Shown: piece by piece, positions 1-64,000 of the stretch
Layout of the letters: every line of letters starts with the position of its first letter
Position numbering within the stretch: the first letter of the stretch is position 1
Source of the DNA: Flagellimonas zhangzhouensis
GTDB taxonomy: Bacteria > Bacteroidota > Bacteroidia > Flavobacteriales > Flavobacteriaceae
Length of the DNA: 64,000 nucleotides
Assembly: GCF_900102925.1 (NCBI RefSeq)
Contig: NZ_FNKI01000001.1
Span: 310,001 to 374,000, forward strand
Reading direction: 5' to 3'
The notes under the pieces: model-generated
What the model was told of the DNA's origin: nothing
The model's input: the letters and a program-made list of their open reading frames with translations, nothing else
The model's database searches: none
Translations under genes and position numbers: made by a program

Positions 1-2094
1 GTAAAAATAGCCGTTGGATACGATGTCGGCATCGAAAATATTATTCACTAACCCTGATAACACAATACTTTTCACAAACGAGTTGGTTTCGATGACATAC
101 TGCACATTAAAATCTGTTTGGGAATAACTATCCAAGGTGGAATTTTCAGAATCTATGTTGCCCATGTATTGCTCTCCAACGAACTTGGTCAACAAGGCCA
201 ATTGGAAATTTTCTTTGGGTTGAAAAGCTAAAATATTACCTGCAACAATTTGCGGCGAATAAGCAATATGGGTATTTCCTAAATTTTCAAGAGTTCCATC
301 ACGTTGAAAATAAAAATCAACATTCCTATTATCGCTCAAAGCAATGTTCGGTCTTACACTAAAAGCACGAGATAATTTAATATTGGCATCCACTTCCAAT
401 CCCAAACGGTAACTATCACCTACATTGGCACGCAATGGCGCACCCACATCGTTCAATTCCCCTGTGAGCACCAACTGATCTTTGTACTTCATGTAGTATA
501 CATTAGTGTTCAACTGAAAACTTGGTGAAACATAACGCCAACCCAATTCAAAATCGTTCAATTTTTCAGGTTTTGGGCTCCCACTTTCGTAATCGTTTCT
601 GTTGGGTTCTCTATTTGCTAAAGCATAAGAGAAATAGAAGTTGTTGTTTTGATTTAAATCAAAGGTCACCCCAGCTTTTGGATTGAAAAAATCAAAGGTG
701 TCATCAACCAAACCTGTTTCATCTCCATTGGCTTGATATCCCACATTTCGATATTGCAAATCGCCAAAAACAGACCATTTGTTGTTCAATTGGTAGTTTA
801 CCTTTGTGTACACATTAAAATCCGTTTTGGTTGAAGTATCATCATAATACCTATCTCGAATTTCGCTATTGCTGGCGTATTGTGCCCAGATGATTTCACC
901 AAAATGATCGCCTTCATACTTGTTGTAACCACCACCAATGATCAACTTTACCTTCTTTTTGGTATATGTTGTTGAGAACACGGTGCCATAAAAGTCATTA
1001 TCCAACCATCTTCTTCTGATCAAATCGGTATTTTCCACCAATTCGCCATTTACGGTAATGGGCTCCAATCCGTATGTTGAAAAATCATCGTCATCGCGAT
1101 ACTGCTCAAAAAATCCCCGTCCTTTGGTGTAGTGCAAAGCTATGTGCATATCCCACTCAGGGCTCCAAGTTTCACTCCAGTGCAGCTGAAAATGGTCTTG
1201 CTTGTAATTATCCACTTCATTATCGTAAAACTGGGTGTTTCCATTGGCATCAGTGTACATTCCTGCAGAGTTGAACGTTCTGTTGGTTTCCAACTCTTCG
1301 GCTGTGATTCCGTTCCAAGCTTGGTAGGTGATTTCATGTCCACCAAAAAGCAAAGCTTTGATCAAGGTATTATCATCTTTATACACTCCTTGAAGAAAAT
1401 ACGAGTCCAATTCAGAACTTGCACGATCTACATAACCATCAGAAGTAATTCTCGACAACCTTCCCGAAAACTCAATATGGTCGTTCAAAAGTCCCGTACT
1501 GAATTTCACATTGTTCCGAAGGGTATTAAAACTTCCGATTGACGATGAAATCCTTGCATAGGCTTCTTCTGAAAAGGCATCCGTAAGCATATTTAAACTT
1601 GCCCCAAATGCTCCAGCTCCGTTTGTAGAAGTTCCAACACCACGTTGCAATTGCAAACTTTGGGTAGAAGATGCAAAATCGGGCATATTTACCCAAAATG
1701 TCCCTTGCGATTCGGCATCATTATATGGGATTCCGTTTATGGTTACGTTCACTCGTGTCGCATCGCTTCCACGTACACGAATTCCCGTGTAACCCACTCC
1801 TGCCCCTGCATCGGATGTAGTGACTACGGCTGGCATAAAATTCATTAGAATAGGCACATCTTGTCCCAAATTTCTGGAGCGAAGCTGTTCTTTGTCCAAA
1901 TTGGAAAAAGTAATCGGAAATTCTTTGGTTACCCGAATGGCTTGTACCAAAACCTCATCGAGCACTACTTTTTTGCCCTCCAAAGTATCCGTTTCGGTTT
2001 CCTGCGCACTTAAATTAAGGGCCAGTCCAGAAAAAGCTAAGGTTGAAAAAAGGATTTTAATGCGATGGTTCTTACTTTTTTTTGTCGGTCGCAT
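1..2094 (-). CDS. TonB-dependent outer-membrane receptor, probable thiamine/TPP importer (C-terminus cut by window edge)
   Basis: The frame stays open for 698 codons from ATG 2094 to the first base of the window. Residues 1-31 are a basic signal peptide ending LNLSAQE. A plug domain follows, with VRGSDATRVNVTINGIPYND and a QRGVGTSTNGAGAFG stretch. The rest is beta-barrel-like, and the visible end (NIFDADIVSNGYFY) suggests only a few tens of residues are missing. An in-frame ATG at 2148 would add 18 residues that spoil the signal peptide, so 2094 is preferred. There is no CarboxypepD_reg domain. The TPP riboswitch just upstream is the main reason to propose thiamine or its phosphates as substrate. 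TonB/ExbBD energisation is family knowledge. Confidence 0.88.
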   Translation of the reverse strand, partial: MRPTKKSKNHRIKILFSTLAFSGLALNLSAQETETDTLEGKKVVLDEVLVQAIRVTKEFPITFSNLDKEQLRSRNLGQDVPILMNFMPAVVTTSDAGAGVGYTGIRVRGSDATRVNVTINGIPYNDAESQGTFWVNMPDFASSTQSLQLQRGVGTSTNGAGAFGASLNMLTDAFSEEAYARISSSIGSFNTLRNNVKFSTGLLNDHIEFSGRLSRITSDGYVDRASSELDSYFLQGVYKDDNTLIKALLFGGHEITYQAWNGITAEELETNRTFNSAGMYTDANGNTQFYDNEVDNYKQDHFQLHWSETWSPEWDMHIALHYTKGRGFFEQYRDDDDFSTYGLEPITVNGELVENTDLIRRRWLDNDFYGTVFSTTYTKKKVKLIIGGGYNKYEGDHFGEIIWAQYASNSEIRDRYYDDTSTKTDFNVYTKVNYQLNNKWSVFGDLQYRNVGYQANGDETGLVDDTFDFFNPKAGVTFDLNQNNNFYFSYALANREPNRNDYESGSPKPEKLNDFELGWRYVSPSFQLNTNVYYMKYKDQLVLTGELNDVGAPLRANVGDSYRLGLEVDANIKLSRAFSVRPNIALSDNRNVDFYFQRDGTLENLGNTHIAYSPQIVAGNILAFQPKENFQLALLTKFVGEQYMGNIDSENSTLDSYSQTDFNVQYVIETNSFVKSIVLSGLVNNIFDADIVSNGYFY

Positions 2095-2146
2095 TGTACC
2101 GCAATTTAAGGCTGCGGACTTGCCTTGAATAATTGAATAGAGTTTC

Positions 2147-2167
2147 ATTCGTAAAAATGTTACGAAT
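2147..2167 (-). promoter_or_regulatory. perfect 8-bp hairpin in leader between riboswitch and receptor start
   Basis: Arms ATTCGTAA and TTACGAAT enclose a 5-nt loop and lie 50-60 nt downstream of the TPP aptamer. The end of the stem includes the AT of the upstream in-frame ATG at 2148. There is no U-tract, so it is not an intrinsic terminator. It could be part of the expression platform that controls translation, which is inference. Confidence 0.4.
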
Positions 2168-2213
2168 AAAAGGGGTCATTATTCTCGTTAGTAAATTGAT
2201 TTTGTTTCTAAAG

Positions 2214-2306
2214 AAACATAGAAATTCCAAGATGCGGCTTGCGCATTCCCTTGGCAGCATTACCCGCCCAGGTTCATTGGGTATAATCTCAGCCTTATCT
2301 ATGTTT
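2214..2306 (-). promoter_or_regulatory. TPP (THI-box) riboswitch
   Basis: Read on the minus strand, the conserved TPP aptamer blocks appear in order: CTGAGA (2287-2292), TGAACCTG (2269-2276) and GGGTAATGC (2257-2265), followed by a GGGA-containing segment. A closing P1 helix can form between 2298-2306 and 2214-2222 (AAACATAGA with TCTATGTTT). The total of about 93 nt is normal for the class. It lies 120 nt before the receptor ATG at 2094, so TPP should repress that gene. No transcription terminator is obvious between aptamer and start, which favours translational control. Confidence 0.92.
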
Positions 2307-2322
2307 TAAGCTTTCAGTTCTA

Positions 2323-2354
2323 AGTTTTAAGTAGAAAAATATTTACTTAAAACT
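2323..2354. repeat. perfect 11-bp inverted repeat upstream of the riboswitch
   Basis: AGTTTTAAGTA (2323-2333) and TACTTAAAACT (2344-2354) are separated by 10 A/T-rich bases. It may be an operator, a weak terminator or a short repetitive element. A degenerate -7-like TACATTTG lies further upstream at 2403-2410 on the minus strand. No well-spaced -33 partner accompanies it. Confidence 0.4.
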
Positions 2355-2470
2355 AATTACGTAGCACCTATCACTATAGTAAAGCACCCCTTTGAGATGC
2401 CGCAAATGTAATGCTCGGCTTTCATTTTTCATAACAAAAGAGAAAAATTTAAGTCTAGAAGTTAAATAAG

Positions 2471-2492
2471 AAAGGCTGCCGAAGCAGCCTTT
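2471..2492 (-). terminator. probable terminator after the 41-residue ORF
   Basis: AAAGGCTGC / GCAGCCTTT forms a 9-bp stem with a 4-nt loop, 80 bp downstream of the small minus-strand ORF at 2571. The minus-strand 3' side is T-rich but lacks a clean U-run. Confidence 0.5.
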
Positions 2493-2570
2493 CATTGTTG
2501 CCAATCAATGGTCACAAGGAAATAAGACCACGGTACAGTTTGGCATTTAGGATAATACTTTGGTTAGTGT

Positions 2571-2696
2571 TCATATAGCATCATCCGAACGATTTTCATT
2601 GTTTTTGTTTTTCTTTTCCTTTAAGTATGAAATCAACATATAGATTGCCATTGCGACAGATATTACATTGAAAAACAAAACTATTTTTAATAGCAT
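2571..2696 (-). CDS. small single-pass membrane protein, 41 aa
   Basis: ATG 2696 opens a 41-codon frame ending TGA 2571. Residues about 3-25 (KIVLFFNVISVAMAIYMLIS) are strongly hydrophobic. The tail is lysine/asparagine-rich (LKEKKNKNNENRSDDA), a layout typical of small N-out/C-in membrane proteins. It lies between two hairpins (2471-2492 and 2724-2750), like a separate transcription unit. I do not recognise a family. Its position between the transporter gene run and the riboswitch-receptor unit may or may not be meaningful. It could also be chance coding in AT-rich DNA. Confidence 0.4.
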   Translation of the reverse strand: MLLKIVLFFNVISVAMAIYMLISYLKEKKNKNNENRSDDAI

Positions 2697-2723
2697 TCTT
2701 TTCGTTTTTATGCGCGGTTATAA

Positions 2724-2750
2724 GAAAGCCGCACGTTTAGTACGGCTTTC
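2724..2750 (-). terminator. hairpin, possible terminator
   Basis: GAAAGCCG and CGGCTTTC form an 8-bp stem. On the minus strand the stem is followed by TTATAACC, so termination would be weak. It separates the DUF4301 terminator from the small ORF at 2571. Confidence 0.4.
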
Positions 2751-2891
2751 TAACCAAATCAACCAACCTAAATCTTGACAATTGCCAGAATTGCCGAAAT
2801 CCAAATGTGGTATCCGACAAATTGAACATAAAAGCCAATTGTCCGATATATAGTTTAGACACCTTCAATCGCAAAAGGTCACTTTGGGCAC
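2751..2891. other. intergenic stretch with no supported gene
   Basis: Between the DUF4301 terminator and the hairpin at 2724 I find only a 30-codon minus-strand frame (2737-2829) with no start signal and stop codons in the other frames. One frame gives a hydrophobic 22-residue patch (GFYVQFVGYHIWISAILAIV) without a start. This could be a decayed membrane-protein tail or chance. Confidence 0.3.
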
Positions 2892-2924
2892 AAAAAAATC
2901 CGCTGACTTTGCAGACAGCGGATT
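2892..2924 (-). terminator. intrinsic terminator of the DUF4301 gene run
   Basis: AATCCGCTG and CAGCGGATT form a 9-bp stem. On the minus strand it is followed directly by a run of T (2892-2898) and lies 20 bp after the DUF4301 stop codon. Confidence 0.8.
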
Positions 2925-2944
2925 CAAATTCTTTTTATAAAAAC

Positions 2945-4483
2945 TTAGATTTGGTGCGTTGGTTTTAAAAGGTCGTTAACTGTTTTAACTGGGTTAAAAG
3001 TAACCAATGGAACCTCCACAAAAATGGTGTTCCAAAAAGCCATAGCGCCATTCCAAAGTCCAGGTAGTTCTAAAGCCTTAAGTTCTTTTCCTTCTTGGGT
3101 TTTCCCTGTAATAAATCCTTGTTTTACATCCACAAAGTCGAGCAAATTGTATTTGTTTCCTTTAAAATCACGAACACCGCAAACCAAATCCACAGGATTA
3201 AAGTGGGTTGAATTTTTAAGGATACTCATTTGTTCGGCATTATCGGCATCAATTTGAGCCGACTCAATAATTTGAAGGGAAATATTTCCATCGGAATCCT
3301 TGATCCAAAATGGCCCTCCTCCAGGTTCGCCTTCGTTTTTAACCATTCCGCAAATACGAATAGGGCGATTAAGTTTATCTTTTAAAACTTCCTTTTGCTC
3401 GTTTACGCCCAAATCATCATAATTGTTGGGTATGCGAACATTCAGTTCGCGCTCTAAAAAGGATTTGATTTCGTCTGCTTTATCAACAGAAACATCTCCT
3501 TCCTCTAACATTTTAGCATAACCAAAAGCTTTGTCCTGAACTTTTTTAAGGACTCCAGCCAGCATTTTTTTGCTGTTCGCAACGGTTTCCAAGTTCTTAT
3601 CGACCACTACATTATCAATATTTTTTATGAATATGATATCAGCATCTTGATCGTTCAGATTTTCAATCAATGCTCCATGACCCCCAGGACGAAAGAGTAT
3701 GGAACCATCACTGTTTTTAAAAGGTTGGTTGTCCATATCCACCGCAATCGTATCTGTAGAAGGTTTTTGGTTGGAATAGGAAATATTAAATGTGGTAACT
3801 GTTTCTTCGGAAATTTTAGGTGCCACGGCATTTTCTTCCTCGCTGAACATTTCATCATGTTGCTCAGAAACCGTAAAATGCAAATTTGCCTTTCCATCCG
3901 TTTTGGCATACAGAACGGCCTCTTTTAAATGCTCCTTAAATGGAGTTGCGGTATCATCGCCATATTTATGAAATGGCAATAGTCCTTTCGGGTAAAATCC
4001 GTAATTCAACCCGCTTTCCACCAACATTTCTTTGGCAAAAAGGTAGGCTTCCTCATCTTTATTGGCAGCCTTGCCCATGATGCGTTCCATGATTAAGTTA
4101 TAAAAAGGAAACTTGGACATTTGGTCCGTGAACTTTTGCACGTCTTTATCACCTGTTCGGTCAATATAATCCGCTAAGCTTTCTTTGGAAGGATCGTATA
4201 CATCCAAAAAATTGAACATTGCCTTGAACATTCGGGATGCTGCCCCAGATGCGGGAACAAACTTTAAAAGGTCAAGTGAACCTCGATGGGTCTCAAAATA
4301 GTTGACGAGCTCGTCATGTTCCTTTTCTGAAAAACGAAGAATTCCATTGCCGACTACGGCAGCTTGTGCCAAGTTTACAAAGGGAATACCTTCTTTAAAA
4401 GTTTCAATTTGGTTTATTACTTTTTCCTTGGAAATACCTTTGGAATCCAATTGTTCCAAGTCTTTAGGACTCAATTCAATCAT
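2945..4483 (-). CDS. DUF4301 family protein (pyrophosphorylase-like motifs)
   Basis: This 512-residue cytosolic protein matches the Bacteroidetes DUF4301 family by my recognition of its N-terminal half. No function is established that I know of. Several motifs resemble sugar-nucleotide pyrophosphorylases: PASGAASRM (77-85) like the GxxxRM nucleotide loop, KGLLPFHKY (about 166-174) like the following conserved lysine block, RPGGHGAL (265-272) and KNIDN (287-291) like the UDPGP GHG and VDN segments. The start ATG 4483 overlaps the kinase gene by 8 nt. It is last in the thiamine-binding/PnuC/kinase gene run, so a role in vitamin or nucleotide salvage is plausible but inferred. Confidence 0.85.
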   Translation of the reverse strand: MIELSPKDLEQLDSKGISKEKVINQIETFKEGIPFVNLAQAAVVGNGILRFSEKEHDELVNYFETHRGSLDLLKFVPASGAASRMFKAMFNFLDVYDPSKESLADYIDRTGDKDVQKFTDQMSKFPFYNLIMERIMGKAANKDEEAYLFAKEMLVESGLNYGFYPKGLLPFHKYGDDTATPFKEHLKEAVLYAKTDGKANLHFTVSEQHDEMFSEEENAVAPKISEETVTTFNISYSNQKPSTDTIAVDMDNQPFKNSDGSILFRPGGHGALIENLNDQDADIIFIKNIDNVVVDKNLETVANSKKMLAGVLKKVQDKAFGYAKMLEEGDVSVDKADEIKSFLERELNVRIPNNYDDLGVNEQKEVLKDKLNRPIRICGMVKNEGEPGGGPFWIKDSDGNISLQIIESAQIDADNAEQMSILKNSTHFNPVDLVCGVRDFKGNKYNLLDFVDVKQGFITGKTQEGKELKALELPGLWNGAMAFWNTIFVEVPLVTFNPVKTVNDLLKPTHQI

Positions 4484-5045
4484 GTTGTTGGAGAAGTTTA
4501 TCTATGTGTTTTATTGCCTTTGCCAGTCTAGTGGCCTTATCTCCCTTTAAAGTAACAAAATTTCGGTTATTTTTCTCCAAAGCTTCCTTGAAATACGCAA
4601 ACATTCGTTCACGTTCATCAGGTTTGTCCCTTAGGTCATCTGCTACCCAAGGCGTATCTATATTGGTTAAAAAATAGAGGTCGTAGGTGTTTTTCAAGGC
4701 ATACTTTTCCAAAACAGGGTCACAAGTACTGTTATAATAGGCCTCGGAATATACTTTAGTCTCCAAAAGATCTGTATCACAGATCAATACCCGATTGGCA
4801 GTTTTCGTCAATTCATTTTCCAATTTCATTTGTCCGTATGCAATCGGAACCAAATCGTGTGGTTCGCATGTTTTTTGCTCACGATCCCATTTATCTTGAA
4901 GGTATTCCCTTGCATATTCTGGTACCCACTCGGTATTGTAATGTTGCGCCAGTTGTTGGGACAATGTGGTTTTTCCTGTTGATTCTGGTCCGAAAAGGAC
5001 AATTTTTATGAGGTCTGAAGGTTGTTGACCAAGTTTTTCTTCCAT
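4476..5045 (-). CDS. NadR-like P-loop kinase/ATPase (AAA_28 type)
   Basis: The protein has 189 residues with a Walker A motif GPESTGKT at 19-26. The following segment (EWVPEYAREYL) is typical of the ribosylnicotinamide-kinase domain of NadR. The adenylyltransferase domain of NadR is absent. An upstream in-frame ATG at 5108 would place 21 odd residues before the P-loop, so 5045 is preferred. It overlaps pnuC by 40 nt and DUF4301 by 8 nt, so the three are surely co-transcribed. PnuC transporters are facilitators that need a kinase to trap substrate. The kinase therefore probably phosphorylates whatever PnuC brings in: thiamine from context, or nicotinamide riboside by family analogy. Confidence 0.85.
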   Translation of the reverse strand: MEEKLGQQPSDLIKIVLFGPESTGKTTLSQQLAQHYNTEWVPEYAREYLQDKWDREQKTCEPHDLVPIAYGQMKLENELTKTANRVLICDTDLLETKVYSEAYYNSTCDPVLEKYALKNTYDLYFLTNIDTPWVADDLRDKPDERERMFAYFKEALEKNNRNFVTLKGDKATRLAKAIKHIDKLLQQHD

Positions 5046-5641
5046 GCTAAATATCCCTGAATAGCCAATATGGTAAAAATGAGGTATTGTAACGAAAACA
5101 TACCCCATCCCCTATAGGCATACAAAGGTACGGTAATCAAATCACCCAAGATCCAAAGCGTCCAGTTTTCCAATTTTTTAGTGGCCATATACCACATGGC
5201 GGTGAAGAAAACCCCAGAAGTAAAAATATCTACATAGTTGGTTGGGCCTATTTCAGCACCGAAAATTCTATACACACCATATGTGACCAACATGGTAAGG
5301 ATAAAAAAGCCAAAACCAACCCATTTTTCCTTCGAAGTGGTTCTATTTATTTGAACAACCCATTCTCTATTATCTTTTCTTCGAGCCCAGTTCCACCAGC
5401 CATAAATACTCATTATGGAATAGTAGAAGTTCATCATCATATCACCATAAAGGTGGTCCATTAAAAAAATATAGGTAGTAATCACCGTGGCGACCAATCC
5501 TGTGGGATAGACCAAAATATCTTCCCGCTTGGCATAGATCACACTGGCGATTCCGAAGAAAAAGGCCGTAGCCTCCAGAATGATCAAAGAAAGTTCCCGA
5601 TCCTCGTACGGACCAATAAAAAAATCAAAAATGGGGTTCAT
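5006..5641 (-). CDS. PnuC/PnuT family vitamin-precursor transporter
   Basis: This 211-residue inner-membrane protein has about seven hydrophobic segments. It carries the family signature around IYGWWNWARRK and the ENWTLWILGDLITVPLY helix. PnuC-type facilitators move nicotinamide riboside, riboflavin or thiamine depending on subtype. Here the gene overlaps the thiamine-binding DUF77 gene by 17 nt, and a TPP riboswitch-controlled receptor lies nearby, so thiamine (PnuT) is the favoured substrate. The sequence alone does not settle the specificity. The kinase gene overlaps its 3' end. Confidence 0.88.
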   Translation of the reverse strand: MNPIFDFFIGPYEDRELSLIILEATAFFFGIASVIYAKREDILVYPTGLVATVITTYIFLMDHLYGDMMMNFYYSIMSIYGWWNWARRKDNREWVVQINRTTSKEKWVGFGFFILTMLVTYGVYRIFGAEIGPTNYVDIFTSGVFFTAMWYMATKKLENWTLWILGDLITVPLYAYRGWGMFSLQYLIFTILAIQGYLAWKKNLVNNLQTS

Positions 5642-5885
5642 ATTCGCTTCGGTCGGATTTTACCAATTTCATGGTGAGCACCACATGATCCAAATTTTCA
5701 AAGGATTCTTTGATCTCATTATGCAGCAACTCCATTACTGCATCGTATTCTCCATACACTTGGGTACTTAAAGGATTTTCCAAAACAGTTAATCCAGAAG
5801 CCCTTAATTTTTTGATGAAATCTATAATTGGTGGTTCAAAATTATCTTGTAATGGAGAAAGGGTTAGCTCAACAGATATATTCAT
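5625..5885 (-). CDS. thiamine-binding protein, DUF77/MTH1187 family
   Basis: The 86-residue protein has the ferredoxin-like DUF77 pattern. It opens with a short strand (ISVELTLSPL), followed by a helix and GLTVLENPLSTQVYGEYD, and ends with the strand VVLTMKLVKSD. Members of the family bind thiamine or its pyrimidine moiety in the cytosol. The protein lacks a signal peptide. It overlaps pnuC by 17 nt and so appears to be translationally coupled to it. It may buffer or sense imported thiamine. Confidence 0.82.
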   Translation of the reverse strand: MNISVELTLSPLQDNFEPPIIDFIKKLRASGLTVLENPLSTQVYGEYDAVMELLHNEIKESFENLDHVVLTMKLVKSDRSEYEPHF

Positions 5886-5927
5886 GGGGGTTGCCTATTT
5901 AGATGGTAAAGCTACAAAAAGGAAATA

Positions 5928-6569
5928 TTATCCACCCATCATTTTAATGGCATATACACAGGTAAATCCTTCAAACTCCATGAACTCGATTTCATAATGC
6001 GATTTTTTCCCATGATACATAATCTCTGCCACGGTTCTGCTATCATCAAAAGAAAAATCGATGACATTCATATGCCTTAAAAAGCTAAGTCCGCGCTCTG
6101 CATATATTTTATAGAGAGATTCTTTGGCGCCCCAGACTATGGTCAGTTTTCGAATAATAGCTTCGGCATTGGCCAAAGTTTTATACTCTTCAATGGGCGT
6201 GAATTTATGGGCGATATTTAAAATTTTATCCCGCTGCATTTCAATATCAATGCCCACCTCATCACTTTCACTTACGATTATCCCCGTAAAGTTGTGCGAA
6301 TGGGTAATGGAAATAAATTTTCCGTCTTTTAAATGCGGTTTTCCAAAGTCATCATAATAGAGATCATGGTCCACATAACCCGCTTCCGCCAAAAGGTGTC
6401 GAATGCTTAAAAATGCCCTTCTGTGCGCCTCCGATTTCATCCCGTCCATACGATTTTGGCAATGTGGGGTAAGCTCCACATTCTTAGAAAGTTCGACCTC
6501 TTCTTCGGTAACTTTCCAAATATAAACCTTGGAGGTGGGTGAAACTGTTATGGTTTTGTAAATGGGCAT
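5928..6569 (-). CDS. 4'-phosphopantetheinyl transferase (Sfp superfamily)
   Basis: The protein has 213 residues and both signature motifs: GIDIE at 106-110 and WGAKESLYK at 146-154, which carry the Mg2+ and CoA ligands. It transfers 4'-phosphopantetheine from CoA to a conserved serine of acyl carrier proteins. It is 42 bp upstream of the DUF77 gene on the same strand and may lead that operon. No carrier protein gene lies nearby, so it probably serves fatty-acid synthesis or a pigment pathway elsewhere. Confidence 0.92.
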   Translation of the reverse strand: MPIYKTITVSPTSKVYIWKVTEEEVELSKNVELTPHCQNRMDGMKSEAHRRAFLSIRHLLAEAGYVDHDLYYDDFGKPHLKDGKFISITHSHNFTGIIVSESDEVGIDIEMQRDKILNIAHKFTPIEEYKTLANAEAIIRKLTIVWGAKESLYKIYAERGLSFLRHMNVIDFSFDDSRTVAEIMYHGKKSHYEIEFMEFEGFTCVYAIKMMGG

Positions 6570-6590
6570 AACAAAAGTTAAGTGAATTTG

Positions 6591-6598
6591 TATCTTTG
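6591..6598 (+). promoter_or_regulatory. -7 box of the ahcY promoter
   Basis: TATCTTTG matches the Bacteroidota TAnnTTTG consensus and lies 44 bp before the ahcY ATG. A clear -33 TTG at the expected spacing is not visible. Confidence 0.45.
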
Positions 6599-6641
6599 TG
6601 CACTATTTAAGCTAAGCTACAAAAGTAAATTTAGAAAAAGT

Positions 6642-7958
6642 ATGAGCACAAAGACAATTCCGTATGTACCATTTAAGGTAAAGGATATCTCCCTAGCTGA
6701 TTGGGGAAGAAAAGAAATTGAGCTTGCCGAGGCAGAAATGCCTGGACTAATGGCGTTGAGAGAAGAATACGGAGCGGAACAACCTTTAAAAGGTGCCAGA
6801 ATTGCGGGTTGTTTGCACATGACCATTCAAACTGCAGTATTGATTGAAACTTTGGTTGCCCTTGGAGCGGAAGTTACTTGGAGTTCTTGTAACATATTCT
6901 CTACCCAAGACCATGCAGCAGCTGCAATCGCAGCAGCAGGAGTTCCTGTTTATGCTTGGAAAGGAATGAACGAAGAAGAATTTGATTGGTGTATAGAACA
7001 GACTTTGTTCTTTGGTGAAGACAGAAAGCCATTGAACATGATTTTGGATGACGGTGGTGACCTTACCAATATGGTGTTGGACCAATACCCAGAATTGGCT
7101 GCTGGAATCAAAGGCCTTTCTGAAGAAACTACTACTGGAGTTCACCGCTTGTATGAAAGGGTTAAGAAAGGAACACTTCCTATGCCTGCGATCAACGTGA
7201 ACGATTCTGTGACCAAATCCAAGTTTGATAATAAATACGGTTGTCGCGAAAGTGCCGTAGATGCCATCCGCAGAGCTACCGACACCATGTTGGCAGGAAA
7301 ACGTGTTGTTGTTGCTGGTTATGGTGATGTGGGCAAAGGTACCGCAGCTTCTTTCCGTGGAGCTGGTGCCATTGTTACCGTGACCGAAATAGACCCAATT
7401 TGTGCGCTTCAAGCTTGTATGGACGGTTTTGAAGTTAAAAAATTGGAAACTGTTATTGGCAATGCTGATATTGTTATCACCACAACTGGAAACAAAGATA
7501 TTATCCGTGAAGAGCACTTTAGAGGCTTAAAGGATAAAGCTATTGTTTGTAACATCGGGCATTTTGATAATGAAATTGATATGGCCTGGTTGAACAAAAA
7601 CTACGGAAACACCAAAAATGAAATCAAACCACAAGTGGATAAATATACCATTGATGGTAAAGATGTAATTGTTTTGGCCGAAGGACGTTTGGTAAACCTT
7701 GGTTGCGCCACAGGACACCCAAGTTTTGTAATGAGTAATTCATTCACGAACCAAACCTTGGCTCAAATTGAGCTTTGGAAGTTTAGCGACAAATACGAGA
7801 ACGATGTGTATATGTTACCTAAACATTTGGACGAAAAAGTGGCCAAATTGCATTTAGCTCGTTTGGGTGCTGAATTGACCGAATTGAAGGAAGACCAAGC
7901 CGAATATATTGGTGTTACCGTTGAAGGTCCCTTTAAACCTGAATACTATAGATATTAA
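6642..7958 (+). CDS. ahcY: S-adenosylhomocysteine hydrolase
   Basis: The enzyme hydrolyses S-adenosylhomocysteine to adenosine and homocysteine, completing the methyl cycle in the cytosol. The 438-residue length is normal. Motifs include HMTIQTA (59-65), DDGGDLT (136-142), the NAD-binding GYGDVGKG (226-233), and the C-terminal [20 protein letters not shown] block ending in YYRY. An in-frame ATG at 6582 lies upstream of the likely -7 box and adds 20 non-conserved residues, so [11 protein letters not shown] is taken as the start. The gene is monocistronic, with a strong terminator after it. Confidence 0.97.
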
Positions 7959-7976
7959 GATTTCATCTTTAATCAT

Positions 7977-8009
7977 AAAAAAACCCATGGCAAACACCAT
8001 GGGTTTTTT
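7977..8009. terminator. bidirectional terminator between ahcY and the DUF3332 gene
   Basis: AAAACCCATGG and CCATGGGTTTT form a stem with a 6-nt loop. A-runs and T-runs flank it on both sides, and it lies between convergent genes. Confidence 0.85.
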
Positions 8010-8026
8010 ATTGGGTTAAGCTTTTT

Positions 8027-8605
8027 TTAATCGGCCAAAAGTGCTTCTTGATAATAGCAAGTCTTATGTTCCTTTAAAATAGCAAGACCTTCTTCCCTCG
8101 TCTTCATTGGGTCGATTTTTACTTTTTCTCCGTTTGGCATATACACAATGTAGAAACCTTCTTCGAATGAAGACAACTTAATGATTTCTCCATTTGGTCT
8201 AACAGCATTCCATGACTTTTCGCTTGGCTTGTACACCAAATCGATTTTCTTTCCTTTTTTAGGACCATCAACCACCGCAACTTGCACCCTGTTTTTAGTG
8301 GCGGTCATTTTGTAAGTGTTTCCTTCGTGTTCTACCATTTGGGTTTCACTTTCCCCATCTTTCATGGCAATCGGATTAGATCCCGACCAGAATTCTATCA
8401 CGTTAAAAATTAACGTATCTCCCAATATGAATAATTCATATACTGGCACGATCCAAAGTCCCCAGAAAATTAAATTGTCTAGAAACCTACTGTCCGTAGC
8501 TCCTTGGTTCCACCCCCTAAGGTTGTTAAATGCACTGTACGACCCCAAGCAACTTGTAAATAAAATTGTGCAGGCCATCAATGAAGCAATAATTACTTTT
8601 TTCAT
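8027..8605 (-). CDS. DUF3332 family lipoprotein
   Basis: The 192-residue protein begins with a lipoprotein signal ending FTSC (Cys19). A conserved N-terminal block follows (SYSAFNNLRGWNQGATDSRF), with one or two membrane-embedded segments and a predicted beta-rich C-terminal half. The overall pattern matches DUF3332, whose function is not known. It has its own promoter region and shares a terminator with ahcY. No co-transcribed partner is visible. Confidence 0.75.
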   Translation of the reverse strand: MKKVIIASLMACTILFTSCLGSYSAFNNLRGWNQGATDSRFLDNLIFWGLWIVPVYELFILGDTLIFNVIEFWSGSNPIAMKDGESETQMVEHEGNTYKMTATKNRVQVAVVDGPKKGKKIDLVYKPSEKSWNAVRPNGEIIKLSSFEEGFYIVYMPNGEKVKIDPMKTREEGLAILKEHKTCYYQEALLAD

Positions 8606-8747
8606 AAGAAGAGATTAATGGTTAATATCCTTAAATCTACAAAAAATTAAGGTTGAATCTGTTAGAGAGTATGCATTCTTTAATGTTTGATAAGTTGGAT
8701 ATAAATTTTATTTAGATCCTTACCTTTAGCCTTCAATCCTGAAAAGC

Positions 8748-9857
8748 ATGAAAAACTGGTACGAAATTGAAAATATAGAAACAGTTGATTCTCCCTCAAT
8801 TGTATTGTATTTGGAACATCTAAAATTCAATATTGAAGAAATGATTTCCTTGGTGGATGGAAACACGGAAAGGTTGATGCCCCACATAAAAACCAACAAA
8901 ATGCCAAAGGTAATGGCATTGTTGATAGACTCTGGGATTTCCCATTTTAAGGCCTCCACCATCGCTGAAGCTGAAATTGCAGCCGAAGCAAGTGCCAATT
9001 CTGTTTTGATTGCACACCAATTGGTTGGACCAAAAGTGAAGCGTTTTCTTCAACTGATAAAGTATTTTCCAGATACCCAATTTTCTACTTTGTTGGATAA
9101 TACAGACAGTGCTGAACTATTGGATCAATTGGCAACCGATGAAAAAGTTACCGTTCCTATTTATATCGACATCAACAATGGAATGAACCGATCAGGGATT
9201 AAAATCGGGGAGGGTTTAGATGATTTAATGGCATTTTTAAACACCTGCAAAGCTCTTGAATTTAAAGGATTTCATGTGTATGATGGGCATTTGAGGGACC
9301 CTGAATTTGCTGTCCGCAATGAAAAAATAGAAACTGGACTCAAGGATGTATCTGCCTATTTTAAAGCAGTGCGTGAAAAATATCAAGATGCGCAAATGAT
9401 CTGTGGAGGTACACCTTCTTTTACATCCCACCTTATTGAAAAAAACAGGATTACCAGTCCAGGAACCTGTGTACTTTGGGATTGGGGGTATGGTGAAAAA
9501 CTAACCGAGCAGAAGTTTAAAACCGCTGCCCTTTTGGTTACGAGAGTGATTTCAAAACCAACGGAGGGAATTATTACAGTGGATTTGGGACATAAATCGG
9601 TTGCTGCGGAAAACCCGATTGACAAACGTGTCAAGTTCCTCAATTTGGAAGATTACGAATTGCTTTCCCAAAGTGAAGAACATGGAGTGATCAAAGTAAA
9701 AGATTGGGACAACTATAAAGTTGGAGATGTTTTTTACGGGGTTCCCTATCATATTTGCCCTACGATCAATCTGCATGATGAGGTCTCGGTGATTGAAAAC
9801 GGCAAAAAGGTGGCCACATGGGAAATTACCGCCCGAAAAAGAAAATTGCAGTTTTAA
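8748..9857 (+). CDS. D-threonine aldolase-like PLP enzyme (DTA/alanine racemase fold III)
   Basis: The 369-residue protein has the fold-type III PLP lysine in PHIKTNK (Lys48). It also has the DTA features GGTPSF, a D-amino-acid-type barrel (VYDGHLRD) and the C-terminal metal-site region VPYHICPTINLHDEV. Relatives cleave D-threonine or D-3-hydroxyaspartate, or deaminate D-serine. The exact substrate cannot be read from sequence. The gene converges on eutC with a 4-nt overlap (9854-9857), an unusually tight tail-to-tail arrangement without room for a terminator. Confidence 0.85.
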   Translation: MKNWYEIENIETVDSPSIVLYLEHLKFNIEEMISLVDGNTERLMPHIKTNKMPKVMALLIDSGISHFKASTIAEAEIAAEASANSVLIAHQLVGPKVKRFLQLIKYFPDTQFSTLLDNTDSAELLDQLATDEKVTVPIYIDINNGMNRSGIKIGEGLDDLMAFLNTCKALEFKGFHVYDGHLRDPEFAVRNEKIETGLKDVSAYFKAVREKYQDAQMICGGTPSFTSHLIEKNRITSPGTCVLWDWGYGEKLTEQKFKTAALLVTRVISKPTEGIITVDLGHKSVAAENPIDKRVKFLNLEDYELLSQSEEHGVIKVKDWDNYKVGDVFYGVPYHICPTINLHDEVSVIENGKKVATWEITARKRKLQF

Positions 9858-10609
9858 TCTTCCAGCAACTCCTTTAGGTTGATTTTAATAGCAACACCAC
9901 TAATTTTTTTAGCAAAGGATTGTCGAATCAAATAGAAAAGCAAAGAAGCTCCCTCCTTGCTGTTCAATCCGTTTGAATGTATGTTGGAAATACAATTCCT
10001 GCGTTCATCGGTCAATCCCAATTGTGGGGCATAGGTGGTATAAATTCCCATACTCTCTGGTGAAGAAAGCCCAGGGCGCTCACCAATGCACATGGACACA
10101 AATTTAGCTTTGAGCAAAATACCAATAGGGTCGCTAAGTGCAACACGCGCCATTTTGGCCAAAACAAATCCGATTTTATAGCCCTCAAGTTTTGGCAACA
10201 ATTCTTTTAATACAGGAATCGCATTTTGGTTCACTGCATTGGCAGAAAGTCCGTCTGCTATCACAAAAACCAAATCAAACTCCTGTTGAGATTCTTGGAG
10301 TTCTTTTTCTGAAATTTCGTTCAACTTGCGACCCAAATCAGGGCGTTGCAGATATTCATTTCTACCATTGACTCTACTTTGCACTTCCCAAACTGGAAAG
10401 CCCCAAGATTCAATTTCCATTTTAAAATCAACTATATCGAGTTCCGATTCAATGGCATCTTTCGCCTTGGCATGGGCAAACCGAAATTGTAATACCTCAT
10501 CCAATGGAATGGCATTACCCGTACTTCCCAAGGCAATCCGCGCATTGGTAAACGTTTTCAAATCTTCCCAAGGGTCTTTTTTTATTGGAGTATTATTTTC
10601 CGATTTCAT
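9854..10609 (-). CDS. eutC: ethanolamine ammonia-lyase small subunit
   Basis: The 251-residue protein shows the EutC hallmarks: FRFAHAKAKDAIESELD near the N-terminus, then FVIADGLSANAVNQNAIPVL and CIGERPGLSSPESMGIY. With EutB it forms the adenosylcobalamin enzyme that splits ethanolamine into acetaldehyde and ammonia. The eutB stop and this ATG overlap as TGATG, giving translational coupling. A GTG one codon earlier is possible. No eutA reactivase, transporter or microcompartment shell gene is adjacent. Confidence 0.93.
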   Translation of the reverse strand: MKSENNTPIKKDPWEDLKTFTNARIALGSTGNAIPLDEVLQFRFAHAKAKDAIESELDIVDFKMEIESWGFPVWEVQSRVNGRNEYLQRPDLGRKLNEISEKELQESQQEFDLVFVIADGLSANAVNQNAIPVLKELLPKLEGYKIGFVLAKMARVALSDPIGILLKAKFVSMCIGERPGLSSPESMGIYTTYAPQLGLTDERRNCISNIHSNGLNSKEGASLLFYLIRQSFAKKISGVAIKINLKELLED

Positions 10610-11979
10610 CACAGCGGTTTTAAAAGTTTGTGTGATGCTTCAATGCTTCTTCGTTCCCCTTTTTCATCCATGATTCCCATTTTTTCGAGCCAAGCTTCGA
10701 ATTCGGGAGCTGGTTTTTTACCCAACACCTTTCTCACATAAAGCGCATCGTGAAATGAGGTGGATTGATAATTCAACATTACATCATCGGAACCTGGAAC
10801 TCCCATAATAAAGTTGACTCCTGCCACTCCGAGAAGTGTCAACAGATTATCCATATCGTCTTGATCGGCTTCTGCATGATTGGTGTAGCACACATCCATC
10901 CCCATGGGCAAGCCCATCAATTTGCCACAAAAATGGTCTTCCAATCCAGCTCGGGTAATTTGCTTGCCATCATACAAATATTCTGGACCGATAAAGCCGA
11001 CCACCGAGTTTACCAACAACGGATCAAAATGACGCGCTACGGCATAAGCCCGTGCTTCACAGGTTTGCTGATCTACATTCCAATGCGCATTGGCAGAAAG
11101 TGAAGAACCTTGACCTGTTTCAAAATACATTACATTTTGACCGAGAGTACCGCGATTTAATTCCAGTGCACCTTCGTAGGCTTCTTGTATCATTCCCAAA
11201 TTGATTCCAAAGGAAGCGTTGGTCTTTTCGGTGCCACCGATAGATTGAAAAACAAGATCTATAGGGGCTTTATCCAACAATTCCAATGATGTGGACAAAT
11301 GGCTCAACACACAAATTTGGGTTGGAATCTCGAATTGCATTCGAATCTCGTCCATCATTTTAAGTTGATCACCAACTATATCCACACTATCGGTAACGGG
11401 GTTGATTCCAATAACAGCATCTCCACTTCCGTACAAAAGACCATCGATTATGCTTGCCGCGATTCCTTTTAAATTATCGGTCGGGTGATTGGGCTGCAAA
11501 CGAACGGATAGCTGCCCTTTTTTTCCGAGTGTATTCCGAAATTGGGTCACCACCTCACATTTTTGGGCAACGGCAATTAAATCTTGGTTGCGCATTAATT
11601 TAGATACTGCCGCAACCATTTCTGGAGTCAACCCTTTGGAAATATTGGACAATTTTTGGGTGTCCACCTCATGGGTCAACAACCAATTGCGCAAATCGCC
11701 AACGGTAAAACTTGAAATTTCTTGGAATGCAACTTCATCATGCGTATCCATAATCAAGCGGGTCACCTCATCTTGCTCGTAGGGAATTAAGGCTTCATTT
11801 AAAAAATCCTTGAGAGGGATTTCGCTCAGGGCACATTGGGCAGCAACCCGTTCCATGTTGCTTTCGGCGGCCAAACCCCCAAGGGAATCTCCCGTTCTAA
11901 AAGGGCTGGCCTTGGCCAAAACCGATTTTAGATCGGGAAATGAAAATGTTTGCTGATCTATGGTATGTTTATAGGCCAT
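10609..11979 (-). CDS. eutB: ethanolamine ammonia-lyase large subunit
   Basis: The 456-residue TIM-barrel subunit matches EutB throughout, including FRTGDSLGGLAA near the N-terminus, LQPNHPTDNLKG, YFETGQGSSLSANAH and CYTNHAEADQDDMDNLL. It binds adenosylcobalamin together with EutC. The two genes form a minimal two-gene operon, suggesting cytosolic use of ethanolamine as a nitrogen source rather than a microcompartment pathway. Acetaldehyde disposal must be encoded elsewhere. Confidence 0.95.
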   Translation of the reverse strand: MAYKHTIDQQTFSFPDLKSVLAKASPFRTGDSLGGLAAESNMERVAAQCALSEIPLKDFLNEALIPYEQDEVTRLIMDTHDEVAFQEISSFTVGDLRNWLLTHEVDTQKLSNISKGLTPEMVAAVSKLMRNQDLIAVAQKCEVVTQFRNTLGKKGQLSVRLQPNHPTDNLKGIAASIIDGLLYGSGDAVIGINPVTDSVDIVGDQLKMMDEIRMQFEIPTQICVLSHLSTSLELLDKAPIDLVFQSIGGTEKTNASFGINLGMIQEAYEGALELNRGTLGQNVMYFETGQGSSLSANAHWNVDQQTCEARAYAVARHFDPLLVNSVVGFIGPEYLYDGKQITRAGLEDHFCGKLMGLPMGMDVCYTNHAEADQDDMDNLLTLLGVAGVNFIMGVPGSDDVMLNYQSTSFHDALYVRKVLGKKPAPEFEAWLEKMGIMDEKGERRSIEASHKLLKPL

Positions 11980-12031
11980 TTTTAATGTTATTCCCTTAAA
12001 TATAACCTGTTGTGCAACTAACCAAAAAGAA

Positions 12032-13057
12032 TTATTCCACTTTTAGACCCAATTTGCCCAAATCGTAAAAATAGAAGTCTTTTTGATCGTTCATGGCAGC
12101 GAAAAGGCCATTCGGAAAAGTATCGTTCAATGGAACAGTGACCACATCGCAACCGTCAGTTTCGGTGGTGGATAGATTCACTGCTTTGATAAAGCTGTTA
12201 TCCTTTCTGGAGAAAATATTGAATTGTCCTCGCTGCTGATCAGATACAATAATGTAACCCTCGCCATTGGGGTATCTGGCAATGGCAATTCCCTCTATAT
12301 CCTCTAAAAAGTGTTCACCACCAAAACAGGCCAGTTCCTCATTGCCCATACTTGGTTCAGCGTAGTATTTTTTAACGCATTCCCCCTCATCAGAATAGTA
12401 CACAAAACCCAATTCGTTGTCCACGGCTATGGCCTCAATCTCTTTGCCACCCGTAAAGCTTCCAAATTTCCGAACCAAATTGGCAGTAACTCCCATGCTG
12501 TCAGATTCCAATTTATATTGGTATAAATACGATCCGCTAGGCCCAATTTTTCTACCAACAATGGCATAAAGCGTTGAATCCTTGGGAGATTTGTACAGGC
12601 TGATTCCCATGGCCAAACGATTTTCAATATTCGTCTCATATTCAAAAACTGGAAAACCGCCATCGTCCAAAGGTTTCATTTCGGGCACGGAAAACAAACG
12701 AATTTGTTGTTTTTCCCTTTCAGTGAATGCAATTACATCGACAGTAACGGAGTCATTCAATTGAAATCCATATTCCAAATCCACATTATTTGGGCGTTGA
12801 ACACCTGTAATGGACTTTTCTTTGATGATTTTTCCGTTCAGATCGAAAGCATAGATGCCCCCGTTGGTTTCCTTATCGGTTCCAAACACAATACTTTTTG
12901 ATGCATCTTCAGGGTTGATCCAAATGGCAGGGTCATCGGTATCGTTTGGGGTTTTTTCTGTGATTATATCGGGTGCAATGGCTGGCAGTTTACTTCCTTG
13001 TTCTTTACAGGAAATTGCGACCAGCACCATTAATATGGGTATATATTTTTTAATCAT
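12032..13057 (-). CDS. 3-phytase, beta-propeller type, lipoprotein
   Basis: The 341-residue protein has a lipoprotein signal (MVLVAISC, Cys17). The beta-propeller phytase pattern follows: DDPAIWINPEDASKSIVFGTDK, RPNNVDLEYGF, FGSFTGGKEIEAIAVDNELGFVYYSDE and VSDQQRGQFNIF. These segments hold the Ca2+ and phosphate-binding acidic and basic residues. It releases phosphate from phytate at the cell surface or in the periplasm. It lies 107 bp downstream of a TonB receptor gene, an association known for such phytases, so the two probably act in sequence. Confidence 0.92.
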   Translation of the reverse strand: MIKKYIPILMVLVAISCKEQGSKLPAIAPDIITEKTPNDTDDPAIWINPEDASKSIVFGTDKETNGGIYAFDLNGKIIKEKSITGVQRPNNVDLEYGFQLNDSVTVDVIAFTEREKQQIRLFSVPEMKPLDDGGFPVFEYETNIENRLAMGISLYKSPKDSTLYAIVGRKIGPSGSYLYQYKLESDSMGVTANLVRKFGSFTGGKEIEAIAVDNELGFVYYSDEGECVKKYYAEPSMGNEELACFGGEHFLEDIEGIAIARYPNGEGYIIVSDQQRGQFNIFSRKDNSFIKAVNLSTTETDGCDVVTVPLNDTFPNGLFAAMNDQKDFYFYDLGKLGLKVE

Positions 13058-13071
13058 AAGTATACTTTTAT

Positions 13072-13135
13072 GTCAGTTCGAGCGCAGTCGAGAACGTTTC
13101 AATGTTCTAAACATCTCGACTGCGCTCGATGTGAC
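13072..13135. repeat. 64-bp imperfect palindrome (REP-like) between receptor and phytase genes
   Basis: Both arms contain TCGAGCGCAGTCGAGA in opposite orientation, with flanking GTCA...TGAC and a central loop. From memory this GC-rich motif recurs in Flavobacteriaceae intergenic DNA. Here it sits inside a probable operon, where it would form a very stable mRNA hairpin. Confidence 0.75.
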
Positions 13136-13164
13136 TAGGTGCAATCAAATAGTTTTGACTGCGA

Positions 13165-16056
13165 TTATTTTTTGAACAAATCGTATTTCAAACCAAAAGT
13201 GAAACGGATATCATAGAATTCCATTTGCTGGGTTCTAGACTTCACGCCTTGGAAATAACGCAAAGGCTGATTGGTGATGTTGTTCACATCGGTATAGATT
13301 CTCAAATTATTGGTGATGGCATAAGTTGCATTAAAATCCAAGAAGAACTGTGTGTCGTAGTATCTGTCTTCAAAAGGATTTCCACCAATTTCATCAATAT
13401 AAGAATCGGAAAAGTTAGCTGAGAGTCTTGCACTGAATCTCTTATCGGCATAACCCAAAGATCCGTTGAACATATTTGGCGCTGTGTTTGGTAAATCCAA
13501 ATCGGTACGCTCGTCACCATCCTCGTTGCGAATTCCATCTGCGCTTGATGTCAAATAGGTATAGTTCAAATAGATGCTAAAGTTTTTGGCAAACCCTGGC
13601 AAGAAATCCAATTGCCTTTGGAAAGACACCTCAGCTCCAAAAATGGAAGCTGAATCTCCATTCAACGGTTGGAATACATCATACCCTGCAGTTCCAGGTG
13701 CATATGAATCATCTTCGGCCTCGGTGATAAAGGTATAGATGAAATCGTTGATTCTTTTATAGAACAATCCTCCCGAAATAATTCCTACGCTTTCAAAATA
13801 ATGTTCAGCATTTACATCAAAGTTCATAGACGTGGTCGGGTCCAAATCTGGATTCCCCAAAACAACTTCGCTGTCTTCATTTACAATCTCAGCTCTTGGA
13901 ATTAAATCAGCATAGTTTGGACGTGCCAAGGTATTTGTCCAAGCAAAACGTAAAATGGTATTGTTGTTCAAATCATATTTAAAGTGCACACCTGGCAAAA
14001 AGTTGGTATAAGAGTTTTCATCAGAAACTTGCTCTACTTCGATTCCCTCTTCGATACCAGCATCTTCATCTTCCTCAATATAGGTTACTCTGTTTCCTTC
14101 AGATTCTAATTTGGTGTTTTCCACACGAAGACCAGCCAAAACACTCAACTTATCAGTCAATTTTTGGTTGAACATGGCATAAGCGGCCAATACATTTTCT
14201 TTTACTTCAAAGTTTCCTGGTAAGAATTCATCTAAAATTGCTTCTCCGTTGGCGTTGTTCAGATCCAAAGATCCCAACCACTCTTCACTGGCAAAATTTC
14301 CTGCTACGTATTTTGATCCAGGCAAATAATCTGGGTCTGTATAAGATTTTACAGGAACATCGGCCAAAGTTGGGTACATATCCTCCAAATCGTACTCGTA
14401 GAAATCGTTATCCCTTAACTTAGTCTTGAAACGACCTCTACCTCCAAATTTGATAGTACCTCCTTTGCCAAACAAATCGGCTGGCAATTCAAAATTGGCA
14501 AAGAAGTTAATGTCCTCTTCTTCGGTGTACTGGTTTTCGTTGGTAATTTCCCCAAATTCAAAATTGCCCAAATCATTGAAATCATCAGCATTGGCAGCCG
14601 TCATGATAGGGTATTTAGGATTGCTGTTATCGTTGTTCACAATATATTCCGATTCGTATTCAGCATAACGCTCGTTCAAACGCTCTTCGGAAGCTTTGGC
14701 ATAAGAAGCCATCCAATCCACTTTAAGCGAACCGAATAAATGATCACCCCCCAAAGTGTAGTTCTGCATACGTTGATCTTCCAAACGCCTGTTATTGTTT
14801 CTTCCACCCGCAATACCACCTTTGGACTGACGTTTAACTTCCACAGGAAAACGAGTCAATACTCCATTATTGATGGTAAAGTCACCCACTTCTATGTCTT
14901 CACCATCCAAGATTTCCTGCTCCAACCTAAAACGATTCTCGCGGTCGTCTCTCCAGTTGTACATGGTTTTTAAATAGATGTTGTTGTTGGCGTTGATTTG
15001 GTAATCAAAATTCGCAGCAAAACTTCTTCTAACCCTTTGCACCAAATAGGTACGTTGTTCGGTAACGTTGGTATAAGGATCAACATCGGCTTCCTCCAAA
15101 ATAGGCTCACCCTCATCATCTTCGGCTCCTGTATTGTATTCGAATTCGTCCGTCCATTCTGCTTCTATATTGTCTGAACCAAAATCGTTATCGTTAATAG
15201 TGGCTGAAAGCATATATCCAAATTTACCATCATTGGTGCGGTCACCTACCAAGATAGATCCGTTCCAAATCCCTTTGTCTGTGATAAAGTTGACACCTGA
15301 ACCTAAAGTTGCAGAAAGTCTGAATCCTTGAGGTGCGGTTCTGGTAATCAAGTTTACGGAACCTCCCAAGGCATCACCATCCATATCAGGAGTTACGGCT
15401 TTGTTTACTTCGATAGTCTGAATCATATCCGATGGAATAAGGTCCATCTGAATGTTACGGTTATCCGATTCTGCTGATGGAATCCTACTACCATTCAAGG
15501 TAACGGAGTTTAATTGTGGGGACAAACCACGAACAATAATATTTCTAGCCTCCCCTTGATCTACTTGCATGGTGATACCTGGTATACGTTTTACAGCATC
15601 ACCGATATTGGCATCTGGGAATTTACCAATTTGGTCTGTGGAAACCACATTGGTAATGTTCATGTTGGTTTTTTGGGTGTTCAAGGCTTTGGACTGTCCA
15701 CTTAATCCATAAGCACTTACTTGTACCTCATCCAACTCCACATTGGAGGGATTTAATGAAATACTAACTGCGGTGGTTTGACCAGCAGTTACAGCAACTT
15801 CTTGTTCTACATCGGAATAACCCATATAGGTAATGGATAGGGTATAGGATCCCTCTGGAATTCCCACAAGAGTAAATTTTCCATCAAAATTAGATATCGC
15901 TCCTTTTGAAATGGATTGAATATAAACGTTTGCTCCAGGAACATAAATACCATTTTCATCGGTAATGGTTCCTTGGATGTTTCCTGTTTGTGCTTGTGCG
16001 GAAAGAGCTCCAAACACTAAAAACAGCGTTACATAAAAGAGTTTTGTTAGGTTCAT
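13165..16056 (-). CDS. TonB-dependent receptor with CarboxypepD_reg domain (phytase-linked)
   Basis: The 963-residue outer-membrane receptor has a signal peptide ending SAQAQ (about residue 23). A CarboxypepD_reg-like beta-sandwich follows at about 24-110 (GNIQGTITDENGIYVPGANV). Next comes a plug (IGDAVKRIPGITMQVDQGEARNIIVRGL, written here as two overlapping parts IGDAVKRIPGITM and ARNIIVRGLSPQL) and a long barrel. No SusD partner is present. The phytase gene downstream suggests import of phytate or its lower inositol phosphates. The TPR/LuxR-type regulator lies 180 bp upstream on the same strand. Confidence 0.93.
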   Translation of the reverse strand: MNLTKLFYVTLFLVFGALSAQAQTGNIQGTITDENGIYVPGANVYIQSISKGAISNFDGKFTLVGIPEGSYTLSITYMGYSDVEQEVAVTAGQTTAVSISLNPSNVELDEVQVSAYGLSGQSKALNTQKTNMNITNVVSTDQIGKFPDANIGDAVKRIPGITMQVDQGEARNIIVRGLSPQLNSVTLNGSRIPSAESDNRNIQMDLIPSDMIQTIEVNKAVTPDMDGDALGGSVNLITRTAPQGFRLSATLGSGVNFITDKGIWNGSILVGDRTNDGKFGYMLSATINDNDFGSDNIEAEWTDEFEYNTGAEDDEGEPILEEADVDPYTNVTEQRTYLVQRVRRSFAANFDYQINANNNIYLKTMYNWRDDRENRFRLEQEILDGEDIEVGDFTINNGVLTRFPVEVKRQSKGGIAGGRNNNRRLEDQRMQNYTLGGDHLFGSLKVDWMASYAKASEERLNERYAEYESEYIVNNDNSNPKYPIMTAANADDFNDLGNFEFGEITNENQYTEEEDINFFANFELPADLFGKGGTIKFGGRGRFKTKLRDNDFYEYDLEDMYPTLADVPVKSYTDPDYLPGSKYVAGNFASEEWLGSLDLNNANGEAILDEFLPGNFEVKENVLAAYAMFNQKLTDKLSVLAGLRVENTKLESEGNRVTYIEEDEDAGIEEGIEVEQVSDENSYTNFLPGVHFKYDLNNNTILRFAWTNTLARPNYADLIPRAEIVNEDSEVVLGNPDLDPTTSMNFDVNAEHYFESVGIISGGLFYKRINDFIYTFITEAEDDSYAPGTAGYDVFQPLNGDSASIFGAEVSFQRQLDFLPGFAKNFSIYLNYTYLTSSADGIRNEDGDERTDLDLPNTAPNMFNGSLGYADKRFSARLSANFSDSYIDEIGGNPFEDRYYDTQFFLDFNATYAITNNLRIYTDVNNITNQPLRYFQGVKSRTQQMEFYDIRFTFGLKYDLFKK

Positions 16057-16089
16057 CAGTTGAATTTTGAATTACATTAATTGGTCATC

Positions 16090-16097
16090 CAAAACTA
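16090..16097 (-). promoter_or_regulatory. possible -7 box for the phytase-linked receptor
   Basis: TAGTTTTG on the minus strand fits TAnnTTTG, 34 bp before the receptor ATG. No clear -33 TTG is seen, which would suit an activated promoter. Confidence 0.35.
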
Positions 16098-16236
16098 TGT
16101 ATATCAACTCTTTATGATTTAAACTAAAAGAGAACAAAAGGGAAACAAATCGAAAAATGGGCATTAACAACAAGGCAACAATTACAGTTTATTTACATGC
16201 GATTAACTTTATGTAAAGAGACAGGGCCAAAAGTGC

Positions 16237-17820
16237 CTAAAGGTCAACCATAAAGTTTACCAACTCCTCTTTTTGGTCGATGGGCAATTTTTTTCTGAGT
16301 CGATAGCGTGCCACGCGAACACTATCTGGGGTCACCCGTAAAATGGAGGCAATTTCCTTTGAGGATAAATTCAATCGCAACAACATGCCCAGTCTTAGCT
16401 CGGCAGGAGATAAACTATTTTCGGATAGCGAAGACAGTTTTTTGATGAACTCTGGATGGATTTCTTTGAAAAAGGACATGAATTCATCCCATTCGTTTTC
16501 TTCTTGAAGATTGTGATCTATTTCCTTGACCAAGGTCTTTATCTTCTCCGAAGTGTTCATGTTTTTTCGGGATGCGATATTGGTCAAGGTTGTAGAAAGG
16601 TCCAACAAGATTTTATTCTTTTGGGATAGATGTAAACTGTATCTCGATAAGGAAGATGTTTTTAGCTGCACTTCACGTTGTAGATTTTTCTCTTCTATGG
16701 CTTTCTTTTCCAACTCTGCTTTAAGCATGCGTTGTTTGTATTCTTGCAGTTTGATTTTGGCTTCTTTTTTTCTTCCTAAATAGAAATACAAAAGGGTGAG
16801 AATCGCAGCGATGGCAAATAGTGCTATCCAAAGTACATTTTGATTCGCCTTGCTTACCTTACCTTGCTCTTTCAATAATTCAATTTCCGCTTCTTTTTTA
16901 TTGGTCTCAAAAATGGTCTGAAGCACATTCAACTGGTCACTGTTTTGGGAAGTGATCATTTGGTTGTTGAACTCCGAAGCCAACAATAAATGGGAATGGG
17001 CTTTTTCATAGTCTCCCATTAAAGCGTACGTCTTGGACAAATCCTTGTGGGCACTTTCCAACTGATGTAAATCGTTGAGTTCTTCAGCTAGTACCAAAGA
17101 TCTAGTGGTAAATACCAGGGCTTCCTCGTAGTCCGAAGTTTTTCTGTAGATGTCGCCTAAATTATTGAGTACGTTGGTTTCTTCAACGGTAGTACTCCCC
17201 TCAAAAAAAGTATACGCCTTTTCAAAGTACTGATGGGCTTGTTCGTACTCCTCCAAATCCTCATATATACTCCCAATATTTTCATTGGTAAGAGCAATTC
17301 CAGAGGAGTCTTTTAATTTTTCAAAAAGCGAAAGACTTTGCAATTGATCCTCAAGGGCATCTTTGTGTTCTGCTTGCTTTTCATGGCTAGCGCCTAAAAG
17401 TCCAGCAGAAGTCGCCCATCCTAAATCATAATTAAGATTTCTTGAAGCTAGTAAAGATTCAGTAAAATGTTGTTCGGCGAGTTCGTATTTACCCAAAGAC
17501 AAATACACTTTGCCAATATTATTGTTGAGCGTGATAAACAATTTATCCGAAAGGGAAGTCCCTAACTGTTCCAAAGCTAGATTGTATTGTTCGGTAGCTT
17601 CTGAAAATAGGCCTAAAGAATGGTAATATTCTCCCAGTTGTAGATATGCCTGAGCTATTTCTTTCGTATTCTCAGGGTGTTCTTTGGCCTTTTCCAACTG
17701 TTCTTTGAGTGGAAAATAGGCTATCTGATTTTCAGTAGCGGTTTGAGCAATACCTAAACAAGGAAAAAGGCAGCAACCTATCCAAATGAAAATCAAAAAT
17801 GCCTTATCGTGATTGCCCAC
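16237..17820 (-). CDS. membrane-anchored TPR protein with C-terminal LuxR-type HTH, putative regulator
   Basis: The 527-residue protein has an N-terminal signal peptide (to about residue 26). About six TPR repeats follow across 40-300 (ALEQLGTSL, YLSLGKYELAEQHF, DIYRKTSDYEEAL). Then come one transmembrane helix near 338-358, a charged coiled coil (about 360-425), and a HTH of the LuxR/GerE kind (LSPAELRLGMLLRLNLSSKE ... VTPDSVRVARYRLRKKL). The sensor would face the periplasm and the HTH the cytosol. Bacteroidota use such proteins to control nearby transport genes. Its target is probably the receptor-phytase pair downstream, which is inferred from position. Confidence 0.82.
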   Translation of the reverse strand: MGNHDKAFLIFIWIGCCLFPCLGIAQTATENQIAYFPLKEQLEKAKEHPENTKEIAQAYLQLGEYYHSLGLFSEATEQYNLALEQLGTSLSDKLFITLNNNIGKVYLSLGKYELAEQHFTESLLASRNLNYDLGWATSAGLLGASHEKQAEHKDALEDQLQSLSLFEKLKDSSGIALTNENIGSIYEDLEEYEQAHQYFEKAYTFFEGSTTVEETNVLNNLGDIYRKTSDYEEALVFTTRSLVLAEELNDLHQLESAHKDLSKTYALMGDYEKAHSHLLLASEFNNQMITSQNSDQLNVLQTIFETNKKEAEIELLKEQGKVSKANQNVLWIALFAIAAILTLLYFYLGRKKEAKIKLQEYKQRMLKAELEKKAIEEKNLQREVQLKTSSLSRYSLHLSQKNKILLDLSTTLTNIASRKNMNTSEKIKTLVKEIDHNLQEENEWDEFMSFFKEIHPEFIKKLSSLSENSLSPAELRLGMLLRLNLSSKEIASILRVTPDSVRVARYRLRKKLPIDQKEELVNFMVDL

Positions 17821-17912
17821 TACTTGCGTTTGAAATAAACGTACAAGTAAACCAATCGGGCTAAACAGAATATTACGGCTAGGTTATAAAACCTTTAAAA
17901 GTGATGTAAAAT

Positions 17913-17943
17913 AAAAAGGCCCCACTAAAGTGGAGCCTTTTAA
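17913..17943 (-). terminator. terminator of rplU-rpmA
   Basis: AAAGGC-CCCAC / GTGGA-GCCTTT forms a stem with TAAA loop and T-rich flank, 20 bp after the rpmA stop. Confidence 0.75.
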
Positions 17944-17961
17944 ATTATATAGGTCTTTGTC

Positions 17962-18222
17962 TTAAGCTTGGAAAGGCTCGATGGAAACAAAAGATTTTCC
18001 ACCAGTTTTCTTTTCAAACTTTACAATACCATCAACCTTGGCATGCAAGGTATGGTCTTTTCCTGCGTATACATTGTCACCAGGGTTGTGCTTAGTACCA
18101 CGTTGTCTAACAATGATATTACCAGCTACAGCTGCCTGACCACCAAAAATCTTAACGCCAAGACGTTTCGATTCTGATTCTCTACCGTTTTTTGAACTAC
18201 CTACACCTTTCTTGTGAGCCAT
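17962..18222 (-). CDS. rpmA: 50S ribosomal protein L27
   Basis: The 86-residue basic protein starts [20 protein letters not shown], the conserved L27 N-terminus that reaches the peptidyl-transferase centre. It has the [22 protein letters not shown] core. No N-terminal propeptide of the Firmicutes type is present. It follows rplU by 24 bp in the usual L21-L27 operon. Confidence 0.98.
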
Positions 18223-18246
18223 GATATATAAATTTTAGTTCGTGTC

Positions 18247-18786
18247 TTATTTACTTAATGCTTCGATAAGCTCGGCTTTCTTCATTGAAGAGTAACCGCT
18301 GATTTCTTTGGCTTTTGCCATTTCTTTCAACTCAGCAACAGTTTTGGAACTCAAATCCTCAGTTGCTTTTGGAGCTTCTTTCTTAGGAGCTGCTGCTTTA
18401 GCTTCTGCCTTTTTTGGCTCAGCTGCAGGTTTTGCTTCCTCTTTGGCTTTAGCTGGAGCTGCTTTTTTAGCACCTTTAGCTACAATACCTTCAACAACAA
18501 TCTCAGTCAAATATTGTCTGTGACCGTTTTTCTTTTGGTAACCTTTACGTCTTTTCTTTTTGAAAACGATTACCTTATCTCCTTTAAGGTGTTTTACTAC
18601 TTTGGCTTCTACAGCCGCACCTTCTATGACCGGGGCGCCAATAGTTACGTTACCACCATCTTCCAAAAGAAGAACTTTATCGAAAGTAACTTTGTTACCT
18701 TCGTCTTCTTGCAAACGGTGAACGTACACTTTTTGGTCTTTTGCAACTTTAAATTGCTGCCCTGCCATCTCTACAATTGCGTACAT
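18247..18786 (-). CDS. rplU: 50S ribosomal protein L21 with C-terminal extension
   Basis: Residues 1 to about 103 are standard L21 (MYAIVEMAGQQFKVAKDQKV ... KKRRKGYQKKNGHRQYLT). The 179-residue chain then continues with an alanine/lysine/proline-rich linker (about 110-145). It ends in a 33-residue helical module (TVAELKEMAKAKEISGYSSM then KKAELIEALSK) that resembles the Rho N-terminal/SAP-like fold. The extension nearly doubles L21. Similar tails occur in other Bacteroidota, to my recollection. It could bind RNA or tether the nascent transcript, which is inference. The promoter is clear. Confidence 0.96.
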   Translation of the reverse strand: MYAIVEMAGQQFKVAKDQKVYVHRLQEDEGNKVTFDKVLLLEDGGNVTIGAPVIEGAAVEAKVVKHLKGDKVIVFKKKRRKGYQKKNGHRQYLTEIVVEGIVAKGAKKAAPAKAKEEAKPAAEPKKAEAKAAAPKKEAPKATEDLSSKTVAELKEMAKAKEISGYSSMKKAELIEALSK

Positions 18787-18837
18787 AATGCGTTGATTAG
18801 ATTAAAATTATTCCGCCTTTATCAAAATTAGCGGGTG

Positions 18838-18867
18838 CAAATATACTGCTAAATCCTTAATCCACAA
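18838..18867 (-). promoter_or_regulatory. rplU-rpmA promoter
   Basis: On the minus strand, TTG (18865-18867), a 19-bp spacer, and TATATTTG (18838-18845) match the Bacteroidota primary sigma consensus with ideal spacing. The start codon is 52 bp downstream of the -7 box. Confidence 0.7.
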
Positions 18868-18881
18868 GTATTATTGCCGTT

Positions 18882-19337
18882 TTAGCCTATAATTTTTTTG
18901 GCATTGTTACTGGTTTTGAACAATTGCATAAAAGAGAGAGTCAAAACCAAGGTCGTAGCAAATCCCATAATGGCCACGGTAAAAAACACAATTCCTTGAA
19001 AATTCTGGTAATCACTGGCCCAAGCGGATGAGAGATGATTCAAAAATTGAGTATCCAATTCAGTCGCATAAAATGCAAAAAATATGGTGAACAAAATCGT
19101 GGCAACAAAGCCAGTAGTTAAGCCCGAAGTAAAGCCACTGCTATAATTAAATGCATCTCCACGCCGTAATTTTTCATATTTAATAGTCTCGTAAATACCG
19201 AATCCAGTGATTACGCCATTAAACAAACTATAAAACACGTTGGTGTGTTTTCCCAAGATTGCCAAAATCAAAAAATAGGCAATCAATACAGCACTGGTAA
19301 CGATGCCAAATCGAATGGGTAATGTTAATCTTTTCAT
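18882..19337 (-). CDS. DUF4199 family membrane protein
   Basis: The 151-residue protein has four hydrophobic helices, roughly at residues 8-28, 36-52, 70-92 and 118-142. The conserved segment IKYEKLRRGDAFNYSSGFTS (about 50-70) between helices 2 and 3 fits DUF4199. Function is unknown. An ATG seven codons upstream (19358) is possible, but MKRLTLPIRFG is the better membrane-protein start. The gene stands alone. Confidence 0.7.
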   Translation of the reverse strand: MKRLTLPIRFGIVTSAVLIAYFLILAILGKHTNVFYSLFNGVITGFGIYETIKYEKLRRGDAFNYSSGFTSGLTTGFVATILFTIFFAFYATELDTQFLNHLSSAWASDYQNFQGIVFFTVAIMGFATTLVLTLSFMQLFKTSNNAKKIIG

Positions 19338-19520
19338 TGCCTTGTTTTTTATATGCACTGTTTAAAGTACTGAATGTTTGCGAATTATGCCACTTTTTAA
19401 AGTTAAGAGTTCCTTATCTCCCGCATATCTTCCTAATTTTATTTTATATTTAACGTAACATCGATCACCAAATCACTACCAACCTCACAACAACATCAAT
19501 TTTAAATACTGACTATTACG

Positions 19521-20843
19521 ATGAAAAAACATTTGTTTTCAACATTAACATTGGTCTTTTCAGGAGTTTTACTTTCAGCACAGGAGGTAAATTTTGAGGA
19601 GTACGACCTGGACAATGGTCTGCACGTGATCTTGCACCAGGACAATTCGGCCCCTGTGGTCACAACATCGGTAATGTACCATGTAGGTTCTAAAGATGAA
19701 GACCCAGACAAAACAGGATTCGCCCACTTTTTTGAACACCTGTTGTTCGAGGGAACCAAAAACATCGAAAGAGGTGAATGGGACCAAATCACGGCTGCAA
19801 ACGGAGGTAGAAACAATGCCAACACCTTTTTGGACAGAACCTATTATTACGAGGTATTTCCATCCAACAGTTTGGAAGTGGGGCTTTGGCTGGAATCTGA
19901 ACGCTTGATGCACCCAATTATTGGTCAAGTTGGGGTGGATACGCAAAAAGAAGTGGTTCAAGAAGAAAGAAGACTAAGGACAGACAATGCACCTTACGGG
20001 GCGTTTTTTGAGCAAATCCTGAAAAATCTGTACACCAAACACCCATATCGTTGGGGCGTAATTGGTTCTTTAGATCATTTGGCCAGTGCCACTTTGGATG
20101 ATTTTAAAAAATTCAATAAAACTTACTATGTGCCCAACAATGGGGTATTGGTTGTAGCTGGCGATTTTGAAACTGCCAAGACCAAAAAAATGATTGAAGA
20201 TTATTTTGGACCTATTCCTAGAGGGGCAGAAATAAAGCGTCCAGATGTAAAAGAAGATCCTATTACTGAAACCAAATTTGCAAAGTATTACGATCCAAAC
20301 ATTCAAATCCCAGCAATTTTATTGGCCTACAGAACACCAGGACAAGGGCAACGGGACGCTTATGTGATCAATATGATCTCCACCTATTTGAGTGATGGCG
20401 AAAGTTCTAAATTGTATAAAAAGTTAGTAGACGAAAAGAAAATGGCCCTTCAGATACTTTCTGTACCAATCGATGCCGAAGATTACAGCTCTTACATTGT
20501 CGGTGGACTTCCAGTCGGTGACAACTCCATTCAAGACATCAAAAATGAAATTGATGAAGAAATCTTGAAAATTCAAATGGAATTGATTTCTGAGAAAGAT
20601 TATCAAAAACTTCAGAACAAATTCGAGAACCAGTTTGTAAATGCCAATAGCAGTGTGGAGGGAATCGCTAACTCTTTGGCCGAAAATTACATGTTGAAGG
20701 ATGACACCAACCTCATCAACACAGAAATTGACATTTACCGCTCCATTACCCGTGAGGAAATCATGGAAGTAGCCAAAAAATATTTGAAGGTAAACCAACG
20801 TATTGAGTTGGAATACTTACCAGAACAAAAAGACGCTAATTAA
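19521..20843 (+). CDS. M16 family zinc metallopeptidase, catalytic subunit
   Basis: The 440-residue protein has a signal peptide ending LLSAQE (about 21). The inverted zinc motif HFFEH is at 69-73, with the downstream third-ligand region around QKEVVQEERR. It should act in the periplasm or at the outer membrane on peptides or small proteins. The next gene starts after one base (TAA-G-ATG) and encodes the second M16 half, so the pair probably forms a heterodimer as other M16B peptidases do. Confidence 0.92.
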   Translation: MKKHLFSTLTLVFSGVLLSAQEVNFEEYDLDNGLHVILHQDNSAPVVTTSVMYHVGSKDEDPDKTGFAHFFEHLLFEGTKNIERGEWDQITAANGGRNNANTFLDRTYYYEVFPSNSLEVGLWLESERLMHPIIGQVGVDTQKEVVQEERRLRTDNAPYGAFFEQILKNLYTKHPYRWGVIGSLDHLASATLDDFKKFNKTYYVPNNGVLVVAGDFETAKTKKMIEDYFGPIPRGAEIKRPDVKEDPITETKFAKYYDPNIQIPAILLAYRTPGQGQRDAYVINMISTYLSDGESSKLYKKLVDEKKMALQILSVPIDAEDYSSYIVGGLPVGDNSIQDIKNEIDEEILKIQMELISEKDYQKLQNKFENQFVNANSSVEGIANSLAENYMLKDDTNLINTEIDIYRSITREEIMEVAKKYLKVNQRIELEYLPEQKDAN

Positions 20844-20844
20844 G

Positions 20845-22917
20845 ATGAAAAAGTATATTGTTTTAGCCGCGCTGTCGCTTTTTATAACAGCCACATACGC
20901 TCAAATAAACCGAACTACCCCTCCAAAACCAGGGCCAGCACCTCAAATCAACTTAAAAGAACCTGCTCGCTTTGAGCTGTTGAATGGTTTAAAGGTATTG
21001 GTGGTGGAAAATCACAAACTACCACGAGTTAGACTTCAATTGTCAATCGATAACCCTCCCATTTTGGAAGGTGACAAAGCTGGCGTATCTGCGCTAACAG
21101 GAAGCATGTTGGGCAAAGGGTCCAAAAATATTCCTAAGGATGACTTTTATGAAGAAGTGGATTTCTTAGGGGCCAATATTTATATTGGAGATCAAAGTGC
21201 TTTCGCAAGTTCCTTGTCAAAATATTTCCCAAGAGTATTGGAATTGATGGCCGATGCGGCCTTAAATCCCGACTTTACCCAAGAAGAATTTGAAAAGGAA
21301 AAGAACATTATTTTAACTTCCATTAAATCCGAAGAAAAAGATGTTTCTGCCATCGCTGCTAGAGTGCAAGGAGCATTGGCCTATGGCAAAAACCACCCAT
21401 ACGGGGAGTTTATGACCGAAGAAACGGTAAACAACGTCACTTTAATGGATGTTGAAGAATTCTACAGATCCTATTTTGTTCCAGCCAATGCATATTTAGT
21501 AGTTATCGGTGATGTAGACTTTGATACTGTGAAAGAATTGGTGACCGAAGCATTTACTCCATGGACCAAAGCAGCACCGCCCTCATTTTCTTATACGGAT
21601 CCCAAAGATGTGCAATACACCCAAATCAATTTTGTGGATGTGCCCAATGCGGTACAATCCGAAGTTGCCGTGGAAAACATCACCCATCTAAAGATGAAGG
21701 ATGAAGATTATTTGGATGCGCTTTTGGCCAACAGAATTTTGGGAGGAGGCTCCCAAGCACGTTTATTCAAAAACTTGCGCGAAGATAAAGGCTACACGTA
21801 CGGTTCCTACTCTGGAATCAGAGCCAATAAATTTAGCCCAATGCGATTTGATGCCTTTGCCCAGGTTCGTAATGCGGTTACCGATAGTTCTGTGGTCGAA
21901 ATTTTGAAAGAAATTGACAAAATGACTTCTGAACCCGTTACCGATGAAGAATTGGCCAATGCCAAATCCAAATACGCAGGAAGTTTTGTGATGGCGCTTG
22001 AAAAGCCAGAAACTGTTGCGAATTATGCCCTTAACATCGAAACCGAAGGTCTTCCAAAAGATTTTTACAAAACCTATTTGGAACGTATCGATGCTATTAC
22101 CAAAGATGATGTACAGAAAGCCGCTCAAAAATATTTTTCCACCACCAATGCACGTGTAGTGGTAACAGGAAAAGGAAGCGAAGTTTTGGAAAACTTGGAA
22201 AAAGTAACTTTTAAAGGGAAGGCTGTCCCTGTACTTTTTTACGACAAGTATGCCAACAAAACAGAAAAACCTGACTACAATGCGGCAGTTCCTGAAGGCA
22301 TGGATGCCAATGCAGTTTTGGAAAAATACATTGAAGCGATTGGCGGTGAATCAAAATTGGAAGGAGTAGATTCTTATTCCATGATGGCAGAAGCTGAAAT
22401 GCAAGGCATGAAATTGGAACTGGAAATGAAAAAAACTTCCAAAGATCAATTCATGCAAGATGTAAAAGTAATGGGGAATTCCATGCAAAAACAAGTATTG
22501 GATGGAGACACTGGTTATGCCATGGTTCAAGGCCAGCGTAAAGACCTTTCACCAGAAGAAGTTGCCAAGATCAAGGAAGAATCTGCTGCGTTCCCTGAAT
22601 TGAATTATTTGGCCGCAGGCGATGTTACCCTGGAAGGTATTGAGCCTGTAGGCGACAGACAAGTATATAAATTAAAAATAAATGACAGTAAATCTGTTTT
22701 TTATGATGTGGAAACAGGCTTAAAAGTTCAAGAAGTGAGCGTTCAAGAAGTACAAGGGCAGCAATTTACCAGCACCTTAGGTTATGACGATTACAAAGAA
22801 GTATCAGGAATCAAATTCCCTTTCATCATCAAACAAAGTGTAGGACCTCAGAACTTTGAGTTCAAAGTTTTGGAAATTAAAGTAAATGAAGGAGTTGATG
22901 CTTCCGATTTCAAATAA
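20845..22917 (+). CDS. M16 family peptidase-like protein, non-catalytic partner with extra C-terminal domain
   Basis: The 690-residue protein has a signal peptide (to about residue 20). Two M16 repeats follow without an HxxEH motif: the matching region reads SALTGSMLGKGSKN. The substrate-binding DKGYTYGSYSG motif of M16 partner subunits is kept. Residues about 490-690 form an added domain (MQGMKLELEMKKTSKDQF, VSVQEVQGQQFTSTLGYDDY) resembling the LolA-like repair/lipoprotein fold of Bacteroidota. ATG 20845 is chosen because the upstream in-frame ATG lies inside the preceding gene and would block the signal peptide. Confidence 0.9.
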   Translation: MKKYIVLAALSLFITATYAQINRTTPPKPGPAPQINLKEPARFELLNGLKVLVVENHKLPRVRLQLSIDNPPILEGDKAGVSALTGSMLGKGSKNIPKDDFYEEVDFLGANIYIGDQSAFASSLSKYFPRVLELMADAALNPDFTQEEFEKEKNIILTSIKSEEKDVSAIAARVQGALAYGKNHPYGEFMTEETVNNVTLMDVEEFYRSYFVPANAYLVVIGDVDFDTVKELVTEAFTPWTKAAPPSFSYTDPKDVQYTQINFVDVPNAVQSEVAVENITHLKMKDEDYLDALLANRILGGGSQARLFKNLREDKGYTYGSYSGIRANKFSPMRFDAFAQVRNAVTDSSVVEILKEIDKMTSEPVTDEELANAKSKYAGSFVMALEKPETVANYALNIETEGLPKDFYKTYLERIDAITKDDVQKAAQKYFSTTNARVVVTGKGSEVLENLEKVTFKGKAVPVLFYDKYANKTEKPDYNAAVPEGMDANAVLEKYIEAIGGESKLEGVDSYSMMAEAEMQGMKLELEMKKTSKDQFMQDVKVMGNSMQKQVLDGDTGYAMVQGQRKDLSPEEVAKIKEESAAFPELNYLAAGDVTLEGIEPVGDRQVYKLKINDSKSVFYDVETGLKVQEVSVQEVQGQQFTSTLGYDDYKEVSGIKFPFIIKQSVGPQNFEFKVLEIKVNEGVDASDFK

Positions 22918-22937
22918 TTAATTCCATCCTTAATAAC

Positions 22938-22965
22938 AAAAAGGCGCTCAAACGAGCGCCTTTTT
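22938..22965 (+). terminator. terminator of the M16 operon
   Basis: AAAGGCGCTC and GAGCGCCTTT form a 10-bp stem with an AAAC loop and a following T-run, 20 bp after the stop codon. Confidence 0.85.
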
Positions 22966-23049
22966 ATATTCCAATCTTTTGTAATTAGGAATAACCTATT
23001 ATTAATACTTTTTAAACTTCTGTTATTTTCTGCCCAAACTTTTCATACG

Positions 23050-23057
23050 TATTTTTG
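23050..23057 (+). promoter_or_regulatory. possible -7 box for the small lipoprotein gene
   Basis: TATTTTTG fits TAnnTTTG and lies 17 bp before the chosen ATG 23075. This is short for a leader but compatible with the later start. Confidence 0.35.
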
Positions 23058-23074
23058 TGTTCAAATTTTTGATC

Positions 23075-23512
23075 ATGCGCAAATTCATATCCCTACTATT
23101 TATCTCTTCACTTTTAATTGGTTTTTCCTGTAAAGAAGACCCAAAAAAGGAAAATGAAGGGGTTGCCCAAATGAAAAAAATAATTGCAATTCACGATGAG
23201 GTAATGCCCAAAATGAGTACAATTGGCAAACTTGTTGGAAAGTTAAAGCCAATGGTTGATACCACCGAAGTAGGTCAAAAATATGATGTGGCCATGAAAG
23301 ACCTTCAGGATGCCCATAAATCCATGATGGATTGGATGAAAGATTTCGGTACTACTTTCGATTATGGTCAAACTATGAAAGGAGAACCACTCACACCTGA
23401 ACAATTAGAATTGCTGGATGTAGAGGAAGAAAAAGTAAATGTGGTTGCCGATAAAATCAACGGAAGTATTGAAAGAGCCGAATCCTTATTGGCTGAAGCC
23501 AAGGTAGAGTAA
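23075..23512 (+). CDS. small helical lipoprotein (often labelled 'viral A-type inclusion protein')
   Basis: The 145-residue protein has a lipoprotein signal ending LLIGFSC (Cys19). The rest is highly charged and helical (MKKIIAIHDEVMPKMSTIGK, DAHKSMMDWMKDFG, AESLLAEAKVE), suggesting a surface or periplasmic helical bundle. Relatives across Flavobacteriaceae carry the misleading viral inclusion label. The function is unknown. The earlier ATG at 23057 coincides with the -7 box and is rejected. It ends immediately beside the convergent gldD stop. Confidence 0.8.
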   Translation: MRKFISLLFISSLLIGFSCKEDPKKENEGVAQMKKIIAIHDEVMPKMSTIGKLVGKLKPMVDTTEVGQKYDVAMKDLQDAHKSMMDWMKDFGTTFDYGQTMKGEPLTPEQLELLDVEEEKVNVVADKINGSIERAESLLAEAKVE

Positions 23513-24070
23513 TTACTTTTTCCAACGTAAACTTTCCATAATTCTTCGGATGTCATTTTGCAAGTACATGGCTGCTGGCAAAATAGAGTCGTAATTGGGT
23601 TTTGCATAGAAATACAACGAACCTGTTACAAAATGGTTTGTGCTATCCGTTACGTAAAACTGTGATTGGGAAGCCGCATTTCCACTAACCTCATAAAACA
23701 TACCGTACACACCATTATCTTGATTGATAAAGGGTTGCTCTACAATATTATCAGCCTTTACCACATGTTCGTAGGATAATTTTTGAGCATCAATAAGTAA
23801 GGTATCCAGATTATTGTTCACGGGTTTATAGGTAAGGTAAATGGATCCCTTCATCATGGGATAATCCAAAACCAAAGAACACTCCTTATTTTCCTTTAAA
23901 ACAGAAAGGGTATTTTGATCAAACGTATAAATACAATCCTCACCTGCTATTTGATATTCCGCAGTAGGATATTCCAATTTTAGCATAGCCTTTGGTTTGG
24001 GCAATACTTCATCTTTACAACTGGTGAACAATACTGCCAATACGATGTAGAATAAAATGCTATGCTTCAT
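23513..24070 (-). CDS. gldD: gliding motility lipoprotein GldD
   Basis: The 185-residue lipoprotein (signal ending VLFTSC, Cys18) has the GldD pattern PKPKAMLKLEYP, LDYPMMKGSIYLTYK, YGMFYEVSGNAASQSQFYVT and a C-terminal NDIRRIMESLRW. GldD is required for gliding and for stability of the GldB/GldJ-associated machinery linked to type IX secretion. It overlaps the 3' end of gldE by 11 nt, the usual flavobacterial order. Confidence 0.93.
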   Translation of the reverse strand: MKHSILFYIVLAVLFTSCKDEVLPKPKAMLKLEYPTAEYQIAGEDCIYTFDQNTLSVLKENKECSLVLDYPMMKGSIYLTYKPVNNNLDTLLIDAQKLSYEHVVKADNIVEQPFINQDNGVYGMFYEVSGNAASQSQFYVTDSTNHFVTGSLYFYAKPNYDSILPAAMYLQNDIRRIMESLRWKK

Positions 24071-25370
24071 GGGGCAATGTTACTTTAACGCGTTTCAATC
24101 TTTTTTTATCCATGCTTTCCACGATAAACTGATAGTCTTTGAACAGGACCTTTTCACCTACTTTGGGGAAACTTCCTGAAATTTCGAGTACAAAGCCTGC
24201 AATGGTTTCCGACTCTCCTTTTTTACTTTCGAAGAGTTCATCGTCCTCAATTTTCACCACGCGGTAAAAATCTTTCAGGGCTGTTTTGCCATCAAAAACA
24301 TAGTTGTAATCGTCCAATTTGGAAAAAATCAGGTCCTCATCATCAAACTCATCACTAATATCCCCAACAATTTCCTCAATGATGTCTTCCAAGGTTACAA
24401 TCCCCGAGGTACCTCCATATTCATCCACCACCACGGCCAAATGGTTCTTTTTATCTTGAAATTCCAACAAAAGATCATCCAACTTTTTGTTCTCGGGCAC
24501 AAAATAAGGTTCACGAATCAAGGACATCCAGTTAAAACTCTTTCGGTCGATATAGGGCAATAGGTCCTTCACATATAGAACGCCTAAAACGTTGTCCATA
24601 TTTTCAGAGAATACTGGAATTCTGGAGTAGCCATTCTTTTTGATTTCTTCCATCACCTCTGGAAACTTCATGTTCTCGTTGAGGGCAAAAATGTCGATTC
24701 GGGGGCGCATCACCTGTTTCGTATCTGTGTTACCAAAGGTTACGATACCTTCCAATATTTTCTGCTCTTCCTTGGTGGTATCTCCTTCGGAGGCCAGTTC
24801 CAATGCTTGAGAAAGGTGGTTGATGCTCAAATTGGACTTTTTCTTGCCCAATTTGTCTTCCATATATAAGGTAGCCGAACGCATTGGGGAGCTCAAAGGT
24901 GTGAACAACCAATTCAATCCTTTTAGAGGCAATGCCATGGTTTGCGCAAATTGTACCCTGTTCCTGTTCGCATAGATCTTTGGAAGAATTTCACCGAACA
25001 TTAAAATAAGAAAGGTAGCCACCACTACTTCCAGTAGAAAACGCCAAGGTCCTTCAATACCTTCAAAAAGGGTATTGCCGATACTACTGAACAACAATAC
25101 AATTCCAATATTAATGGCATTGTTGGCAATAAGTATAGTCGCCAGTAATTTTTTGGGTTTCTCTAAAAGTTGAACAATTAGCTTGCCACGGGGAGAATCG
25201 CCTTCCTCCATTTCGTTGAGATCGGTTTGAGAAAGGCCAAACATGGCTACTTCGGCGGCAGAAATCAATGCTGAACCAGCCAAAAGAAATATAAGCACAA
25301 TAACTTTTATAGTGAATATGCCACTAAACGTTGTAAACATTAACGCCAAACAATGGGGCTCGGGATCCAA
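24060..25370 (-). CDS. gldE: gliding motility-associated CNNM/CorC-like protein GldE
   Basis: The 436-residue protein has an N-terminal CNNM (DUF21) membrane domain with about four helices (VIVLIFLLAGSALISAAEVA). A CBS pair follows (MRPRIDIFALN ... YVKDLLPYI; VVVDEYGGTSGIVTLEDIIE), with a C-terminal CorC_HlyC domain (AGFVLEISGSFPKVGEKV). The family includes Mg2+/Co2+ efflux proteins, and GldE supports gliding in Flavobacterium. It sits between ssb and gldD. An internal Met at 25340 could also be the start. Confidence 0.92.
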   Translation of the reverse strand: MDPEPHCLALMFTTFSGIFTIKVIVLIFLLAGSALISAAEVAMFGLSQTDLNEMEEGDSPRGKLIVQLLEKPKKLLATILIANNAINIGIVLLFSSIGNTLFEGIEGPWRFLLEVVVATFLILMFGEILPKIYANRNRVQFAQTMALPLKGLNWLFTPLSSPMRSATLYMEDKLGKKKSNLSINHLSQALELASEGDTTKEEQKILEGIVTFGNTDTKQVMRPRIDIFALNENMKFPEVMEEIKKNGYSRIPVFSENMDNVLGVLYVKDLLPYIDRKSFNWMSLIREPYFVPENKKLDDLLLEFQDKKNHLAVVVDEYGGTSGIVTLEDIIEEIVGDISDEFDDEDLIFSKLDDYNYVFDGKTALKDFYRVVKIEDDELFESKKGESETIAGFVLEISGSFPKVGEKVLFKDYQFIVESMDKKRLKRVKVTLPHEA

Positions 25371-25394
25371 ATTGAATTGCTTTAAACTTTGTTT

Positions 25395-25856
25395 TTAGAA
25401 TGGTAGGTCGTCATCTTCCTCTTCAAAATCTTGAACAGGAGCTGGCGAACCAGTTGGTTGTTGTTGTGTAGGTTGACTTTGCGGTTGACCTCCAGATTGC
25501 TGGTAGCCTCCACTTTCATTCTTATTGGTTAAAAAGGTAAAGTCTTGCACATGTACTTCGGTGGTGTATCTGGTATTTCCATCTTCACCCTGCCATTGTC
25601 TGTTTTTTAACCTTCCTTCTACATAAATCTTATCCCCCTTGCTGAGATATTTTTCGCAAATTTCTGCGGCTTTGTTTCGTACTACAATGTTGTGCCAATC
25701 CGTATTGGTCACCTTTTCGCCAGTCTGCCTATTAGTATAGGTTTCGTTAGTGGCCAAAGGAAATCTACCTATACATCCTCCGCCTTCAAAATAGTGTACT
25801 TTAACTTCGTCGCCCAAATGCCCGATCAGCATTACTTTGTTTAATGTTCCGCTCAT
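25395..25856 (-). CDS. ssb: single-stranded DNA-binding protein
   Basis: The 153-residue protein has an OB-fold over residues 1-108 (MSGTLNKVMLIGHLGDEVKV, WHNIVVRNKAAEICEKYLSK, YVEGRLKNRQW). A Gln/Pro/Gly-rich linker follows, then the acidic tail DFEEEDDDLPF that recruits repair and replication partners. It is 23 bp downstream of mutY, in the usual mutY-ssb-gldE order. Confidence 0.97.
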   Translation of the reverse strand: MSGTLNKVMLIGHLGDEVKVHYFEGGGCIGRFPLATNETYTNRQTGEKVTNTDWHNIVVRNKAAEICEKYLSKGDKIYVEGRLKNRQWQGEDGNTRYTTEVHVQDFTFLTNKNESGGYQQSGGQPQSQPTQQQPTGSPAPVQDFEEEDDDLPF

Positions 25857-25879
25857 ATCTCTTTAATTAATCAAAAGTA

Positions 25880-26917
25880 CTAAATTTTCAATGTCTTAAT
25901 GAAATCTGCGACCAAAACTGGTACGGGAAAGGTGTCAATTTTCCCCCATGGAATTCCATTTTCAATTTGTTGCGAGGTTTTTGCCACCCAAAATTGGGTA
26001 TGCAAATGTTGATGTGATAATTTGTGAACGATGGGTTCCTTATTATATAAGGATAAAGATTCTGTTTTCGGAAGCTCGGATTTTTCAATTAATGCTTCTT
26101 CCAAATCATTCAGTTGAATTGTTTTTTCCGATTCAATCAAAGGAAATTGATACAGGTTTTGCCAAATCCCCTTGCCCTTTCGTTGTTCCAGAATTGTATT
26201 TTGATCATCATCCAACAACACTATATAATTAAAGTAGCGATTTCGGATTTTGGTCTTGTTCAATTTTACAGGTAATTGGGCAACTTTATTTTGCTGCAAA
26301 GCCAAACAACTTTCATTTAATGGACAGGATTCGCAATCTGGATTTTTTGGTGCGCATTGTATCGCTCCAAACTCCATAATACCTTGATTGTAGTCCCGAA
26401 TATTTTCGGAATCCATGACTTCGCGAGCCAATTCTTTGAAATATTTGATGCCTTCTGTGCTGTTGATAGGTAGATCTACATCAAAATATCGAGACAAAAC
26501 TCGGTACACATTTCCATCCACAACAGGTTCTGGAAGATCAAAACAGAAAGAAGCAATGGCACTTGCCGTATAATCCCCAACTCCTTTTAAGGATTTTAAC
26601 CCTTTATAGGTGTTGGGAAATTCACCTTGATAGTCGTTTGCAACCATTTTTGCCGTGGCATGCAGGTTCCTTGCCCGCGAATAATAACCAAGCCCTTGCC
26701 ACAGCTTTAACACCTGTTCCTCTGAGGCATTGGCAAGATCCCCCACTTTTGGAAAAGCTTCTACAAACCTGTGATAATAGGGCATTCCCTGAGCTACTCG
26801 GGTTTGTTGCAGCATGATTTCCGAAAGCCAAATTTTATATGGGTCGCGGGTTTTTCTCCACGGCAAATCCCGTTTATTTATATGGTACCAGGTTAAGATT
26901 TTCTGGGAAAAAGTCAT
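25880..26917 (-). CDS. mutY: A/G-specific adenine glycosylase
   Basis: The 345-residue protein has the HhH-GPD glycosylase core with LPWRKTRDPYKIWLSEIMLQ at the N-terminus and the catalytic LKGVGDYTASAIASFCFD region. The [4Fe-4S] ligands are in the order C-x6-C-x2-C-x5-C (CAPKNPDCESCPLNESC). A NUDIX-like C-terminal domain recognises 8-oxoG. It removes adenine mispaired with oxidised guanine. It is transcribed away from the HU gene. Confidence 0.96.
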   Translation of the reverse strand: MTFSQKILTWYHINKRDLPWRKTRDPYKIWLSEIMLQQTRVAQGMPYYHRFVEAFPKVGDLANASEEQVLKLWQGLGYYSRARNLHATAKMVANDYQGEFPNTYKGLKSLKGVGDYTASAIASFCFDLPEPVVDGNVYRVLSRYFDVDLPINSTEGIKYFKELAREVMDSENIRDYNQGIMEFGAIQCAPKNPDCESCPLNESCLALQQNKVAQLPVKLNKTKIRNRYFNYIVLLDDDQNTILEQRKGKGIWQNLYQFPLIESEKTIQLNDLEEALIEKSELPKTESLSLYNKEPIVHKLSHQHLHTQFWVAKTSQQIENGIPWGKIDTFPVPVLVADFIKTLKI

Positions 26918-26936
26918 ATGCTAAAATACTACAGCC

Positions 26937-26944
26937 CAAAAGTA
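26937..26944 (-). promoter_or_regulatory. -7 box for mutY-ssb-gldE-gldD
   Basis: TACTTTTG on the minus strand fits TAnnTTTG, 20 bp before the mutY ATG. No strong -33 element is seen. Confidence 0.4.
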
Positions 26945-26998
26945 TCAGTTTAAATACTTAAAATTAAAGGGTTAAACCGAAAGATTAATTTTAATGTT

Positions 26999-27006
26999 TA
27001 TATTTG
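26999..27006 (+). promoter_or_regulatory. -7 box for the HU gene
   Basis: TATATTTG matches the Bacteroidota -7 consensus and is followed by GC. It lies 36 bp before ATG 27042. It supports rejecting the earlier in-frame ATG at 26994, which precedes the box. Confidence 0.5.
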
Positions 27007-27041
27007 CAAGCCGAAAAAAATTAGAAAAATATTTAGACGAA

Positions 27042-27332
27042 ATGACGAAAGCAGATATTGTAACTAAGATCTCAGAGAAATTAGGTATTGAAAAAGGAGA
27101 CGTTCAAGCGACTGTTGAATCTTTTATGGAAGAAGTGAAAACTAGCTTGGAGAATGGAGACAATGTTTATTTAAGAGGTTTTGGTAGTTTTATCATTAAA
27201 ACCAGAGCCGAAAAAACAGGTAGAAACATTTCAAAGAACACTACCATCAAAATCCCCGCACACAATATTCCTGCCTTCAAACCGGCAAAAGTTTTTGTTG
27301 AAGGTGTAAAAACAAACGTACAGGTAAAATAA
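27042..27332 (+). CDS. HU/IHF family DNA-binding protein
   Basis: The 96-residue protein starts MTKADIVTKISEKLGIEKGD and has the HU core VYLRGFGSFIIKTRAEKTGR then NISKNTTIKIPAHNIPAFKP, including the proline of the DNA-bending arm. It acts as a nucleoid architectural protein. The gene precedes a 29-residue basic protein gene by 30 bp, probably in one transcript. Confidence 0.95.
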   Translation: MTKADIVTKISEKLGIEKGDVQATVESFMEEVKTSLENGDNVYLRGFGSFIIKTRAEKTGRNISKNTTIKIPAHNIPAFKPAKVFVEGVKTNVQVK

Positions 27333-27362
27333 CATAATTAACAACACTAAAGGAAGAGTATT

Positions 27363-27452
27363 ATGCCGAGTGGTAAGAAAAGAAAAAGACACAAGGTAGC
27401 TACCCACAAGCGTAAAAAGCGCAGAAGAGCTAACCGACACAAGAAAAAGTAG
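27363..27452 (+). CDS. 29-aa basic protein, AURKAIP1/COX24 (mS38/bS22)-like
   Basis: The 29-residue frame is more than half Lys, Arg and His: it starts MPSGKKRKRHKVATHKRKKR and ends RRANRHKKK. This resembles the COX24/AURKAIP1 domain of mitochondrial ribosomal protein mS38 and the mycobacterial bS22. The pattern RHKxxTHKRKKRRR is the family hallmark. It lies 30 bp after HU, is preceded by AAAGGAAGAG as a possible ribosome-binding stretch, and its stop codon lies inside the terminator stem. It probably sits on the small ribosomal subunit, which is inference from family. Confidence 0.8.
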   Translation: MPSGKKRKRHKVATHKRKKRRRANRHKKK

Positions 27453-27475
27453 TTGTTTCAACTACTTTTTCGTTT
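27444..27475 (+). terminator. terminator overlapping the stop codon of the COX24-like gene
   Basis: AAAAAGTAGTTG and CAACTACTTTTT form a perfect 12-bp stem with a TTT loop and T-rich tail. The stop TAG (27450-27452) is within the 5' arm. Confidence 0.8.
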
Positions 27476-27581
27476 TGCATGTAAACGTTCTTTGACATAG
27501 AGATTCTAAGAATTTGAATTTCAGTCGGTTCGAAAAACAACCGATACATATATTGTTTAATCATTTGTTCCTATTATATAG

Positions 27582-29156
27582 GTGCAAATAAAATCGATTC
27601 AGGTGAATAGAGAATTAATAGTAAGATCTACACCAGAAGCAGTCGATTTTGCCTTATTAAAGGATGGAAAGCTCACCGAATTACACAAGGAAGAGGACAA
27701 CAACAATTTTACAGTAGGGGATATCTTCCTAGCCAAGATAAGAAAACCCGTTACTGGACTTAACGCGGCATTTGTCAACGTAGGTTATGAGAAAGATGCG
27801 TTCCTGCATTACCATGACCTTGGTCCGCAACTGTCCTCCATGTTGAAATTTATCAAAAAAGTTAGAATGGGCAAACAAAAAGATTTTGCCTTAAAGGACT
27901 TTCCATTTGAAAAAGACATTGACAAGAATGGCACCATCAACGATGTGTTAAAAGCCAATCAGTCATTACTGGTACAAATTGTAAAAGAACCCATTTCCAC
28001 TAAGGGCCCAAGAATCAGTTCCGAGCTATCCATTGCCGGACGTTATTTGGTCATGGTCCCATTTTCCGACAGAGTCTCGGTATCTCAAAAGATAGCGAGC
28101 AAAGAGGAAAAAGATAGACTTATTAGACTTGTAAGAAGTATTAAGCCCAAAGGATTTGGTGTAATTATCCGTACCGTTGCAGAAGGCAAAAAGGTTGCAG
28201 AACTGGACAAAGATCTTCAGAACTTGTTGTCCAAATGGACCAACATGTGCAAAAAATTGCACAAAGCGCCCCATCCATCAAAAGTGATGATGGAATTGAA
28301 CAGGGCATCATCCATCCTTAGGGATGTGTTCAACGACTCCTTTACCGGAATTCATGTTGATGATGAAACACTTTACAATCAAATTAAGGATTATGTGCAT
28401 GAAATTGCACCCGATAAAGAATCCATTGTAAAGCAATACACCGGTTCGGCCCCTATTTTTGAAAAATTCGGTATTGAGCGACAGATCAAAACATCTTTTG
28501 GTCGTACTGCATCTATGAGCCGAGGGGCATACCTTGTTATTGAGCATACTGAAGCGCTTCACGTAATTGACGTGAACAGTGGTAACCGCTCCAACAAGGC
28601 CAAGAACCAAGAAGATACCGCATTGGAAGTAAACCTATTGGCCGCATCCGAAATTGCAAGACAATTGCGATTGCGTGACATGGGAGGAATCATCGTAGTG
28701 GATTTTATTGATATGACCCGTGGTGAACACAGAAGAAAACTCTTTGATCACTTACGCGATGAAATGAAGGACGATCGGGCAAAACATAAGATTTTGCCAC
28801 CTAGTAAGTTTGGACTGGTTCAGATTACCAGACAAAGAGTACGTCCTGAAATGAATATCAAAACCAGCGAAGAAAACCCAAATAATGCTTCAGGTGCCGA
28901 AGTGGAAGCTCCGATTGTTTTGATCGATAAGATCCAAGCAGATTTAGAGCGAATCCTAAAAGGAAAGAATGCCAACAATGGAGTAATTTTGAATATTCAT
29001 CCATTTATTGCAGCATACCTTACCAAAGGATTTCCATCTATTCGTTCCAAATGGTTTAAAACCTACAAAAAGTGGATTAAAATCCAACCTAGGGACGCCT
29101 ACACTTACCTTGAATACCGTTTTAAGGATAAGGATGGCAAAACCCTAACTCCTTAA
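27582..29156 (+). CDS. rng: ribonuclease E/G family endoribonuclease
   Basis: The 524-residue protein has an S1-like RNA-binding region (GDIFLAKIRKPVTGLNAAFV, NVGYEKDAFLHYHDLG). The RNase E/G catalytic core follows, with the metal-binding LHVIDVNSGNRSN and VVDFIDMTRGEHRRKL. The length resembles RNase G rather than the large RNase E scaffold. The start is GTG: either 27582 or, more like relatives, 27603 (giving MNRELIVRSTPEAVD). It processes rRNA and degrades mRNA. Its 5' leader begins after the HU/COX24 terminator. Confidence 0.93.
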   Translation: MQIKSIQVNRELIVRSTPEAVDFALLKDGKLTELHKEEDNNNFTVGDIFLAKIRKPVTGLNAAFVNVGYEKDAFLHYHDLGPQLSSMLKFIKKVRMGKQKDFALKDFPFEKDIDKNGTINDVLKANQSLLVQIVKEPISTKGPRISSELSIAGRYLVMVPFSDRVSVSQKIASKEEKDRLIRLVRSIKPKGFGVIIRTVAEGKKVAELDKDLQNLLSKWTNMCKKLHKAPHPSKVMMELNRASSILRDVFNDSFTGIHVDDETLYNQIKDYVHEIAPDKESIVKQYTGSAPIFEKFGIERQIKTSFGRTASMSRGAYLVIEHTEALHVIDVNSGNRSNKAKNQEDTALEVNLLAASEIARQLRLRDMGGIIVVDFIDMTRGEHRRKLFDHLRDEMKDDRAKHKILPPSKFGLVQITRQRVRPEMNIKTSEENPNNASGAEVEAPIVLIDKIQADLERILKGKNANNGVILNIHPFIAAYLTKGFPSIRSKWFKTYKKWIKIQPRDAYTYLEYRFKDKDGKTLTP

Positions 29157-29164
29157 TACATATA

Positions 29165-29197
29165 GAAAGCGACTCCAGCAATGGGGTCGCTTTTTTG
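29165..29197 (+). terminator. terminator of rng
   Basis: AAAGCGAC and GTCGCTTT pair around a 12-nt loop and are followed by a T-run, just before recX. Confidence 0.75.
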
Positions 29198-29216
29198 TTT
29201 TATGTACTTTTGAAAT

Positions 29217-29690
29217 ATGCAGTTTACCAAAACTTACACCCTTACCGAAGCGACCAAAAAACTGGAGCACTACTGCGCCTATCAAGAACGTTGTCACCAA
29301 GAAGTAGTTCAAAAATTAAAGGGAATGCGCATGATTCCCGAGGCCATTGATCAGATTGTGGGTCATCTTATCAAGGAAAACTATTTGAACGAAGAACGCT
29401 TTGCCAAAAGTTTTACGCGGGGAAAATTCCGAGTTAAAAAATGGGGCAAAAACCGCATAGTTCGAGAGCTTAAAATGAGAGATATTACTGCTTTCAACAT
29501 AAAAAGTGGCCTTAAAGAAATTGAAGAAGCGGAATATTTGACCAACTTAGATGAACTTTCCAAAAAGCGTCTGGAGCAAATCACAGAAACCAACCCACTC
29601 AAAAAAAAGAAGAAACTAGCTGATTATCTCCTGTATCGTGGTTGGGAAAATCATTTGGTGTACGATAAAATCAATGAGTTGATTCGTTGA
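29217..29690 (+). CDS. recX: regulatory protein RecX
   Basis: The 157-residue protein is built of repeated three-helix units. LEHYCAYQERCHQEVVQKL, LIKENYLNEERFAKSFTRGK and RIVRELKMRDI are the RecX signatures. It modulates RecA filaments. No recA gene is in the window. Its stop codon abuts the stop of the convergent cupin gene. Confidence 0.93.
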   Translation: MQFTKTYTLTEATKKLEHYCAYQERCHQEVVQKLKGMRMIPEAIDQIVGHLIKENYLNEERFAKSFTRGKFRVKKWGKNRIVRELKMRDITAFNIKSGLKEIEEAEYLTNLDELSKKRLEQITETNPLKKKKKLADYLLYRGWENHLVYDKINELIR

Positions 29691-30560
29691 TCAGTCTTGC
29701 ACCAACAACTTTTGGGTACGCAAAATCGCTTGCTCATTTTTCCAATCAATCCACTCCTGCCCTTTTATTCTGCGCATAAGATTATCAAAGTGGCGCATCA
29801 CAAAAATATTGTAGACCGCTTTGCTAAAGTTCTTGGGCTTTCTGGCAATGGCACGTAAACTCATGGAAAATCCTGGAGTGATGTACTTCATGTGGTGCCA
29901 ATAGCCTTCGGGAATATACAGCACGTTACCATGCTCTAAATGAGTGATGTGTCCTTTTGCCTTTGAAAGTGCTGGCCATTTTTCCAAATCGGGTTCTGCA
30001 AAATCAATATCCTCCCTGGTTATTAAAGAATGTGGAATCTTGTACAAGAATTTGGTCTCGTCCTGTGAAAACAGAATACACTGTTTCTTTCCTTCAAAAT
30101 GAAAATGAAAAATATTGGCCAAATCAATATCGTAGTGCATGAATGTATGGGAATCCTCCCCTCCGAAAAAGAGCATGGGCAATCCTTTCATCAGCCTTAA
30201 ACCAAAATCAGGATAAGTGTAGTCCTTTTGTAATTGTGGCACCTCTTTTAACACATTCCAAAGAAATATTCGGTATTTGGTTGGACCGCTTTTAAGCAAA
30301 TCCACATATTCCGACATCTTCATTTGTGCATGCGGTTCGTTGAAGCCCTCATCGTGTTTAACAGGGCGGTCGTCATACAATGGCACTTGTTTATCCCCAG
30401 CAATTTCCTTCATATAATCCAAGTTCCATTTGGAATATGCAGGCCAATCCTCAATAAAGCGCTCAATAACTACTGGCTTCTGGGGCTTGAAATATTTTTT
30501 AAGAAAATCCTTTTTGGTCAAGGTTTTTTCCCGAGGTATCTGTTCAAGGTTCAGCTTCAA
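29691..30560 (-). CDS. cupin-like (JmjC/Cupin_8) protein, putative Fe(II)/2-oxoglutarate oxygenase
   Basis: The 289-residue protein has the JmjC-like facial triad: H142-x-D144 in FMHYDIDLANIF and a late histidine in YIPEGYWHHM (222/223). The segment KPVVIERFIEDWPA near the N-terminus is typical of Cupin_8 hydroxylases. Such enzymes hydroxylate proteins or tRNA using Fe(II) and 2-oxoglutarate. The substrate here is unknown. It is transcribed alone between recX and a TonB receptor gene. Confidence 0.82.
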   Translation of the reverse strand: MKLNLEQIPREKTLTKKDFLKKYFKPQKPVVIERFIEDWPAYSKWNLDYMKEIAGDKQVPLYDDRPVKHDEGFNEPHAQMKMSEYVDLLKSGPTKYRIFLWNVLKEVPQLQKDYTYPDFGLRLMKGLPMLFFGGEDSHTFMHYDIDLANIFHFHFEGKKQCILFSQDETKFLYKIPHSLITREDIDFAEPDLEKWPALSKAKGHITHLEHGNVLYIPEGYWHHMKYITPGFSMSLRAIARKPKNFSKAVYNIFVMRHFDNLMRRIKGQEWIDWKNEQAILRTQKLLVQD

Positions 30561-30665
30561 GATTTCAAGGAGTTTGAATTCACTAAATTAATAAAAGGTT
30601 TTAAAATGTTTATCTAAACCTTATTCTTTGAACATTAAACTCCCCTTTTGTTTTGCTGTTTCGTT

Positions 30666-32498
30666 TTATTGAAAACTATATCTCAAACCAAATAGCACAT
30701 TACTTGGCGGCATAGGTATAAAGCCAGACTCAATGTAATCTGCATCGAAAATATTACTTGCAGTAATGGTAAATTCCGCCTGTTTCACTTTAACCGCCAA
30801 CGATGCATCCCAAACATTATAGGTTTGTCCCGTAGTACGTTCTGCATACTTATAAATTATGTTTTGACGTACATTTTTGAACAATTGCGTGCTTAGGCGC
30901 GTGGTATATTGGTGTTTTAGCGTGTTTAATGAGTAACGGGACAATTCTTCGTTTTGATCTAAAATATTGTCATCTAAAAACGCATAGCCTACACTTAAGG
31001 TTTGCGTAAAGTCTTTGAACTTAAAATTATAGGCAGCATCCAGCTCCAAACCTTTGGTATTTACTTCCGTAATGTTTGTTGCAACAAAGACATCTTCAGA
31101 AACATCATTTCTAATATAATCTATTAGATTGTCTGCGTCTCTATTAAAAATGGCAACGCTGGCATTAAATTTAGGAGTGGTATACTTTAGGCCCAGTTCT
31201 TGCGCAAAAGCTTCCTCTGGCTCCAAATCTGGATTTCCACTGGTAACTGGGTCGTTATAGAACAGATCTGTATACGTCGGCACGCGGTAGGTATATCCAA
31301 TATTACCATATGCTTTAAACGAATTGGAGAGGTTATACCCTATATCCAAACCAGGGAATGCTTTAAACTTAAAGTCTGAAAAATACGTTAGCGCCACGCC
31401 TGGGGTAATATCCAACTTGTTATCTGCTATACTAAAACGGTGCTCCAAAAACACATTGGACATGAAACGGTTTCGGCTGCCTAGATTGTTACTTCTTAGA
31501 TAGATCTCAGAAAACTCTACCCCAAATCCAGTAATTCCCAATTTAGAGGCGTAAGATGCATTGGTTTCCACACCTATTTTATTAGAAATATGCATGTTCC
31601 TATAAAAATCTGGTTCATCTCGCCTCAATAGAAACAGATCTTGATTCCGCTTCCAATAGACTCTTGGCTGTATTTTTAGCTTGTTTTTCTTAAAGGTGGT
31701 AGAAAATGCCAAAAGGCTGTTTTGGGTTTCTTCGTACTCATGAAATGTAGGGTTGGTGGTATAAAAATTCTCAGCACCAAAATTACGCTCCAAGAAAGTA
31801 GCCGTCATTTCTATAGGCTGCGCATTTTTATTGAAAATACTCTTTAGATAGTAATTGCTATTATCGTAATCTGAGTTATCTCTATATCCCTCAGAAGTCA
31901 TCCTTCCCACATGTAATATATGCGTCGAGTTTTCTGTATCGATGCCAGCAGTTGCACTTCCATTCAATTGTCCAAAAGAACCTGCTTCTACATTTAAAGA
32001 AACAGCATTATCCAAATCCTTCTTGGTAATAATATTGATTGCACCAGCAAATGCATTTTGTCCAAAAACCCGAGCTGCAGGACCTTTAATAATTTCTATT
32101 CTTTCTATAACCTCCAATGGCAAGGCTGCGTTCAAGGTGTGGTGACCCGTTTGTGCATCGTCCATTTTAATCCCATCTATCAATAATAAGGTTTGGTCAA
32201 AACCACCACCTCTTATATACAAATCTGCTTGGCTACCACCTGTACCACGTCTTCTAATATCTACACCTGCAACTTGTTGTAACAGATCTACCACATTCAC
32301 AGCAGCACTATTTTTAATAGCATTGGAAGTGATAATGTTTATGGTTCTTGAATTTTCCTTGAAAGGAAGGTTGATTCGGTTTGCGGTCACCACAACTTCA
32401 CTTAACGAGTCTACTTTTATAGCATCATCATCCTGTTGTGCTTGTACCTGAAAAGCAACTGCAAGTAATATCGCAGAAAATAAAATTGATTTCTTCAT
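30666..32498 (-). CDS. TonB-dependent receptor, BtuB-like size, divergent from a MocR regulator
   Basis: The 610-residue receptor has a signal peptide ending QVQAQQ (about 21). A TonB-box-like stretch (SLSEVVVTANR) comes next. The plug has LQQVAGVDIRRRGTGGSQAD, GGFDQTLLLIDGIKMDDAQT and IERIEIIKGPA motifs, followed by a 22-strand-type barrel. The size and plug resemble BtuB-type vitamin receptors rather than SusC-like ones, and no CarboxypepD_reg domain is present. The intergenic region shared with the MocR-type regulator suggests direct control. The ligand is unknown: cobalamin, a B6 vitamer or another small nutrient are possible. Confidence 0.9.
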   Translation of the reverse strand: MKKSILFSAILLAVAFQVQAQQDDDAIKVDSLSEVVVTANRINLPFKENSRTINIITSNAIKNSAAVNVVDLLQQVAGVDIRRRGTGGSQADLYIRGGGFDQTLLLIDGIKMDDAQTGHHTLNAALPLEVIERIEIIKGPAARVFGQNAFAGAINIITKKDLDNAVSLNVEAGSFGQLNGSATAGIDTENSTHILHVGRMTSEGYRDNSDYDNSNYYLKSIFNKNAQPIEMTATFLERNFGAENFYTTNPTFHEYEETQNSLLAFSTTFKKNKLKIQPRVYWKRNQDLFLLRRDEPDFYRNMHISNKIGVETNASYASKLGITGFGVEFSEIYLRSNNLGSRNRFMSNVFLEHRFSIADNKLDITPGVALTYFSDFKFKAFPGLDIGYNLSNSFKAYGNIGYTYRVPTYTDLFYNDPVTSGNPDLEPEEAFAQELGLKYTTPKFNASVAIFNRDADNLIDYIRNDVSEDVFVATNITEVNTKGLELDAAYNFKFKDFTQTLSVGYAFLDDNILDQNEELSRYSLNTLKHQYTTRLSTQLFKNVRQNIIYKYAERTTGQTYNVWDASLAVKVKQAEFTITASNIFDADYIESGFIPMPPSNVLFGLRYSFQ

Positions 32499-32556
32499 TA
32501 TCTAAGCTTCTAAAAGGCAAGTTTTTAAGTCAATTAATTTTATGCTGCAAAAGTCC

Positions 32557-32592
32557 TAACTTTCCGGACGATTAAACTAGTCCAGTTTTAAA
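32557..32592. promoter_or_regulatory. candidate operator between receptor and MocR-type regulator genes
   Basis: AAACT-AGTCC-AGTTT forms a palindrome with 5-bp arms just before the regulator ATG. A second GTCC/GGAC pair (AGTCCTAACTTTCCGGAC) lies beside it. Their position between divergent starts (32498 and 32596) fits an autoregulated operator. Confidence 0.4.
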
Positions 32593-32595
32593 ACA

Positions 32596-34089
32596 ATGAG
32601 TAGTCCGGTATTGGATTTATTGGTCAAACTAATATCTATAGATAAGTCTATTGCACAACCTGTATACGTACAGGTGGCACAACAGATCACCAACGCCATT
32701 CAACGTGGTTATCTGGAAAAAGGCAGTAAGTTACCTGGAACACGGGGTTTAAGTGAGTTGTTGAACGTTCATCGCAATACAGCTGTCGCCATTTATGATG
32801 AATTGTCCTCGCAGGGTTGGGTAAACATCATACCCAACAAAGGAACTTTTGTGGTAGTTCCAGAAGATTCCAAAGTTAAAATCAAAGCCACCACACAAAC
32901 TATCAATCAAGTTTACGAGCATCCAAAAACTCCAGGATTTCCGTTCCAACAATCCTTTAATCTGGCATCAACCAAAGAGGAGACCTCTGCTAAATATTCC
33001 ATAAATGATGGTAAGCCCGATTTAAGATTACATCCTGTTCACCAATTTTCTAGGTGGTACAGTGCTGCTATGAAACGAAAGCCTTTGATCAATAAATGGA
33101 ATAGAACCAGTGCTTTGGCACCTTCTATTTTTAGCACGCAACTTTGCAATTACTTAAATGCCACCAGGGGATTTCATATAAAACCTACCCATTTATTGAA
33201 TACCCGCAGTACGGAAATGAGCCTGTATATCGTTTCGCAGGTATTGATTAATCCAGGCGATTTGGTGTTGGTTGGACAACTCAGTAATTATGTGGCCAAC
33301 ATGATATTTCAACAAGCTGGGGCAAAAATAAAAACAGTACCTGTTGATGATGAGGGATTGGACATTGGTTATTTACAAAAGCATTTGATACATGAACAAA
33401 TTCGTTGCATTTATGTTTGTTCCAACAGGGACTATCCTACAACCACAACACTGAGCACCAAAAGAAGGCTGCAATTATTGGAATTGGCCAAAATCCATGG
33501 TTTTGCCATAATCGAGGACGATTTTGACCATGATTTTCAGTTTGAAGGGTCTTCCATGTTGCCCATGGCAAGTGCAGATGCCAATGGAAATATTATTTAC
33601 TTGGGTAAACTGGGGCAGTCCCTATTTCCAAGTTTTCATACGGGGTTTGTTGTGGCACCAGAACAAGTAATTACAGAAGCCAATAATTACTTGCAATTAT
33701 TGGATACCCAAGGAGACCTCATACAAGAACAAATGCTTTCGGAACTGATATCCGAAGGCGAAATATATCGGCTCAAGAAAAAAAACATAGTAACCTACAA
33801 ACAACGTAGGGATGCTCTATGCGCTCTTTTAGAAGAACATTTTGACAACATCCTTCAATGGCAAATGCCTTCTGGTGGACTTGCCATGTGGTTGCGATTT
33901 AAAAAACCCATATCCTTATTAAAACTGGCCGAAGAAGCTGAAAAACTGGATTTGTTCCTTCCAAAAACCATACTTTATCAAGATAAAAATACTTGCGCCA
34001 TACGTTTTGGTTATGGGAATTTAAACGAGGGAGAACTTAAAATCGTAATTGAAAAGTTAAAACAAGCGTACCAGTTAGTGGCTGCTTAA
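32596..34089 (+). CDS. MocR/GabR-type regulator with GntR HTH and aminotransferase-like domain lacking the PLP lysine
   Basis: The 497-residue protein has a GntR winged helix (about 20-90: YVQVAQQITNAIQRGYLEKG, LPGTRGLSELLNVHRNTAVA). A fold-type I aminotransferase domain follows (about 130-490). EDDFDHDFQFEG (307-318) keeps the PLP pyridine-binding aspartate region. The segment that normally reads YxGTFSKxLxP reads YLGKLGQSLFP (335-345), putting Gln341 at the Schiff-base lysine position. Covalent PLP binding is therefore doubtful, although Lys338 is close. It probably controls the divergent TonB receptor. Confidence 0.88.
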   Translation: MSSPVLDLLVKLISIDKSIAQPVYVQVAQQITNAIQRGYLEKGSKLPGTRGLSELLNVHRNTAVAIYDELSSQGWVNIIPNKGTFVVVPEDSKVKIKATTQTINQVYEHPKTPGFPFQQSFNLASTKEETSAKYSINDGKPDLRLHPVHQFSRWYSAAMKRKPLINKWNRTSALAPSIFSTQLCNYLNATRGFHIKPTHLLNTRSTEMSLYIVSQVLINPGDLVLVGQLSNYVANMIFQQAGAKIKTVPVDDEGLDIGYLQKHLIHEQIRCIYVCSNRDYPTTTTLSTKRRLQLLELAKIHGFAIIEDDFDHDFQFEGSSMLPMASADANGNIIYLGKLGQSLFPSFHTGFVVAPEQVITEANNYLQLLDTQGDLIQEQMLSELISEGEIYRLKKKNIVTYKQRRDALCALLEEHFDNILQWQMPSGGLAMWLRFKKPISLLKLAEEAEKLDLFLPKTILYQDKNTCAIRFGYGNLNEGELKIVIEKLKQAYQLVAA

Positions 34090-34093
34090 AATA

Positions 34094-34124
34094 AAAAGAG
34101 ACCATTTAAAATGGTCTCTTTATT
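34094..34124. terminator. bidirectional terminator between the MocR-type gene and the flotillin gene
   Basis: AAGAGACCAT and ATGGTCTCTT pair around a short A/T loop, with A- and T-rich flanks suited to both converging genes. Confidence 0.75.
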
Positions 34125-34140
34125 AGATGAATTCTATAAA

Positions 34141-35571
34141 CTATTCCTCTTCCGAGGTCTCTTGAGTATCTATTTCCTCCTTAAATGCGCTTTGTTTGTC
34201 GCTCTGGTCCTTTCCTTTTAAGTATTCTGGCAACTCCATTCCTGCCATGTTGAACATTTCTTGCAATGGCGGCACGGATTTGTACATGCCAGAAATAAAG
34301 TTTGCTGTAGAATTCTTTCCGTCTTTACTATTTCCAGAATCCCAAACAGTAACCTTATCAATTTTGATATTTTTGATGGCCTCTGCTTGTTTTTCAACCA
34401 GTTCTGGCAATTTATCAGCAATCAACAAGAGTACCGCATCCTTTGGGCTATTACCCGCAGCTTGAACAATTTTATCCAAACCTTCGGCCTGTTTAGTCAA
34501 TACCTCAAAAATACCTTTTGCCTCTGCTTGAGCTTTGAATAGAATTGCATCGGCCTCTCCTTTGGCTCTTCTTCGAATCATTTCTGCTTCGGCTTCAGCC
34601 TCAATTTCCACTTTTTGTTTGTCAATTTGCGCTGGAACCACAATATCGGCCATTTGGGAGCTACGTTCTCTTTCAGCCCTTGCGACTTCCGCATCTCGTT
34701 CTGCAGAATACGACTCTTCCAAAGCTTTAGCTGCCTGTACTTTTTCAGAGGCGATTGCGGTTCTTTCTGCTTCTGCTTCGCGTTGCCTTCTTAAGGAATC
34801 TGAATTGGCTACATCAATTTTGGCAATGTTTTCACCCTCTACCGCTTTTGCGTTCGCCGCAGCCACTTGGGTACGTTCATCTTGTTTGGCATTGGCTTCA
34901 CCAATGGAACCATCCCTGTTTTTTTCTGCTACGGATTTCCTTGCCGCGTTGATGGCGTGGGCCGCTGCTTCTTTACCCAAAGCTTCGATATAGCCAGATT
35001 CATCAACAATATCCGTAATGTTAACGTTGATCAATTTTAGACCCACTTTCTTCAATTCCGATTCCACACTTTGGGAAATATTGGTAAGGAATTTATCCCT
35101 GTCAGAATTAATTTCTTCAATATCCATGGAAGCCACAACCAAACGAAGCTGACCAAAAATAATTTCTTTGGCCAAATCTTGAACTTCTGGCAATCCGAGG
35201 CCTAACAAACGTTCAGCGGCATTTTGCATAACACCTGGTTCCGTAGAAATACCTATGGTGAATCTAGAAGGCACGTTTACCCTAATATTTTGTTTACTCA
35301 GTGCATTCTTTAAATCCACCTCTATGGAAATGGGCGTTAAATCTAAATACTCATAGTCTTGAATAACAGGCCAAACAAAGGCTGCCCCGCCATGAATACA
35401 TTTAGCTGAATTTCCAGTCCCAACCTTTCCGTAAACCACAAGAATACGGTCTGAAGGACACCTTTTATACCTCCGAATGAAAGAGACAATTATGATAAAG
35501 AAAAATAGAATGGCGAAGCCGATGGCCAGCAATGTGGCACCTCCAGCCATTTGTAATGGTAGTGTTAGCAT
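34141..35571 (-). CDS. flotillin-like SPFH domain membrane protein
   Basis: The 476-residue protein has one N-terminal membrane segment (about 12-32: ATLLAIGFAILFFFIIIVSF). An SPFH domain follows (about 40-230, VPSRFTIGISTEPGVMQNAA), then a long coiled coil rich in alanine, glutamate and arginine (about 230-370, AKQDERTQVAAANAKAVEGE). Flotillins assemble oligomeric scaffolds in ordered membrane regions. It lies 5 bp downstream of an NfeD-like gene, the standard pairing. Confidence 0.92.
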   Translation of the reverse strand: MLTLPLQMAGGATLLAIGFAILFFFIIIVSFIRRYKRCPSDRILVVYGKVGTGNSAKCIHGGAAFVWPVIQDYEYLDLTPISIEVDLKNALSKQNIRVNVPSRFTIGISTEPGVMQNAAERLLGLGLPEVQDLAKEIIFGQLRLVVASMDIEEINSDRDKFLTNISQSVESELKKVGLKLINVNITDIVDESGYIEALGKEAAAHAINAARKSVAEKNRDGSIGEANAKQDERTQVAAANAKAVEGENIAKIDVANSDSLRRQREAEAERTAIASEKVQAAKALEESYSAERDAEVARAERERSSQMADIVVPAQIDKQKVEIEAEAEAEMIRRRAKGEADAILFKAQAEAKGIFEVLTKQAEGLDKIVQAAGNSPKDAVLLLIADKLPELVEKQAEAIKNIKIDKVTVWDSGNSKDGKNSTANFISGMYKSVPPLQEMFNMAGMELPEYLKGKDQSDKQSAFKEEIDTQETSEEE

Positions 35572-35576
35572 AGTAG

Positions 35577-36152
35577 TTATTTATTTAAAAGATTTACAAT
35601 CAAAATTCCTGTATCGGTTACTTCTTGCACCTTAACAACATTCCCTTGAACCAAATCATGGTCCTCGTCCGTTAGAGCCGAAAGCTCACGTAAAGTACCT
35701 TGTACATTAACCGAAACTTTTCCTATTCGAGTACGATTTGCTCCGATGGTTAGGTAGACTTCTCCGATTTGATTTACGGCATTGGATAATTTTAGTGTTC
35801 CACTGCTCTGTAATTTGGCCAAATAGTAGAAAAGTGAAGCCATCGCAAGCATCATTAAAAGTCCACATACCACTGAGATTATAACAGTAAGTCCCGTAGA
35901 CAATTCATTTTCGATACATGCAATTCCAGACCAACCAAAAATGGTAAAAAAGCCCATCAGGTTTTTAAAGGACAGAAATTGAAAATCGATTCCAGTATCG
36001 GCCTCAATATCGGTATCCACATCTCCCAAATCATCCACATCACCTCCAATTAAGGTCATAATTACAAGAACCAAAAGGATGGCTGAACCAGCAATAGCAA
36101 CAATCCAATAGACTTTTTCAAACACAGTCAAAGCTGCAAACCAATTTTCCAT
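35577..36152 (-). CDS. NfeD-like membrane protein with OB-fold, flotillin partner
   Basis: The 191-residue protein has hydrophobic helices at about 12-38, 68-86 and 88-112. A C-terminal OB-fold follows (about 125-190: GEVYLTIGANRTRIGKVSVN, LTDEDHDLVQGNVVKVQEV). This matches the short, protease-less NfeD type that pairs with flotillin. It is directly upstream of the flotillin gene in a two-gene operon. Confidence 0.85.
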   Translation of the reverse strand: MENWFAALTVFEKVYWIVAIAGSAILLVLVIMTLIGGDVDDLGDVDTDIEADTGIDFQFLSFKNLMGFFTIFGWSGIACIENELSTGLTVIISVVCGLLMMLAMASLFYYLAKLQSSGTLKLSNAVNQIGEVYLTIGANRTRIGKVSVNVQGTLRELSALTDEDHDLVQGNVVKVQEVTDTGILIVNLLNK

Positions 36153-36223
36153 GGTAATAAAATTTAAAGTTGGTACTAGGTGTTAAGATAAGACTTTGTG
36201 CAGAAATTCTTATAGCACTAAAG

Positions 36224-36487
36224 TTATCTTTTTGAAAGCAAAATGGACATAGCATTTCCACCAAAGACCACAGCATTCACCATGACTTTTTTAATGGTTT
36301 TTGGAAATGTTTTGTAAGTGACGAACGGAATGGATTTTGGCCTCTGGTGGTTAAGCATCAACACTGCTAATTCTAAGCTGAGTGAACCAGAAGCTCCGAA
36401 GATTTGTCCTACTTTCCATTTATTGGTAGTCAAAAATTGAGTTTTGTTACAAAATACTTTTTCAGCGACTACAGAATCACTCAAAAC
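36224..36487 (-). pseudogene. C-terminal remnant of a beta-ketoacyl synthase
   Basis: The frame encodes about 88 residues that align by eye with the end of KAS enzymes: SDSVVAEKVF, TTNKWKVGQIFGASGSLSLE, LAVLMLNHQRPKSIPF and KVMVNAVVFGGNAMSILL. The family block STKxxxGHxxGAAG is here TNKWKVGQIFGASG, keeping the lysine but replacing the active-site histidine with Gln. The N-terminal three quarters, including the catalytic cysteine, is absent. The frame runs on into the divergent glycosyltransferase gene without a credible start. It is best read as a decaying gene end. Confidence 0.65.
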
Positions 36488-36521
36488 ATTCAAATTTACA
36501 TATATTGCCAAATGATAAGTA

Positions 36522-38021
36522 ATGGGCAAAACAATCCAACGAAACGTGCTTAAAAAATTCCCCTTTCCCAACTACAAAAACCTTGATTGGAAAACCGTTT
36601 TCCTGATTTTATTTGTGGTTGCCTTGATCATTCGTTTTCCATTTTTCTTTAGGGACTATGTAGATCGGGATGAAAGTACATTTATTATTATGGGGCAATC
36701 TTGGGCCAATGGATTTTTACCCTATACCCAACTATGGGATTTAAAACCACCTGTAACTTTCTTATTTTTTGCCATCATCATTAAAATTTTTGGAAAGAGT
36801 TTTATTGCTATCCGTTTTTTTGGAAGCTTGTTGGTTGCCTTAACATCAATGTTCACCTATAGCATTGCATCAAAAATTAGCTCCAAAAAAATTGCCTTTT
36901 GGGTTGCACTGTTCTGTGTGTGTTTTCAAAGTCTCTTTGGAAGTCTGCAAGGAGTAATGTCCGAACATATTTGCACGTTCTTTTTTGTTGCGGGTCTTTT
37001 TATTTTATTTCTAAAAGATGACTCCAAATGGTACTTTACCACAGGACTTTTGTTTGGACTTTCGGTAATGACCAAATTGAACATGGTATACCCTGTTTTG
37101 AGTTTGGGAATTTACTTTTTATGGGAAGGATTTTATAAAAAACAGCTGAGAACCACTCTTAAAAACCTTGTTTTTATGGGAATTGGTTTTGTGTTCACCA
37201 TTGCACTGACTGCATTACCCTATTATTTACAAGGTAATCTCCAAATTTGGTGGGCATCTATATTTGAGGCCCCATTGGCCTATTCCGAAGGGAAATTTCA
37301 TTCTCCATTAAAGACCCTGCCTTTTCTTGTAATTATTTTAGGGTTGCTCGTAACTGGATTTCGACTTAAAATTATTGATTGGAAATCCAGACCACTTCAA
37401 ATCCTAACGGTTATTATTCTTGGAGTACTTATATCGTTTATGCAAACTGGAAAAGTTAATGGACATTACCTGATTCAACTTTACCCATTTATTTTGATTC
37501 CGATTGGCATCGCGATTTCCAAACTGCCCGAACTTTCCAAAAAGTATAGGCCGATTGTAGTGATTCTTTTGTTTTTGATTCCCATGGAATCATACTTGGA
37601 GTACGCGAATATTATTTCGAACAAATTGGAAAAAGGAACTTTTTTTAATGGAGAAGGATTTACAGTTCCACAATATATTTTGGAAAACCACCTAGAGACT
37701 AAAAACATATTCTTTACGGAATATCACATCGGCTATTGGGTGTTGGGCGTATCCCCTCCCACCAAAGTAGCTACCCATCCCAGTAATATTACACGGGAAG
37801 AATTGTTTCCCTACATGCAAAACCCTCGGGAAACAGGATTGGAGGAATTGCACTATATCATGGAAATTGTGAAACCCAAAATCCTGGTAGCTCGTGAGGG
37901 CAAGGAGATTTTCGATAAAAAATTATTGGATTTCAATGCCTATATCGACAATTACCTTAAAGATAATTACACCCTAATCGCAACTGTGGATCGAGGTCTT
38001 ATTTATCAACGACTCGAATAA
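36522..38021 (+). CDS. GT39/ArnT-like multi-pass membrane glycosyltransferase
   Basis: The 499-residue protein has about ten or more transmembrane helices. The first extracytoplasmic loop carries FRDYVDRDESTFIIMGQSWA, with the acidic pair typical of PMT_2/GT-C enzymes, followed by GFLPYTQLWDLKPPVTFLFF. Such enzymes use polyprenyl-phosphate sugars to glycosylate lipids or proteins outside the membrane. The acceptor is unknown. The gene is monocistronic and convergent with a DUF2007 gene. Confidence 0.85.
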   Translation: MGKTIQRNVLKKFPFPNYKNLDWKTVFLILFVVALIIRFPFFFRDYVDRDESTFIIMGQSWANGFLPYTQLWDLKPPVTFLFFAIIIKIFGKSFIAIRFFGSLLVALTSMFTYSIASKISSKKIAFWVALFCVCFQSLFGSLQGVMSEHICTFFFVAGLFILFLKDDSKWYFTTGLLFGLSVMTKLNMVYPVLSLGIYFLWEGFYKKQLRTTLKNLVFMGIGFVFTIALTALPYYLQGNLQIWWASIFEAPLAYSEGKFHSPLKTLPFLVIILGLLVTGFRLKIIDWKSRPLQILTVIILGVLISFMQTGKVNGHYLIQLYPFILIPIGIAISKLPELSKKYRPIVVILLFLIPMESYLEYANIISNKLEKGTFFNGEGFTVPQYILENHLETKNIFFTEYHIGYWVLGVSPPTKVATHPSNITREELFPYMQNPRETGLEELHYIMEIVKPKILVAREGKEIFDKKLLDFNAYIDNYLKDNYTLIATVDRGLIYQRLE

Positions 38022-38039
38022 TTCCAGTGACAGATAATT

Positions 38040-38426
38040 TTATCTAGCGGGCTTGGTAATAAAATTGCATTGCATACACTGGTATTTTCTGGGCTCAAAG
38101 AATGGAAACAGCTTATAGAAGACATTACTTCTTGAGTAATATATTTCGGATTTGGTTGCTTTACAATTCGGGCAGACAACAGGGTTGCCTAAATTATCTG
38201 TTGCATAATTACGAACTTCATCAAAAATTTCCTTGGCCCGTTCCCTGTCACTCGAGTACACTTGAAGTTTAACTCCTCCCAAAGCCGCACTGATCAAAGG
38301 GTCTGAATTAATGGTGGCTTCATCCCTTAAAAAAACTGGGATGCCCTCCGCCTCTAGTTTCCCTTTAATAACTACAGCATCCGCTGGAAACTCAAAGCTT
38401 CCCAAAGTGTAAAATTCAGTTTTCAT
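38040..38426 (-). CDS. DUF2007 protein with C-terminal zinc-ribbon-like cysteines
   Basis: The 128-residue protein has a DUF2007 domain (about 5-70: SFEFPADAVVIKGKLEAEGI, LGGVKLQVYSSDRERAKEIF), which is ferredoxin-like and thought to be a signal-transduction module. Residues 80-128 carry two CxxC knuckles (CPNC and CMQC) that could bind zinc. The start MKTEFYTLG is preferred over an upstream ATG at 38480, which adds 18 unrelated residues. Function is unknown. Confidence 0.78.
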   Translation of the reverse strand: MKTEFYTLGSFEFPADAVVIKGKLEAEGIPVFLRDEATINSDPLISAALGGVKLQVYSSDRERAKEIFDEVRNYATDNLGNPVVCPNCKATKSEIYYSRSNVFYKLFPFFEPRKYQCMQCNFITKPAR

Positions 38427-38536
38427 CCTTCCAAATATTTTTTGAGGGTTCGCAAAACGCTGGGAATTTCTCCCTAACACAAATGTAGTACTTCCTGTTT
38501 TTAAGCCCTATCTTAGTGCGTCATAAACCTATTGCA

Positions 38537-40330
38537 ATGAAATTTACGTTCTCCATATTCTTTTTGTTGTCCGTTTTGTGCATTTCTGCTCAAACGAATA
38601 CCTATCAGATCTCCTTTGAAAATGCAGTGCATCACGAAGCGGTAATCAAAGCCACATTCCCCGATTTGACTTCGGATATGGTAACTTTTAGAATGAGTAG
38701 AACCTCTCCAGGGCGATATGCCCTGCACGAATTTGCTAAAAATTTGTACGGATTTAAGGCTACGGATAGCAAGGGCAAGGTTTTAAAAGTAACCCGCCCA
38801 AACCCTTACGAGTGGCAAGTTTCTGGTCATGATGGCACCATAAACATTGAATATATCTTGTTCGCCAACCGAGGAGGAGGAACCTATTCTCAGGTAGATG
38901 AAACCCATGCCCATTTGAATATTCCCGCGACTTTTATGTTTGCTCCATCCTTATTTGATAGAGCAATAGAAGTGACATTTGATCTTCGTGAGGACTTAAA
39001 TTGGAAAGTGGCCACACAGTTGCCACAGGTTTCTGGAAATACGTTTTCTGCTCCGAACATGTACTATTTTATGGATAGCCCAACGGAAATCAGCAATTAC
39101 ATGCTTCGCTCTTTTACAGTTGACGGAAAAACCATCAATTTGGCTTTGCACCATAATGGAACGGAAGCAGAAGCTGATGAATATTTTGAAAAAGTAAAGA
39201 AAGTGGTATTAGCCGAAAAAGAGGTATATGGTGAGCTTCCTGATTTTGATTATGATGCTTACACATTCTTGGCCTGTTACATTCCAAACGCTTCAGGTGA
39301 TGGAATGGAACATAGAAATTCGACTATTTTGACCAGTACCCGCAGTTTGGCCAATGGAGGTATGGAACGCAATATTGGAACCGTTTCCCATGAGTTTTTC
39401 CATGCTTGGAATGTAGAACGTATCCGTCCAAAAAGTTTAGAGCCTTTCGATTTTGAAGAAGCCAATATGAGCGGTGAACTTTGGTTTGCTGAAGGTTTCA
39501 CCAGTTATTATACCAGTTTGATTCTTTGTAGAGCGGGTTTAATTACCCCAAAAGCATATGTTGAGGGTCTTGCAGGCACTTTTAATTATGTATGGAATTC
39601 TCCAGCTCGACAGTTTTTTAATGTGATTGAAATGAGCTACCAAGCACCCTTTGTGGATGCTGCTACTTCGGTAGATCCTGTGAATAGAGACAACACCTTT
39701 ATATCTTACTATTCCTATGGAAGTGTGTTGGGGTTGGCCTTGGACTTATCCCTCCGTGAAGAAAATCTCAATTTGGATGATTTTATGACGTTTGTTTGGA
39801 AGAAATATGGTAAAACTGAAAATCCATATACTGTTGAAAACTTACATGCCTCATTAAATGATTTTGCAGGTAAGAAATTCGGAGACAGCTTTTTTGAGAA
39901 TTTCATTTATAAAAGCAATATGCCCGATTATAAAACTTTGATTGAGCCGATGGGGGTTATTTTGGAGCAACCAAAGGCTGAACCTTATTTTGGGGCCTAT
40001 GTATCCATGAATCCCGATAATAAGGGTTACAAAGTAGTACGCAATGCAGTTATGGGAAGTCCAGCTTATAAAGCTAGATTAGATCAAGGGGATGTGATTA
40101 CTTCGTTAAACGATATTGCATTAACCGAGGGTGAAAAATTTGAGGATTACCTTAAGAAATTCGAGCTTGGTCAGGAATTGAGCGTGAAATTCACAAGATT
40201 TGGAGAGCCTAAGACCACTACTTTAATACTGTCTCCAAGTCCTGATTATGTGTTTAGCTTGATGGAGGACAAAAATCAAGAACCATCCAAAAAGATGCTG
40301 GAACAACGCAAAGCTTGGCTTAAAGTGGAT
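38537..40330 (+). CDS. M61 glycyl aminopeptidase family protease with PDZ domain
   Basis: The 598-residue protein has a signal peptide ending LCISAQ (about 19). It has an N-terminal beta domain, the zinc motif HEFFH at 285-289 and a third-ligand helix in LWFAEGFTSYY. A C-terminal PDZ domain covers about 480-570 (YKARLDQGDVITSLNDIALT). M61 enzymes resemble M1 aminopeptidases and prefer N-terminal Gly or Ala. Here the enzyme is exported. The GNAT gene follows directly (stop TAA 40331-40333, next ATG 40334). Confidence 0.92.
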
Positions 40331-40333
40331 TAA

Positions 40334-40864
40334 ATGATTACCTACAAACAAGCGGAGACCTTGGAGGAGTTGGAACAGATTCTGGCTCTTCAACAGCGTA
40401 ATTTGCCCAAAAACATTTCAGCTGAAGAAAGTTTAAATGAAGGCTTTCTCACCGTAGAGCATGACATGGATATTTTAAAGGCTATGAATGATGTATGTGG
40501 CCACATTATTGCCGTTGATGATGATCAAGTAGTTGGTTATGCCTTATGCATGCATCCTAAATTTGCCCTCTCCATTAAAGTACTACAACCCATGTTCGTT
40601 GAAATCAATAAAGTGATTACTGGTAAAAAAAATTACATGGCCATGGGGCAAATCTGTGTAGCCAAAAGTCATCGCGGAAAAGGGATTTTCAGGAATTTAT
40701 ATCTCACTATGAAAGAAAAACTACCCGATGGATTTGACACCATAATCACCGAAGTGGACGGAAAAAATAAGCGATCCTTGGCCGCACATGCTGCCATAGG
40801 ATTTACCACCCTTAAAGTATATATGTCAGGTGATAAAGAGTGGCATCTTGTTGCACTCCAATAA
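40334..40864 (+). CDS. GNAT family N-acetyltransferase
   Basis: The 176-residue protein has the acetyl-CoA loop around QICVAKSHRGKGIFRNLYLT (the RGKGI segment of motif A) and the later NKRSLAAHAAIGFTTL. Its substrate cannot be told. It begins on the base after the M61 stop codon and is thus translationally linked to it. Confidence 0.88.
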   Translation: MITYKQAETLEELEQILALQQRNLPKNISAEESLNEGFLTVEHDMDILKAMNDVCGHIIAVDDDQVVGYALCMHPKFALSIKVLQPMFVEINKVITGKKNYMAMGQICVAKSHRGKGIFRNLYLTMKEKLPDGFDTIITEVDGKNKRSLAAHAAIGFTTLKVYMSGDKEWHLVALQ

Positions 40865-40898
40865 AAAAGTTGAAAATATTTTGTAACTTACTGGTAAT

Positions 40899-41036
40899 AT
40901 GAGCATTCCAATTGAAATGATATACTTGGCGGGATCCATTACCCTAGTCGCCATTTTTATATGGCTCACTGGAGTATTTACAAAAAATAGTAAAGGGTAT
41001 CGACCTAAAAACAGAAGGTCTAGAGGAGATTGGTAA
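40899..41036 (+). CDS. small single-pass membrane protein, 45 aa
   Basis: ATG 40899 opens a 45-codon frame ending TAA 41036. Residues about 5-27 (IEMIYLAGSITLVAIFIWL) form one hydrophobic helix, and the tail is basic (KNSKGYRPKNRRSRGDW). It lies 34 bp after the GNAT gene, and a strong terminator follows, so it looks like the last gene of the M61-GNAT transcript. I do not recognise a family. Confidence 0.55.
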   Translation: MSIPIEMIYLAGSITLVAIFIWLTGVFTKNSKGYRPKNRRSRGDW

Positions 41037-41085
41037 ATCTTCAATCGCACTTGCGATCTAAATAAAAGTATGCCATCTTACAGAT

Positions 41086-41119
41086 AAAAAAAGGCCACTC
41101 AAATTGAGTGGCCTTTTTT
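41086..41119. terminator. bidirectional terminator after the small ORF and atpC
   Basis: AAAAAAGGCCACTC and GAGTGGCCTTTTTT form a perfect 14-bp stem with a 5-nt loop, between convergent units. Confidence 0.9.
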
Positions 41120-41138
41120 GTGAATGAATTCAATTTAT

Positions 41139-41417
41139 TTAATCGGCTAGGACAATAATTTTATTGTCTTTCATCTCTATTGTTCCACTTGTGATGGACA
41201 ACAAAGTTTCGCCGTTTTTCCCTGTGGAAAATTTATCTTGAAAAGCTTCATCGATTTTGATGTCACCTTTTACCTTAACATTTCCTGCTTGCAGCAAAGA
41301 AACGATCGGGGCGTGATTTTCCAACATTTGAAACTCTCCATCAACACCAGGTACAGTAACTGCTGTTACCTCGCCTGAGAATAAAGTCGCTTCGGGTGAT
41401 ACTATTTCTAAATACAT
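41139..41417 (-). CDS. atpC: ATP synthase F1 epsilon subunit, short form
   Basis: The 92-residue protein has the epsilon beta-sandwich domain (MYLEIVSPEATLFSGEVTAV, VPGVDGEFQMLENHAPIVSL, SGTIEMKDNKIIVLAD). It ends there: the C-terminal helical hairpin of about 45 residues present in E. coli epsilon is missing. That helical domain mediates ATP-hydrolysis inhibition in other bacteria. It follows atpD by 73 bp, with no other ATP synthase gene in the window. Confidence 0.94.
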   Translation of the reverse strand: MYLEIVSPEATLFSGEVTAVTVPGVDGEFQMLENHAPIVSLLQAGNVKVKGDIKIDEAFQDKFSTGKNGETLLSITSGTIEMKDNKIIVLAD

Positions 41418-41424
41418 GTTATCT

Positions 41425-41487
41425 AGTTATGAGTTATAAGTTTCGAGTTTTGAGTTACTCTGAACTCCTAACTCTTTACTCTTAACT
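41425..41487. repeat. imperfect 25-bp inverted repeat between atpD and atpC
   Basis: The left arm (41425-41449) and right arm (41463-41487) are built of AGTT/GAGTT units and pair with about six mismatches. It fills almost the whole atpD-atpC gap, so an mRNA hairpin would separate the two genes. Confidence 0.55.
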
Positions 41488-41490
41488 TGT

Positions 41491-43092
<1,602 letters not shown>

Positions 43093-43108
43093 TCAGCTTT
43101 TTTTTCAA

Positions 43109-43145
43109 TAAAAAAGGCGCTGGAAACCCCAACGCCTTTTCTTTA
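43109..43145 (-). terminator. terminator of the orphan TonB receptor gene
   Basis: AAAAGGCG-TTGG / CCAGCGCCTTTT pairs with one mismatch, and a T-run follows on the minus strand, 20 bp after the receptor stop. Confidence 0.8.
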
Positions 43146-43161
43146 GCTTTTTTACTGTTGT

Positions 43162-45924
43162 TTAAGGATTTATGCTCCAAGACAAATAGTAGATGGAACC
43201 GATATTACCAGTACCGATTGCAGTGAAGTATTCATCACCTAAAATATTAGATCCTCCCAATTTGAACACTGATTTGATGGATGGAACTGAATAGTTGATT
43301 TGTGCATCCAATACGGTATATGCTGGAACATCTCCATCCGCAAAAGATGCTTCCCAGTAGTAGCTATCACTCCATCTGTAGTTCACATTGAATCCAAAGT
43401 TTTTGAAAAGGTCTGCTTTACCAAAGGAAGCTTTTACCTTATGTTTTGGTGTGTTAAAGTTGGTTCTTAGATCTGGATACTTGCCTTCATCTATATCCAA
43501 TTCTGCATAGGTATAGTTCACTCCTAAATCAAAACCTCCCAATTTGGTATCCACACCAATGGTACCTCCAAAAGAGTTAATATTTGCTTCAGAGTTGGTG
43601 TAGGTTTGATACACTTGGTAGTCTCCGTTTTGAAGCGCCAATAAAGACAACCCCATATCTCCTGCTTCACCATAAAAAGGAACTGCAACGGCAGTATTTG
43701 CCAAGAAATCTGAATAGCTATTGTAGTAACCACTCAAATCGATAGTGAATTTTCCAACCTGACCTCTATATCCTGCTTCGAAAGCCGTAATTTCTTCTGG
43801 CTTCACCAATGGAGTTTCCACCGCTTCTGGAAGTCCTCCGGATTGTAATGAGCTTGTTGAATATGCATTTTCATATGCAGCCCTACCTACAATTTCTACA
43901 GTTGATTGACCAGTTAGCGCCTGTCCATTTTGACTCAAATCAAAGGTACGAACATCCCTGTCCAAGTTCGCTGGGGCAGAACCAACCAAAATGGCACGTC
44001 CCGCATTCAATCCAATAAACAAATCTTGTGTTGTTGGGTTTCTAAAACCTTGTTGAACTGATACTCTTAAGTTGTGGTTTCTTTCTTCGCCCAATGTATA
44101 GGCAAAAGATACTCTAGGCGACAAGAATCCATCGAAGAATTCATTTTTATCATAACGAGCTGAACCAGTAAATTTCAAACGATCGTCCAAGAATTTTTTC
44201 TGCACTTGCAAATAAGCTCCGTATTCGTTGTATTTGATTGGTCCATCAGTATCAGTAAAGATGGTTCCGTTGGAATTCAATTCGTACTGTCTGTAAGATC
44301 CTCCAATTTGAATATCCGCCCAATCGTCAATCAAATGCGCAATATTGTAGTTTCCGTTTACGTGACGGAATTTGGTCTGGTCGATGAATTTAGCACCTGT
44401 TAAAAGGTTACCATCATTAATAACCCTATTGAAAGTACTTTGGAAAGCTGAAGTTCCTGGAATCAATCTCCCTTGATCTGCTGCTTGTCTTCCTGCTGCG
44501 TGTGCAGCGGTAGATGCTTGCTCTGGCGTTAGACCTCCTTGTTGAATACCACCCAAATAGGCGGGAATATATGTTGATGCATAATCGGTGAACCATTGCA
44601 CATCGGATTTCCAAGCTCTGTTCACGTTGATTGCCGCGAAACGAGTATCGTATGCATCTCCTGAATTTTCAGATACAATATAACCTCTAATAAAGAAGTT
44701 GTCGTTTTTAATTTCCAATTTGTGCTGCTGCATGGTGAATCCAGCTACGGCATATCGGTTGGCGCCTTGATAAATAGTGGTACCTCTACCTATTCTACTA
44801 TTAAGGATAACCTCCAAATCATTGGCAAATGGTCTTATATGCAATGCAAAATCTGCTTTTACACTTTCTGCATTGTAATTAGCCAAATCGGCTTCATCAT
44901 AACCTGTTCTTGAAATAACAGCGCTTCCTACAGTCCCTGATGGTAATCCTGCGGCGGCATCAAAATCCAAAACGGTTGAAACTTCATCACCATATACATT
45001 TAATCCATCGTATGCTGGATTGGAACGATCTGCACCTGGGTTGTTCAAATCCACGGTGCTATTGGCATGCCAATCCTCACCGGTCAACACAGAAAGGTTG
45101 GCTTTAAAAGCTACTTTATCGCTAAAGGCATGTGCTGCACGAATTCCAAAATCTTTATAAAAATTGCTTCCTGCTGCATCTTGAGTGGTTACCCCACCTT
45201 TTGCATAAGCACTGATTCCTTGGAAATCGAAAGGGCTTTTACTGGTCATGAACAAAATCCCGTTAAAGGCACCTGCACCGTATAAAGCGGAAGATGCTCC
45301 TGGAAGAATCTCAACACTCTGCACATCCAATTCGGACATCCCTACCAAGTTACCCAATACGAAGTTTAGACCTGGAGCGGTGTTGTCCATACCGTCTACC
45401 AACTGTAAAAATCTATTATTCGCTAAAGTGGCAAAACCTCTCGTGTTGATTGATTGGAAGGTTAAACTGTTGGTGTTAATATCAACTCCCTTTAAGTTTT
45501 GAAGTCCACCATAAAAAGATTCAGCGGTGGTGTTTTTAATTTCTTTCAGTCCGAATCGCTCAACTGACACTGGAGATTCAAAAATACGCTCTGGTGTTCT
45601 GGATGCGGAAATTACTATCTCATCCAACATAGTATTGGCCTCCGAAAGTGTAACAGAAATAGTCTGATTGTTTGAGGTTATGTTCGCTGTATAATCTGAA
45701 AATCCAATACTGGAGATCAACAATTTAAATGGAGGAGCGACATTTGTATTAAATGTAAAATTTCCATCAAAGTCAGTAGTTGTTCCTTCTGATTGCCCAA
45801 CCAAAATCACGTTGGCTCCGGGTATGGGATCATTGTTTGCGTCTACAACTTTCCCCTGAACAGTGGTCTGTGCATAAGTAGCAAAACCAAACAGCATCAG
45901 GGCGAAAAACATAAGTCTTCTCAT
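43162..45924 (-). CDS. TonB-dependent receptor with CarboxypepD_reg domain
   Basis: The 920-residue receptor has a signal peptide ending FATYAQ (about 18). A CarboxypepD_reg-like domain follows (about 20-100: TTVQGKVVDANNDPIPGANV), then a plug (GVDINTNSLTFQSINTRGFA, VEILPGASSALYGAGAFNGI) and a barrel. It lacks a SusD partner or other linked uptake gene. The ligand is unknown. Its promoter region carries a palindrome, so it is probably controlled by a dimeric regulator. Confidence 0.93.
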   Translation of the reverse strand: MRRLMFFALMLFGFATYAQTTVQGKVVDANNDPIPGANVILVGQSEGTTTDFDGNFTFNTNVAPPFKLLISSIGFSDYTANITSNNQTISVTLSEANTMLDEIVISASRTPERIFESPVSVERFGLKEIKNTTAESFYGGLQNLKGVDINTNSLTFQSINTRGFATLANNRFLQLVDGMDNTAPGLNFVLGNLVGMSELDVQSVEILPGASSALYGAGAFNGILFMTSKSPFDFQGISAYAKGGVTTQDAAGSNFYKDFGIRAAHAFSDKVAFKANLSVLTGEDWHANSTVDLNNPGADRSNPAYDGLNVYGDEVSTVLDFDAAAGLPSGTVGSAVISRTGYDEADLANYNAESVKADFALHIRPFANDLEVILNSRIGRGTTIYQGANRYAVAGFTMQQHKLEIKNDNFFIRGYIVSENSGDAYDTRFAAINVNRAWKSDVQWFTDYASTYIPAYLGGIQQGGLTPEQASTAAHAAGRQAADQGRLIPGTSAFQSTFNRVINDGNLLTGAKFIDQTKFRHVNGNYNIAHLIDDWADIQIGGSYRQYELNSNGTIFTDTDGPIKYNEYGAYLQVQKKFLDDRLKFTGSARYDKNEFFDGFLSPRVSFAYTLGEERNHNLRVSVQQGFRNPTTQDLFIGLNAGRAILVGSAPANLDRDVRTFDLSQNGQALTGQSTVEIVGRAAYENAYSTSSLQSGGLPEAVETPLVKPEEITAFEAGYRGQVGKFTIDLSGYYNSYSDFLANTAVAVPFYGEAGDMGLSLLALQNGDYQVYQTYTNSEANINSFGGTIGVDTKLGGFDLGVNYTYAELDIDEGKYPDLRTNFNTPKHKVKASFGKADLFKNFGFNVNYRWSDSYYWEASFADGDVPAYTVLDAQINYSVPSIKSVFKLGGSNILGDEYFTAIGTGNIGSIYYLSWSINP

Positions 45925-45964
45925 TTGCTATGGATTAGAGTTAATTAAGATTCAAGTGCATTTT

Positions 45965-45987
45965 ATGTATCGGCTGGGAAGATACAT
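45965..45987. promoter_or_regulatory. 7-bp inverted repeat in receptor leader
   Basis: ATGTATC and GATACAT are separated by 9 bases, 41-63 bp before the receptor ATG and just downstream of its likely -7 box. It may be a leader hairpin or a second operator half. Confidence 0.35.
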
Positions 45988-45999
45988 TATTTTTCATTT

Positions 46000-46037
46000 C
46001 AAATATATAAAATTGAAAAAAATTATGCATGCATAAT
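46000..46037 (-). promoter_or_regulatory. promoter with overlapping 16-bp palindromic operator for the TonB receptor
   Basis: On the minus strand TATATTTG (46000-46007) fits the -7 consensus. A perfect 16-bp palindrome, ATTATGCATGCATAAT (46022-46037), covers the expected -33 position. A regulator bound here would block or replace -33 contacts. Confidence 0.5.
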
Positions 46038-46269
46038 ACTTTTTTGATAAAAAAACCACTCAATTATAGTTAATTAACAAAAAAGACCACGTTTTTCACT
46101 TGTTTTCCATGAATCAAACAACAGAAATTTGATTCTTACTGAATGATGGAATTGGGGATGCCTCCAAACTTATGTGTCATTTTGAGGATATTGGCACACC
46201 CTATATCTTCTTTACTGAAGGTGTTCTATATTTCTAATTATACTTATTTGAATCAAATTAGATAGAAGC

Positions 46270-46302
46270 AAAAAAAGCGCCACATTCTAAAATGCAGCGC
46301 TC
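46270..46302 (-). terminator. terminator of glmS
   Basis: AGCGC-T-GCATT pairs with AATGT-G-GCGCT around a TTAG loop. A T-run follows on the minus strand, 25 bp after the glmS stop. Confidence 0.8.
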
Positions 46303-46326
46303 GATATTAAAATAGGATAATTGCTT

Positions 46327-48174
46327 TTATTCTACAGTTACAGATTTGGCCAAATTTCTTGGCTGATCTACATTACATCCTCTCATTACCGCAATATGGT
46401 ATGAAAGCAATTGCAATGGAATAGTAGTCAACAAAGGTGAAAGGCTTTCTGAAGTTTCAGGTACTTCGATAACGTGATCGGCCAATTCCTTTACGGTTTC
46501 ATCCCCTTCGGTAACAACGGCAATGATTCTTCCTTTTCTTGATTTGATTTCTTGAATGTTACTCACCACTTTTTCGTAATGTCCCTTTTTGGTTGCAATT
46601 ACAACAACTGGCATTTGCTCATCAATCAAAGCGATGGGTCCGTGTTTCATTTCGGCAGCTGGATAACCCTCTGCATGAATGTAACTGATTTCCTTAAGTT
46701 TTAACGCTCCTTCCAAAGCTACAGGGAAATTATAACCTCTTCCTAAGTATAGACAATTGGAGGAGTCTTGATAGATACTAGCAATTTCCTCAACCACCTT
46801 ATTGGATAGCAACGCTTTTTCAACCTTGGCTGGAATTCCTTCCAATTCGGTCAAATATTGATGGTAAGCAGTCTGTGATAGTGTACCATTCTCCTGAGCC
46901 AATTTTAAGGCCAACATGGTCAACACGGTTATCTGTGTGGTAAAGGCCTTGGTTGATGCAACACCAATTTCAGGTCCTGCGTGTGTATAGGCTCCTGCAT
47001 GGGTTTCCCTTGCAATGGATGATCCCACCACATTACAAACTCCAAATACAAAGGCTCCTTTTTCCTTGGCCAATTTTATTGCTGCCAAGGTGTCTGCGGT
47101 TTCACCAGATTGTGAAATTGCAATCAACACATCGTTTTCGGTAATGATTGGATTACGATATCTGAACTCTGAAGCATATTCTACTTCCACTGGGATTCGA
47201 GCCAAATCTTCAAATATGTATTCTGCTACCAAACCAGCATGCCAAGAGGTACCACAAGCAACGATAATAATACGATTGGCATTCAGGAATTTTTCCAAGT
47301 TTTGGTCAATTCCTGCCATTTTCACCAATCCTTTATCAGCTAAAAGTCTACCACGATAGGTGTCCAAAATCGCTTTTGGTTGTTCGTAGATTTCCTTGAG
47401 CATAAAGTGATCGTAACCACCCTTTTCAATTTCCTCCAAGTTCATTTGAAGTTCCAAGATATTAGGGTAAGCAATGGAATCGTCCTTTATTTTTCGAAGT
47501 TTGATTTCCTTTCCTATACGAACAATAGCCATTTCTTCATCTTCCAAATACACCGCATTATTGGTGTATTCAATAAAAGGAGTAGCATCAGAAGCGATAA
47601 AATATTCGTTTTCTCCGATTCCGATAGCTAGCGGACTACCTAATTTGGCAACAACAATCTCATCAGGCTTGTTTTTATCAAACACAGCTATAGCGTAGGC
47701 TCCTACCACTTGGTTCAATGCAATTTGAACAGCATGACCCAATTTTACACCTTCTTTCTTCTGTATCTCTTCAATAAGGTTGATAAGAACTTCAGTATCC
47801 GTGTCGGACTCAAAAGTATACCCTCTTTTAATCAAGGCTTGCTTGATACTTTCGTAGTTCTCGATAATTCCATTATGAATAATGACCAAATCTCCAGAAT
47901 TGGAGAAGTGTGGGTGTGAGTTCACGTCGTTTGGCACACCATGCGTTGCCCAACGTGTATGGCCAAGTCCTAATTTACCATTTGTAGCAATGGTAGCTTC
48001 GGCTTTGTTTTTTAAATCTTCAACTTTTCCTTTTGTTTTGGAAAGCGAGGTGTTTTCACCATCAAAAAGGGCAATACCTGCACTATCGTAACCACGATAT
48101 TCAAGTCTTTGTAATCCTTTGATCAATATGGGATAGGCTTCTCTATGACCGATATATCCAACTATTCCACACAT
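46327..48174 (-). CDS. glmS: glutamine-fructose-6-phosphate aminotransferase
   Basis: The 615-residue enzyme has an N-terminal glutaminase domain with nucleophile Cys2 (MCGIVGYIG) and LEYRGYDSAGIA. Two SIS domains follow (ACGTSWHAGL, ISQSGETADTLAA), and the protein ends RNLAKSVTVE. It makes glucosamine-6-phosphate for peptidoglycan and LPS. The leader of about 35 nt is too short for a glmS ribozyme and shows none of its features. Confidence 0.98.
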   Translation of the reverse strand: MCGIVGYIGHREAYPILIKGLQRLEYRGYDSAGIALFDGENTSLSKTKGKVEDLKNKAEATIATNGKLGLGHTRWATHGVPNDVNSHPHFSNSGDLVIIHNGIIENYESIKQALIKRGYTFESDTDTEVLINLIEEIQKKEGVKLGHAVQIALNQVVGAYAIAVFDKNKPDEIVVAKLGSPLAIGIGENEYFIASDATPFIEYTNNAVYLEDEEMAIVRIGKEIKLRKIKDDSIAYPNILELQMNLEEIEKGGYDHFMLKEIYEQPKAILDTYRGRLLADKGLVKMAGIDQNLEKFLNANRIIIVACGTSWHAGLVAEYIFEDLARIPVEVEYASEFRYRNPIITENDVLIAISQSGETADTLAAIKLAKEKGAFVFGVCNVVGSSIARETHAGAYTHAGPEIGVASTKAFTTQITVLTMLALKLAQENGTLSQTAYHQYLTELEGIPAKVEKALLSNKVVEEIASIYQDSSNCLYLGRGYNFPVALEGALKLKEISYIHAEGYPAAEMKHGPIALIDEQMPVVVIATKKGHYEKVVSNIQEIKSRKGRIIAVVTEGDETVKELADHVIEVPETSESLSPLLTTIPLQLLSYHIAVMRGCNVDQPRNLAKSVTVE

Positions 48175-48219
48175 AAGATATTTTTAAGTTAACAATCTAT
48201 TTGGGGGAGATATGTTCCT

Positions 48220-48251
48220 CAAATTTATAATGTATACGTGTATATTGACAA
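48220..48251 (-). promoter_or_regulatory. glmS promoter
   Basis: On the minus strand, TTG (48249-48251), a 21-bp spacer and TAAATTTG (48220-48227) match the Bacteroidota consensus. The spacer contains a near-palindromic ATACACGTATAC. Confidence 0.55.
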
Positions 48252-48302
48252 TTCCGATTGTTTTAAACGATGAAAGTTCAAAAAATCCCTTTATTGGCAA
48301 GT

Positions 48303-50132
48303 TTAGTTGGCTTCCGTATAGAAAATTTCCAGCTTTAGCTTCATATCCTCTTCACCCGCTGCCACATTACTTCCATACAAAACGGTTCCTAAAGGGCTAA
48401 TTGTTGCAGCAACTGGATAGTCAATAATTCCACCCACATTTGTAGGTGCTTCTTGAGCTGCTGTAAAAGCAATATTTGCTGTGGAGGTCAATCCCAATTT
48501 CGCGTTCACGGAATCCCTAACAATAATGTTGTTGATATGCTCCGTAATTCTAATGGTATATTTATAGCCTAAACCATTATTCTTTTCCAACACTCCATCA
48601 TACTCAGAATAATACTCCAATGGATTTGCTGTGGTCTGTGGGTTCGAGATTTCATTGACATCATACAAAGGCAAATTTGTCTCTTGATTGTACAAATAAA
48701 TTCTTTGTGGCTCATAAACTTCATTTCCTGATGCATCCAAGGTTTCACGATCCACATAAAAAACAAGATTGGCCTCGTTAATTATCCAGTTGTTTTGCTT
48801 TATCTGGTTAATGATTTCATCCCCGCCATTTTCCAAAGCGTCAAATAATCTTATCTCGGTTTGCGTACCTCCACCTTTCATATAAATTCTAGAAGCATTT
48901 TCACCATTATCCAAGGCACTTGCTATGTTTGTTGGGTACACTTCATTTTCGAACACATTTACCGCATTTCCGACAACATTTGTGGAGCTCGCCTGTAAAA
49001 AGTTAAGCACATATTCACTTTCTGCCGTTACTACTTCATCCTCCTCAGGGTCGTAGTCTTGGTACTCATATGTAATGGTAATATTGGCTTCTGTTAAATT
49101 CAACAGGAACATAAGCTCCTCCATATCTGACCCCTCCAAATAAATACCACGTATAAAATTGGTGAAATTGGATTGGCTCAACAATTCGGAACTTCCTTCT
49201 TTATCCAATATGTTTTCTTGAAAAAATTGATTGTTCAATGGAACACGAATTCCTGGATTTAGCCTTGAGGTTATAACGGTTGACTCATCCACATCTTCTG
49301 TATCAGGGTCATCCTCATCTTCATAGAACAAATACTCCTCATTGCTCACAGTAACTTCACCGTTAAAAAGTGTTTCCCCAATAAAACTTGAGAAATCTTG
49401 ATTGGAATAATACTCCTGAGTTTCTTGAAAACCAGAATTTGGATCAAGGTTACGCAATAAGTAATTGGAACGGGAAACTGATAGATTAAAAGTCTGATCG
49501 CGGTCTCCGTAAATACTGTCCAAATCGAACCTGTTAGGATAGTTGTTGGCCACAAAACCTTCTTGAGAACCCGTATCTTCAGGGTCAAACGGGTTGGAAC
49601 CCAAAATACGTTCTTGGTTATCGGTTACGCCATCGTTATCCCAATCAGAATTGGGATCATCCACATCGTCACCACTTTCAAACTCATCATCTACACCATC
49701 CCCATCACTATCACCAGAAGGAGGTAATTGAAAAGGAATGTATAAATATACTTCCTTAACTGTTTCATTCTCATCTATGGTAGAATCACTTTCATCAGTA
49801 TCAGCATTGTCTTCAGAATCTTGGGAAAGACCTCCAAACGTAGGGGATGATGAATTGGGCAATGTTATTTGGGAAATAATGCTTGCCTTTCTTCTACCAT
49901 ACACAGGATCATTAAAGGTTCCAAGTTGGTATAAGGACAATCTATTGGTCTGTACAGCAGTTATACCTTTATTATAGGCAAACACATCGTACTCTATTTT
50001 ACCAGTGGTAAAGGGCTCTCCATCTATAACTCCACTACCTATGGTCTCCAACTCATCTTCACATGAAGTCATCGACAAAAAGAAAGTTCCAGCCAATATC
50101 GCTGAAACTTTGAAAACCTTAGAAAATTTCAT
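48303..50132 (-). CDS. DUF4270 family lipoprotein with thrombospondin type 3-like repeats
   Basis: The 609-residue protein has a lipoprotein signal ending LSMTSC (about residue 24). It begins with the DUF4270 block [20 protein letters not shown]. Residues about 137-190 carry acidic calcium-binding repeats of TSP3 type ([28 protein letters not shown]). The remainder is predicted beta-rich. It is probably at the cell surface. It lies 4 bp after the short glycogen-synthase-like gene, a conserved flavobacterial pairing from memory. Function is unknown. Confidence 0.82.
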
Positions 50133-50136
50133 TCAA

Positions 50137-50952
50137 TCAATCTATTTTTAATACCTCTTGGTTATAGAAATTCGTATAAGCCTCTTCTGCTTCTTGTAAA
50201 GGAACATAGGGCAAAACGGGTTTGGAAAGACTATTTATGTGATTAACAAGGTCCTCAGATAAGTCCTCCGCGGCTAAAATAACGGCATCAGAATGATCTA
50301 CGGCAATCTTTAACAAATTATTATAGTCGGGAGTTGATATGGCCTTAATTTCTTCTTTATCAATACCATCGAAGGAAATTTTATCAATCATTGCGGTATC
50401 CAATTCGCCTTCAAAACCTTTACCATACACCGAAGTAACAATTTTACTATCGGCAAACAATGGCTCATCACCATAGTATTTTCTAAGGTAAAGTGGCAAC
50501 ATGGAAGCCATCCAACCATGAACATGGATAATATCTGGAGCCCAATTCAATTTTTTAACGGTTTCAACAACCCCTTTTGCAAAGAAAATTGCTCTTTCAT
50601 CGTTATCTGGGAAAAGATTGCCATCCGCATCGGCGAAAGTGGCCTTTCTTTTAAAATATTCATCATTGTCTATAAAATAGACCTGAATCCGTTCTTTTGG
50701 AATAGAAGCTACCTTAATGATCAACGGCATATCCATGTCATTGATAACAAGATTCATTCCCGACAAACGAATAACCTCATGCAATTGATGTCTTCTTTCG
50801 TTGATGTTTCCGTACCTTGGCATGAAAATACGGATTTGCCCCCCATTGCTGTTCACCATGCGGGGTGCCTCGTACGACATTAAAGAAACTGGATTCTCTG
50901 GAAGATAGGGGACTAATTCAGAAGATACAAACAATACCTTTTTACCATTCAT
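50137..50952 (-). CDS. single-domain glycogen/starch synthase-like protein (GT5 N-terminal half)
   Basis: The 271-residue protein matches only the N-terminal Rossmann domain of GlgA: KKVLFVSSELVPYLPENPVS at the start, PRYGNINERRHQL, and DIIHVHGWMASMLPLYLRKY. The C-terminal GT-B domain that binds ADP-glucose is missing, and the chain ends naturally at an acidic tail. It cannot be an ordinary glycogen synthase. Many Bacteroidota carry this short form next to panC, so it is probably a functional derivative of unknown role. It is divergent from panC. Confidence 0.82.
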   Translation of the reverse strand: MNGKKVLFVSSELVPYLPENPVSLMSYEAPRMVNSNGGQIRIFMPRYGNINERRHQLHEVIRLSGMNLVINDMDMPLIIKVASIPKERIQVYFIDNDEYFKRKATFADADGNLFPDNDERAIFFAKGVVETVKKLNWAPDIIHVHGWMASMLPLYLRKYYGDEPLFADSKIVTSVYGKGFEGELDTAMIDKISFDGIDKEEIKAISTPDYNNLLKIAVDHSDAVILAAEDLSEDLVNHINSLSKPVLPYVPLQEAEEAYTNFYNQEVLKID

Positions 50953-50987
50953 AAAACTTTCTTTTGTTTATCTGAAAAACGTAGCTG

Positions 50988-50995
50988 CAAAAGTA
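50988..50995 (-). promoter_or_regulatory. -7 box for the GT5-DUF4270 operon
   Basis: TACTTTTG on the minus strand fits TAnnTTTG, 35 bp before the start codon. A CTG lies 19 bp upstream in the -33 position. Confidence 0.45.
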
Positions 50996-51026
50996 CAAAA
51001 ATTATGCTGATTACCAGTATTTATAG

Positions 51027-51034
51027 TATTTTTG
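51027..51034 (+). promoter_or_regulatory. -7 box for panC
   Basis: TATTTTTG followed by C fits the -7 consensus, 19 bp before ATG 51054. It supports the later of two in-frame starts. Confidence 0.45.
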
Positions 51035-51053
51035 CACGCTTTTGGACCTTGAT

Positions 51054-51902
51054 ATGAAGATATTTCACCAAAAAAATGCGCTTAATTCCTTTGTTGAGGA
51101 AGAGCGAAACAAAAACCGCACAATTGGCCTTGTACCCACTATGGGCGCACTACACAAGGGTCATATATCTTTGGTTAAAAAAGCTCTTTTAGAGAATGAT
51201 TCGGTAGTTGTGAGCATTTTTGTAAATCCCACCCAATTCGATAAAAAAGACGACCTAGAAAAATATCCGCGCAATTTTGATAAGGATGCAGAACTTCTTA
51301 AAGTAGTTTCGGACGATATTGTAGTATTTGCTCCGACAGTTGACGAAATTTATGGTGATAACATTAAATCCGAAACATATCAGTTCGATGGGTTGGACAA
51401 GGTAATGGAAGGGGAGTTTCGGACAGGACATTTTGACGGAGTTGGAACCATTGTAGAGTTGTTGCTTCGTACGGTTGATCCCGATAAGGCCTATTTTGGA
51501 GAGAAAGATTTTCAGCAACTGCAGATCATTCGAAAAATGGTTGAAATCAAAAAACTACCTTATACTATAATAGGTTGTCCCATTGAAAGGGAGCCACACG
51601 GACTGGCCATGAGTTCACGTAATGAAAGACTTTCACCTACGACAAGAGATGAAGCAAATTTTATTTACGAAACCCTTAAAACTGCCAAGACTAAATTTGG
51701 CACGGAAAGTGCACAAGAAATAGTACAATGGGTTGAATCGGAATATGGAAAACATCCAATTTTCGACCTCGAATATTTTGAAATAGCAGATGAGGCCACC
51801 CTGACTCCTATTTTAAAAATAAAAAATAACCAAAAATATAGGGCGTTTATTGCCGTTTATGCAGACGGCGTGCGTTTAATTGATAATCTAAGATTGAATT
51901 GA
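51054..51902 (+). CDS. panC: pantothenate synthetase
   Basis: The 282-residue enzyme joins pantoate and beta-alanine with ATP. It has VPTMGALHKGHISLV (HxGH-type motif), IFVNPTQFDKKDDLEKYPR, GEFRTGHFDGVGTIV, GEKDFQQLQII and the KMSKS-like AMSSRNERLS. An ATG four codons upstream (51042) is less likely given the -7 box at 51027. panD follows after 12 bp, giving both branches of vitamin B5 synthesis. Confidence 0.97.
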   Translation: MKIFHQKNALNSFVEEERNKNRTIGLVPTMGALHKGHISLVKKALLENDSVVVSIFVNPTQFDKKDDLEKYPRNFDKDAELLKVVSDDIVVFAPTVDEIYGDNIKSETYQFDGLDKVMEGEFRTGHFDGVGTIVELLLRTVDPDKAYFGEKDFQQLQIIRKMVEIKKLPYTIIGCPIEREPHGLAMSSRNERLSPTTRDEANFIYETLKTAKTKFGTESAQEIVQWVESEYGKHPIFDLEYFEIADEATLTPILKIKNNQKYRAFIAVYADGVRLIDNLRLN

Positions 51903-51914
51903 TATTTTTGCACC

Positions 51915-52265
51915 ATGCAAATAGAAGTTGTAAAATCTAAAGTTCACAGAGTTAAAGTAACTGGGGCAGACCTCAATTATATTGGGAGCATTACCATTGA
52001 TGAAGATATCATGGATGCCGCCAATATTATCCGTGGCGAAAAAGTACAAATTGTGAACAATAATAACGGTGAGCGTTTGGAAACCTATGCGATTCCAGGT
52101 CCAAGAGGTTCAGGTGAAGTCACCTTAAACGGAGCAGCAGCCCGTAAAGTGGCTGTGGGCGACGTATTGATATTGATCACTTATGCGTGGATGGATATTG
52201 AAGAAGCAAAAGTCTTCAACCCGTCGCTGGTGTTCCCCAACGAAGCCACCAATCTACTCAACTAA
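51915..52265 (+). CDS. panD: aspartate 1-decarboxylase
   Basis: The 116-residue proenzyme has the self-cleavage site Gly24-Ser25 in [19 protein letters not shown], which yields the pyruvoyl cofactor on the new N-terminus. [20 protein letters not shown] and the conserved ILITYAWM follow. It makes beta-alanine for PanC. The gene lies directly after panC. Confidence 0.97.
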
Positions 52266-52267
52266 TT

Positions 52268-53233
52268 TTGGGAAAATCCCTGAAAAAATTCCTTAAGATT
52301 TTTGTTCCCATGGCCTTTGGGCTTTTCTTGGTTTGGTATTCCTACAATTCCACCACACCCGAAGAAAGGGAACAAATCATCCATTACATTTCCAATGCAA
52401 GCCCATTTTGGGTAACAATTTCAGTAATCATAGGAATTTTGAGTCATATCTCCAGGGCAATGCGTTGGAATTATCTTTTGGAGCCATTAGGATTCAAACC
52501 CAAAATCATCAACAACGTTTTTATTGTCCTGATATCCTATTTTGCCAATCTGGGAATTCCTAGATCTGGTGAAATATTAAGGGCAACTGCTTTAACTACT
52601 TACGAGAATGTTCCATTTGAAAAAGGGTTCGGCACCATCGTTACGGAAAGGGTCATTGACCTTTTAATGTTATTGATCATCATCATGATCACCTTGGTGC
52701 TTCAGACCGATTTTATCTTGGGCTTTTTGGAAGAAAAAGGCGTAAACATTTTGGGAGCCATAGGTATTTTAGCCTTCGGAATAATTGGATTGTTCGTTGG
52801 CACCTTTATCATCCGTAGATCAAATTCACCCTTTGCTTTAAAATTGAAAGGGTTTTTAAACGGCCTTTTAGATGGTGTAATGAGCATTTTCAAAATGAAA
52901 AACAAATGGCCGTTCATCTTACACACCTTATTTATTTGGATCGCCTATTTTGGCATGTTTTGGGTGATTAAACACACCGTTGAAGAAACCGTAGACTTAA
53001 GCCTTAGTCAATTATTGGTAGGATTTGTCGCAGGCGCCTTTGCCATGTCCACAACAAACGGCGGAATAGGTCTGTATCCTATCGCTGTAAGTGCCGCCTT
53101 GGGCATTTATGGAATCAATTCCATTTCTGGTGATGCTTTCGGATGGATCATGTGGATCGCACAAACCCTCATGGTCGTAGTTTTTGGCACAATATCTTTC
53201 ATAGTTTTACCGTTACTAAATAGAAATCGGTAA
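52268..53233 (+). CDS. lysylphosphatidylglycerol synthase TM region/YbhN family flippase-like protein
   Basis: The 321-residue protein has about eight transmembrane helices and the family segments ISRAMRWNYLLEPLGFKPK and FANLGIPRSGEILRATALTT. Later come GTIVTERVIDLLMLLIIIMI and a C-terminal AMSTTNGGIGLYPIAVSAAL. The soluble aminoacyl-transferase domain of MprF is absent, so lipid translocation is the likely role. The start is TTG 52268, two bases after panD, implying co-translation with panCD. Confidence 0.85.
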   Translation: MGKSLKKFLKIFVPMAFGLFLVWYSYNSTTPEEREQIIHYISNASPFWVTISVIIGILSHISRAMRWNYLLEPLGFKPKIINNVFIVLISYFANLGIPRSGEILRATALTTYENVPFEKGFGTIVTERVIDLLMLLIIIMITLVLQTDFILGFLEEKGVNILGAIGILAFGIIGLFVGTFIIRRSNSPFALKLKGFLNGLLDGVMSIFKMKNKWPFILHTLFIWIAYFGMFWVIKHTVEETVDLSLSQLLVGFVAGAFAMSTTNGGIGLYPIAVSAALGIYGINSISGDAFGWIMWIAQTLMVVVFGTISFIVLPLLNRNR

Positions 53234-53262
53234 CCCCAAAGCCGTAAAAAATACTTAACCAA

Positions 53263-54405
53263 ATGAAAAAATGTCTATTCGCTTTAATAGGCTTTTTGTG
53301 CTTGAACCTGAACGCGCAAGTGCAAAAGGAAATCTTTGAATCCTTCAAACTACAAGAGCGAAGGGATGTTTCCTATTACTTCCCCGAAGATTATTCCGAC
53401 GACAAACTGTATCCATTAATTATAGTACTAGATGCCGATTACTTTTTTGATTTGGTAGTTGCAAATGTAAAATTTCAAAGCCGTTTGGATCGTATGCCAG
53501 AATCCATCGTGGTTGGAATACACCAATCCGAAAACGATTTAAGATGGGAAGATTGCGATTGGGAAGATGGCACTGGACTGCCAACGGAAAAAGGAAAAAT
53601 GTTCTACGAATTTTTGGGAACCGAGTTGATTCCTTACATGGCAACAACTTATAAGATTGCCCCATTTAAAATGTTTGTTGGATACGATATCACCGCAAAT
53701 TTTGGAAACTATTATTTGTTCAAGGACAATTCATTCTTCAATTCCTTTGTTAGTATTTCGCCAGTTTTGGCACCAGAAATGGAGAATCGCGTACCAGAAC
53801 GTTTGTCCGCTTTAAACCAAACAATTTTTTATAACCTAATTTTAGAAAAAGCCCCTTCGGAAGACAGACAGCTTATTTTACAAATGAACCACAGTATCAA
53901 CTCTATCGAAAAAGAATCGTTACACTACTTTTTTGATGAATACGAAGATGCTGACCACGAATCCGTTGCCGCTTACGGGATAAGCAAAGCCTTCGATAAT
54001 GTGTTCAAAATTTACAGACCAATCACTCCTGAAGAATACAAAACCGAAATTGTGACTTCCGAAGAACCTGTTTTCAACTATTTGGAAAAGCGTTACAATA
54101 CCATCGAGGACCTATTTGGTTTTGAAAAACAAGTGGAGCTCAACGACATTATGGCCATTTATGCGGCCTGCTTAAAAAAGCAAGACTACGAATCCCTAAA
54201 ACCATTGGCCGATTTGTGCAAAAAAGAATTTCCTGAAACAATGATGGGATTTTATTTTGAAGCAGAGCATTATGAATTTTTAGGAGAGCCCAAAAAAGCG
54301 TTCAAAGCATTTGAAAAAGCATTCCAAATGGAAGAAATCGACTTTTTGACCAAGGATTTGGCACTCGAAAAAATAGATGCGCTAAAAGCTGACTTCGGTT
54401 GGTAA
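53263..54405 (+). CDS. exported esterase-fold (alpha/beta hydrolase) protein lacking the nucleophile serine
   Basis: The 380-residue protein has a signal peptide (to about 19, LNLNAQ). Esterase-D-like segments follow: FPEDYSDDKLYPLIIVLDAD, SIVVGIHQSENDLRWEDCDW and FLGTELIPYMATTYK. The nucleophile elbow that should read GxSxGG reads GYDITAN (140-146), with Asp142 at the serine position. A late DADHESVAAYG keeps a possible catalytic histidine. The C-terminal 100 residues are helical and TPR-like. It is probably a binding protein, not a hydrolase. Confidence 0.8.
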   Translation: MKKCLFALIGFLCLNLNAQVQKEIFESFKLQERRDVSYYFPEDYSDDKLYPLIIVLDADYFFDLVVANVKFQSRLDRMPESIVVGIHQSENDLRWEDCDWEDGTGLPTEKGKMFYEFLGTELIPYMATTYKIAPFKMFVGYDITANFGNYYLFKDNSFFNSFVSISPVLAPEMENRVPERLSALNQTIFYNLILEKAPSEDRQLILQMNHSINSIEKESLHYFFDEYEDADHESVAAYGISKAFDNVFKIYRPITPEEYKTEIVTSEEPVFNYLEKRYNTIEDLFGFEKQVELNDIMAIYAACLKKQDYESLKPLADLCKKEFPETMMGFYFEAEHYEFLGEPKKAFKAFEKAFQMEEIDFLTKDLALEKIDALKADFGW

Positions 54406-54427
54406 TTTTCTAGATGGGTAAATAGCT

Positions 54428-54480
54428 GGATTAATTGGATTATTGGACTATTCAATTCCAAGATTCCAATTCTCAATTCC
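54428..54480. repeat. imperfect inverted repeat upstream of radA
   Basis: GGATTAATTGGATTATTGGA (54428-54447) pairs imperfectly with the GGAATT/TTCC-rich stretch ending at 54480. It is built of short periodic units, like the element between atpD and atpC. Confidence 0.45.
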
Positions 54481-54508
54481 ATATCTTTAGCCTTTCATCA
54501 AATTTGAA

Positions 54509-55867
54509 ATGGCCAAGACCAAAACAGCATTTTTTTGTCAAAACTGCGGCACCCAATATGCCAAGTGGGTAGGACAATGTTCCTCTTGTAAGGAATGGAA
54601 CACCATTGTGGAAGAAGTGGTCCAAAAAGAGGACAAAAAAGGTTGGAAGACCGATACCGTAGCCAAACAAGCCAATAAACCCCTACGTGTTTCAGAAATC
54701 ACTCAAGAAAAAGAACTTCGTTTAGATACCTTAGATCAAGAATTCAACCGAGTTTTAGGGGGTGGATTGGTTCCAGGATCTTTGACCCTTTTAGGGGGTG
54801 AACCAGGTATTGGAAAAAGTACGTTGCTGCTTCAAATTGCCCTAAAACTCCCTTACAAAATACTCTATGTTTCAGGGGAGGAAAGCCAACGACAAATAAA
54901 AATGCGTGCCGATCGTATTCAACCCAATAGTGAAAACTGCTACATCCTTACCGAGACAAAAACTCAAAATATTTTTCAGCAGATTTCGACCATAGAACCT
55001 GATTTGGTTGTTATTGATTCCATTCAAACGTTACACACCGATTATATTGAATCAGCAGCTGGGAGCATTTCACAAATCCGCGAGTGTACGGCGGAACTTA
55101 TCAAATTTGCCAAAGAAACACACACTCCAGTTATTTTGGTAGGTCACATCACAAAAGATGGTACCATCGCTGGCCCCAAAATTTTGGAACATATGGTGGA
55201 TACAGTGCTCCAATTCGAAGGAGATCGCAACTATGTCTACCGAATTTTACGTTCCCTTAAAAACCGTTTTGGCTCCACCGCCGAATTGGGCATCTACGAA
55301 ATGCAAGGGAGTGGATTGCGCGAAGTGAACAATCCCTCCGAAGTTTTGATTTCTAAAAATGAGGAAGACCTCAGCGGAACTGCGATTGCCGCAACAGTGG
55401 AGGGCATGCGCCCCTTACTCATTGAAATTCAAGCATTGGTGAGCACGGCAGTTTACGGTACACCGCAAAGATCTGCCACGGGTTTCAATGCCAAAAGATT
55501 GAATATGCTACTTGCCGTTTTGGAAAAACGAGCAGGTTTTAAACTGGGAGCAAAAGATGTCTTTTTGAACATTACAGGTGGCATCTCCGTGGACGATCCT
55601 GCTATTGACTTAGCCGTAATGGCCGCAATCTTGTCCAGTAATTCGGATATCGCAATAGAGAAGGGAGTTTGTTTTGCTGCAGAAGTAGGACTTGCTGGAG
55701 AAATTAGACCTGTACAGCGTGTGGATCAACGAATCCTTGAAGCTGAAAAATTGGGCTTCTCCAAAATATTCGTATCCAAAAGCAATAAAATAGGTTTGAA
55801 AAAGACAGGCATACAGATTCAAAAAGTTTCAAAGATTGAAGATGTAGTGGCCCACCTATTTGGTTAG
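54509..55867 (+). CDS. radA: DNA repair protein RadA
   Basis: The 452-residue protein has an N-terminal zinc finger (CQNCGTQYAKWVGQCSSC). A RecA-like ATPase follows with Walker A GGEPGIGKST, the RadA KNRFG motif (LKNRFGSTAELGIYEM) and a Lon-protease-like C-terminal domain (GFKLGAKDVFLNITGGISVD). It is a branch-migration helicase in recombination repair. It ends the panC-panD gene stretch. Confidence 0.97.
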   Translation: MAKTKTAFFCQNCGTQYAKWVGQCSSCKEWNTIVEEVVQKEDKKGWKTDTVAKQANKPLRVSEITQEKELRLDTLDQEFNRVLGGGLVPGSLTLLGGEPGIGKSTLLLQIALKLPYKILYVSGEESQRQIKMRADRIQPNSENCYILTETKTQNIFQQISTIEPDLVVIDSIQTLHTDYIESAAGSISQIRECTAELIKFAKETHTPVILVGHITKDGTIAGPKILEHMVDTVLQFEGDRNYVYRILRSLKNRFGSTAELGIYEMQGSGLREVNNPSEVLISKNEEDLSGTAIAATVEGMRPLLIEIQALVSTAVYGTPQRSATGFNAKRLNMLLAVLEKRAGFKLGAKDVFLNITGGISVDDPAIDLAVMAAILSSNSDIAIEKGVCFAAEVGLAGEIRPVQRVDQRILEAEKLGFSKIFVSKSNKIGLKKTGIQIQKVSKIEDVVAHLFG

Positions 55868-55918
55868 ACTAAGTTTCTGATGGTTTCTTTCTATATTTAA
55901 GAAACTTTCAAACTGCAC

Positions 55919-58075
55919 ATGAAACGATTTTTCATTCTCCTATTCATAGCCTTTTTGGCATCCTGCTCCAATCCAAAATCAGACAAAACAAACAAGCCAT
56001 ATTTCACCACATGGGAACATTATTTGGGAGACCCTGAACGCACCCATTTTTCCAACCTTGATGAAATTGACACCACCAATGTGTCTCAATTAAAACTAGC
56101 TTGGAGCTACAAAAGCGGCGGTTTGCAAGAAGGTAGGACTACACAGATCCAAACCAGCCCCTTGGTGGTCGACAATGTGCTTTATGGCGTAAACGCTGCA
56201 ATTGAATTGTTTGCCGTAGATGCCAAAACAGGTGAAGAAATCTGGAAATTTTCACCCAAAACCAAAGACGAATCTGGTTTGGGATTGAATCGCGGCTTAA
56301 ATTATTGGAAATCGGATGGTGAAGCACCAAGTCGCATCTTTTTTTCGTCTGGACCAAAATTATATGCTATCAACATTCAAACGGGGGAGCCTATTTCTTC
56401 ATTTGGCAATAACGGAAGTATTGATTTACGTGATGGTTTAGGCAGAGATCCCAATAAATTGTCGGTAGTATCGAATACTCCAGGAGCTGTTTTTAAAAAC
56501 ATACTCATCCAAGGTACAAGAGTTGGAGAAGGACCTGGCTCCTCTCCAGGACATATTCGTGCCTATGATGTTCTCACTGGAGAAATCCTGTGGACATTTC
56601 ATACGATTCCACAGCCAGGCGAATTAGGTTACGATACTTGGCCTGCCGAAGCTTATAAAAAAGTAGGGGGTGCCAATAGTTGGCCTGGTATGGCATTGGA
56701 TACCGAAAAAGGTATCGTTTATGTTCCAACAGGCTCCGCCGCATTTGATTGGTACGGAGGTGACCGCGAAGGTGCCAACCTGTTTGCCAATTCCTTATTG
56801 GCTTTAAATGCAAATACAGGAGAGCGGATTTGGCATTTTCAAATGGTGCACCACGATATTTGGGATCGGGATTTGCCTGCTCCACCAAACTTGTTAGATA
56901 TTGAAAGAGATGGACAAACCATTCCAGCAGTGGCTCAAGTCACTAAAAGTGGTCATGTTTTTGTTTTCAACCGAATTACGGGAGATCCCTTGTTCCCCAT
57001 TGAAGAAAAATCATACCCAACTTCTACATTGATAGGTGAAAAAGAGTTCGAGACCCAACCCCTACCTTTAAAACCAGTGCCTTTTGCCCGTCAAATTTTA
57101 ACGGAAGCAGATTTATATGCACCAGACCGAAAAGCATTTGTGGATGATTTGGTTTTGGGAAACGAAACTGACGCAACTCCAACAGTATTGGAAAAATTCA
57201 AATCTATTACCTCAAAAGGACAATTTATCCCCATGGATACCACTGGAGTGATTTTATTCCCAGGAGCCGATGGTGGAGCTGAATGGGGAGGTGCTGCCCT
57301 CGACCCACGAAATGGGGTGATGTACGTAAATGCCAATGAAATGGCATGGATCATTAAAATGAAAGAAATTGGTGGTGATGCCGAAGGTTCTAGTTTAGGA
57401 CAAAGTTTAGCACAAATTCATTGTGCTCGTTGCCATGGTGGTGAACTGCAAGGTCTGAACGGAATACCTGAGCTTCAAAATGTGAAACTGCGATTGGAAT
57501 CTGATTCCATACAAACAATTATTCAAAAAGGGCGTGGCGCTATGCCAGGCATGCCCAACCTTTCGGAAGAAGAATCAGATGCCATAGTCGATTTCTTGAT
57601 GGGTATGGAAAAACCAAAAGATCATCGGGTAGAGAAGACTAAAATTGATGTGCCCTATTCCATTTCGAGCTTTGCTAGATTTAAAGATGACAGAGGATAT
57701 CCTGTTGTAAAACCACCATGGGGCACACTTAATGCCATTGACCTCAACTCAGGCGAATATCTTTGGACCGTTCCGTTGGGCCATGAAGAAAGTTTAAACG
57801 ACCCCAATGTACCCGTTTCAGGATTGGAAAATTATGGTGGTCCCGTGATCACCAAAGGTGGGGTACTCTTTATTGCGGCCACCAAGGATGAAAAAATCCG
57901 CGCGTTCAACATGAAAACTGGAGAACAACTTTGGGAAGACCAACTCCCTGCAGGAGGTTATGCTACTCCCATTACCTATCAAGTTGATGGCAAACAATAC
58001 CTCGTAATTTCCTGTGGTGGAGGTAAAATGGGAACTGCTTCAGGAGATGAATATAGAGCCTATGCCCTAGAATAA
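55919..58075 (+). CDS. PQQ-dependent dehydrogenase with internal cytochrome c domain
   Basis: The 718-residue protein has a lipoprotein signal ending FLASC (Cys16). Most of it is a quinoprotein beta-propeller of the glucose/alcohol dehydrogenase type (GLQEGRTTQIQTSPLVVDNV, WHFQMVHHDIWDRDLPAPPN, GGAEWGGAALDPRNGVMYVN). A cytochrome c insert with heme motif CARCH (502-506) and likely axial Met in GAMPGMPNLS interrupts it. Propeller blades resume to the end (WGTLNAIDLNSGEYLW). It oxidises a sugar or alcohol in the periplasm or at the surface and passes electrons through heme. Confidence 0.9.
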   Translation: MKRFFILLFIAFLASCSNPKSDKTNKPYFTTWEHYLGDPERTHFSNLDEIDTTNVSQLKLAWSYKSGGLQEGRTTQIQTSPLVVDNVLYGVNAAIELFAVDAKTGEEIWKFSPKTKDESGLGLNRGLNYWKSDGEAPSRIFFSSGPKLYAINIQTGEPISSFGNNGSIDLRDGLGRDPNKLSVVSNTPGAVFKNILIQGTRVGEGPGSSPGHIRAYDVLTGEILWTFHTIPQPGELGYDTWPAEAYKKVGGANSWPGMALDTEKGIVYVPTGSAAFDWYGGDREGANLFANSLLALNANTGERIWHFQMVHHDIWDRDLPAPPNLLDIERDGQTIPAVAQVTKSGHVFVFNRITGDPLFPIEEKSYPTSTLIGEKEFETQPLPLKPVPFARQILTEADLYAPDRKAFVDDLVLGNETDATPTVLEKFKSITSKGQFIPMDTTGVILFPGADGGAEWGGAALDPRNGVMYVNANEMAWIIKMKEIGGDAEGSSLGQSLAQIHCARCHGGELQGLNGIPELQNVKLRLESDSIQTIIQKGRGAMPGMPNLSEEESDAIVDFLMGMEKPKDHRVEKTKIDVPYSISSFARFKDDRGYPVVKPPWGTLNAIDLNSGEYLWTVPLGHEESLNDPNVPVSGLENYGGPVITKGGVLFIAATKDEKIRAFNMKTGEQLWEDQLPAGGYATPITYQVDGKQYLVISCGGGKMGTASGDEYRAYALE

Positions 58076-58076
58076 T

Positions 58077-59117
58077 TTAAGGCGCAGGATTTGGAATGGC
58101 TTTGTGAATTGCCTCAATACCATCCAATAGCTCATCCGAAAGATCTACATCTATACTTTCTATGTTTTCCTTAAGCTGTTCCATGGTTGTCGCACCAATA
58201 ATATTACTGGTCAAAAAAGGACGGGTATTCACAAAGGCCAATGACATCTGTGCCAAACTTAAACCATGTTCTTTGGCTAAATCAGCATACAATTGGGTAG
58301 CTTGAGTTGCCGTTTCACCACTATATCTGTTGTAATTTGGAAAAAGAGTTACCCTTGCTTTTCTAGGTGGAATTTCAGTTAGATATTTTCCACTCAACAC
58401 CCCAAAAGCCATTGGCGAATAAGCCAACAGACCGATTTGTTCCCGCATGGAAACTTCAGAAAGTCCTACTTCAAACAAACGGTTCAATAAGCTATATGGG
58501 TTTTGGATGGTCAACATTCGGGGCAAGGATTGGTGCACTTTGCTCTCCTCCAAATAACGCATGGTGCCCCAGGGCGTTTCGTTGGACAAACCAACATGAC
58601 GAATCTTTCCTTCTTCAATTAAATCACGTAGGGTTTCCAAAACCTGATGGATGTTATCATCCCAAACATCAACAGCATGGGCATTGTATCCTCGCTGTCC
58701 AAAATAGTTGGTATTTCGTTCTGGCCAGTGCAATTGAAACAAATCAATATAGTCCGTTTGCAATCGCTTTAAACTACCCTCAACCGCACTTATAATAGAT
58801 TCCTTGCTAAATCCAGTGCTTCGAATATGTTTTGCAGCATGACCAGGGCCAGCAATTTTAGAGGCCAAAACTACTTTATCCCGATTTCCTGTTTTTTTGA
58901 ACCAGTTTCCTATAATTTCTTCGGTTACCGCATACAATTCCTTTTTGGCGGGCACAGGATATAATTCAGCCGTATCAAAAAAATTGACGCCTTGATCCAA
59001 AGCATAGTCCATTTGCTCAAAAGCCTCATATTGGTTGTTCTGGCGACCCCAAGTCATGGTACCCAAGCAAATTTTACTAATTCTAATACTGGTATGTGGA
59101 ATTCTGGTATACTTCAT
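58077..59117 (-). CDS. aldo/keto reductase, Tas-like
   Basis: The 346-residue NAD(P)H-dependent oxidoreductase has the AKR tetrad regions FFDTAELYPVPAKKE (Asp and Tyr), KVVLASKIAG (Lys) and DLFQLHWPERNT (His). It also has ISKICLGTMTWGRQNNQYEA at the N-terminus, typical of the Tas/YhdN group. The physiological substrate is unknown. It converges on the PQQ dehydrogenase gene with a 1-bp gap. Confidence 0.92.
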   Translation of the reverse strand: MKYTRIPHTSIRISKICLGTMTWGRQNNQYEAFEQMDYALDQGVNFFDTAELYPVPAKKELYAVTEEIIGNWFKKTGNRDKVVLASKIAGPGHAAKHIRSTGFSKESIISAVEGSLKRLQTDYIDLFQLHWPERNTNYFGQRGYNAHAVDVWDDNIHQVLETLRDLIEEGKIRHVGLSNETPWGTMRYLEESKVHQSLPRMLTIQNPYSLLNRLFEVGLSEVSMREQIGLLAYSPMAFGVLSGKYLTEIPPRKARVTLFPNYNRYSGETATQATQLYADLAKEHGLSLAQMSLAFVNTRPFLTSNIIGATTMEQLKENIESIDVDLSDELLDGIEAIHKAIPNPAP

Positions 59118-59176
59118 GTTTCAAATTTAGGACGACTAAAGGTAGTCAATCAGAACAACTGAGTCTTACGGCAATG

Positions 59177-59941
59177 TTATTTTTCTACTTCCAATAAAAT
59201 GGGGCAATGATCGCTGTGTTTGGCCTCGGATAAAATCACCGAACGCTTTAATCGATCTTCCAAAGGTTCTGCCACCATCCCATAATCCAAACGCCATCCT
59301 TTATTATTGGCCCGTGCGTTGGCTCGGTAACTCCACCACGTATAATTATCGGGCTCTTTATTGAAATGCCTGAAACTATCAATGAAGCCACTTTTCATAA
59401 AATTTCCTATCCACTCTCGTTCCACAGGTAAAAACCCCGAAACATTTTTGTTTCGAACTGGATCATGAATATCGATGGCTTCATGACAAATATTATAATC
59501 CCCCAACACAATTAAATTGGGTCGTTCTTTCCGCAACTCATCCGCATATTTTTGAAAATCGGCCATATAGGTCAACTTAAAATCCAAACGATCCATATTA
59601 GTTCCCGACGGCAAATACATACTCATGATGGAAAGGTCTCCATAATCCGCTCGAATATTTCTTCCCTCAAAATCCATGTAGTCGATCCCCGTTCCAAATT
59701 CCACATGATCGGGCTCCTCTTTGCAAAGCAAAGCCACCCCACTATATCCTTTTTTCTGGGCACTGAACCAATAATGATGTGGGTATCCAGCCTCCTCAAA
59801 CAGATTGGTGTCCACTTGATCTTCCATGGCCTTGGTTTCCTGAAGGCAAATAATATCTGGTGAAACGGTTTGCAACCAGTCCACAAAACCTTTGTTCATG
59901 GCGGCTCGAATTCCGTTGACGTTGTATGATGCAATCTTCAT
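59177..59941 (-). CDS. xth: exodeoxyribonuclease III
   Basis: The 254-residue AP endonuclease has the family motifs in order: MKIASYNVNGIRAAMNKGFV, CLQETKAMEDQ, SGVALLCK, GDYNICHEAIDIHDP, and the C-terminal SDHCPILLEV. It cleaves abasic sites and trims 3' ends during base-excision repair. It stands alone. Confidence 0.96.
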   Translation of the reverse strand: MKIASYNVNGIRAAMNKGFVDWLQTVSPDIICLQETKAMEDQVDTNLFEEAGYPHHYWFSAQKKGYSGVALLCKEEPDHVEFGTGIDYMDFEGRNIRADYGDLSIMSMYLPSGTNMDRLDFKLTYMADFQKYADELRKERPNLIVLGDYNICHEAIDIHDPVRNKNVSGFLPVEREWIGNFMKSGFIDSFRHFNKEPDNYTWWSYRANARANNKGWRLDYGMVAEPLEDRLKRSVILSEAKHSDHCPILLEVEK

Positions 59942-60076
59942 CGAAGTAAATTTTGTCTAAAAATAGCCATTGTTGACCGCTCCCTAAAATTGAATTTGCC
60001 AATAGGCACATCAACGAAAAGAATCATGATTATCTTTCTTGCTGAATTCCCTTAATTTTAGCTCAAAATTTATCCC

Positions 60077-60631
60077 ATGACCGCACTTGTTTTGATAGAT
60101 ATTCAAAAAGGCCTCCAAGAAATGGAGTTTTACGGTACGGAAAGAAATAATCCAGAAGCAGAAGAAAATTGCATTAAACTTTTGGCATTTTTCAGAGCGA
60201 AACAAATACCTGTTTTTCATGTTAAACACAATTCCAAAAATGAAGATTCCCCATTGTTCCCAGGTAAAATGGGAAATGATTTTCATCCAGCAGTAAAACC
60301 ATTGGAGAACGAACCCATTTTTGAGAAAAACGTAAACAGTGCTTTTATTGGTACCGAATTGGAAGCACGATTAAAAACCCAAAACATTACCCATTTGGTC
60401 ATTGCAGGCCTCACCATTGAACATTGCATTTCTACTTCGGTCCGAATGGCGGCAAATCTTGGTTTTAATGTGACTTTAAGCTCTGATGCCACTGCCGCCT
60501 TTGATAAAATTGGAATTGATGGCAAACGCTATAGCTCGGATATCATTTTTCAAACCGAAATGGCCAACTTAAAGGATGAATTTGCTACCATTCAGTGTAC
60601 TTCCGCCCTTTTGGAAGAACTTGATAATTAG
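60077..60631 (+). CDS. isochorismatase-family cysteine hydrolase
   Basis: The 184-residue protein has the catalytic triad of the family: Asp in LVLIDIQKGL, Lys in EKNVNSAF, and Cys in GLTIEHCISTSVRMAANLGF. Members hydrolyse nicotinamide, carbamoyl compounds or isochorismate. The substrate cannot be assigned. It is cytosolic, and the gene lies 38 bp upstream of the oxidoreductase gene. Confidence 0.9.
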   Translation: MTALVLIDIQKGLQEMEFYGTERNNPEAEENCIKLLAFFRAKQIPVFHVKHNSKNEDSPLFPGKMGNDFHPAVKPLENEPIFEKNVNSAFIGTELEARLKTQNITHLVIAGLTIEHCISTSVRMAANLGFNVTLSSDATAAFDKIGIDGKRYSSDIIFQTEMANLKDEFATIQCTSALLEELDN

Positions 60632-60669
60632 TTCTTATTTTTATAGAAATCAATATCCACATAGCTCAA

Positions 60670-61776
60670 ATGGTACGATCGGCACTTTTCATTTTGACAT
60701 TCTTGTTTTTCGTGAACATGCAACTGATTGCACAGTCCGAACCACTAAAAGTTGGTGTCGCAGGACTATCCCACTCCCACGTTCATTCCATTTTGGGTCG
60801 AAAGGATATAGGTGATATAAAAATTGTGGGCATAGCGGAACCCAATCGTGAACTTGCGCAACGATATTCAGAACAGCACGGTTTTTCAATGGATTTGGTC
60901 TACAATAGCTTGGAAGAAATGATTGTCGCCACCCAACCAGAAGCCGTCACCGCTTTTGGAAGCATTTTTGAGCATTTGAAAGTGGTAGAAACCTGTGCAC
61001 CTAAAGGAATACATGTGATGGTAGAAAAACCTTTGGCCGTTAGCATGGAGCATGCCAAAAAAATGAAAGCACTTGCACAAAAACATAACATCCACTTGCT
61101 CACCAACTACGAAACCACGTGGTACCCGACGAATCATGAAGCTAAAACTCTTTTGGATAATGGAAAAATTGGTTCCCTCCATAAAGTTGTTGTTCGAGAT
61201 GGCCATCGAGGGCCTGTGAAAATTGGCGTAAATGAAGAGTTTTTAGAGTGGCTTCAGGATCCTGTGCTCAATGGAGGTGGCGCCATAACCGATTTCGGTT
61301 GTTACGGAGCAAACCTTAGCACATGGCTTTTAAAAGGAAAAAAACCGAATACCGTTACAGCGGTAACTCAGCAACTTCAACCAGAAAACAATCCAAATGT
61401 AGATGACGATGCCGTTATTATCCTAACCTATGATGATTGCCAAGCCGTTTTGCAACCCTCTTGGAACTGGCCGATTGGCAGAAAAGACATGGAACTTTAC
61501 GGTCTAACGGGTGCAATTTTTGCCGACAACAGAAACACGCTTCGTGTTCGAATGGCAGAGGGCTATGATGGCTACGATGAAGAAATTACTACCTTGGAAG
61601 AAAGAACCTATCCATACAATGATCCTTTTGCATTATTAGTAGGAGTGGTTCGTGGCTCCATTCAATTAAATCCAGAAGACCTAACGGCATTGGAAAATAA
61701 CATGACCGTAGTTGAAATTTTGGATGCCGCTCGCAAAAGCGCCAAAACAGGCAAAACTATCAAGCTAAAAAAATAA
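60670..61776 (+). CDS. Gfo/Idh/MocA family oxidoreductase with N-terminal signal peptide
   Basis: The 368-residue protein starts with a Sec-type signal (MVRSALFILTFLFFVNMQLI then AQSEP). A Rossmann domain follows (KVGVAGLSHSHVHSILGRKD, VGIAEPNRELAQRYSEQHGF, MVEKPLAVSMEHA with the EKP motif) and the C-terminal Gfo/Idh fold. There is no twin-arginine motif. Export of an NAD(P)-binding oxidoreductase is unusual, as a Sec-exported protein would have to acquire cofactor outside. The TonB receptor gene follows after 19 bp. The substrate is probably a sugar derivative. Confidence 0.87.
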   Translation: MVRSALFILTFLFFVNMQLIAQSEPLKVGVAGLSHSHVHSILGRKDIGDIKIVGIAEPNRELAQRYSEQHGFSMDLVYNSLEEMIVATQPEAVTAFGSIFEHLKVVETCAPKGIHVMVEKPLAVSMEHAKKMKALAQKHNIHLLTNYETTWYPTNHEAKTLLDNGKIGSLHKVVVRDGHRGPVKIGVNEEFLEWLQDPVLNGGGAITDFGCYGANLSTWLLKGKKPNTVTAVTQQLQPENNPNVDDDAVIILTYDDCQAVLQPSWNWPIGRKDMELYGLTGAIFADNRNTLRVRMAEGYDGYDEEITTLEERTYPYNDPFALLVGVVRGSIQLNPEDLTALENNMTVVEILDAARKSAKTGKTIKLKK

Positions 61777-61795
61777 CACCCCTTTAGTACCAAAA

Positions 61796-63856
61796 ATGAG
61801 AGTTACCATCGCATTCATTTGCTTTCTATTACCCATCATTCTAATAGCTCAAATTTCTCCCAAAGACTCCATTACCCAATTGGAAGAAGTGATCTTGACC
61901 CAAGAATCCATACCAAAAAAAGCTACAGGAATCACCCCTTCCTCGACCATATCCACCCAATCTTTTGAACGTTTCAACCCAACGGATATTCCATCCGCCA
62001 TGAACCAGATTTCTGGGGTGTATATTCTTTCTGGAGCCATCAACACCAATAGAATAACGGTTCGGGGTATAGGGGCAAGAACACCCTACGGCACCAATAA
62101 ATTACGCATGTATTTTAATGGCATCCCCGTGACCAATGGCACTGGCTCATCTACGATTGAGGCGTACGATTTTGAGAATTTAGGTAGTGTAGAAGTCATA
62201 AAAGGGCCAAAGGGCACTGTTTTTGGTTCCAATTTAGGTGGTGCAATTTTATTGGACACCAAACCATCCGTGGAAGATGAAACCCAACTGCTGAACTCAT
62301 TTTCGGTAGGTTCGTACAACATGCTCAAGGACAACCTTACCTTTTCACATTCAGAAAAAGATTTTAAGCTATCCTTAAGTTACAATCATATGGAAACGGA
62401 TGGCTACCGACAGAACAATCAGTTTAATAGGGATGGTATTTTGTTGAATTCCCAATTCAAAACTGGAGAAAAAAGTAGTATAGCCGTTTTAGTGAATTAT
62501 ATCGACTACACTGCCCATATCGCAAGTTCCATCAACCAGACCTATTTGGAAGAAGACCCCACAAGGGCAGCCTCCAATTGGTTGGCCGCACAAGGTTATG
62601 AAGCCAATAAATATCTTTTGACGGGCCTATCACACACCTTTCAATTTTCTGAAAAGCTGGAAAATACCACAAGTATTTTCTACACCTATTTAGACCATTA
62701 CGAACCTCGGCCTTTCAATATTTTGGACGAGTACACCAACGGATTCGGACTTCGAACAAATTTTGCTGGGAATTGGGGTAAGTCGCAATTCACCTTTGGT
62801 GGCGAGTTGTATAAAGACGAATACCACTGGGGCACTTTTGAAAATTTATATCAAGAGAATGATGGAAATGGCAGCTTGCAAGGTGATCCATTGAGCAACA
62901 ACAAAGAATTTCGAAGACAGTTCAATCTGTTCGGAACTTTTACTTATCTAGTCACCTCAAAATTATCGGCACAGCTAGGCCTTAATTTAAACAAGACATT
63001 TTATGATTTCAGGGATTTGTTTAATCAAGGAGAAAACAATGCATCAGCCGAACGTGATTTTGATGCCATTTTGTTGCCCAATCTTGGATTGAATTATCAA
63101 ATGGAAGATGGCAAAATTTACGCCAATATCAGCAGGGGGTTTTCCAATCCAAGTCTGGAGGAAACCCTAACTCCTAATGGTATTATCAACCCAGATATTG
63201 CCCAAGAAACTGGAGTAAACTATGAGTTGGGAAGTGAATGGTTATTGTTTCAAAAAAGACTTTCTGCTAATGTTACGGTCTACCGAATGAATGTAAAAAA
63301 CCTTTTGGTGTCACAACGAGTAGGCGAAGACCAATATATTGGCAGAAATGCTGGAAAAACAAGACACCAAGGTTTGGAACTCGACCTACAATACCGTGGA
63401 AAGCTTTCTCAAACCTTAATCTTAACCCCTTACCTCAGTTATACCTTGAACGACCATAGTTTTGTGGATTTTGTAGATGGGGATAACGATTATTCTGGAA
63501 ATCCACTTACTGGGGTGCCAATGCATCGAATCAGTTCTGGGTTGGATGTGCAACACTCAAACGGTTTACAATTGAATCTTACCCATCAGTTTGTGGACAA
63601 AATTCCGTTAACGGACGCCAATTCGGCCTATAGCGATGCTTTCAATGTGTTCCACGCCAAGCTTGGTTATCGAACCTCAATTTCTCAAAATATTAGTTTA
63701 GGATTAAATGCTAGAGTCAATAATATTTTTGATAGCAACTATGCCCAATCTGTTCTGATCAATGCGGTAGGTTTTGGAGGGGCACAACCTAGATATTTTT
63801 ACCCTGGAAATGGACGAAATTATTTTGGTGGGGTGAAGTTAAACTATGTTTTTTAA
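61796..63856 (+). CDS. TonB-dependent receptor, siderophore/small-ligand type
   Basis: The 686-residue receptor has a signal peptide (to about 19, IILIAQ). A TonB-box-like EEVILTQESIP follows, with plug motifs PSAMNQISGVYILSGAINTN, TVRGIGARTPYGTNKLRMYF and VEVIKGPKGTVFGSNLGGAI, and a barrel ending KLNYVF. There is no CarboxypepD_reg domain or SusD. It is 19 bp downstream of the exported oxidoreductase gene, so they probably share a transcript and a substrate class. Confidence 0.92.
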   Translation: MRVTIAFICFLLPIILIAQISPKDSITQLEEVILTQESIPKKATGITPSSTISTQSFERFNPTDIPSAMNQISGVYILSGAINTNRITVRGIGARTPYGTNKLRMYFNGIPVTNGTGSSTIEAYDFENLGSVEVIKGPKGTVFGSNLGGAILLDTKPSVEDETQLLNSFSVGSYNMLKDNLTFSHSEKDFKLSLSYNHMETDGYRQNNQFNRDGILLNSQFKTGEKSSIAVLVNYIDYTAHIASSINQTYLEEDPTRAASNWLAAQGYEANKYLLTGLSHTFQFSEKLENTTSIFYTYLDHYEPRPFNILDEYTNGFGLRTNFAGNWGKSQFTFGGELYKDEYHWGTFENLYQENDGNGSLQGDPLSNNKEFRRQFNLFGTFTYLVTSKLSAQLGLNLNKTFYDFRDLFNQGENNASAERDFDAILLPNLGLNYQMEDGKIYANISRGFSNPSLEETLTPNGIINPDIAQETGVNYELGSEWLLFQKRLSANVTVYRMNVKNLLVSQRVGEDQYIGRNAGKTRHQGLELDLQYRGKLSQTLILTPYLSYTLNDHSFVDFVDGDNDYSGNPLTGVPMHRISSGLDVQHSNGLQLNLTHQFVDKIPLTDANSAYSDAFNVFHAKLGYRTSISQNISLGLNARVNNIFDSNYAQSVLINAVGFGGAQPRYFYPGNGRNYFGGVKLNYVF

Positions 63857-63906
63857 GCATTTGATTTAGAAGATCGGCCTATCTTTAAAATCAAAACAGA
63901 CTGACC

Positions 63907-64000
63907 ATGAGCGAAATAGATCAATATATTGCCAAGTTTCCAGAAGAAGTTCAGGAACATCTGTTAAAAATCAGAAGTCTTATTAAAAAGTTAGCGCCAG
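63907..64000 (+). CDS. DUF1801/YdhG-like protein, N-terminal fragment (cut by window edge)
   Basis: ATG 63907 opens a frame still running at the end of the window. The 31 visible residues start MSEIDQYIAKFPEEVQEHLL and end KIRSLIKKLAP, the typical beginning of DUF1801 iron-chaperone-like proteins (YdhG family). Nothing more can be said from the fragment. Confidence 0.75.
   Translation, partial: MSEIDQYIAKFPEEVQEHLLKIRSLIKKLAP

Follow-up and report, generated by a model that had tools for sequence, protein, structure and literature searches.

A NadR-like kinase encoded beside a PnuC transporter is a probable thiamine kinase in the Flavobacteriaceae

Background

Thiamine auxotrophy is common among marine bacteria. 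In the E. coli pathway, thiamine monophosphate is made by ThiK, and ThiL, whose substrate is thiamine monophosphate, acts next. Uptake and trapping of nicotinamide riboside (NR), on the other hand, is carried out by PnuC and NadR, i.e. by a transporter and a trapping kinase. The closest described thiamine system is found in Bacteroides thetaiotaomicron, where an operon encodes the transporter PnuT and the TPK Tnr3 together with OMthi, and deletion of transporters was shown to hurt growth at low thiamine (PMC5613172). A study from 2025 described 8 Flavobacteriales and 3 Cytophagales genomes that encode ThiL and omr1 (a thiamine receptor) and lack key biosynthetic enzymes, a condition it termed salvage; thiK and thiL are named in its accessible text, in which no kinase is named for these salvage genomes (PMC12236431). 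Another paper reports that omr1 and pnuC dominate B1 expression in Bacteroidetes (PMC12442306).

The locus studied here lies in a 64,000-nucleotide stretch of the genome of Flagellimonas zhangzhouensis, hereafter the window. This locus and that of B. thetaiotaomicron share a PnuC-family transporter gene beside that of a thiamine-phosphorylating enzyme (proposed as such here), a TPP riboswitch and an outer-membrane receptor; they differ in that the present locus encodes a NadR-like kinase instead of a TPK, would rely on ThiL for the second step, and additionally contains genes for DUF77 and DUF4301 proteins. A search of part of the literature returned no description of a NadR-like thiamine kinase; what would be new here is an uptake-and-trap pair whose kinase comes from an unexpected family, one known for vitamin B3. 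In this paper, we have compared the locus among 96 kinase loci from 100 genomes of its own family (Flavobacteriaceae), one per genus, and have surveyed the same genomes with profiles for the kinase, ThiL, TPK (PF04263), ThiK (TIGR02721), ThiC, ThiE, NadA and PnuC.

Results and discussion

Organization and conservation of the locus

All the features of the locus are on the minus strand. The first gene (5625..5885) encodes an 86-aa DUF77 protein, likely a cytosolic thiamine-binding protein as judged from its match to PF01910 (Thiamine_BP; 27.0 bits, cut-off 24.9); its match to PF07615 (Ykof) is below the cut-off (19.4 bits). It is followed by the genes for a PnuC-family transporter (5006..5641, the module PnuC1), for a standalone NadR-like P-loop kinase of 189 aa (4476..5045), and for a 512-aa DUF4301 protein (2945..4483; PF14134, 738.6 bits), whose best Foldseek match, 3r3i (E=4.9e-10, TM about 0.45-0.50), points to a fold like that of UDP-sugar pyrophosphorylases. 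The overlaps that had been noted between these genes, 17 nt for DUF77/PnuC, 40 nt for PnuC/kinase and 8 nt for kinase/DUF4301, are exact by the coordinates and suggest translational coupling. The list of open reading frames also holds a longer alternative frame for the kinase, with its start at 5108; the start was taken as 5045 because the P-loop and the relatives agree with this position. Further downstream are a putative TPP riboswitch (2230..2401), one stem of which carries a long insert, and an open frame of 716 aa (1..2148), extending past the window edge, for a riboswitch-led protein named from its sequence as a TonB-dependent receptor. The closest named relative found is in Muricauda sp. 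NBRC 101325, whose kinase is 96% identical.

This gene order is highly conserved. PnuC is located immediately 5' of the kinase in 94 of the 96 family loci (and just 5' of it in 79 of 80 named relatives), DUF4301 immediately 3' in 87, and DUF77 no more than 1 kb upstream in 79 and anywhere in the locus in 80, while a TonB receptor gene follows the kinase on the same strand in 87. Even the overlaps are preserved: of the 80 loci measured for DUF77/PnuC, 73 have the exact 17-nt overlap, and of the 95 measured for PnuC/kinase, 91 overlap by 25-49 nt and 58 by exactly 40 nt. The arrangement is beyond chance. Consistent linkage to NAD genes had been named in the sequence-only reading of the locus as a sign against a role in thiamine transport and trapping; none is found among the conserved neighbours, the annotation of which is partial.

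The TPP riboswitch and the TonB receptor

No match was obtained when the whole window was searched against Rfam at the gathering score. In a permissive search, the element at 2401-2230 matched RF00059 with 34.2 bits against a gathering score of 54.3 (E=4.8e-4) and with an insert of 82 nt. Despite the low score, which we ascribe to the long insert, the element is read as a TPP riboswitch: the core motifs are present in it, and two relatives at the same place are over or near the Rfam threshold. Two other weak matches in the window, BaMV_CRE and ncr952, were far under the cut-off and were taken as chance.

With Infernal, 74 of the 96 family kinases were found to have a same-strand match to RF00059 in the 12 kb that follow them, and no kinase had one on the opposite strand. 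A looser sequence pattern was matched at 87 of the 96 loci, a count that is partly trained, as the pattern was composed after 37 of these riboswitches had been viewed; three of the nine loci missed end soon after the kinase, and when 3.5 Mb of sequence was reversed and searched, the pattern had zero matches. It superseded a strict pattern (CTGAGA...GAACCTG), which was matched at only 38 of the 96 loci. Outside the family the looser pattern was found in only 3 of 41 loci, the 38 misses being weak evidence in view of the five riboswitch-led PnuC2 genes that it also missed and that Infernal detected. Within the family, therefore, the module does track with TPP riboswitches. The idea that the nearby riboswitch points to thiamine holds as far as proximity goes, but the riboswitch comes roughly 2 kb after the kinase gene and precedes the TonB receptor gene, not the DUF77-PnuC-kinase genes; since all the same-strand matches sit downstream, we rejected the possibility that the riboswitch controls the kinase operon directly.

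The kinase

The kinase matches PF13521 (AAA_28) with 157.5 bits; PF04263 is not among its Pfam matches, nor is an NMN adenylyltransferase domain, and its 189 aa comprise the kinase domain alone. Against the NadR model TIGR01526 it scores 116.9 bits, far under the cut-off of 341.15. The best PDB matches of its AlphaFold model (pLDDT 94.3) are the ribosylnicotinamide-kinase domains of NadR, e.g. 8x7f with E=9.6e-12 and a TM score of 0.85 by query, and both its fold and its sequence are those of a NadR-type kinase domain. It thus resembles the NadR kinase domains (8x7f, 1lw7, 6gyf) in fold, P-loop and the W, D and R residues, and differs from NadR in being standalone, in lacking the adenylyltransferase domain, in its score under the NadR cut-off and in its thiamine gene context. 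None of the 96 family kinases has lost a catalytic residue. The NadR-shared residues W133, D136 and R139 are kept, which would be compatible with NR as a substrate, and comparing the residues with those of NadR brought up a single, weak candidate site (E95 in the kinase, T in NadR).

A tree built from 144 sequences places the family kinases and most of their standalone relatives in one clade (support 0.97). Outside this clade are the confirmed NadR proteins L226, L235, L253 and L254, as well as L242, L255 and seven distant standalone proteins, six of the family f37 plus L241. L255 and L260 were labelled NadR in the tree by length alone; no adenylyltransferase domain is recognised in the former, and the latter is a fusion of the kinase with an aldose epimerase. 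The genome of the window encodes further AAA_28 proteins.

The PnuC transporter

The module PnuC matches PF04973 with 169 bits and is over the cut-off of the NCBIfam NR-transporter model TIGR01528. A single PnuC, located beside the kinase, is encoded in 84 of the 100 family genomes. In addition there are five PnuC genes, including one in the genome of the window, each of which is led by a TPP riboswitch (Infernal); their products form one clade (support 1.0), which groups with the module PnuC (0.93). Both types have in common the pair Met149-Trp150, with Met in 94 of 94 and Trp in 93 of 94 module PnuC, and both residues in all five riboswitch-led proteins. The pair is found in none of the six NR-type PnuC (four beside NadR, one beside a longer kinase in which no adenylyltransferase domain was recognised, and 4qtn, an NR transporter of solved structure), which have Ser145 and Thr or Gln149 instead. 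Judged by these residues and groupings, the module PnuC probably carries thiamine itself, contrary to its name in TIGR01528, and is likely a PnuT-like facilitator. Outside the family, the Met-Trp pair is found in the PnuC of f4 and f8; the PnuC of f3, f5 and f9 look NR-like. As a strict mark of thiamine transport, the pair would be contradicted by five other PnuC paralogs that lack it; these include the sole PnuC of genome G012, located behind a riboswitch-receptor pair, and that of G076, both of which genomes keep the kinase.

Thiamine genes in the family

The kinase is encoded in 96 and ThiL (over the cut-off) in all of the 100 family genomes, TPK in six, and ThiK over its cut-off in none, the seven weak ThiK matches scoring 26-43 bits against 299. 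ThiE was found in 32 genomes at 80 bits or above, the next matches being below 50 bits, and ThiC in 22, all of which also have ThiE. Both are missing from 68 genomes: 66 of them have the kinase but no TPK, one (G055) has kinase and TPK, one (G097) has TPK only, and none has neither. The window's own genome, in which PF04263 has no match, is one of the 66. The module had been expected to track with missing thiamine synthesis, and this is borne out: the kinase is present in 67 of the 68 genomes without ThiC and ThiE, and TPK in the remaining one.

As ThiL is retained in all 68 of these genomes, a source of the monophosphate is needed; without ThiE, the monophosphate has to be either the product of a thiamine kinase or of external origin. 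Because 66 of the 68 have the kinase alone, it is the best candidate for converting thiamine to thiamine phosphate; where TPK and ThiK are missing, it is the only known candidate for the step between imported thiamine and ThiL. TPK is present in three of the four kinase-less genomes versus 3 of the 96 with the kinase (Fisher p=4.8e-4, a value that is based on only four kinase-less genomes and ignores relatedness). NadA was found to be uninformative for distinguishing a role in thiamine from one in NR: it is present in 35 of the 96 genomes with the kinase and in three of the four without it (p=0.15).

The proposed route and its alternatives

With a probability of roughly 0.8, we conclude that the NadR-like kinase is a non-orthologous thiamine kinase coupled to PnuC-mediated uptake, as had been suggested from the sequence, and that it replaces TPK and ThiK in the family; gene content, above all the 66 of 68 genomes, and riboswitch proximity support this reading. 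Thiamine would enter through the TonB receptor and pass the inner membrane via PnuC1 with no energy input, whereupon the kinase would phosphorylate it to the monophosphate and thereby trap it, and ThiL would convert the monophosphate to TPP; DUF77 may hold or buffer thiamine, or pass it on from PnuC to the kinase. The proposed reaction is that of E. coli ThiK followed by ThiL, catalysed by a protein of an unrelated family. A one-step formation of TPP, as by TPK, was set aside for the kinase, ThiL being kept in all 68 genomes that lack ThiC and ThiE; HMP and thiazole were set aside as substrates, ThiE being missing from those genomes. We consider a wider claim somewhat less secure, though still likely: that the protein represents a third thiamine kinase family beside ThiK and TPK, provides the main route to TPP in most of the family, and works with PnuC and DUF77 as a coupled import-and-trap unit, the NCBIfam NR label being wrong family-wide.

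The most obvious competitor is that the kinase and PnuC handle NR, their adjacency to a thiamine receptor being due to chance or history. The closest solved relatives of the kinase are indeed NadR proteins, with which it has catalytic residues in common, PnuC passes the NR-transporter model, and NR uptake could matter because NadA is missing from 62 of the 100 family genomes, G000 among them. Such a role, however, would leave 66 of the 68 genomes without a thiamine kinase although they retain ThiL; moreover, the kinase lacks the adenylyltransferase domain, its presence does not track NadA loss, and in the genome G001 a PnuC-NadR pair exists separately from the module. We therefore regard it as unlikely. 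A kinase used for both thiamine and NR, together with a PnuC carrying both, would suit the NadR ancestry, the conserved pocket residues and the many genomes that lack both ThiC and NadA; yet the gene content ties the cluster to thiamine only and the PnuC is unlike the NR type at positions 145 and 149, which makes dual use a slimmer prospect still. Least probable of all, and very unlikely, is that thiamine phosphate is made by DUF4301 or by some unknown enzyme, leaving the kinase with a different job. DUF4301 is fused to the kinase at loci L073 and L256 and has what appears to be a nucleotidyltransferase fold, and the additional AAA_28 proteins of the window's genome offer other candidates, but the fold matches UDP-sugar pyrophosphorylases, and DUF4301 does not follow the kinase, being kept in G077 and G097, which have TPK and no kinase.

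If the kinase is a thiamine kinase, the cluster appears to supply the missing B1 capture enzyme in the many flavobacteria that have neither B1 synthesis nor the known capture enzymes. A candidate is thus named for the missing kinase step in flavobacterial B1 salvage, one PnuC subfamily is predicted to transport B1 rather than B3, and the kinase gene could serve as a marker that reveals B1 salvage where a survey relying on ThiK and TPK would overlook it.

Exceptions and distribution in the phylum

Three of the four kinase-less family genomes (G002, G077 and G097) have TPK; the fourth, G015, has no TPK but encodes ThiC and ThiE, and is the sole genome of the 100 without any PnuC. In G077 the module PnuC is retained along with DUF4301, the kinase and DUF77 being absent. 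In G097, the PPTase and PcrB genes lead directly into DUF4301, the riboswitch and the receptor; DUF77, PnuC and the kinase are absent from this interval, and a TPP-riboswitch-led PnuC is found elsewhere in the genome. These were probably losses rather than ancestral absences.

In a draw of 296 genomes from the phylum, the kinase profile matched 78 and the TPK profile 150. Within the order and class but outside the family, TPK is present in 10 of 10 kinase-less genomes (from five genera) versus 1 of 34 with a kinase match (p=4.4e-9, uncorrected for relatedness), and in this single genome, G285, the matching protein is a genuine NadR, which carries a CTP_transf_like domain. Elsewhere in the phylum, TPK is found in 0 of 15 genomes with a kinase match versus 122 of 205 without one (p=2.8e-6, relatedness ignored), seven of the 15 matches being in frames of at least 300 aa that may be NadR.

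Coexistence of TPK and the kinase, seen in 3 of the 96 family genomes and in the family genus g101, counts against the thiamine reading. In g101, TPK is encoded in 17 of 17 genomes and the kinase also in 14, so a simple replacement of TPK by the kinase does not fit this genus. Most of its kinases are encoded in frames of some 736 aa; the two that were examined are fusions to DUF4301, and the residues are intact in those TPK-coexisting kinases that were checked.

Genomic neighbourhood of the module

The genes lying upstream of the DUF77-PnuC-kinase module (window region 5928-8000) are conserved in position across the family, the PPTase gene in 90 and the adenosylhomocysteinase gene in 89 of the 96 kinase loci, which were collected from 100 genomes at one per genus.

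In genome G051, a second copy of the module (L347:2023-2956) was also found, which is interrupted by the contig end.

The DUF4301 protein (window 2945-4483) has a fold resembling that of UDP-sugar-pyrophosphorylase; certain lineages (loci L073 and L256) carry it as a fusion with the kinase. A passing reference to DUF4301 occurs in one paper among those searched. The TPP riboswitch of the window (2230-2401) carries an 82-nt insert within one stem, and therefore falls under the Rfam threshold.

Kinase relatives and a second PnuC

The standalone kinase relatives of family f37 (L236-L240, L261) are positioned outside the main clade of the kinase tree; no PnuC was found near them, and their genomes gave no match to thiamine pyrophosphokinase. 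No PnuC was found adjoining the kinase of family f5 (L209:7007-7096; L221), where a TPP riboswitch and a TonB receptor come after the kinase at a distance of no more than about 80 nt. At L260:3666-5159, an aldose-1-epimerase domain is fused to a relative of the kinase, and a TPP riboswitch pattern and a TonB receptor are located downstream of this fusion.

The genome of the window itself encodes a second PnuC (locus L167, G000:C8:584500-594500; about 2093-2662 within the locus) immediately after a TPP riboswitch (1913-2018), and an AAA_28 gene in convergent orientation lies 3' of it (L002).
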